Assembly (NCBI GenBank): GCA_020346285.1
Contig: CP070780.1
Span: forward strand, 476,143-508,190
DNA: 32,048 nt
Direction of reading: 5' to 3'
Origin: Candidatus Omnitrophota bacterium
Lineage (GTDB): Bacteria > Omnitrophota > Gorgyraeia > JABMRN01 > RBG-13-46-9
The position numbers and the translations under genes are program-made. A model generated the notes under the pieces. It did not search any database. It worked only from the letters and a program-made list of their open reading frames with translations, and was not told the origin of the DNA. Below, in pieces: positions 1 through 32,048 of the stretch (its first letter is position 1; every line of letters starts with the position of its first letter).

Positions 1-138
1 AAACCAATACCCTCTAAATATACCCTCCCCATAAAAGACCTACCCCCTAACCACCAAACCCTCTACTACCAGCTCTCTGTCTATGATAAACATGATAAAG
101 AAGACAGGACAAGTATAGGCACACTCGAGATAGAATAA
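1..138 (+). CDS. 3' end of a truncated protein of unknown function
   Basis: Frame 1 is open from the first base to a TAA at 136-138 and encodes 45 residues; the other two forward frames stop within about 35 bases. The C-terminal part reads LYYQLSVYD, a charged KHDKED stretch, then TSIGTLEIE. This alternation of hydrophobic and polar residues suggests beta strands at the end of a secreted or domain-repeat protein, but that is only an impression. The start lies outside the window and no family is recognisable. It is followed by non-coding DNA with a palindrome at 161-180, as expected for a gene end. A chance open frame of this length remains possible. Confidence 0.45.
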   Translation, partial: KPIPSKYTLPIKDLPPNHQTLYYQLSVYDKHDKEDRTSIGTLEIE

Positions 139-160
139 GATTTTCCCCTCACCTTAATCC

Positions 161-180
161 GGGGAGGTTTAAACCTCCCC
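161..180. terminator. Perfect 20-bp palindrome, possible terminator
   Basis: GGGGAGG and CCTCCCC flank a TTTAAA centre, giving a GC-rich 7-bp stem that closes into a fully self-complementary 20-mer 22 bases after the stop of the upstream partial gene. Location and stem strength fit transcription termination. There is no clean T-run after it (TACTGCTAAAATTTT follows), so it may instead be a dispersed palindromic repeat. Confidence 0.35.
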
Positions 181-230
181 TACTGCTAAAATTTTCCAAT
201 GGGGACCCCTTTGAAGTTTTGCTTTTTCTT

Positions 231-401
231 ATGCAAAAGGAAGGACAGGAGTGCGCTGTTGCCTCCGCTTGCCGCTCGCAAAAGGATAGGCGCCTTTTGC
301 TCGCTGTGACAAAAATTGCTCATGGCCTAAATGGCGCCATTGTATTCGCAATTTTTGACAGTCGCTCCGGCAATCAGCGCACTCCTGTCCGCACTTCGCA
401 T
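231..401. repeat. Large nested inverted repeat, MITE/REP-like
   Basis: The arms at 243-258 (GGACAGGAGTGCGCTG) and 375-390 are perfect 16-bp reverse complements. The stem continues inward as TTGCC/GGCAA past one bulged T, giving 21 bp, and outward imperfectly to ATGC (231) and GCAT (401). Inside are two further hairpins: GCAAAAGG/CCTTTTGC (278-285 with 293-300) and CAAAAATTGC/GCAATTTTTG (310-319 with 348-357), the latter enclosing ATGGCGCCAT (331-340). TTGAAG occurs just outside both ends (211-216 and 407-412) and could be a target duplication, though six bases is weak evidence. The element has no coding capacity. It could be a non-autonomous mobile element, a REP-type repeat or a structured RNA. 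Confidence 0.55.
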
Positions 402-406
402 TTCGC

Positions 407-435
407 TTGAAGAAACCGCAAGCTTGTGGTATATT
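407..435 (+). promoter_or_regulatory. Sigma70-type promoter for the small basic ORF and Na/Pi genes
   Basis: TTGAAG (407-412) and TATATT (430-435) are separated by exactly 17 bases. Predicted initiation is near 442, followed by a purine-rich AGAGAAG ribosome site and the ATG at 463. The -35 hexamer is the right-hand copy of the TTGAAG that also flanks the inverted repeat. Confidence 0.5.
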
Positions 436-462
436 GTGTGCCGACAGCAAGAAAGAGAAGTT

Positions 463-600
463 ATGGGGCGAAAAAAGAGAACGCAGATAAAATATAAACA
501 GGAAATAAAAAGAAGAAAAAGAAGGCAGAAGCTTTCAAAAAAGGGGAAAAACCCCGACGAATATTTTTACAGCGGTGTCTATGTTTCACGGTCGTCATAA
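463..600 (+). CDS. Small, strongly basic hypothetical protein (45 aa)
   Basis: ATG at 463 follows an AGAGAAG ribosome site and a good promoter. The product begins MGRKKRTQIKYKQEIKRRKR and is dominated by Lys/Arg over its first 30 residues, then has a short tail with NPDEYFYSG. There is no signal peptide or membrane segment. The charge suggests RNA or nucleic acid binding, for example a ribosome-associated peptide, but no family is recognised. The frame stays open upstream to 331, but that part lies inside the inverted repeat and before the promoter, so the downstream ATG is preferred. The Na/phosphate transporter gene follows six bases after its stop, so the two are probably co-transcribed. 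Confidence 0.5.
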   Translation: MGRKKRTQIKYKQEIKRRKRRQKLSKKGKNPDEYFYSGVYVSRSS

Positions 601-606
601 GGTCGT

Positions 607-1731
607 ATGAAACAAATCCTATCCAGAATTTTTAGAATAATCACCGTCTTATTTTTTCTTTATATATTCTTTGTCAGCATAAGCCTGATGAGTCATGCCT
701 TTAAGGGCTTTGGCAGCGGATTTGCCGAGCGCCTTATAACGACAACATCCAACCCATTTGTCGGTTTATTCATAGGTATTTTAGCTACCAGCATTATTCA
801 GAGCTCCGGCACCACGACATCCATGGTCGTGGTGTTTGTCGCCTCGGGCGTTCTTTCGGTAAGATGCGCCATACCTATTATTATGGGCGCAAATATAGGA
901 ACGACCGTTACCTGTACGCTCGTTGCCCTCGGCCATATCACGCGGAAAGAAGAATTTAAAAGGGCATTTAGTGGCTCTATCATGCACGATCTCTTTAACA
1001 TATTAACGGTCATTATTCTTTTTCCGATAGAAATGGCCACTCACTATCTCGAAAAAGCGGGAATATTTTTGGCTTCTATCTTTAACAATATGGGGGGAGC
1101 GGCGATTACAAGCCCCATAAAGTTTATTGTAAAACCCGCGGTAAACGCTATTGATGATTTATTGAGAAATCATCTATGCGTTTCAAACGTCGCCTTAAAT
1201 ATCATTATTCTTATCATAGCCCTCGCCTTACTTTTTATGTCTTTATACAACATTTCCCGGGTGATGAGATCGTTAGTTATGAAAAAAGCGGATATAGTGT
1301 TTGATAAAGTTATCAGAAAAACTGCCATACTTGCGATGTTTATGGGGATGCTCTTTACGGCGATAGTGCGCTCGAGCTCCATTACTACATCTATACTTGT
1401 GCCTCTGGTTGCTGCGGGGATACTGCAGTTAGAGCATTCTTTTCCTATAGTCTTAGGGGCAAATGTCGGGACGACGATTACCGCGATGCTCGCCGCTCTT
1501 ACGGGCAATATTGCGGGTATAACTATCGCGTTTGTTCATCTGGTTTTTAATCTTACGGGGATTCTGATTATCTATCCCTTGAAACGGTTAAGAAGGATTC
1601 CAATAGTGGTTGCGCGTTTTATAGCCGAAAAGTGTACAGAACGCAGGATATTAGCCATTATTTATGTATTGGGCGTATTCTACGCGTTACCCGTAGGTTT
1701 GATTCTATTATCAAGGTTTTTTAAAAAATAA
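607..1731 (+). CDS. Na+/phosphate cotransporter family protein
   Basis: A 374-residue polytopic inner-membrane protein of the Na/Pi cotransporter II family (PF02690), which couples Na+ to phosphate movement. The two-fold internal repeat is clear. Repeat one has QSSGTTTS (65-72) followed by GANIGTT (94-100), and repeat two has RSSSITTS (255-262) followed by GANVGTT (284-290). An N-terminal hydrophobic segment (about 11-28) and several later ones fit the fold. The second motif begins with Arg where the family usually has Gln. There is no C-terminal PhoU-like domain as in many bacterial members; a separate PhoU-like gene follows 12 bp downstream instead. Direction of transport in vivo is not evident. 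Confidence 0.9.
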   Translation: MKQILSRIFRIITVLFFLYIFFVSISLMSHAFKGFGSGFAERLITTTSNPFVGLFIGILATSIIQSSGTTTSMVVVFVASGVLSVRCAIPIIMGANIGTTVTCTLVALGHITRKEEFKRAFSGSIMHDLFNILTVIILFPIEMATHYLEKAGIFLASIFNNMGGAAITSPIKFIVKPAVNAIDDLLRNHLCVSNVALNIIILIIALALLFMSLYNISRVMRSLVMKKADIVFDKVIRKTAILAMFMGMLFTAIVRSSSITTSILVPLVAAGILQLEHSFPIVLGANVGTTITAMLAALTGNIAGITIAFVHLVFNLTGILIIYPLKRLRRIPIVVARFIAEKCTERRILAIIYVLGVFYALPVGLILLSRFFKK

Positions 1732-1743
1732 GCGAGGTGAATT

Positions 1744-2430
1744 ATGTTTAACAATCTCATATCGTTTTGGAAGGGAAAGGATTTTTTGACGGAGGTCCTG
1801 GAAGAATTTAAGGAAATGCTGGATGATACAAAGTATATGTTCGAATCCGTGTGCAGGGAATTGATAGAAGGAAAAATGTCCCCGGATCTCAAAGACAAAA
1901 TCTACGAAGTGGATAGAAAGGTAAATCGCCTTGAAAAGGAGATAAGAAAAAGGATTGTCGAGCATCTATCCATCCAGCCCACCGTAGACGTTCCCGTGTC
2001 GCTGGTATTGATGAGCGTTGTGAAGGACGCAGAAAGAATAGGCGATTATTGCAAGAACCTGTTCGAGGTTATAGATCTCCTCGATAAGCCTCTCAAGCAG
2101 GAGCGATTCGAAAAGTTATTTAACGGTATCGATAAGAAGATTTTAGAGGAATTTGAAAAGACGCAAAAGGCCTTTATGGAGTCGGATGAAGAAGTAGCCA
2201 AAGAGATTCTCTACCTGGAAAGGGAAGTTGTAAAAAATTGCGAAGATATCGTAAAAAAACTCGCAAAAAGCAATCTTTCAACAAATGAAGCCGTATGCTT
2301 TACGCTCCTGGCGCGCTATTTTAAACGCGTAGCCGCGCACCTGGCTAACATAGGCTCTTCTGTAATACTCCCCGTAAGCGATTTGGACTTTTTTGACGAA
2401 AAATTACGGCACGAGAAGAACAACGCCTGA
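1744..2430 (+). CDS. PhoU-like domain protein
   Basis: A 228-residue, all-helical, charged protein with PhoU-like features: long amphipathic helices with repeated acidic/basic heptads, and VSLVLMSVVKDAERIGDYCKN around residues 96-116, which is the PhoU metal-binding region type (E/DxxRIGD). GAGGTG lies just before the ATG as ribosome site. It directly follows the Na/phosphate transporter. In many bacteria the same two domains are fused in one polypeptide, so this is probably the cytoplasmic regulator or partner of that transporter rather than the PstSCAB-PhoR regulator. No pst genes are present here. Confidence 0.82.
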   Translation: MFNNLISFWKGKDFLTEVLEEFKEMLDDTKYMFESVCRELIEGKMSPDLKDKIYEVDRKVNRLEKEIRKRIVEHLSIQPTVDVPVSLVLMSVVKDAERIGDYCKNLFEVIDLLDKPLKQERFEKLFNGIDKKILEEFEKTQKAFMESDEEVAKEILYLEREVVKNCEDIVKKLAKSNLSTNEAVCFTLLARYFKRVAAHLANIGSSVILPVSDLDFFDEKLRHEKNNA

Positions 2431-2443
2431 TAGACTTGATTTA

Positions 2444-2473
2444 TTGACTTTTTTCGTATATATTTGATATATA
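2444..2473 (+). promoter_or_regulatory. Sigma70-type promoter for glgC
   Basis: TTGACT (2444-2449) and TATATA (2468-2473) are 18 bases apart in the AT-rich gap after the PhoU-like gene. Initiation near 2480 would place the perfect hairpin at 2482-2516 at the extreme 5' end of the mRNA. Confidence 0.5.
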
Positions 2474-2481
2474 GTGTTTTC

Positions 2482-2516
2482 CGCTTGCGCGGTGTGGTTT
2501 CCACACCGCGCAAGCG
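2482..2516 (+). promoter_or_regulatory. Perfect 16-bp hairpin in the glgC leader
   Basis: CGCTTGCGCGGTGTGG (2482-2497), loop TTT, then its exact reverse complement (2501-2516). It lies between the predicted promoter and the ribosome site ATGGAG (2521-2526). No T-run follows on either strand, so it is not an ordinary intrinsic terminator. It could be a 5'-stabilising stem, a protein-binding site or a dispersed palindrome. Confidence 0.6.
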
Positions 2517-2532
2517 TCTAATGGAGTATAAT

Positions 2533-3789
2533 ATGAGAGATGTCTTATGCGTGATAATGGGCGGGGGAAGGGGCACCAGGCTCTATCCCCTGACAAAGGA
2601 AAGATGTAAACCGGCTGTCCCTTTAGCCGGGAAATATCGTCTCATCGACATCCCTATCTCGAATTGCCTTAACTCCGGCCTTAACAAAATATACGTCCTC
2701 ACCCAATTTAATTCCGAATCACTGAATAAACACATAACAAGAACCTACAAGCTCGATGCTTTTTCGGAAGGATTCGTGGAAATTATGGCCGCGGAACAGA
2801 CAATGGAGGATACCAAGTGGTTTCAGGGCACAGCCGATGCCGTGAGAAGATGCCTAAAGCATTTCAACGACCCTGCCCTTAAATATATAGTTGTCCTTTC
2901 CGGGGACCAGTTATACAAGATGAATCTGAAGGAGATGCTGGATTTTCATAAGGAAAAGCGCGCCGAGATAACCCTCGCCTGCAACCCTACCTATGAAAAA
3001 AAGAATTTAAGCGAACTTGGTATTATAAAATTAGGCGAAAATAATAGAATCGTAGATTTTTTTGAAAAGCCGAAAAGCCAGCATCAGCTGGAGGATTCGG
3101 CTATTGTAATAGACGGCAAGAAATGTTTTTTGAGTTCCATGGGCATATACATATTTAACAAAGACGTTCTTATCAAGCTTTTGACCAGGGATAATAAAAC
3201 CGATTTTGGCAAGGAGATTATACCTGACGCGTTTTCAGCGCAGGTAACGGAGGCCTTTATTTATAAAGGATATTGGCGCGATATAGGCTCCATAAAAAAT
3301 TTCTATGACGAGAACCTCATCCTTACGGAACCTGTCCCGTCGATAAACTTTTTTGACGAAAACTGGCAAATATTTACAAGGCCGAGACATCTCCCGCCGT
3401 TAAAAGTAAAAAATAGCAAGATATCAAAATCGATTATTTCCGAAGGATGCATTATAGAATCGGCCAGCATTAAACACTCCGTTATAGGCCTGCGAAGCAG
3501 GATAGAGAAGAAAACTACTATTGAGGATTCGATTATTATGGGATGCGATTTTTACCAGGACCTTGGCGAAATCGTGTCTGACAAAACCAGCGGCAAACCC
3601 ATTATGGGCGTCGGAGAAAATTGCGTTATTAAAAAAGCCATTCTCGATAAAAATGTTAAAATCGGAAATGACGTTAAAATTATAAATGAAAAAAAGCTGA
3701 CGGACTTCAAAGATGAAAAATTTTCCATAAAAGACGGCATAGTCATTATCCACAAAAATTCGACAATCTCCCCCGGTACAATTATTTAA
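2533..3789 (+). CDS. glgC: Glucose-1-phosphate adenylyltransferase (ADP-glucose pyrophosphorylase)
   Basis: Makes ADP-glucose from glucose-1-phosphate and ATP, the committed step of bacterial glycogen synthesis. At 418 residues it has the usual length. The nucleotidyltransferase signature GGGRGTRL is at 10-17, followed by KPAVPLAGKYRLIDIPISNC. WFQGTADAVR and SGDQLY are typical of GlgC, and the C-terminal third has the left-handed beta-helix pattern of hexapeptide-like repeats. The ATG at 2533 is chosen because ATGGAG sits six bases upstream and GlgC proteins begin a few residues before the GGGRGTRL motif. A TTG start at 2464 would run through the leader hairpin. No other glycogen gene is in the window, though a glycosyltransferase follows. 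Confidence 0.93.
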   Translation: MRDVLCVIMGGGRGTRLYPLTKERCKPAVPLAGKYRLIDIPISNCLNSGLNKIYVLTQFNSESLNKHITRTYKLDAFSEGFVEIMAAEQTMEDTKWFQGTADAVRRCLKHFNDPALKYIVVLSGDQLYKMNLKEMLDFHKEKRAEITLACNPTYEKKNLSELGIIKLGENNRIVDFFEKPKSQHQLEDSAIVIDGKKCFLSSMGIYIFNKDVLIKLLTRDNKTDFGKEIIPDAFSAQVTEAFIYKGYWRDIGSIKNFYDENLILTEPVPSINFFDENWQIFTRPRHLPPLKVKNSKISKSIISEGCIIESASIKHSVIGLRSRIEKKTTIEDSIIMGCDFYQDLGEIVSDKTSGKPIMGVGENCVIKKAILDKNVKIGNDVKIINEKKLTDFKDEKFSIKDGIVIIHKNSTISPGTII

Positions 3790-3808
3790 CCAGGTTAAAG
3801 ATAAGAAT

Positions 3809-4897
3809 ATGAAGATTCTACAAATAGTCCCCGCGCTGGAAACAGGCGGCGTGGAAACAGGCACAATTGACCTGGCGTTATCACTGAAAAAATTAGGCCA
3901 TACCGTCGTCGTTATTTCTAACGGCGGGCGGCTCGTCAGAGATTTAGAAGATAACGACATGCTCCATATCAAACTTCCCGTCCATAAAAAATCCCCGCTT
4001 GCGATTTTGCTTGCTATACGGGTAGCCGCCCTTATAAAAGCGCAAAAGATAGATATAGTTCACGCTTCAAGCCGCGTTCCGGCCTGGATAGGTTTTTTGG
4101 CCTGCAAGTTGCAGGGCAGGCCATTTGTTACCAGTTGCCACGGTTTTTATTCCAGGCATTTCTTTAGTTATGTTATGGGCTGGGGCAAGCTTGTAATGGT
4201 TATCTCAAAAAGCATAGAAGAGAGAATGATACAGGGTTTTAATGTCCCGAAAGAAAAAATCCGGCTCGTATATAGAGGGGTTGATTTAACGAAATATCAA
4301 TACGGCCCCGATAAATACGGTAAAGAAAAGGGTTATTTTACGATTATAAATATCGGCAGATTGACGCCTATCAAAGGCCAGTACGAATTTATCAAGGCAA
4401 TGAAGCACGTTATAAATAAAACAAAGCAAGTGCAGATATGGATTGTAGGCGGCCTTCAGGCCGGAAAAGACCGCTATCTAAGTGCGTTGAAAGATTTGAC
4501 AGAAGAACTCGGGATGGAAAAACAGGTTAAATTTCTTGGCGCAAGAAGCGATATACCCGCTTTATTAAAAAAAGCCGATTGCCTGGTGCTTTCGACAAAA
4601 ATTCCGGAAGGATTCGGGAGAACCGTAATAGAGGCAGGCGCTGTAGGCACTGCCGTATGCGCATCAGAGGTGGGCGGCATAAAAGAGATTATCGATAACG
4701 GCGTATCAGGGCTACTTTTTCCGCCCGGCGATGAAATTGGAATGTCCGAAGCCGTCATCAGAATGCTTAACGACGTCGAGCTTCGCAAGAGATGCGCCAG
4801 AAACCTGCGAAAGAAAGTCGAGCAATCCTTCACGCTCGAACAAATGGCCCGCAAAACCCTCGCTGTTTACGAAGAAGCGTCAAATATCCCCTCCTGA
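3809..4897 (+). CDS. Family 4 glycosyltransferase (GT-B fold)
   Basis: A 362-residue GT4-type transferase that would move a sugar from a nucleotide-sugar donor to an unknown acceptor. The N-terminal Rossmann domain begins MKILQIVPALETGGVETGTI, with the glycine-rich loop typical of this family. IGRLTPIKGQYEF opens the C-terminal domain, and PEGFGRTVIEAG carries the EX7E donor-binding motif, followed by the usual GGIKEIIDNGVSGLLFPPGD. There is no signal peptide or membrane anchor. It lies 19 bp after glgC. A role in envelope polysaccharide is as likely as one in glycogen; the acceptor cannot be read from sequence. Confidence 0.85.
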   Translation: MKILQIVPALETGGVETGTIDLALSLKKLGHTVVVISNGGRLVRDLEDNDMLHIKLPVHKKSPLAILLAIRVAALIKAQKIDIVHASSRVPAWIGFLACKLQGRPFVTSCHGFYSRHFFSYVMGWGKLVMVISKSIEERMIQGFNVPKEKIRLVYRGVDLTKYQYGPDKYGKEKGYFTIINIGRLTPIKGQYEFIKAMKHVINKTKQVQIWIVGGLQAGKDRYLSALKDLTEELGMEKQVKFLGARSDIPALLKKADCLVLSTKIPEGFGRTVIEAGAVGTAVCASEVGGIKEIIDNGVSGLLFPPGDEIGMSEAVIRMLNDVELRKRCARNLRKKVEQSFTLEQMARKTLAVYEEASNIPS

Positions 4898-4915
4898 CCT
4901 TAGCGGCTTTTTACG

Positions 4916-4944
4916 TTGACGAAAGCAAAATCCTATGTTAAATT
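4916..4944 (+). promoter_or_regulatory. Candidate promoter for rpe-tal
   Basis: TTGACG (4916-4921) and TAAATT (4939-4944) are 17 bases apart in the 56-bp gap before rpe. Predicted initiation falls within a few bases of the rpe ATG at 4954, so the transcript would be nearly leaderless. The -10 matches consensus at only four of six bases. Confidence 0.35.
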
Positions 4945-4953
4945 AAGCGCATA

Positions 4954-5598
4954 ATGAAAAAATTAAAAATCAAAATCGCACCGAGTTTATTATCCGCCGA
5001 TTTCCGCTATCTCGCCCACGAGATTAAAAGAACGGAAGCCGCGGGCGCGGATATGCTGCACGTGGACGTTATGGACGGCAATTTCGTTAATAATATAACA
5101 TTAGGGCCGTTCATCGTGCGAGCCATACGAAAGGCGGCGACTATTCCTATTGTAGCGCACTTGATGATAAAAAATCCCGAGAAGCATGTGGAAGAATTCG
5201 CCAAAGCCGGAAGCGACATGATTATTTTTCATATCGAAGCTATAAAAAATCCTAAAAATCTTATCTATCGGATAAAAAGACTTAATAAAAAAGTAGGCGT
5301 TTCTATAAAACCGAAGACAAAGGTAAGTTCTATAAAGAGTCTCCTTCCGCTTGTCGACGAAGTGCTTGTTATGACGGTAGAGCCGGGTTTCGGCGGACAA
5401 AAATTTATGCGTGGCCCCGCTTTCAAGATACCGAAAATCAGAAAACATTACTCGGGAGACGTCGGCGTTGACGGCGGAATTAACTATGAAAACGCAAGGC
5501 TTTGCGTATCACTCGGTGCAAATGTCTTTATCGCGGGAACATATCTCTTCGGCTCGGCGGATATGAAAAAAAGTATCCGTGAATTAAAGAGCATGTAA
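4954..5598 (+). CDS. rpe: Ribulose-phosphate 3-epimerase
   Basis: Interconverts ribulose-5-phosphate and xylulose-5-phosphate. The 214-residue TIM barrel carries the full signature: PSLLSADF (10-17), the metal ligands His36 and Asp38 in HVDVMDG, His69 in AHLMI, VEPGFGGQ (142-149), and Asp173 in VDGGI. It ends one base before the start of tal, so the two are translationally linked. Together they serve the non-oxidative pentose phosphate pathway. The HPS-type enzyme at the right edge of the window uses or makes ribulose-5-phosphate, so the genes share a metabolite. Confidence 0.95.
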   Translation: MKKLKIKIAPSLLSADFRYLAHEIKRTEAAGADMLHVDVMDGNFVNNITLGPFIVRAIRKAATIPIVAHLMIKNPEKHVEEFAKAGSDMIIFHIEAIKNPKNLIYRIKRLNKKVGVSIKPKTKVSSIKSLLPLVDEVLVMTVEPGFGGQKFMRGPAFKIPKIRKHYSGDVGVDGGINYENARLCVSLGANVFIAGTYLFGSADMKKSIRELKSM

Positions 5599-5599
5599 T

Positions 5600-6709
5600 A
5601 TGCAAACCGAAATCAAGGTCAACACGCTTAAAAAACTTGCCGGGAAAGGGCAGAGCCCCTGGTATGACAATATTGACAGGCGCTTTATAAAAAACGGGCA
5701 TCTCAAAGAATTATTCGATAACGGAATCTTAGGCGTTACCTCTAACCCGACAATCTTTGAAAAAGCCGTAGCAGGTTCCGACGAATATGACAGGGAAATA
5801 AAAGAGCTTGCCGGGCAGGGTAAAAATTCCCGGCAGATCTATGACATTTTGACCGTAAAAGATGTCTCTCTCGCCGCCGACCTATTAAAAGATACGTATA
5901 AAAGCTCAAATCATCTCGATGGTTACGTCAGCATAGAGGTCTTGCCTGAATTTGCGCACAATCCGGAAGAAACAATTAAAAGCGGCCGTGAAATCGCCGC
6001 TAAAATTGCCAGGCCCAATATTATGATTAAAGTCCCCGGGACCAAAGAGGCCCCGGAAGCCATACGCGCGCTGGTAAGAGAGGGAATAAATGTGAATGTA
6101 ACGCTTTTATTTTCCCTGGAGCAATATGAGATTTGCGCAACGGCATATATCGAAGGGCTAAAGGATAGATTGAAAGAAGGCAGGGATATCAAAAACATTT
6201 TTTCCGTAGCAAGTATTTTTGTAAGCCGCGTTGATACCAAGATAGATAAAATTCTTGAAGATATCGGGAACGAAGAATTGAAAGGCAAAATAGCCGTTAG
6301 CAACGCGAAAGTGATTTATCAAAGTTTCAAGAAGCTTTTCGGCGGCGAAGAATTTCAGGGGCTAAAAACAAAAGGCGCGAATGTCCAGCGCCCTCTCTGG
6401 GCTTCGACCAGCACGAAAAATCCCGTTTATAGCGATGTAAAATACGTCGAAGAGCTTATCGGGGCGCAAACCATAAATACAATACCGCCTCATACCATCG
6501 ATGCTTTTCTTGACCACGGAAAGACGGAATTAACGGTTGAAAATCAACTCGACGAGGCAAAATCCTACCTCGCCAGACTAAAGGCGCTTGGCATAGACAT
6601 AGACGACATTTGCCGGCAAACCCAGGACGCCGGCGTCAAGGCCTTCCAGGCTTCCTTCGACAAGCTAATCCTGTCTATCGAGAAGAAAATGAACCGGCTT
6701 GATACGTAA
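5600..6709 (+). CDS. tal: Transaldolase
   Basis: Transfers a dihydroxyacetone unit between sugar phosphates (sedoheptulose-7-P and glyceraldehyde-3-P to erythrose-4-P and fructose-6-P). At 369 residues it belongs to the long transaldolase subfamily rather than the short, about 220-residue type. GVTSNPTIFEKA (45-56) is the family signature, and Lys144 in NIMIKVPGT is the expected Schiff-base lysine. Later motifs include NVNVTLLFS, SVASIFVSRVD and RPLWASTSTKNP. The start is one base after the rpe stop. No transketolase gene is in the window. Confidence 0.93.
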   Translation: MQTEIKVNTLKKLAGKGQSPWYDNIDRRFIKNGHLKELFDNGILGVTSNPTIFEKAVAGSDEYDREIKELAGQGKNSRQIYDILTVKDVSLAADLLKDTYKSSNHLDGYVSIEVLPEFAHNPEETIKSGREIAAKIARPNIMIKVPGTKEAPEAIRALVREGINVNVTLLFSLEQYEICATAYIEGLKDRLKEGRDIKNIFSVASIFVSRVDTKIDKILEDIGNEELKGKIAVSNAKVIYQSFKKLFGGEEFQGLKTKGANVQRPLWASTSTKNPVYSDVKYVEELIGAQTINTIPPHTIDAFLDHGKTELTVENQLDEAKSYLARLKALGIDIDDICRQTQDAGVKAFQASFDKLILSIEKKMNRLDT

Positions 6710-6752
6710 ATTCACGCATAAGGCCGCTTCAAAAAAACGGCTCAAAAGAACA

Positions 6753-8537
6753 ATGAATAACTCATTCGATATTATCGTTGTGGGCGGAGGGCATGCCGGT
6801 TGCGAGGCTGCATTGGCGGGCGCGCGGCTTGGCTGTAAGACGCTACTTATTACGCTGAAGATAGATAAAATCGGTTTTATGTCCTGCAATCCCGCGATAG
6901 GCGGTGTCGGCAAAGGGCAGCTTGTCAAAGAGATAGACGCTTTAGGCGGAGAAATGGCAAAAGCCATCGATGCCACGCTTATACAATTCCGCATGTTAAA
7001 TGCGTCTAAAGGTTATGCGGCAAGGTCTTCACGCGCCCAGGCAGACCGCAAAAGATACAATGTATATATGCGGGATACCGTCCTTTCCGAAGATGGATTG
7101 AGCGTTTTAGAGGATGAGGCGATAGGTATTCATGCCGAAAATGGAATTGCCAAAGGCGTAAAGACAAAAAGGCATGGATTGATATCTTCTAAAGCAGTCG
7201 TTTTGACGCCGGGCACATTTACAAATGGCGTAATACACATGGGGCAGGAGCATTTTCAGGGTGGCAGGATGGGGGAGAACGCATCTTTCGAATTATCCAA
7301 AGCGCTCTCGAATCTCGGCTTCAAGATGATGAGGTTAAGCACGTGCACTACGCCGCGCCTGGACGGGAAAACAATAGATTTTTCAAAACTGAACGCCCAG
7401 GAAGGCGATAGAGAGATTATCCCGTTTTCATTCTGGACGGAAAAAATCGAAATATCACAAAAACCGTGTTTCCTGGCGCGCACCAACAGCCGCACCCACG
7501 ATATAATAAAAAAGAACCTGAAGTCCTCGATATTCTATTCGGGAAAAATACATTCGGGAGGCGTCAGGTATTGCCCTTCCATAGAAGATAAGATTGTAAG
7601 ATTCCGGGATAAGAGCTCTCATATACTTTTTATCGAGCCGGAAGGAATTGATACCGACGAGTATTATGCAAACGGAATCTTTACGGCTTTCCCTCGCGAT
7701 GTCCAGGAAGAAATTGTTCACAGCATACAGGGCCTCGAAAAAGCCGAGTTTACCAACCCCGGCTACGGTATAGAATACGACGTTGTTGACACAACCCAGC
7801 TTGAAGCCACGCTCGAAGTAAAGTTTATCAGAAATCTTTTTTTAGCGGGCCAGGTAAACGGGACAACGGGTTATGAAGAAGCCGCGGGCCTCGGGCTCAT
7901 GGCGGGTATTAACGCGGCGAGAAAGGCAAAGAAAAAAGAACCTCTCATACTTGACAGGTCTCAGGCGTACATAGGCGTTTTAATAGACGACCTTGTTAGC
8001 AAAGGCACGAGCGAGCCGTACAGGATGTTTACATCCCGCGTTGAGTATAGATTGATTGTTCGGGAAGACAATGCTACTACGCGCTTGAGCAAGATAGGGC
8101 ATTCTATCGGCCTTCTTTCCGGAGAAAAATTACTGGCACTTGAGAAAAAGAGAAAAAAAATCGAAGATATAAAGAAAAAGCTGGAATCGGCGCCGGCCCT
8201 CGCCAAATTATTGAAAAGGCCGGGTATCAGCTTTGAAGATATAATGCAAATTGCCGGCTGGAAGGACGAAATTTCCTATTATGTGAAAACACAGGTCGAG
8301 GTCGACATAAAATACGAAGGTTATATCAGAAGAGAACTATCCTACGTGGACAAATTTAAAAAAATCGAAAGAATACATATACCGGAAAATTTTGATTATT
8401 CCGGCATATCCGGGCTTTCAAACGAGATAAAGGAGAAATTGTCGAGATTCAGGCCGAAATCCCTGGGACAGGCCTCAAGAATATCCGGCGTAACGCCGGT
8501 TGCAATATCGCTGCTTATGGTGAAGCTTCACCGGTAA
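6753..8537 (+). CDS. mnmG: tRNA uridine-34 5-carboxymethylaminomethyl modification enzyme MnmG (GidA)
   Basis: With MnmE, installs the cmnm5 group on U34 of certain tRNAs using FAD, GTP and methylene-THF. The FAD-binding loop is FDIIVVGGGHAGCEAAL (glycines 11-16), followed by CNPAIGGVGKG, TPGTFTNG, GLFLAGQ-type NLFLAGQVNGTTGYEEAAGLG and YRMFTSRVEYRL. The product from this ATG is 594 residues, slightly shorter than typical. An in-frame TTG at 6699 would add 18 basic residues and overlap tal; I prefer 6753 because MnmG proteins begin just ahead of the FAD loop, although its ribosome site is weak. The methylene-THF need links it loosely to the folate genes downstream. mnmE is not in the window. 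Confidence 0.93.
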   Translation: MNNSFDIIVVGGGHAGCEAALAGARLGCKTLLITLKIDKIGFMSCNPAIGGVGKGQLVKEIDALGGEMAKAIDATLIQFRMLNASKGYAARSSRAQADRKRYNVYMRDTVLSEDGLSVLEDEAIGIHAENGIAKGVKTKRHGLISSKAVVLTPGTFTNGVIHMGQEHFQGGRMGENASFELSKALSNLGFKMMRLSTCTTPRLDGKTIDFSKLNAQEGDREIIPFSFWTEKIEISQKPCFLARTNSRTHDIIKKNLKSSIFYSGKIHSGGVRYCPSIEDKIVRFRDKSSHILFIEPEGIDTDEYYANGIFTAFPRDVQEEIVHSIQGLEKAEFTNPGYGIEYDVVDTTQLEATLEVKFIRNLFLAGQVNGTTGYEEAAGLGLMAGINAARKAKKKEPLILDRSQAYIGVLIDDLVSKGTSEPYRMFTSRVEYRLIVREDNATTRLSKIGHSIGLLSGEKLLALEKKRKKIEDIKKKLESAPALAKLLKRPGISFEDIMQIAGWKDEISYYVKTQVEVDIKYEGYIRRELSYVDKFKKIERIHIPENFDYSGISGLSNEIKEKLSRFRPKSLGQASRISGVTPVAISLLMVKLHR

Positions 8538-8551
8538 AAGGTTATAAAATT

Positions 8552-9130
8552 ATGCAGAAAAAAGTCTGTGTATTCGGTAGTTATAAAGATTTAGGTAAAA
8601 AAGAAAAAGAGAATATCATTAAGCTGGGCAGGCTTCTTGCCGAAAAAGGGTTTGAAGTCGTATCCGGCGGCTTCGGCGGAACAATGGAAGATGTATCAAA
8701 AGGCGCGAAAGAAGCAGGCGGAAAGACGATAGGTGTTACCTATTACAAATGGGGAAACTTCTCTCGGGCAAAGTCGGGTGATGGGCCTTATAAAAAGCCA
8801 AATAAATATATCGATAAAGAGATAAGAACAAAAGATATTTTTGAAAGAATAGACGCGATGATGAAAAATTCCGACGCCTTTGTTGTCCTGCCGGGAGGGA
8901 CGGGCACGCTTCTTGAGCTGGCGGCGTGTCTCGAGCACATCAATAAGGGCCTGATGAAGCCCAAACCCATAATAGCGCTCGGCAACTTCTGGAAAGAAGC
9001 CCTTGAAAAACTCGCCAACGAGCCTGTCTTAAGCCAGGAAGCGCGCTCCGCGCGGAATGCCCTTTCCTGCCGCGATTTGGTTACGTTTGTCGGTACGGTC
9101 GAAGAAGCAGTAGCGAAGATTTTCCCGTAA
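8552..9130 (+). CDS. LOG-family protein (Rossmann-fold, lysine-decarboxylase-like)
   Basis: 192 residues of the LOG/TIGR00725-type Rossmann family. MQKKVCVFGSY opens the first strand, SGGFGGTMEDVSKGA (38-52) forms the phosphate loop, and PGGTGTLLE (114-122) is the family signature PGGxGTxxE with its catalytic Glu. Characterised LOG proteins hydrolyse nucleoside 5'-monophosphates to base and ribose-5-phosphate, releasing cytokinin-like bases in plants and some microbes. The bacterial substrate here is unknown. It lies 14 bp after mnmG and is the last gene before a terminator-like hairpin. Confidence 0.83.
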   Translation: MQKKVCVFGSYKDLGKKEKENIIKLGRLLAEKGFEVVSGGFGGTMEDVSKGAKEAGGKTIGVTYYKWGNFSRAKSGDGPYKKPNKYIDKEIRTKDIFERIDAMMKNSDAFVVLPGGTGTLLELAACLEHINKGLMKPKPIIALGNFWKEALEKLANEPVLSQEARSARNALSCRDLVTFVGTVEEAVAKIFP

Positions 9131-9135
9131 AAAAC

Positions 9136-9165
9136 GGGACCCCGCAATGCGGGGAACCCTTCTTT
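9136..9165 (+). terminator. Rho-independent-type terminator after the LOG gene
   Basis: GGG, CCCCGC, loop AAT, GCGGGG, CCC spans 9136-9159: a six-pair GC stem with an outer three-pair stem closed by small bulges. It begins five bases after the LOG-family stop and is followed by TTCTTTC. The U-tract is imperfect, but position and stem strength fit termination. It separates the mnmG group from the purH-led cluster. Confidence 0.6.
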
Positions 9166-9181
9166 CGCTGCTTATTTCCGC

Positions 9182-9210
9182 TTGTAATTTAGCCCCACTT
9201 ATGCTAAAAT
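9182..9210 (+). promoter_or_regulatory. Candidate promoter P1 upstream of purH
   Basis: TTGTAA (9182-9187), 17 bases, then TAAAAT (9205-9210) preceded by TGC, an extended -10. The sequence TGCTAAAATTTTC here also occurs at 184-196 near the left end of the window. If used, it would be the main entry into the one-carbon cluster. Confidence 0.45.
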
Positions 9211-9227
9211 TTTCTCCTGCCGTTAAT

Positions 9228-9236
9228 TGGTATAAT
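9228..9236 (+). promoter_or_regulatory. Candidate promoter P2 upstream of purH (extended -10)
   Basis: TGGTATAAT is a perfect extended -10 (TGnTATAAT) 41 bases before the purH ATG. The 17-bp-spaced -35 position is AATTTT, which is poor, but extended -10 promoters tolerate this. It may act with or instead of P1. Confidence 0.5.
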
Positions 9237-9276
9237 TATATCCATAATACTTATATATGCCAAAGGGGAGACAGAA

Positions 9277-10875
9277 ATGATAAAGATTAAAAGGGCGTTA
9301 ATCAGCGTATCGGATAAGACCGGCATCGAGGATTTAGCGAAAACACTTGGCAAATTCGGCGTGGAAATCCTATCTACGGGCGGAACAGCCGAGAAAATAA
9401 AAAATTTAGGCATACGTGTTAAAGATGTCTCCCGGTATACCGGCTTTCCCGAGATGATGGATGGCCGGGTGAAAACGCTCCATCCGAAAATACACGGGGG
9501 CCTGCTTGCCTTAAGAGAAAATAAAGAACATATGCAAATTGCCAAAAAACACGGCATAGGCATGATAGATATGGTCGTCGTAAATCTTTACCCGTTTGAG
9601 AAGACGGTCGCAAAAACCGGCGTAACGCTTGAAGAGGCAATAGAAAACATAGATATAGGCGGGCCTTCCATGCTAAGGAGCGCGGCAAAAAATTATAAAT
9701 CAGTAGCCGTGGTTACAAATCCCGCAAAATACCCCGCTATCATAAAAGAACTTAAAGAGAATAGCGGCTCGCTTTCCGAAGCAACCCTTAAAGAACTGTC
9801 TGTTGAGGTTTTCAGGCGCACGTCGGAATACGATAGCGCGATATATAGCTTTTTGTCGGGAAGCCGGCAGCTGAAGGAGGCGTTGAGTGAAATCGGCGGC
9901 AAACCGGGTGCCCGCAACCGGATGCCGGATAGTTTAAACCTGAATTTCAAAAAAGTACAAGACCTGCGATACGGCGAAAATCCACACCAGCAGGCAGTGT
10001 TTTATAAGGACCCGTCTTCCGCGGAATCCGGTATATGTAACGCCAGGCAGTTGCAGGGAAAAGAATTGTCGTTTAATAACATTTTAGATTTAAACGCAGC
10101 GCTTGAAATAGTTAAAGATTTTGACAGGCCTGCCGCAAGCGTCATAAAACATACAAATCCCTGCGGCGCGGCGGTAGCGGATACCTTATCCCGGGCTTAC
10201 GTAGATGCCCTGGAGTGCGATAGATTAAGCGCTTTCGGAAGCATAGTAGGTTTTAATGGCCCGGTAGATAAAGGCCTTGCCGAAGTCGTGATGAAAGAAG
10301 CGGATTTTGTAGAATGTATCATAGCACCTTCTTTTGATAACGACGCGAAAGAAATTTTTTCAAGGAAAAAGAACTTGCGGCTCCTGGAAGTGCCCGGCTT
10401 TAAAAGGACAGGCGAAAAGGAGCTGGATTATAAAAAAATAATAGGCGGGCTTTTAGTGCAGGATATGGATTTAAAGCTTGCGCAAAGAAGCGAACTTAAA
10501 ATACCGACAAGGAGAAAACCTTCGAAGAACGAAGTGGATTATCTTTTATTCGGGTGGAAGATAGTAAAACACGTAAAAAGTAATGCCATAGTATTGTGTA
10601 ACGGAACAAAGACCGTCGGCATAGGCGCCGGACAGATGTCAAGGGTTGATTCGGTGATTATCGCCTGCCGGAAAGCGGGAAGAAAATCCAGGGGCTCTGT
10701 TATGGCAAGCGACGCATTTTTCCCCAAACCGGACGCGATAGCCCAGGCCCATCGGGCGGGAATAAAATCCATAATCCAGCCGGGCGGCTCAAGAGCCGAC
10801 GAGGATATAATCAACGCCTGCAACAAATACGGCATTGCCATGGTATTTACCGGAACGAGGCACTTTAAACACTAA
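9277..10875 (+). CDS. purH: Bifunctional AICAR transformylase / IMP cyclohydrolase
   Basis: Catalyses the last two steps of IMP synthesis: formylation of AICAR by 10-formyl-THF, then ring closure. At 532 residues it has both domains. The N-terminal MGS-like cyclohydrolase has VSDKTG (11-16), STGGTA (33-38), [13 protein letters not shown] and [14 protein letters not shown]. The C-terminal transformylase has [17 protein letters not shown] near 291, [21 protein letters not shown] and [15 protein letters not shown] lies before the ATG. It consumes the 10-formyl-THF made by Fhs downstream, which fits its place at the head of the one-carbon cluster. Confidence 0.95.
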
Positions 10876-10882
10876 ACGACGA

Positions 10883-12460
10883 ATGGATAAAAGAGAAATA
10901 GTAAAAGCTATCGGGGCGATACTTAAAGCAGTCGGCGATAATCCGAAAAGAAAAGATCTTTTGGGCACCCCCGAGCGAGTCGCTGACATGTACGAAGAAA
11001 TACTTAGCGGCATGAAACAAAACCCCGCTAAGGAACTTGAAGTCCTCTTATCGGAGGGGCATGACGAAGTCGTTCTTTTAAAAGATATCCCGTTATACAG
11101 TGTTTGCGTAGGGCGTAGAATGTGTGTGTATACAGAAAAAGGCGTAAAGTTTGCTGAGGATATAAAAGAAAAAGATAAGCTGCTGACTTTTGAAGGGGGA
11201 CAAAAAGATATAGTGCATACAACAGTTGAGAAAGTGTTTAAACGAAAAGTTAAAGAAATATATGAGTTAGAAATAGGCAAAGAAATAAAGATTAAAATCA
11301 CGGGAGAACACCCCTTATATGTTAGAAGAAAAGGATGGATAGAGGCAAGGGACTTAGTGGTCGGCGATGAAGTGTTAATATTGAAGGATAGAAAAGCCAT
11401 AAAAAGTAGAAAAAAAACAATTACTCTGAAAAAAAATTCTAATTTAGGTTATTTTTTGGGAACATTAGCCAGTGATGGTTCAATATGGAGAAATCAAGTC
11501 CGATTAGAAGTCAATGATAGAAAATTTGCAGAAAATTTCGCTTTTTCAATAAAAGATTCTTTCGGTTTAAATGCCAAGGTTGAGAAAATATATAAACCGA
11601 GTGGATTTTTGAAAAAGACAATCAAACAACATCGTGTCAGAGTAGTTTCTGGTGAATTGGTCAGCGTTGTTAAAGATATTTTTGAGGGTGATAAAAAGAC
11701 AAAAACTTTCACTATGCCAAAGATTGTACTTGAAGAAGAAAATATTTTAAGGGGTTTTTTACATGCCTATTTAACGGGCGATGGCCATATATATAAAGAT
11801 AAGAATGGTAAATTCAAATACGCAAGAATTATTAGTAGTAACAAGATATTTTTGGAAGATTTAGCCAGGATATTACAGACTAAAATCAGCAAAGAAAGAC
11901 GCGGTATCTGGACGATTAATGTGCCTACGCAATGGATTTATAATCTTAAGCGAAAAGGATGTTATAAACCGTTTGTCCCATCAAAAAAGGAATTTCAAAT
12001 AACGCGATATACTTACAAAACAATTAATAATATCCAAAGAAAAACAGCAAATAAAAGATATATAGTATATAACTTTGTTTGTAGCCCTTATAAAACTTTT
12101 ATAATAAATGGGGTATGGGTTCATAATTGTGAACATCACCTCTTGCCCTTTGTCGGTAAGGCCCACGTAGCATATATTCCACAAGGGAATCGGGTAACCG
12201 GTTTGAGTAAACTTGCAAGAGTCGTAGATATATTAGCCAAGCGGCTCCAGGTGCAGGAACGGCTTACCACTCAAATAGCCGATGTAATTATGAAAAAACT
12301 AAGACCCAAAGGCGTAATGGTAGTCATCGAGGCAGAACATCTCTGTTTATCAATGCGCGGGGTTAAAAAGCCCGGCGTCACAACAGTAACAAGCGCGGTA
12401 AGAGGCGTATTCAGGACTAATCCGAAAACAAGAGCCGAAACATTAGCGTTAATAAAGTGA
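10883..12460 (+). CDS. folE: GTP cyclohydrolase I precursor, interrupted by an intein
   Basis: FolE opens GTP to dihydroneopterin triphosphate, the first step of folate synthesis. The 525-residue precursor has an N-extein of 74 residues ending DIPLYSV, a 341-residue intein, and a C-extein of 110 residues starting [18 protein letters not shown]. Joining the exteins gives a normal 184-residue FolE. The Zn ligands are present: Cys and His of CEHH and the later Cys in [12 protein letters not shown]. The first of these Cys residues is also the +1 splicing nucleophile, so the active site is not formed until splicing. The ATG at 10883 is eight bases after the purH stop; an upstream in-frame ATG lies inside purH and is unlikely. 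It supplies the THF used by the following genes. Confidence 0.93.
11105..12127 (+). mobile_element. Intein with LAGLIDADG homing endonuclease in FolE (341 aa)
   Basis: Begins with Cys ([13 protein letters not shown]) and ends [10 protein letters not shown] before a +1 Cys, the class 1 splice-junction set Cys1, His-Asn, Cys+1. Block B is [11 protein letters not shown] with the TxxH motif, followed by the [13 protein letters not shown] strand. Two LAGLIDADG motifs are visible, [10 protein letters not shown] (near 11451-11480) and [11 protein letters not shown] (near 11759-11791), both with the catalytic Asp, so the endonuclease may be active. The base composition is visibly more A/T-rich than the flanking exteins, which fits horizontal arrival. 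It interrupts the codons just before the Zn-ligand Cys of FolE. Confidence 0.93.
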
Positions 12461-12466
12461 AAAACA

Positions 12467-13165
12467 ATGAAAATTATCACACAGATAGGTTCGTTACCAT
12501 TAGAAGACGTAGATGAGGCCGTTCGTTACAGCCTGAAACACGACATTCCCTTTTTGCCCGAGCTTCCGAAAAGAGGGGATGCCATGCTGAACTATATTAA
12601 AGAGCCCGGGAATTTAAGTTGCCTGGAAAAATTTAAAAAACATAAATTCAAGACGGTAAAGATTCAATGCGTGGGGCCGGCGACCCTCCTCCTTAGCGGT
12701 TACAACCGGGATGAAGCCCTGAAACGAAGTTACGAGCACATATCCGCTATCATGGATGATTTGCAGGCCGAAGAAATTATACTTTTTTTGGATGAACCGG
12801 CATTAGGACAGTCAGGCGTCAATTATCAAGAATTGTGGGATGCGTTGTTTTCCAGCTTTAAGGTCATTCGCGGCGTGCATGTCTGCGGGGATATGGATTG
12901 GGATATAATGTTCGCCTCCGGTATCGAAATCATAAGCTTTGATGCCTCTAAATACGATATTACCAAATATCCTAAATACCGCGGCGGAAAAAGAATTTCC
13001 TGGGGCGTGGAAAAAAAAGAGGACGTCAAGGATTTTAAAGAGGGCGATTTATTGACACTGCCCTGCGGAATGGGTTCGCCCATGTATAAGGCCGGGGATT
13101 GCGAAAAAAACCTGCGGAAATTGCAAAATATCGCGAAAGAAGTTTTAAAAGGGATTGAGAAATGA
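12467..13165 (+). CDS. Short MetE-like (core-type) methionine synthase
   Basis: A 232-residue member of the MetE/UROD-like barrel superfamily. It covers only a catalytic core and lacks the N-terminal half of the roughly 750-residue MetE. Visible Zn-site residues are His138 and Cys140 in GVHVCGD and Cys200 in LPCGMGS. The fourth ligand position (Glu in E. coli MetE) aligns with Asp159 in [14 protein letters not shown] matches the MetE core. Core-MetE proteins of this kind, studied in Dehalococcoides, are reported to take methyl from methylated corrinoid protein rather than from methyl-THF triglutamate. Its place between folE and fhs, in a cluster encoding the corrinoid protein AcsCD, fits that role by inference. 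Its end overlaps the fhs start by four bases. Confidence 0.78.
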
Positions 13166-14916
13166 AAAACATTTCTTTGCTTGAATGGGCCCGGCATTAT
13201 TTGAAACATGGCGAGAGGCGCCTGACTACAGATTTGGAAATTGCCAGGCGCGCGCGATTAAAGCCCATTAAAGACATCGCAAAGAACATAGGCCTTAAAG
13301 AAAAAGAGCTCGAGCTTTACGGAAATTACAAGGCGAAAATATCGTTATCTGCTTTGGAACGCCTTAAGGAAAGAAAAGACGGAAAATATATTGATGTTAC
13401 GGCTATAACGCCTACGCCATTGGGCGAAGGAAAGACCGTTACGACCATAGGCCTTGCCATGTCCTTGAACAGAATCGGCAAGCGGACAAGCGTTTGTATC
13501 CGCCAGCCGTCGCTTGGCCCGGTTTTCGGGATAAAGGGAGGCGCGGCCGGAGGGGGTTACTCGCAGGTAGTTCCGATGGAAGATTTTAACCTGCACCTTA
13601 CAGGCGATGTCCACGCGGTAGGCCTGGCGCATAATCTCTGCGCGGCATTTTTGGACAATTCCATACTGAAGGGAAACCCGCTTGATATTGTTCCCTCCTC
13701 GATAAAGTGGCGCCGCGTAGTCGATGTATCGGACAGGTTTTTGCGCAATATAACTATAGGCCGTGGCGGGCCGCAGGACGGGTTTGAACGGCAGAGCGGT
13801 TTTGACATAACGGTGGCCAGCGAAGTAATGGCTATACTCGCCCTGACATCGGGGCTTAAGGATTTACGCAAGCGCATGGGCCGTATTCTGTTGGCGGTCA
13901 CTAAAGACGGAAAACCCGTTACCGCCGAGGATATCAAGGTAGCGGGCGCGATGGCGGTTCTTTTAAAGGACGCGATTAAGCCAAACCTGCTTCAGACGCT
14001 TGAAAATACGCCCTGTTTTGTTCATGCGGGCCCGTTTGCCAATATAGCTCACGGTAACAGCTCTATCCTTGCCGACAGAATTGCCTTGAAACTTTCGCAG
14101 TATGTTGTTACCGAGTCGGGCTTCGGCGCTGACTGCGGGGCGGAAAAATTCTTTGATATAAAATGCAGGACAAGCGGGCTACGGCCCGACTGCGTGGTTA
14201 TGGTCGCGACGGTTCGGGGCCTTAAAATGCATTCAGGTAGATTCACCGTTGTAGCGGGAAGGCCGCTTGACTCAAGGCTCCTGCAGGAAGACCTGGAAGC
14301 CCTGGAAAAAGGGTGTTCCAATTTAGAGAAACAGATAGAAAATCTAAAATTGTTCGGCATACCGGTGGTCGTGGCGGTGAACAAGTTCACTACCGATACT
14401 AAAAAGGAAATAGAGCTTGTTCGCAAGAAGGCCAGGCAAGCCGGCGCGGAAGACGCGGTCGTAAGCGATGTTTGGGCAAGGGGCTCGAAAGGCGGAGCAA
14501 AATTTGCCACGGCGGTCGTCCGTGCCGCGCGGAAAAAATCGAATTTTAAATTTCTCTACCCGTTAAGCTGGCCCATCAAGAAAAAAATCGAGACGATTGC
14601 CGAAAAGGTTTACGGGGCCGGAAAAGTTCGTTATGAAAATGCCGCGGAGAAATCCATAGCGCTATATACGAAGTTTGGTTACGATAAACTGCCGATATGC
14701 ATGGCCAAGACGCATCTCTCGCTTTCGCATGACCCGAATCTTAAGGGACGCCCGCAGGGGTTTACGCTCCCTATAAGCGATGTTCGCGCTTCTGTCGGGG
14801 CTGGATTTTTGTACCCCTTGTGCGGCACGATGCGCACCATGCCGGGGCTTCCTACGCGCCCGGCAGGCGAAAAAGTGGATTTCGATAAGAACGACAATAT
14901 AGTGGGATTGTTTTGA
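13162..14916 (+). CDS. fhs: Formate-tetrahydrofolate ligase
   Basis: ATP-dependent activation of formate to 10-formyl-THF, the entry of the methyl branch of the Wood-Ljungdahl pathway. At 584 residues it is slightly longer than the Moorella enzyme. [16 protein letters not shown] (about 82-97) is the family P-loop, followed by [31 protein letters not shown] and the NKFTTDT strand. ATGA overlap with the MetE-like gene indicates translational coupling. Formate dehydrogenase genes are not in the window, so formate must come from elsewhere in the genome or from outside. Confidence 0.96.
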
Positions 14917-14917
14917 A

Positions 14918-15538
14918 ATGTATAAGGATGTATTGAAGAAATATTTAGATGACCTTGCAAGTAAAAAACCCGCCCCGGGCGGGGGAAGCGCAAGCGCGTT
15001 AGTAGGCGCGGCAGGCGCGGCCCTGCTCGCCAAGGTAGCGAATTTTACGGTGGGAAAGGAAAAGTATAAAGGCGTTGAAAAAGAAATGGCCGGTATTTTA
15101 GAGCGCTCGGAAGCCCTCCGCGAGAATTTCAACAGGTTATGCTCCGAAGACGCGATGGCGTATAAGAAATTGTCCGGCGCTTTCAAATTATCCAAAGAGG
15201 ATAAAAATCGCAAAAAGAAAATCCAGGAAGCGCTAAAAGAAGCCACGGGCGTGCCTTTTGAGATTTGTAAAGCCGTCCATGAAAGTATTAAAATGGCCCT
15301 CCCGGTGGCCGAGAAGGGAAATGTAAATCTCATAACCGACGCAGGTATTGCAAGCCTCATGCTAAAATGCGCTTTTCAATCGGGGCTTTTAAATATAGAA
15401 ATAAATCTTAAAAGCATTACGGATAACGAATTTATCATGAATTTGAGAAAGGTTCTCGAGCCGATGGAGAAGGAAGTAGATGCCATAAACGAGGAAGTTA
15501 CGGAAGCGGTCGAAACTCACCTGAAAGGGGAGGGTTAG
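14918..15538 (+). CDS. fchA: Methenyl-THF cyclohydrolase (FchA, cyclodeaminase family)
   Basis: A 206-residue all-helical protein of the formiminotransferase-cyclodeaminase family, with PAPGGGSASALVGAAGAAL at 18-36, the folate-binding signature. It has only the cyclodeaminase domain, as in clostridial FchA, where it acts as methenyl-THF cyclohydrolase between Fhs and the dehydrogenase. It starts two bases after fhs. A formimino-THF cyclodeaminase role in histidine or purine breakdown is the alternative, but the position between fhs and metF/folD strongly favours the cyclohydrolase reaction. The altered FolD two genes downstream makes this function more needed. Confidence 0.85.
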   Translation: MYKDVLKKYLDDLASKKPAPGGGSASALVGAAGAALLAKVANFTVGKEKYKGVEKEMAGILERSEALRENFNRLCSEDAMAYKKLSGAFKLSKEDKNRKKKIQEALKEATGVPFEICKAVHESIKMALPVAEKGNVNLITDAGIASLMLKCAFQSGLLNIEINLKSITDNEFIMNLRKVLEPMEKEVDAINEEVTEAVETHLKGEG

Positions 15539-15543
15539 GTAGA

Positions 15544-16419
15544 ATGATAAGAAAAATAGGCGATATCCTGAAGGAAAAAGAACGGACTTATTCTTTTGAA
15601 TTTTTTCCGCCAAAAACAGAAAAGGGAAGAAAAAAGCTTATCGAGGAGACCGCGAAAACCTACGCTGAACTCGGGCCCGACTGGTTTGCGGTGACTTACG
15701 GCGCCGGCGGTTCCACCAGACAAGCCACGATGGAAATTGTCGATGAATTGCAAAAACGCTACGACGTGCCGGTGATGCACCATTTCACGTGCGTCGGGCA
15801 TAGCAAAGATGAGCTGAAAACCATAGTCGGAGAAATGAAAAAAAGAAACATCCGTAATATCCTTGCGCTTCGCGGCGACGCGCCCGAAGGCGAAAAGGAA
15901 TGGCGCCCCGCCCCCGACGGGCTGGAGTATTGCTACCAGCTTATCGAGCTTATCCGCCGGGAGGGCGATTTCTTCAGCATAGGCGTTGCCGGTTTTCCCG
16001 AAGGGCATGTTGACTGCCCCGACAAGGAAACCGATTCGAAGTATCTTAAGATTAAGATAGACGCGGGCGGCGAATTCGTCATAACGCAGCTTTTTTTCGA
16101 CAACAAGGACTATTTCGAATATTTAGAGAGAGCAAAAAAAATCGGGATAAATGTGCGCATCCTGCCCGGTATTTTGCCGATAACAAGTTACCAGAAACTG
16201 CTTAAATTCTGTGCGACTTGCGGGGCCACTATCCCGAAGCGCGTTCACGATATATTTAAACCCCTCGATGGCAATGATGAAGCCACTTATAAAACAGGCG
16301 TCGATTTCGCGGTCGAGCAATGCAACGATTTACTTAAAGGCGGCTCGCCCGGGCTTCATTTCTATTCGTTAAATAAGGTTGAGCCCACGCGGGAAATATT
16401 GAGCAGGATAAACCGTTAG
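15544..16419 (+). CDS. metF: 5,10-methylenetetrahydrofolate reductase
   Basis: Reduces methylene-THF to methyl-THF with FAD. The 291-residue TIM barrel has SFEFFPPKT (17-25) with the catalytic Glu19, WFAVTYGAGGSTR, ILALRGDAPEG and FVITQLFFD. Length and motifs match the classic MetF. There is no metV partner gene beside it, although in many acetogens MetF works with MetV and sometimes further electron-transfer subunits. The electron donor is therefore uncertain. It lies between fchA and folD with gaps of 5 and 9 bp. Confidence 0.94.
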   Translation: MIRKIGDILKEKERTYSFEFFPPKTEKGRKKLIEETAKTYAELGPDWFAVTYGAGGSTRQATMEIVDELQKRYDVPVMHHFTCVGHSKDELKTIVGEMKKRNIRNILALRGDAPEGEKEWRPAPDGLEYCYQLIELIRREGDFFSIGVAGFPEGHVDCPDKETDSKYLKIKIDAGGEFVITQLFFDNKDYFEYLERAKKIGINVRILPGILPITSYQKLLKFCATCGATIPKRVHDIFKPLDGNDEATYKTGVDFAVEQCNDLLKGGSPGLHFYSLNKVEPTREILSRINR

Positions 16420-16428
16420 GAGAAAATT

Positions 16429-17280
16429 ATGAGCGCACAATTATTGGAAGGAAAGGCCATCGCCGCTAAAATCAAGGAAGGCCTAAAAAAAGAAATCGAG
16501 TCACTTAAACAAAAGCCGAAACTGGTAAGTATCCAGGTAGGCGAAAACTCCGCTTCGGAAGTTTACATAAAAGCACAAAAGAAAAATGCGGAGAACTTGG
16601 GCATAATCTATGAGTTGAAGACGCTGGAACTCGGCGTAATGCAGGATATTTTAATAGAAAAAATTAAAAGTTTAAACCGGGATAAGGGCATATCAGGCAT
16701 AATCGTTCAACTCCCGTTACCTAAAGGAATAGACCATCGCGTTGTGATGAGCGCTATTTCGCCGGAAAAAGACGCCGAGGGCGTGCACCCGGAAAATTTA
16801 GGGCACGTGCTTTTGGGCGATCCGAAGCTTGCGCCTTGCACTGCCCGGGCAGCGATGGAGCTTATAGAATCTACGGGAACCGAATTCTACGGAAAAGAAG
16901 CGGTAATTGTCGGGCATTCCGAAATTGTGGGGAAGCCATTGAGCTTATTATTGTTAAATAAATTCGTTACCACTACTGTCTGCCATATAGCTACAGGTGA
17001 AAGAGGCGTTTTACCCGAGCACATAAAGAGGGCAGAGATATTAGTAGTCGCGGTAGGCAAGGCAGAGATAGTTAAAGGCGAATGGATTAAAGAGGGCGCT
17101 ATAGTCATAGACGTAGGAATCAACCGCGCAGGCGATAAGCTCGTGGGTGATGTGGAGTTTGAAAAGGCGAAGGAGCGAGCCGCTTTCATTACTCCCGTTC
17201 CCGGCGGCGTAGGGCCTCTAACGGTAACGATGCTGATGCGCAATGTAGTAAACGCGTTTAAGATGCAGCACAGGAGTTAG
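16429..17280 (+). CDS. folD: Methylene-THF dehydrogenase FolD, cyclohydrolase Lys replaced by Gln
   Basis: 283 residues with the FolD fold: LLEGKAIAAKI at the N-terminus, SASEVYIKAQKKNAENLGI (44-62), IIVQLPLPKGID with the conserved Gln, KDAEGVHPENLG, the dinucleotide loop VGHSEIVGKPLS and PVPGGVGPLTVTMLM. The catalytic Tyr is kept (Tyr46). The Lys four residues later, Lys56 of the human enzyme and Lys54 in E. coli, is Gln50 here (codon 16576-16578). The Asp equivalent to human Asp125 is Glu117. From memory, the human K56Q mutant keeps dehydrogenase but loses cyclohydrolase activity. I infer a mainly monofunctional dehydrogenase, with FchA doing the hydrolysis. GGAG precedes the ATG and the stop abuts cooS. 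Confidence 0.92.
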   Translation: MSAQLLEGKAIAAKIKEGLKKEIESLKQKPKLVSIQVGENSASEVYIKAQKKNAENLGIIYELKTLELGVMQDILIEKIKSLNRDKGISGIIVQLPLPKGIDHRVVMSAISPEKDAEGVHPENLGHVLLGDPKLAPCTARAAMELIESTGTEFYGKEAVIVGHSEIVGKPLSLLLLNKFVTTTVCHIATGERGVLPEHIKRAEILVVAVGKAEIVKGEWIKEGAIVIDVGINRAGDKLVGDVEFEKAKERAAFITPVPGGVGPLTVTMLMRNVVNAFKMQHRS

Positions 17281-19206
17281 ATGATGAATAAAAAACATAT
17301 AAAACGTTCATATGACCCGGCAAGCCAGAAGATGATAAAGAAGGCCGAGGCCGAGGATATAAAGATTGTCTGGGATAGATATGACGCGATGCAGCCCCAG
17401 TGCGGCTTTGGCGAGCTTGGGATATGCTGCAAGATATGCAACATGGGGCCCTGCAGGATTGATCCTTTTGGCGAGGGGCCGCAGGAAGGCGTATGCGGCG
17501 CGACCAAAGATACGATAGCGGCGAGAAATCTGGCGCGGATGATTGCGGCAGGCACAGCCGCCCATTCCGACCACGGACGCGATGTTGCCAATACCTTAAT
17601 CATGGCCGCCAAAGGCGAAAGCCACGATTATGCTTTAAAATCCACCGATAAATTAAAAAAAGTAGCCGGGGTATATGGCATTGATACCTCCGGCAAAAGT
17701 GTTGAGAAAATAGGCGAGGAGTTGGGCGAGAAGTGCCTGGCCGAGTTCGGGCAGCAGCGCGGAAATTTAAGATTTATTTCTCTTGCCCCGAAAAAACGGC
17801 AACAGCTTTGGGAAAAAATAGGAATCACGCCAAGAAGCATAGACAGGGAAGTCGTGGAGCTGATGCACAGGACTAACATGGGCGTGGATAATGATTATAA
17901 AAACATAATCAAACAGGGAATGAGAACCAGCCTCGCAGACGGCTGGGGCGGCTCGATGATTGCTACCGAGCTGCAGGATATTTTGCTTGGCGCGCCCGAA
18001 CCCGTTCGGGCAACCGTTAATTTGGGCGTATTAAAAGAAGACCAGGTAAATATTGTGGTTCACGGCCACGAGCCCACGCTTTCCGATGTAGTCCGGGAAG
18101 CCGCCAAGGACCTCGAGCTCCTGGCGTTAGCCAAAAAATACGGGGCAAATGGAATTAATCTTGCGGGGATGTGCTGCACGGCGAATGAAATACTTATGAG
18201 GCACGGTATTCCCTCGGCAGGCAATTTCCTGCAACAGGAATTGGCAATTCTGACGGGAGCAGTGGAACTTATGATGGTTGACGTGCAGTGCATAATGCCT
18301 GCCCTTTCAAACATCGCAAATTGTTTTCATACAAAGCTTGTTACCACTTCGCCAAAATGTAAATTCCCGGGAGTAGAGCATATCGAGTTTAAGGAAGAAA
18401 AAGCCCTGGAAATCGCCAAGAACATTATAAGGCTCGGGGTGGAAAACTATAAAAACAGGGCCAAAAAGAAAATAGATATTCCTAAAGAGGTAAAGGGGCT
18501 TATCGCCGGCTTTACGACCGAAAACGCTTTCCGGTTTTTAGGAGGCAAATACCGTTCTACTTACAGGCCGCTTAATGACGCGATAATTTCCGGCCGGCTA
18601 AGAGGCGCCGCCGGCGTAGTCGGTTGCAACAATCCCAATATCAGGCAGGATTGGGCGCATGTTTCCATGGTGAAGGAGCTCATAAAGAACGATGTCCTGG
18701 TTGTGCAAACCGGGTGCTCTGCGATAGCCTGCGCCAAAGAAGGGTTACTTACTCCGGAAAGCGCGTTTGAGTTCGCCGGTCCCGGATTGAGGGAGGTTTG
18801 CGAGGCAGTTGGCATACCGCCTGTTTTGCATGTTGGCTCGTGCGTGGATAATTCCAGGATTTTAATCATTCTTTCGGAAATGGTTAAGGAAGGCGGCTTG
18901 GGAGAGGACTTAAGCGATTTACCGGTTGCCGGCGCCGCTCCGGAATGGATGAGCGAGAAAGCGGTTGCCATCGGATTTTATGTCGTGGCAAGCGGCGTAT
19001 TTACCGTTTTCGGAACGCCGCACCCGGTTTTAGGCAGCGAAAACCTCACAAAATATATTACACATGAACTCGGGGACATCGTGGGCGGCAAGTTTGCCTT
19101 TGAAGCCGACCCGATTAAGGCGGCGCATATGATGATCAGGCATATTGACTTGAAGAGAAAGGCATTGAAGCTCGGGCCGATGATGCACCAGAAGAAAATA
19201 CATTAA
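17281..19206 (+). CDS. cooS: Ni-containing carbon monoxide dehydrogenase catalytic subunit
   Basis: Interconverts CO2 and CO at the Ni-Fe-S C-cluster and feeds CO to AcsB or electrons to CooF. At 641 residues it is of CooS length. D- and B-cluster ligands are Cys41, Cys49, Cys50, Cys53, Cys58 and Cys72 (CGFGELGICCKICNMGPCR). C-cluster ligands are His263 in HGHEP, a Cys of MCCTANE (298/299), Cys337 in VQCIMP, Cys449 in VGCNNP, Cys479 in TGCSAIA and Cys521 in VGSCVDNSR, so nothing essential is missing. CAGGAG lies before the ATG, which abuts the folD stop. ATG at 17284 is an alternative start. The following cooF and oxidoreductase genes suggest coupling to NAD(P)+/NAD(P)H. Confidence 0.96.
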   Translation: MMNKKHIKRSYDPASQKMIKKAEAEDIKIVWDRYDAMQPQCGFGELGICCKICNMGPCRIDPFGEGPQEGVCGATKDTIAARNLARMIAAGTAAHSDHGRDVANTLIMAAKGESHDYALKSTDKLKKVAGVYGIDTSGKSVEKIGEELGEKCLAEFGQQRGNLRFISLAPKKRQQLWEKIGITPRSIDREVVELMHRTNMGVDNDYKNIIKQGMRTSLADGWGGSMIATELQDILLGAPEPVRATVNLGVLKEDQVNIVVHGHEPTLSDVVREAAKDLELLALAKKYGANGINLAGMCCTANEILMRHGIPSAGNFLQQELAILTGAVELMMVDVQCIMPALSNIANCFHTKLVTTSPKCKFPGVEHIEFKEEKALEIAKNIIRLGVENYKNRAKKKIDIPKEVKGLIAGFTTENAFRFLGGKYRSTYRPLNDAIISGRLRGAAGVVGCNNPNIRQDWAHVSMVKELIKNDVLVVQTGCSAIACAKEGLLTPESAFEFAGPGLREVCEAVGIPPVLHVGSCVDNSRILIILSEMVKEGGLGEDLSDLPVAGAAPEWMSEKAVAIGFYVVASGVFTVFGTPHPVLGSENLTKYITHELGDIVGGKFAFEADPIKAAHMMIRHIDLKRKALKLGPMMHQKKIH

Positions 19207-19209
19207 AAA

Positions 19210-19704
19210 ATGAAAATAAAAGTAAAAAAACCCGACGTCAAGATATATTGCGATATTACAAAATGCGTCGGTTGCCACTCATGCGAGATTGCCTGCGCGG
19301 TCGAGCATTCCAAGTCAAAAAATATTTTTTCGGCCGTTAAAGAGAAGCCATTCCCGAAAAAGAGGGTGAAGGCAGAACATATAAACGGCAAAATTATATC
19401 GCTTCACTGCCAGCATTGCGAAGACGCGCCGTGCGTAAAAGCGTGCATGAGCGGGGCGTTATCTAAAGATGAAAAAACAAAAGGCACGTTGCTTGATAAA
19501 GATAAGTGCGTCGGGTGCTGGATGTGCGTCATGACCTGCCCGTTTGGCGCGATAGTAAGAGATATCGAGAATCACGTAGCAGTTAAATGCGACCTGTGCC
19601 CGGACAGGGATGATTATGCCTGCGTTGTAGCATGCCCGACAGGGGCATTGTTCGCGGGGACAAAAGAAGAGTTTGAGAAGAAGATAAAAGGCCGGAAAAA
19701 GTGA
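19210..19704 (+). CDS. cooF: CooF-like four-cluster ferredoxin
   Basis: A 164-residue iron-sulfur protein with sixteen or more cysteines in four groups: KCVGCHSCEIAC, HCQHCEDAPCVKAC, DKCVGCWMCVMTCP and KCDLCPDRDDYACVVACP. This fits four [4Fe-4S] clusters, as in CooF and HycB/DmsB-type electron carriers. It probably carries electrons between CooS and the following flavoprotein. It starts three bases after the cooS stop and overlaps the oxidoreductase gene by four bases (GTGA). Confidence 0.92.
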   Translation: MKIKVKKPDVKIYCDITKCVGCHSCEIACAVEHSKSKNIFSAVKEKPFPKKRVKAEHINGKIISLHCQHCEDAPCVKACMSGALSKDEKTKGTLLDKDKCVGCWMCVMTCPFGAIVRDIENHVAVKCDLCPDRDDYACVVACPTGALFAGTKEEFEKKIKGRKK

Positions 19705-21035
19705 ATTACGTAATAATAGGCGGCAGCGCCGCCGGCGTTACCGCTTGCGAGACGATACGAAAACACAATAAGAAGTCATCCATAACGCTAATTTCGGACG
19801 AGAAATTTCCTCTTTATTCGCGATGCCTTTTGACATATCTTATAGCGGGGACTATCGGCGAGGATAAGCTTTGCTTCAAAGACAAAAATTTTTATAAAGA
19901 AAATGATATAAAAACTTATCTCGGCAAAAAGGCCGTTTCCGTGGACCGGAAGGAAAGAAGAGTTTCCTTGGAGGGCGGGACAAAAATTTCCTATGATAAG
20001 CTTCTGATTGCAACGGGCGCTACGCCGAAATCGGTTGACGTTCCGGGCGTTGACAAAAAGGGAGTCCTTACGGTTAGGAAGATAGACGACGCTCGTGCTA
20101 TAATGAATATGCTGGATAACGTAAAAGAGATTGCGGTTTTAGGGGGCGGGCTGATAGGGCTTAGAGACGCGTATGCTTTAAGGCAGAGAGATAAAAAAGT
20201 AACGGTTATCGTAAAAAGCCCGCAAGTCCTGTCGCAGATGGTGGATATGGATGCCGCGCGGGTTATCGCTTCTGTCTTGGAGAAAAACGGCATAAAAATT
20301 ATGACAGGCGTTGCGGCGAAAGAGATTGCAGGCGATAAATCCGTTGAAAGTATTTTACTGGATAACGGCGAGCGCCTCGCCTGCCAGCTTGTTATTATAG
20401 GCAAAGGGGTAAAGCCGAATACAGAACTTGCTTCAAGCGCGGGACTAAAGGTTGAAGACGGAATCGTAGTCAACGAATTTTTACAGACATCCGATAAAAA
20501 TATTTTTGCCGCGGGCGATGTTGCCGAAACTTACGATATCGCAAGGGAATCCGGAAGAATCAATGCCCTGTGGCCATGCGCGGTCGAGCAGGGCGGAATA
20601 GCCGCCTTAAATATGCTCGGCAAGAAAAAAACTTATGACGGCTCGCTATCCATGAATTCGGTTGATTTCTTCGGGTTGGCGTCTATTTCGATGGGGATTA
20701 CCAAGCCGACCCTTCAACTGCGCTCAGGGTCGGTGGTGAGCGAAGTCGAACCACCCAAAGAAGAAAAGAAATATGAGATAATTTCCAGGACAGGAGAAAA
20801 TTTATACAAAAAATTCGTCTTGAAGGATAACAAAATCGTCGGGATGGTTCTCGTAGGCGATATAAAGACGGCAGGGATAGTAAGCGCCCTTATAAAAAAT
20901 AAGATTGATGTATCGAGCATAAAAGATATACTGCTTGACGACGATTTCAATTACGCGAAGATAATGCCACTCGTTAAAAAGTTCGGGGATAAGTTCGGAC
21001 AGGAAGAATTTAACGATACGGTAATAACATATTGA
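19701..21035 (+). CDS. FAD/NAD(P)-dependent oxidoreductase associated with CODH
   Basis: A 444-residue pyridine nucleotide-disulfide oxidoreductase-like flavoprotein. The FAD loop is IIGGSAAG (5-12), the second Rossmann loop VLGGGLIGLRDAYAL is the NAD(P) site, and ATGATPK and NIFAAGDVAE are the usual family motifs. The start is GTG, overlapping cooF by four bases. CooS-CooF-flavoprotein triplets occur in CO-using bacteria, where the flavoprotein is thought to pass electrons between ferredoxin-like CooF and NAD(P). Here the triplet sits inside a Wood-Ljungdahl cluster. No redox-active CxxxxC disulfide is apparent, so it is not a thioredoxin or lipoamide reductase. Confidence 0.87.
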   Translation: MNYVIIGGSAAGVTACETIRKHNKKSSITLISDEKFPLYSRCLLTYLIAGTIGEDKLCFKDKNFYKENDIKTYLGKKAVSVDRKERRVSLEGGTKISYDKLLIATGATPKSVDVPGVDKKGVLTVRKIDDARAIMNMLDNVKEIAVLGGGLIGLRDAYALRQRDKKVTVIVKSPQVLSQMVDMDAARVIASVLEKNGIKIMTGVAAKEIAGDKSVESILLDNGERLACQLVIIGKGVKPNTELASSAGLKVEDGIVVNEFLQTSDKNIFAAGDVAETYDIARESGRINALWPCAVEQGGIAALNMLGKKKTYDGSLSMNSVDFFGLASISMGITKPTLQLRSGSVVSEVEPPKEEKKYEIISRTGENLYKKFVLKDNKIVGMVLVGDIKTAGIVSALIKNKIDVSSIKDILLDDDFNYAKIMPLVKKFGDKFGQEEFNDTVITY

Positions 21036-21094
21036 TGACTGCGAGATAGAAGTCGTACGCAAATGAATAAGAAAGAGGAGAGAATTTATACAGA

Positions 21095-21171
21095 AGAATA
21101 ATAATCTAACCTGGTTAGAATTGCCGGGTTAGAATAATAATCTAACCTGGTTAGAATTGCCGGGTTAGAAT
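21095..21171 (+). repeat. 36-bp tandem repeat with operator-like dyads upstream of acsB
   Basis: Two abutting identical 36-bp units (21096-21131 and 21132-21167) plus a few matching bases at each side. Each unit contains the perfect dyad CTAACCTGGTTAG (21106-21118 and 21142-21154) and a second GGTTAG half-site after CCG, so TCTAACC can pair with either of two downstream GGTTAGA segments. The units lie in the 158-bp gap before acsB, ending 23 bases before its ATG. No convincing promoter was found in the gap. They could be a repressor or activator site, or RNA hairpins that set acsB expression or processing. Confidence 0.75.
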
Positions 21172-21193
21172 TGACAGAAGGGGAGAATAAAAG

Positions 21194-24100
21194 ATGTCCA
21201 AAATCGTAGCGAGTGCCGCCATAAGGGGCGCAAAGGCGCTGGTAGCAGAAGCCGAGAAGCTTGTCAACAAGGCAATCGAGGAAAAAGGCAAGGACCAAAA
21301 GATAGAATTTCCCGAAACAGCTTTTTTTCTTCCGATGGCAAATGCCCTTTTAGGCGCAGAGGTAAAGACATTAAACGAAACCTTACCCGTGCTCAAAGAG
21401 GCGAAATCGCTTTTGCACGACGAACCCAGCGAAAAACTCTGGCTCCCTTACCTGGGAGACGCCCTTGATTCGGGTATCGCCGCCCTTTTAGCGGAAGAAA
21501 TTATCTGCGCTATACGCTATCTCAACGGCAAAGAGCCTCAAGCAGGCTGTAACGGCTTTTTCACGGATACAATACTTCGCACCCTCGGCATACAGCTTGT
21601 TGACGGGAGGATGCCCGGTTTCGCGGCGATATTGGGCGCGGCACCCGACAACAAGACAGCCGTAGAAATAGTAAGGGAATTCCAGAAAAGAAGCATAATG
21701 ACCTTTGTCGGCTCAAGCTCGAACGGGAAAAGCATTATAGACCAGCTGAAAGAGGAAAAAGTAGAAATGGGCTGGGATACGTATATAGTTCCTTACGGAA
21801 GAGACACGGTATCTCTCATATATCCTTTACACTGGGCGATAAGGGGAGCGCTTACATTCGGCGGTATAAAAGCGGGAAAGGCGAAGGAATGTTTGTTATA
21901 TTGCAAAGATAGGGTTTTTGCCTTCGGCCTTGCGCTCGGCCCATTGGATGACATTAAATACGCTACAGGCGCCGGCGCGATAAATATGGGATTTCCCGTT
22001 ATCGCGGATACGGATATTCCCGAAATCAGGCCTACGGGTATTTGCAACTATGAGCACCTTGTAAAAGAATTTGATTATAAAAGGATTGTCCAGAAGTGCA
22101 TTGAGGTAAGGGGTGTAAAGGTAAAGGTCTCCAAGATACCCGTACCCGTCGCTTATAGCCCTGCTTTCGAAGGCGAAAGGGTAAGGCGGGAGCATATGTA
22201 TGTCCAGTTCGGAGGAAAATTCTCCTCCGCCTTTGAATTTGTCCGCTCAAAATCGCTTAACGAAATTGAGGACGGAAAGATTGAAATTGTCGGGCCGGAA
22301 ATTGACGACATGAAAGAGGGTAGCGCTTTCCCTCTCGGCATATTGATAGAGGTTGCCGGAAGAAAAATGCAGCACGATTTTGAACCCATACTTGAAAGGC
22401 AGCTGCACGGCTTTTTAAACGAAGCGATGGGAATCTTTCATATGGGGCAGAGAAATATGTGCTGGATACGGATTTCAAAGGAAGCGCATAAAAAGGGCTT
22501 TAAGCTAAAGCATTTCGGGACAATTATTCATGCCAGGTTCCACGATACATACGGAAAGATTGTGGATAAGGTACAGATTACGATATTTACGAACAAGGCC
22601 GATGTGGATAAAATTGTGCCGGAGGCAGTAAAGGTCTACGAAGAACGCGACGCACGGCTTGCCGGCATGACTGACGAAAGCGTGGATACGTTTTATAGTT
22701 GCACGCTTTGCGTCCCAAAAGGCGAACTCGTAGTTCTTGCTGATGGGTCTTTTGACAAGATAGACAATGTTATCGAGACTGTAGCGGATAAGCGCGATCT
22801 CGAGGTATTATCTTTCAAAAATCCTCATATGGTAAAAAGGCCTGTTGGCGAGCTTTTTATGCATCCCGCTCCCAAAAAATTAGCACATATAAAGACCACA
22901 AACAATAATTTAATTAGATTGACCACAAACCATAAAGTTTTGGTAGATAGGCGGGAAGGTTTAGTCTGGGTTGAGGCGCGCACATTAAAAAAAGGCGATA
23001 GGCTTTTATCTACAAACACGATTGCCTTAAGGAAGGAAGAAAATGACCCAATTTATTTAATAGATCTATTGCCCGATGACGTAAAAGTTTTTGATAATAA
23101 TTTTTTGCGAAAGCTGAAGAAAGCTATATTGGAAAAATATGGCAAACTTGCTAATGCGGCAAAGGAATTAGGGGCCGAATATCGTAAATTCTATTATGCT
23201 TTCTATCTTCCCGAAATTACTACGTATCGACAAGGTTTTTATCGCTTGACTATCAGTGAAATTAAGGCTGTTTGCGAAAAAATCGGATGGGATTGGAAAA
23301 CAATCAAATGCGAAATTACCAAGTTCGGAATACCGAGAGCAAGGGGGTGCGAACTTAAAAAGCAAGTCCTGGATGAAGATATAATGTATCTCGCTGGCTT
23401 AATAGCCTCTGATGGTTGCGTAAAGCACAGGGGGAAGGGCACCAGCGTTCAATTTACCAACACGGAAGAAGCGCTTATTGATGGATTCAGCAGCATTACG
23501 AAATCTCTTTTTGGAATATCGCCAAAGACGTATAAGCATAATCCGCATAAGTCATTTTCAAAGGGTCTTGCTATCACAGGAAAAAAGCCGGTTTTTGTTT
23601 CGTTCATTAACAATCCTTTGATTGGCAAGATGATGATGGCATTAGGAATAGGACACAAGAGGAAAAAAGGCGATAAAAGCGAAAGCTGGACCGGCGAGAA
23701 AATTTCCAAGTTGTCTCCCAAGTTGATAAGCGCTTTCATAAGGGGCCTTTTTGACGGGGATGGACACGTAACCAACTCTCATATCGTCATTAGTACGGGG
23801 ACTTATAAGGGAGCCCAACATATATTTTTACTCCTTAAGAAGTTGGGAATTTCCACATATATTAGTAAAGGGACACGTGGCTATGGGGTTGGAACGAGGA
23901 GTTTTGGTGATTACATTCATTTCCGGGAAATTATTTCTTCAAATCATCCCAAAAAAAGAAAAAAGATGCACGAGGCCAGGCTTTCTTTTGATAAAAATCA
24001 TGTGGTACGCACGGATAGCGTACCTTTCAAGTGCGGTATAATGTTAAAGGCATTGCTTAAAGAATGCAAGAAGATTGAAATTACAAAATTACCTATTGAT

Positions 24101-25021
24101 TACAAAACCATCGAGGCTTGGATCAAGACAAAATGTCGGGCATCAAAAGGCAAGCTAAAATTGTTGCTGGATAGCCTGAAAGACAAAGTAGATAAAACCA
24201 GTCATTTATATCAGGCATTATTAGAATGGACAGATGCCAAGATAACCTTTGAGAAGGTGAAAAGCGTAGAGAATGTGCCATACAACGAAAAAGGGGTCTA
24301 TAACTTTAGCGTTCCGGGCACGCATAATTATTTAGTAAATGGAATCGTAGTTAAAAATTGCCAGTCATTTGCTCCAAACCACGTATGCATGGTGAAACCC
24401 GAACGTTCCGGGCTTTGCGGCGCTTATAGCTGGCTCGATGCAAAGGCCTGCTATGAATTAAATCCGACAGGGCCGAACCAGCCGGTTAAAAAAGGCGAAG
24501 CCATTGACGCCGCTCGCGGTGAGTGGAAAGGCGTGAACGACTTTATTCACCAGAAATCCAACAAAACCTTAGAGAGATTTCATGGCTATTCCATTATGAC
24601 GTGGCCGGAAACCAGTTGCGGGTGTTTCGAATGTATAATCGCGATTTTGCCCGAGGCGAACGGATTTATGGTTGTTAATAGGGAATACTCCGGCTTTACT
24701 CCTGCCGGGATGAAATTTTCTACCCTTGCCGGCTCTGTCGGCGGCGGCAATCAAACACCGGGATTTATGGGCGTGGGAAGGCTCTATATTATAAGTAAAA
24801 AGTTTATATCCGCGGACGGCGGGATAAAAAGGCTTGTGTGGATGCCGAAGGAATTAAAGGAAGCGCTCGGAGATAAATTAAAGAAAAGGTGCGAGGAAGA
24901 AGGGGTGCCGGATTTATTAGATAAGGTTGCGGACGAGACTGTTGCGACCGAAGCGGAACCGCTTGTAAAATTTTTACAGGAAAAGAAACACCCGGCTCTT
25001 ACCATGCCACCGTTAATGTAA
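21194..25021 (+). CDS. acsB: Acetyl-CoA synthase (CODH/ACS beta subunit) precursor with intein
   Basis: Condenses CO, a corrinoid-bound methyl and CoA to acetyl-CoA at the Ni-Ni-[4Fe-4S] A-cluster. The 1275-residue precursor has a 505-residue N-extein ending VDTFYSCTL, a 550-residue intein and a 220-residue C-extein starting CQSFAPNHVC. The spliced product is 725 residues, close to Moorella AcsB. A-cluster ligands in mature numbering are Cys503, Cys506, Cys515, Cys525 and the CGC motif Cys592-Gly-Cys594 (codons near 24617-24625). Cys506 is also the +1 splicing residue, so the A-cluster cannot be completed before splicing. The N-terminal CODH-contact region is present. AAGGGGAG lies eight bases before the ATG. 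acsC follows after nine bases. Confidence 0.96.
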   Translation: MSKIVASAAIRGAKALVAEAEKLVNKAIEEKGKDQKIEFPETAFFLPMANALLGAEVKTLNETLPVLKEAKSLLHDEPSEKLWLPYLGDALDSGIAALLAEEIICAIRYLNGKEPQAGCNGFFTDTILRTLGIQLVDGRMPGFAAILGAAPDNKTAVEIVREFQKRSIMTFVGSSSNGKSIIDQLKEEKVEMGWDTYIVPYGRDTVSLIYPLHWAIRGALTFGGIKAGKAKECLLYCKDRVFAFGLALGPLDDIKYATGAGAINMGFPVIADTDIPEIRPTGICNYEHLVKEFDYKRIVQKCIEVRGVKVKVSKIPVPVAYSPAFEGERVRREHMYVQFGGKFSSAFEFVRSKSLNEIEDGKIEIVGPEIDDMKEGSAFPLGILIEVAGRKMQHDFEPILERQLHGFLNEAMGIFHMGQRNMCWIRISKEAHKKGFKLKHFGTIIHARFHDTYGKIVDKVQITIFTNKADVDKIVPEAVKVYEERDARLAGMTDESVDTFYSCTLCVPKGELVVLADGSFDKIDNVIETVADKRDLEVLSFKNPHMVKRPVGELFMHPAPKKLAHIKTTNNNLIRLTTNHKVLVDRREGLVWVEARTLKKGDRLLSTNTIALRKEENDPIYLIDLLPDDVKVFDNNFLRKLKKAILEKYGKLANAAKELGAEYRKFYYAFYLPEITTYRQGFYRLTISEIKAVCEKIGWDWKTIKCEITKFGIPRARGCELKKQVLDEDIMYLAGLIASDGCVKHRGKGTSVQFTNTEEALIDGFSSITKSLFGISPKTYKHNPHKSFSKGLAITGKKPVFVSFINNPLIGKMMMALGIGHKRKKGDKSESWTGEKISKLSPKLISAFIRGLFDGDGHVTNSHIVISTGTYKGAQHIFLLLKKLGISTYISKGTRGYGVGTRSFGDYIHFREIISSNHPKKRKKMHEARLSFDKNHVVRTDSVPFKCGIMLKALLKECKKIEITKLPIDYKTIEAWIKTKCRASKGKLKLLLDSLKDKVDKTSHLYQALLEWTDAKITFEKVKSVENVPYNEKGVYNFSVPGTHNYLVNGIVVKNCQSFAPNHVCMVKPERSGLCGAYSWLDAKACYELNPTGPNQPVKKGEAIDAARGEWKGVNDFIHQKSNKTLERFHGYSIMTWPETSCGCFECIIAILPEANGFMVVNREYSGFTPAGMKFSTLAGSVGGGNQTPGFMGVGRLYIISKKFISADGGIKRLVWMPKELKEALGDKLKKRCEEEGVPDLLDKVADETVATEAEPLVKFLQEKKHPALTMPPLM
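22709..24358 (+). mobile_element. Intein with LAGLIDADG homing endonuclease in AcsB (550 aa)
   Basis: Begins CVPKGELVVLADGSFDKI and ends HNYLVNGIVVKN before a +1 Cys. Block B is IRLTTNHKVLV with the TxxH motif, then WVEARTLKKGDRL. The two endonuclease motifs are LAGLIASDGCV and IRGLFDGDGHV, both with intact Asp. The penultimate residue is Lys (codon 24353-24355) rather than the usual His. It is long for an intein. About 120 residues lie between the splicing block and the first LAGLIDADG motif, with helices such as KLKKAILEKYGKLANAAKEL that resemble a DNA-binding helix-turn-helix, and about 110 extra residues follow the endonuclease. It shows little resemblance to the FolE intein beyond family motifs. 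Confidence 0.93.
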
Positions 25022-25030
25022 GGTGTAATT

Positions 25031-26368
25031 ATGGCTTTATCAGGACTCGAGATATATAAACTGTTACCTAAAACAAACTGCAAGAAATGCGGGTTTCCGA
25101 CGTGCCTTGCCTTCGCCATGCAGCTTGCCGCGAAAAAGGTATCGCTGGATAAGTGCCCCGATGTTACCGAGGACGCCAAAAGGGCGCTCGAGAGCGCCGC
25201 GCAGCCGCCTATAAAACTTATCACTATCGGCAAAGGCGATGAAAAACTTGAAATAGGAAATGAGACCGTGCTTTTCAGGCATGAAGAGAAATTCTATCAT
25301 CCTACGGGAATCGGGTTTTTACTGGAAGATACGTCATCCGAGCAGGATTTACGAAAAGCCCTCGAAGAGATAAAAAAACTGGACTTTGAAAGAGTCGGTC
25401 AGAGAATCAAGGCAAATATCATTGCGTTATCGTGCAAAAGCAAAGATGCCTCAAAGTTTGAAGCCGCCTTGAAAGTTATTTTGCAGGGCACTAATTTACC
25501 GGTTGCCCTGATGAGCGATGAACCGCCTATAATGGAAAAGGCCCTTGAGATTTCAAAAGATAAAAATCCACTTATATACAGAGCCACAAGCGCCAATTTT
25601 AAAGAGATGGCAAAACTCTCGAAGGCCTTTAAGGCGCCTTTGGTGGCAAGCGCGCCGACGTTGGAAGAACTGGAAGGTTTGGTCAAGAACTTAAACGCCG
25701 AAGGGGTGCAGGATATAGTTTTAGATACCGGGGAAAAGGGTATCGCCGAAAAACTGTGGGATTTTACGCAGATACGCCGTCTTGCCCTGAAAAAGGCATT
25801 CAGGCCGTTCGGTTACCCGGTTATCGCTTTTACAAAAAGCGAAGAACCGTTTCAGGAAACAGCCGAGGCCTCGACGTACGTTGCCAAATACGCCGGTATC
25901 GTCGTATTAAAAAATAGAAACCCGTGGAGCACTCTGCCGATTTTGACGTTGAGGCAAAACATATATACCGACCCGCAGAAACCCCTTCAGGTTGAGGCGA
26001 AAATCTATGAGATAGGGAAGGTATCGGATAAGTCGCCTGTTTTAGTCACGACAAATTTTTCGCTTACGTATTATACGGTTGAGGCAGAAGTGGAATCGAG
26101 CAAGGTGCCTTCTTATATAGTGTCCTGTGATTCCGAGGGCATGTCCGTTCTTACGGCATGGGCCGCCGAGAAATTTACGGCGGAAACCATCACGAAAACG
26201 CTGAAGAGACTCGGCGTAAAGGATAAGGTAAGCCACAAGGAAGTAGTTATCCCCGGCTATGTTGCCGTTTTAAGCGGAAAACTCGAAGAGGAATCGGGCT
26301 GGAAGGTTACCGTGGGGCCGAGAGAGGCCTCGGGGATACCGTCTTTTTTAAAGAATTTGGGTAAATAA
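25031..26368 (+). CDS. acsC: Corrinoid iron-sulfur protein large (gamma) subunit
   Basis: Carries the [4Fe-4S] cluster that keeps the corrinoid cobalt reduced and holds B12 at the interface with AcsD; it ferries methyl from AcsE to AcsB. 445 residues. The cluster ligands Cys17, Cys20, Cys25 and Cys42 are visible in NCKKCGFPTCLAF and DKCPDV. The central TIM barrel and the C-terminal B12-binding part follow, with the usual spacing. It starts nine bases after acsB and its stop overlaps the acsV ATG by one base. Confidence 0.95.
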   Translation: MALSGLEIYKLLPKTNCKKCGFPTCLAFAMQLAAKKVSLDKCPDVTEDAKRALESAAQPPIKLITIGKGDEKLEIGNETVLFRHEEKFYHPTGIGFLLEDTSSEQDLRKALEEIKKLDFERVGQRIKANIIALSCKSKDASKFEAALKVILQGTNLPVALMSDEPPIMEKALEISKDKNPLIYRATSANFKEMAKLSKAFKAPLVASAPTLEELEGLVKNLNAEGVQDIVLDTGEKGIAEKLWDFTQIRRLALKKAFRPFGYPVIAFTKSEEPFQETAEASTYVAKYAGIVVLKNRNPWSTLPILTLRQNIYTDPQKPLQVEAKIYEIGKVSDKSPVLVTTNFSLTYYTVEAEVESSKVPSYIVSCDSEGMSVLTAWAAEKFTAETITKTLKRLGVKDKVSHKEVVIPGYVAVLSGKLEEESGWKVTVGPREASGIPSFLKNLGK

Positions 26369-28305
26369 TGGAAAAATTTAAAGTTGTTTTTAAACCTGCG
26401 GGGAAATCCGTTGAAGTGAAGAAGGGCGCCGGGCTTCTTTCGGCTGCCGTCTCCTGCGGCGTATATATAAATTCCAGCTGCGGCGGGGAAGGCGTGTGCG
26501 GAAGGTGCAAGGTAATAATTAAAAAGGGTAAATTCAGAACCGAGCCCACCGGAAGAATCTCTTACAAGGAAAGAAAGAAGGGCTATGTCCTGGCCTGCCT
26601 CACCACTGTTGAGGACAACCTGGAGGTTTTTGTCCCCAGAGAATCGCGGCTTGACCTTAGCAAGATTAAAAAAGGAGAAGCGCGGCTTCACCGCCTCAAG
26701 GGCATTTATTCGGAGACGGTAGAGGTTGACAGGGGAAAACCTATCATAAGCGAAGAGGTATTTAAGCATAGCCCGATAGCGACAAAGGTTTATCTTGAAC
26801 TCCCGCCTCCGACGCTCGAAGATACCGTAAGCGACTACGAGAGGCTGACAAGGGACATAAAGAAAAAATACGACGTACCTATAATGCAAACGGGTTTAAG
26901 GAATATACGAAAACTGGGCAGCGTTCTTCGGCACAGCGATTGGAAGGTAACGGTGACGTTGGGCAAGAGAAACGAGACGACGGAACTCGTAATCATAGAA
27001 CCGGGAGATTCTTCCGGAGAAAATTACGGAATCGCTTTTGATATCGGCACAACGACGGTGACGGGGCAGCTTATAAACCTGAACACGAAAGAAATTCTCG
27101 GAACGAAAGCGACTTATAACAAGCAGATAGCTTTCGGAGACGACGTGATTACCAGAATCGTATTTGCGAGAGAAGAAAGCGGGCTCGAGAGATTGCATCA
27201 CGCGGTTATAGATAACATGAATTCAATTATCCAGGAACTCACAGAGGAACATAATATACCGTTGGACCAGGTTACAGGCATCATGTGCGCCGGAAATACA
27301 ACGATGATACATCTTTTGTTAAGGGTGGATCCGACACATATAAGGAGAGAGCCGTATGTCTCGACCGCGAATTTTGTTCCGGTCGTAAGGTCGGCCGAAG
27401 CGGGTATAAAGGTTCACCCGAGGGCGCTCCTGGCATGCATTCCGGGGGTCAGCACTTACGTCGGGGGCGATATAGTAGCGGGGTCTGTGGCCTGCGGTAT
27501 AAATAATGAAAAACGCCTTACGCTTTTAATAGATGTCGGCACAAACGGAGAAATAGTTCTCGGAAATAAAGAATGGATGGCATGCTGTTCGGCCAGCGCA
27601 GGCCCTGCCTTTGAGGGTAGCGGTGTCTCCTGCGGCATGAGGGCTGTCAAAGGCGCGATAGAAAAAGTCGAAATCAACGGCAGATTAGAACCAAAGATAA
27701 AGACAATAGACGGCGGCAAGCCAATGGGGATATGCGGTTCGGGATACATAGACCTTATTTCAGAGATGTTCAAAAGGGGCATAGTAAACAGGGACGGGAA
27801 GATAAATCAGGATTTGAAGAATAAGAGAATTAGAAAAAGCGAGCGCGAGCTTGAATATGTGGTAGTTTTTAAGAATAAGGCTCGTAGCAACTATGACATA
27901 GTCATCAAAGAATCCGATATCGAAAATATAAAGCGCTCGAAAGGCGCGATTTTTTCGGCGGCCTCGATCCTGGCGAAGAAATTTGACCTGACGTTTGACG
28001 ATATCGAGAGAATCTATATCGCGGGCGGTTTCGGGACATACATTAATATAGAAAATGCCGTTACCATCGGGCTTTTACCCGATGTGGATAGAAAAAAATT
28101 CAAATTTGTCGGTAACAGCTCGCTGATTGGCGCCCGGGAGATACTGCTTTCGTACGACACGATGAAAAAGGCCGAAGAGATTGCGAGAAAAATGACATAT
28201 ATAGAACTTAGCAAAGACCCGGCGTACATGGATGAGTATATGTCGAGTTTATTTTTTCCACACACGAACCTGGAAAAATTCCCGAGCGTAAAAAAGGCAA
28301 GATGA
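26368..28305 (+). CDS. acsV: Corrinoid protein reductive activator (AcsV / RACE type)
   Basis: ATP-dependent reductive activator that returns accidentally oxidised Co(II) corrinoid protein to Co(I). 645 residues. The N-terminal [2Fe-2S] ferredoxin domain has ligands Cys38, Cys44, Cys47 and Cys77 (SCGGEGVCGRC and LACLT). A linker follows, and then a large C-terminal ASKHA ATPase-like domain (DUF4445) with AFDIGTTTVTGQLINL, ICAGNTTM-type MCAGNTTMIHLLL, LLIDVGTNGEIVLG and IAGGFGTYINIENA. It overlaps acsC by one base and cooC by four bases, as expected for a maintenance protein made with its client. Confidence 0.92.
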   Translation: MEKFKVVFKPAGKSVEVKKGAGLLSAAVSCGVYINSSCGGEGVCGRCKVIIKKGKFRTEPTGRISYKERKKGYVLACLTTVEDNLEVFVPRESRLDLSKIKKGEARLHRLKGIYSETVEVDRGKPIISEEVFKHSPIATKVYLELPPPTLEDTVSDYERLTRDIKKKYDVPIMQTGLRNIRKLGSVLRHSDWKVTVTLGKRNETTELVIIEPGDSSGENYGIAFDIGTTTVTGQLINLNTKEILGTKATYNKQIAFGDDVITRIVFAREESGLERLHHAVIDNMNSIIQELTEEHNIPLDQVTGIMCAGNTTMIHLLLRVDPTHIRREPYVSTANFVPVVRSAEAGIKVHPRALLACIPGVSTYVGGDIVAGSVACGINNEKRLTLLIDVGTNGEIVLGNKEWMACCSASAGPAFEGSGVSCGMRAVKGAIEKVEINGRLEPKIKTIDGGKPMGICGSGYIDLISEMFKRGIVNRDGKINQDLKNKRIRKSERELEYVVVFKNKARSNYDIVIKESDIENIKRSKGAIFSAASILAKKFDLTFDDIERIYIAGGFGTYINIENAVTIGLLPDVDRKKFKFVGNSSLIGAREILLSYDTMKKAEEIARKMTYIELSKDPAYMDEYMSSLFFPHTNLEKFPSVKKAR

Positions 28306-29075
28306 GTAACATAATAGCTATAGCAGGTAAGGGCGGAACGGGGAAAACGACCCTCGCGGCTTTGATTGTAAGGATACTTAAAGAGGAAAATTCGGGCTCT
28401 ATTCTTGCTATTGACGCGGACCCCAACAGCAATCTCGGAGAGCTGTTGGGCGTAAAAGATATATCGACTATTGTAGAGATTATAGATGAGATTTCCGAAA
28501 ATCCCGGCCAGGTCCCGCGGGGCATAACAAAAGACAGGTTTATAAACCTAAAGGTGCAGGAGTCGTTGAACGAAGAAGAAGGTTTTGACCTCTTGAGCAT
28601 GGGGAGGCCGGAAGGTCCGGGGTGTTATTGCTTTGCCAACAATATGTTGAGGGAAGTCATAAAAAAACTTATGGATAATTATTCTCATGTCGTAATTGAT
28701 AATGAGGCCGGCATGGAGCATCTTTCGAGAAGGCTCGTGCGTATTATAGACACGCTTTTCATAATAAGCGACACGACAGCCGTCGGGATAAGGTCCGCTT
28801 CGAGGATTTCCAAGCTCGCCGACGGATTGAATATAAAAATTAAAAACAGGTTCTTAATTTTGAATAAATCAAAAGGCAACCAGGATTTACTTAAAGCGGA
28901 AATAGATAAAACGGCATTAAATTTAAAAAAAGTTTTACCGCTGAACGAAGAGATTGAAGGCGCCAGCGTAAAAAGTAAGTCTATTTTTGAATTAAGTGAT
29001 AAAAACCTTGTATTAAATTCGGTGAGGGATATATGGAAACATCAAAGCAGAACTGGACAGGGAAGATTAGCGTAG
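28302..29075 (+). CDS. cooC: CooC/AcsF-type nickel-insertion ATPase
   Basis: A 257-residue MinD/ParA-like P-loop ATPase that helps load nickel into CODH (CooC) or ACS (AcsF). The Walker A is AGKGGTGKTT (8-17), of the deviant type with the signature Lys10. IDADPNSNLGE (37-47) is the switch region, and Cys108/Cys110 in GPGCYCFANN form the CxC metal motif expected to bind Ni at the dimer interface. DNEAGMEHLSRR is also family-typical. It overlaps acsV by four bases and acsD by 43 bases. Whether it serves CooS, AcsB or both cannot be told from sequence. Confidence 0.9.
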   Translation: MSNIIAIAGKGGTGKTTLAALIVRILKEENSGSILAIDADPNSNLGELLGVKDISTIVEIIDEISENPGQVPRGITKDRFINLKVQESLNEEEGFDLLSMGRPEGPGCYCFANNMLREVIKKLMDNYSHVVIDNEAGMEHLSRRLVRIIDTLFIISDTTAVGIRSASRISKLADGLNIKIKNRFLILNKSKGNQDLLKAEIDKTALNLKKVLPLNEEIEGASVKSKSIFELSDKNLVLNSVRDIWKHQSRTGQGRLA

Positions 29076-29992
29076 CCACAATCGGCGCTACCGATAAAGA
29101 AGGGGGAACGAGGTCCTCGCAGGTTACGGTCGGGGGCGAGACCACCCTCCCGTATCTATTTAAAGAAGGCGATATACCGAATGCGCCGGTTATAGCCATG
29201 GAGGTTTTGGACATCGAGCCCACTGATTGGCCGGACGCCTTGAAAAAACCGTTTGGGGATTCCTTGAAAGACCCTGTAAAGTGGGCGGTTAAATGCGTGG
29301 AAGAGTATAAGGCGCCTCTTATATCGGTTAAACTTATAGGAACGCATCCCGATTTCGGGAATAAATCTGCCGCGGATTCAGGCAAGCTTATCAAAGATAT
29401 ATTGCAGGCGGTTAAGGTCCCGCTTATAATCCTGGGCTCGGGCGATGACGAAAAGGACAACGTCGTTTTAGCCAAGGCAAGCGAGGTTTCAAAGGGCGAG
29501 AGGTGTTTGATAGGCGACGCTACCGAAAAAAATTATAAGACCCTCACGGCAAGCTGTTTGGCCGACGGCCACAATATAATAGGGGAATCCCCGATAGATA
29601 TAAATATCGCGAAACAGGTGAATATCCTGATAAGTGAAATGGGATTTCCGTTAGACAGGATAGTGATTAACCCGACGATTGGCGCGTTGGGTTACGGGAT
29701 GGAATACGCGTATTCCATAATGGAACGCGCCAGGAACGCGGCTTTAATCGGCGATAAGATGCTTGCCATGCCGTTTATCTGTTTAGTCGGCCAGGAGGCA
29801 TGGCGCGCCAAAGAGGCAAAGGCCCCGTCTTCGGAACACCCTGAATGGGGCGATGAGTATTCGCGGGGCGTGTTGTGGGAGATAGAGACCGCTGTATCTG
29901 TGTTGGTGGCAGGCGCTGACATTCTTGTAATGCGGCACCCGAAAGCCATTGAGGAAGCGAAGAAGTATATCGATAATTTGATGCGGAGGTAA
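29033..29992 (+). CDS. acsD: Corrinoid iron-sulfur protein small (delta) subunit
   Basis: TIM-barrel partner of AcsC that helps bind the corrinoid. 319 residues, with TIGATDKEGGTRSSQVTVGG near the N-terminus, IAMEVLDIEPTDWPDALKKP, and a C-terminal half close to Moorella AcsD (DINIAKQVNILISEMGFPLD, NPTIGALGYGMEYAYSIMER, GQEAWRAKEA). The ATG at 29033 lies inside the cooC gene, giving a 43-bp overlap. It is preferred because GTGAGGG precedes it and the product then aligns with the known N-terminus. acsE follows after three bases with its own GGAGG. Confidence 0.94.
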   Translation: METSKQNWTGKISVATIGATDKEGGTRSSQVTVGGETTLPYLFKEGDIPNAPVIAMEVLDIEPTDWPDALKKPFGDSLKDPVKWAVKCVEEYKAPLISVKLIGTHPDFGNKSAADSGKLIKDILQAVKVPLIILGSGDDEKDNVVLAKASEVSKGERCLIGDATEKNYKTLTASCLADGHNIIGESPIDINIAKQVNILISEMGFPLDRIVINPTIGALGYGMEYAYSIMERARNAALIGDKMLAMPFICLVGQEAWRAKEAKAPSSEHPEWGDEYSRGVLWEIETAVSVLVAGADILVMRHPKAIEEAKKYIDNLMRR

Positions 29993-29995
29993 CGG

Positions 29996-30784
29996 ATGCT
30001 TGTAATAGGCGAACTTATAAACGGTATGTATAAAGCTGTCGGGAAGGCGATTAGCGAGAGGGACAAGGCCGTTATAGAAAAGATTGCGGGGGAACAGGTC
30101 GCGGCCGGCGCCGGCATGCTCGACGTGAATACGGGGCCGTATGAAAAAAATCCGAAAGATGCGATGAAGTGGCTCGTCGAAACGATTCAGGGCGCTTGTG
30201 ACGTGCCCCTTTCCCTTGACAGCACAAAGGCCGATGTTATCGAAGAGGGCCTGAAGCTGGTAAAGAAAAAAGCGATGATAAATTCAACAAACGCCGACGA
30301 CGAAAAATTAAATACAATTTTGCCCCTCGCGAAAAAATATAATACTTCATTGATAGCCCTTACGATGGACAAAAAAGGCATCCCGAGGGATAAGCACGAG
30401 AGGATGGAGCACGCCGTTAAAATAATAACGAAATGCCAGGAGGCGGGATTCGATTTAAACGATTTGTATTTAGACCCGATAATCCTTCCCGTGAATGTCG
30501 CGCAGGCGCAGGGCGCGGAAGTGCTGGAATCGATAAAGGAATTCAAGCTTTTATGTACCCCGGCGCCAAAGACAGTCGTCGGATTGAGTAACGCTTCTCA
30601 AGGAACAAAACAAAGGCCCTTGATAAACAGGGTATATCTCGTAATGGCAATTGCCAACGGCCTGACAGCCGCGATTATGGACCCTCTCGACAAAGACCTT
30701 ATGGACGCGGCGATAACTGCGGAGCTTGTTCTGAACAAAAACATATATTGCGATTCATTTCTTAGCGCTTACAGGAAGAAATAA
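29996..30784 (+). CDS. acsE: Methyl-THF:corrinoid iron-sulfur protein methyltransferase
   Basis: Moves the methyl of methyl-THF to Co(I) of AcsCD, joining the folate and carbonyl branches. At 262 residues it matches the Moorella MeTr length. The substrate-site residues fall at the same numbers as in that enzyme: Asp75 in SLDSTK, Asn96 in MINSTN, Asp160 in YLDPIILP and Asn199 in GLSNASQG. GGAGG lies just before the ATG at the end of acsD. It overlaps yjbQ by one base. If the MetE-like protein upstream uses methyl-corrinoid, AcsE would supply methionine as well as acetyl-CoA. Confidence 0.95.
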   Translation: MLVIGELINGMYKAVGKAISERDKAVIEKIAGEQVAAGAGMLDVNTGPYEKNPKDAMKWLVETIQGACDVPLSLDSTKADVIEEGLKLVKKKAMINSTNADDEKLNTILPLAKKYNTSLIALTMDKKGIPRDKHERMEHAVKIITKCQEAGFDLNDLYLDPIILPVNVAQAQGAEVLESIKEFKLLCTPAPKTVVGLSNASQGTKQRPLINRVYLVMAIANGLTAAIMDPLDKDLMDAAITAELVLNKNIYCDSFLSAYRKK

Positions 30785-31200
30785 TGGTTGTAACTAAAAC
30801 TATAAAACTTAAATCAAAGGGCGATACGGACATAATTGATATAACCGCCGGCGTGAGCGGCCATGTGGAAAGTTCCGGGATAAAAAACGGTATAGTAACC
30901 GTCTTTGTGCCCGGCTCAACCGGGGGCCTCACTACAATCGAGTATGAGCCGGGATTAATCGAGGACATCCGGCAGTCGCTTGAGATAATTGCTCCAAGGC
31001 AGGGGGAATATCATCATGATTTGAGATGGCACGACGGCAACGGTTTTTCGCATGTGCGGGCCGCGATGTTAGGGCCTTCATTGACCGTTCCTTTTTCCGA
31101 TAAAAGATTGCGACTCGGGACCTGGCAGCAAATTGTTTTTATAGATTTTGATAACCGCTCCCGTTCGAGGGAACTGGTGTTGCAGATAATGGGGGAATAG
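30784..31200 (+). CDS. yjbQ: YjbQ / UPF0047 family protein
   Basis: 138 residues, the full length of the YjbQ family. The conserved pattern is visible: GYYHHD-type GEYHHDL (74-80), HDGNGFSH (83-90), the A-M-L-G-P stretch, and LGTWQQIVFIDFD (111-123). E. coli YjbQ has weak thiamine-phosphate synthase activity, and the family's true role is uncertain. The invariant His and Asp residues suggest a metal-dependent enzyme. It overlaps acsE by one base and abuts the HPS-RraA gene, so it is part of the same transcript. The context gives no specific substrate. Confidence 0.87.
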   Translation: MVVTKTIKLKSKGDTDIIDITAGVSGHVESSGIKNGIVTVFVPGSTGGLTTIEYEPGLIEDIRQSLEIIAPRQGEYHHDLRWHDGNGFSHVRAAMLGPSLTVPFSDKRLRLGTWQQIVFIDFDNRSRSRELVLQIMGE

Positions 31201-32048
31201 ATGAAACCGGTATTGCAGTTGGCGCTCGATTTTTTAAACCTCAGAAGAGCGCTTAAGGTAGCCGAAGAGGCCGTAAGAGGCGGCGTTGACTGGTTAGAGG
31301 CGGGGACGCCTTTGATAAAAAGCGAAGGCCTGGATGCGATAAGGGAGCTTAGAAAGAGATTTCCCAAGACGACGATTGTGGCCGACATGAAGACGATGGA
31401 CGTCGGAAGAATAGAAACGGAAATGGCTGCCAAGGCAGGCGCGAATATAGTTTGCGTTTTAGCGGCTGCCTCCGACAGCACTATTACCGAATGCGTGGAA
31501 GCGGGTAGAAATTACGGCGCTAAGATAGAGGCCGATTTAATAGAGATTAAAGAAAGCGAGCTGGAAAAACGCGCAAAAGAGCTGGAGAAACTCGGCGTTG
31601 ATTATATAGGAATACACGTAGCTATCGACGAGCAGATGCAGGGAAAGGACCCCTTTTCAAAATTGCGTAGGGTTGCGCAGCAAGTAGGTATTCCCGTAGC
31701 TTGCGCGGGCGGCATAAATTCCGAGACAGCTCACCGGGCAATAGAAGGGGGCGCGGAGATAGTAATAGTGGGCGGAGCGATAAATAAGGCCGAAGACCCC
31801 GCCTCGGCCGCGCGCCGGATAAAAAAAGTCATCGCTACGAGAAAGGCGATTAAGACCAGGCTCTTTAAAAGGGTTTCAATAACCGACGTCTATAAAGTTT
31901 TGAAGCGGGTTTCCACTCCCAACCTTTCCGACGCGATGCACAGGACAGGCGACCTGAAAGGAATTCATCCTGTTTCCCGGGGGCTAAAGATCGCGGGCCC
32001 GGCATTAACCGTGCGCACCTACCCCGGCGACTGGGCCAAGACAGTGGA
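31201..32048 (+). CDS. 3-hexulose-6-phosphate synthase fused to an RraA-like domain (3' truncated by window)
   Basis: ATG at 31201 directly follows the yjbQ stop, and the frame is open to the window end (282 complete codons). Residues 1 to about 208 are a 3-hexulose-6-phosphate synthase barrel: LQLALDFLNL, WLEAGTPLIKSEG, VADMKTMDVG with the catalytic Asp-x-Lys, KIEADLIE, YIGIHVAID, ACAGGINSETA and IVIVGGAINKAEDP. After a linker, STPNLSDAMHRTGDLKGIHP and IAGPALTVRTYPGDWAK mark the beginning of an RraA-like domain. HPS joins formaldehyde and ribulose-5-phosphate, or runs in reverse to make pentose. HPS-RraA fusions are known mainly from archaea. The RraA part may be an aldolase-like or unrelated activity; it is cut off here. 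Confidence 0.9.
   Translation, partial: MKPVLQLALDFLNLRRALKVAEEAVRGGVDWLEAGTPLIKSEGLDAIRELRKRFPKTTIVADMKTMDVGRIETEMAAKAGANIVCVLAAASDSTITECVEAGRNYGAKIEADLIEIKESELEKRAKELEKLGVDYIGIHVAIDEQMQGKDPFSKLRRVAQQVGIPVACAGGINSETAHRAIEGGAEIVIVGGAINKAEDPASAARRIKKVIATRKAIKTRLFKRVSITDVYKVLKRVSTPNLSDAMHRTGDLKGIHPVSRGLKIAGPALTVRTYPGDWAKTV

Follow-up and report, generated by a model that had tools for sequence, protein, structure and literature searches.

The long imperfect palindrome at positions 243–390 of the window (the whole stretch of 32,048 nucleotides analyzed here, from a Candidatus Omnitrophota genome) is one of the copies of a palindromic element that is non-coding, dispersed and, with its arms, ~150–190 bp long; this element is very probably mobile. 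With moderate confidence we assign it to a new family of palindromic elements that are mobile but non-autonomous and that would be selected as a folded single strand and moved in trans.

The window copy is 148 bp long. Its left outer arm (GGACAGGAGTGCGCTG, 243–258, + strand), 16 nt in length, is 100% complementary to the right outer arm (CAGCGCACTCCTGTCC, 375–390, + strand), and after these 16 perfect pairs the outer stem continues, behind an unpaired T374, with five more (259–263 with 369–373), to give ~21 pairs. The conserved core (259–373, + strand) consists of P1, P2, a pseudoknot and P3, and matches positions 1–133 of a covariance model with 130.9 bits. Hairpin P2 (278–300, + strand) is formed by 278–285 and 293–300, and hairpin P3 (304–361, + strand) by pairing of 304–307 with 358–361 and of 310–319 with 348–357. 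The pseudoknot has four pairs, between the P2 loop (289–292) and 335–338 inside P3, where the central GGCGCC (333–338) contains the partner of the loop. A small inner hairpin, P4, is found in longer copies and, according to the alignment, is lacking in the window copy. Folded alone, the segment 200–430 has a predicted energy of −90.6 kcal/mol (z = −3.83), equaled by none of 200 shuffles. Complementarity and folding thus agree with the first-pass annotation, in which a nested inverted repeat with a near-perfect terminal stem of ~21 bp and two inner hairpins was described. The window gave no match to Rfam at gathering score, and a known RNA family was set aside on this ground.

The repeat had been placed at 231–401, and a weak outer extension does exist, with ATGC at 231–234 pairing with GCAT at 398–401; however, we count the element as 243–390, because the sequence from 394 onwards is ancestral in G001, a relative of the same genus that is ~87–92% identical to the genome of the window (G000) over long stretches. 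Synteny with this relative (contig G001:C4) starts at window 394, and positions 394–440 (+ strand) constitute the ancestral promoter region of a downstream 45-aa ORF, outside the element. This region holds the right one of two TTGAAG hexamers (407–412), which is present in G001 without the element. The left one (211–216) is carried by a fragment of a second dispersed repeat (186–242, + strand) that abuts the left arm. The two boxes were therefore correctly noted on both sides, but they are unrelated, and the argument that an insertion supplied or duplicated a −35 box fails, because the right box occurs in element-free G001 and the left box belongs to another repeat; promoter duplication by insertion is ruled out by the same observation in G001. 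Apart from the core, the left-flank repeat has matches in its own genome (e.g., at 1293099, 752730 and 935740) and in G001:C29, and it also occurs within larger inverted repeats in L013 and L015. Upstream of the element the gene order differs from that of G001, and the synteny break (window 394 versus G001:C4 3957) is at most 4 bases away from the right arm. The element lies at a rearrangement boundary. Since synteny with G001 begins only at window 394, no empty site is demonstrable at the window locus. A perfect 20-bp palindrome, GGGGAGGTTTAAACCTCCCC, is located upstream of the element at window 161–180, with short matches there in G001.

The genome of the window is a single contig of 1,432,323 bases, in which window 201–420, used as DNA query, gave 30 matches, the query included and some of them to the left-flank repeat only. 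Near-full copies are located at 623.0, 837.7, 1432.1 and 400.1 kb, and the other matches are insert-split, partial or restricted to the left-flank repeat. The same search matched 13 of 59 genomes including its own, two of which (G025 and G041) through the left-flank repeat only. An exact 20-base pattern occurred in nine stretches of a named species collection, eight of them from MAGs of Candidatus Omnitrophota and the ninth from a Rubripirellula MAG; the latter match, without the rest of the core, is probably due to chance. A covariance model based on 26 cores, taken from nine genomes and modeled without the pseudoknot, detected the element in 26 of the 384 genomes of Omnitrophota, its own included, all 26 of them in its own class and distributed over eight families (87 match rows, under stricter filters by which weak matches were lost). 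Over 68 loci, the model gave 72 matches. Many carriers hold several to many copies per genome. A table of 67 copies from 29 genomes combines 58 of the 87 covariance rows with nine copies from G004, G007 and G055, and omits insert-split, partial and N-containing copies (e.g., L006–L012, L091–L094, L099 and L101–L103) as well as L120. The search of the genome and its relatives proposed at first pass has thus yielded many copies in the own genome and carriers in 26 of 384, and the structure is not a single copy without variation between relatives, since copies are dispersed and sites differ. In the open-licence PMC literature, no description of such a repeat in Omnitrophota was found. A search with blastn against plasmids and phages gave no match to the element, and viral contigs gave none to one exact two-ended pattern; spread by phage or plasmid was rejected on these results.

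Mobility is supported by comparison of relatives. At eight loci with both flanks syntenic, the core is missing from a relative, with no covariance-model match there. In the clean case, at 1345.7 kb of G000, the element, its arms and a nested insert (~295 bp) are present, and G001:C30 reads through with neither core nor arms. The other seven core-less sites are L002 in G001, L118, L144 and L145 in G038, and L146, L147 and L148 in G121. In genus g38, six loci of G076 have both flanks syntenic and the core absent in G038 or G121, the L144 site keeping a fragment. The check proposed at first pass, for an empty site in a relative, thus gives eight syntenic core-less loci, one of them clean. The comparison has no outgroup and does not separate gain from loss per locus, and MAG assemblies can break at repeats; spread is nevertheless the simpler reading, because some G000 copies are highly similar (99% over 69 bases) at different positions.

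The junctions of the single clean site fall within an A-rich tract, and a clear target-site duplication is not seen. The initial proposal of a non-autonomous mobile element stands as regards a dispersed non-coding repeat whose presence at syntenic sites varies among relatives, but lacks a clear duplication. This bears on the possibility of a classical MITE of a DDE transposase, with terminal inverted repeats, a short target duplication and an autonomous parent in some relative. The element is small, non-coding and dispersed, with long inverted arms, and it shares with MITEs both terminal inverted repeats and presence/absence differences of dispersed copies among relatives. However, no obvious end sequence common to the genomes was recognized by eye, unlike the ends read by a transposase, and the clean site gives no clear duplication; a classical MITE seems unlikely. 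REP/RAYT systems carry a GTAG or CGTC tag at one end of the repeat; judged by eye, several copies of family f30 end with GCCATCTGACG, i.e., CGTC on the other strand, which was not seen in other families.

What occupies the core-less sites has a bearing on the origin of the arms. At five of the six g38 sites, other palindromes were recognized by eye instead of the element; at the site corresponding to 623.0 kb of G000, G001 carries a different palindrome; and at that corresponding to 837.7 kb, its arms are similar but enclose a palindromic core that is different and larger. The core might insert into loops of existing palindromes (terminators or REPs), and the arms would belong to the target. 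The two different cores held by similar arms at 837.7 kb and its G001 counterpart would fit, as would the largely genome-specific arms, and some REP dimers are described as lying inside other palindromes (PMC3733652). Furthermore, the palindromes at three empty loci of G038 hold ACTTTGGG-like stretches that by eye are reminiscent of element arms. On the other hand, the clean empty site lacks the arms too, and an approximate search (≤3 edits) of nine empty stretches, with a single inner segment of the arm as query for each locus, gave no hit in four (L158, L163, L080 and L081), a remnant of the left arm in L164 and only isolated weak hits in the others. Insertion of the core into loops is conceivable but not probable. 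Where G076 has the element, G038 has a different long palindrome (GGGGACGTGT-ACTTTGGGACACTCC...) at L158, L160 and L164. A foldback family with arms resembling those of the element and a different core is seen in L013, L014 and L072 (770–990), and in G001 it occupies the site orthologous to that of one copy of the element.

The element itself receives inserts. The same second palindrome occupies one loop position in four G000 copies, and another palindrome lies inside the P4 loop of three G007 copies. The second palindromic repeat, of ~91 bp, is located at G000:C1 821311–821401, 137542–137632, 1345816–1345906, 841581–841667 and 1020082–1020159; the last of these is beside a short match to the 3' part of the core, and the other four are inside the core. 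The family helps to account for the nesting of intergenic palindromes seen in these genomes of Omnitrophota.

The shape of the element is kept while its letters change. In the alignment of 26 cores, 89.6% of the cells of 31 pairs are paired, compared with a shuffled mean of 76.5%, and 17 of the 31 pairs change on both sides, compared with a shuffled mean of 9.5; none of 500 shuffles reached either value. A weaker measure, the number of further pair types, gave 27 against 23.3 for the shuffles, a value reached by 15 of 500. Sliding the helix partners abolishes the signal in this alignment, with the qualification that the structure was derived from the same 26 sequences, which gives it an advantage over slid versions, and that cells and copies are related and not independent. 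Changes on both sides affect four of eight pairs in P2 (83.6% of cells paired), seven of 14 in P3 (87.9%) and three of four in the pseudoknot (96.2%). The first-pass annotation had taken a covarying fold to speak against a mobile element; such a fold is present, yet the element is also dispersed. Both having been found, covariation here accompanies dispersal.

Firm evidence for the pseudoknot is confined to the 26-core set, and the signal is weaker in distant groups. An alignment-free test in three such groups of 30, 26 and 12 copies gave mean own pairing scores of 12.57, 11.96 and 12.33; the corresponding means were 8.74, 8.75 and 9.96 after shuffling, and 10.96, 8.67 and 10.93 when the partner came from another family. 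Only 10, 7 and 1 copies, respectively, were above the shuffled 95th percentile. By eye, L124 and L142 have no evident pseudoknot partner, and alignment A3 has mostly gaps in the pseudoknot columns, which were left unused. The outer arms of the 67 copies differ from genome to genome and keep their complementarity: the own-arm score has a mean of 28.9 and a minimum of 16.0, compared with 15.2 for left and right arms taken from different genomes and 14.2 for shuffles. The cross-genome 95th percentile is exceeded by 53 of the 67 copies and not by the other 14.

Which nucleic acid is folded can be approached through the pairs themselves. In the core helices of the 72 aligned matches there are 1657 Watson–Crick, 12 G–T, 33 A–C and 159 other cells. 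As a control, seven cloverleaf-folding tRNAs out of 11 at the examined loci have nine G–U among 162 pairs (5.6%), a small set of predicted folds. Folded DNA is preferred over RNA because wobble pairs on the sense strand are rare. The A–C excess would favor the opposite strand, but the cells are not independent. Judged from these sequences, selection would act on a folded single strand that is more likely DNA than RNA; the alternative to folded DNA towards which we would lean is a process in which the two strands of a helix are rewritten jointly. Should the near-absence of wobble pairs hold, it would allow sequence alone to tell whether a fold is selected as DNA or as RNA.

A competitor on this point is a structured RNA, i.e., a 3'-UTR regulator or processing signal with a functional sense-strand fold and pseudoknot that was amplified incidentally. 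Beyond the covarying pseudoknot, it draws support from the position of the copies relative to genes. In 30 copies, an open frame of ≥120 codons terminates no more than 200 nt away on the element's 5' side only, and in five copies on its 3' side only (two-sided binomial p = 2e-5, relatedness ignored), a bias towards the sense strand of the upstream gene, with four copies having such a frame on both sides, 20 on neither, and eight of the 67 set aside as too near to contig or locus ends. Copies in sense orientation follow tRNA genes at 16–23 nt in L113 and twice in L114, and at 52 nt in L122, and the copies in L139 and L155 follow apparent 5S rRNA ends recognized by eye. Between one pair of neighboring genes, the element has the same orientation in two genera, with arms that are changed but complementary (L140/L151), and L034 and L121 have an upstream gene in common, read as dnaK; flanks were compared between genomes over up to 1.5 kb, and further single-flank matches were also listed. 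Against a structured RNA are the few G–U pairs on the sense strand given above, the absence of the core from a relative at eight syntenic loci, and two shared gene pairs that hold the element in opposite orientation (L148/L150 and L131/L133). We judge a structured RNA possible but improbable.

The location behind genes would also suit an ordinary, possibly bidirectional, transcription terminator, and some arms are terminator-like (e.g., in G003, G004 and G273). In 15 of the 67 copies, a run of at least four T is found 11–35 nt past the core on its 3' side, compared with 9.0 expected from shuffles; however, 52 of the 67 lack such a run, and a conserved multi-helix core with a pseudoknot is unnecessary for a terminator, which renders this explanation very unlikely.

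For the element as a mobile folded strand, we propose that the folded single DNA strand would be the unit under selection, and that it may be moved in trans by an enzyme reading shape more than sequence, e.g., a single-strand transposase of the Y1/RAYT type, with insertion chiefly downstream of genes; entry of further hairpins into the same unpaired loops would produce the nesting. The narrower suggestion that the element is a single-stranded-DNA hairpin substrate of a Y1-like enzyme is tentative. G000 has two Y1_Tnp (RAYT-like) genes, L056 (G000:C1 918832–919164) and L057 (G000:C1 1280090–1280335), both flanked by short palindromes of their own in REPtron-like units, and the covariance model found no element copy within 1.5 kb of either. 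Y1 genes are present in 28 of 29 element-bearing genomes, G317 having a copy and no Y1 match, and in 16 of 20 genomes without a model match (20 of 358 negatives), so that a link by co-occurrence was dropped as not discriminating. The search for a mobilizing gene, which covered Y1_Tnp genes, identified none. Still bolder, and in our opinion rather unlikely, is an undescribed class of mobile element whose identity would be the single-strand fold of hairpins and pseudoknot over the sequence, with helix strands rewritten jointly through hardly any wobble intermediates, either orientation between the same genes, arms shareable with unrelated cores as shell and cargo, and reading by an enzyme for which no action on folds of this kind is known so far.

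Among known systems, REPs are described as palindromic repeats of 20–40 bp (PMC3733652). The element resembles REP/BIME and REPIN sequences, moved by RAYT/Y1 enzymes, in being dispersed, extragenic, palindromic, hairpin-forming and non-autonomous, but has ~150–190 bp and several helices with a pseudoknot, against the 20–40 bp given there, and the palindromes next to the two RAYT-like genes in G000 are not copies of the element. The bcr repeats of the Bacillus cereus group are, according to PMC3446304, MITE-like, dispersed, often in UTRs and in some families of conserved secondary structure; going by this description the element is similar, being likewise dispersed, MITE-like and conserved in structure. 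Differences are the host phylum and the target duplication, which is made by bcr1 and is not shown for the element. ERIC, RUP, BOX and other MITE-like repeats are like the element in small size and inverted-repeat form, whereas the present family was found across genera by a model of shape and sequence. The terminal inverted repeats of the element differ from those of MITEs in that their sequence is not common to the genomes. Small palindromic repeats are well known, but it is unusual for a family to maintain a multi-helix fold and a pseudoknot in several genera despite changes in most of its arm letters. Integron attC sites were considered and set aside, the copies being dispersed and not arrayed. 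In the window, the element and the 45-aa ORF are followed at 607–2430 by genes for a Na+/Pi-cotransporter and a PhoU-domain protein.
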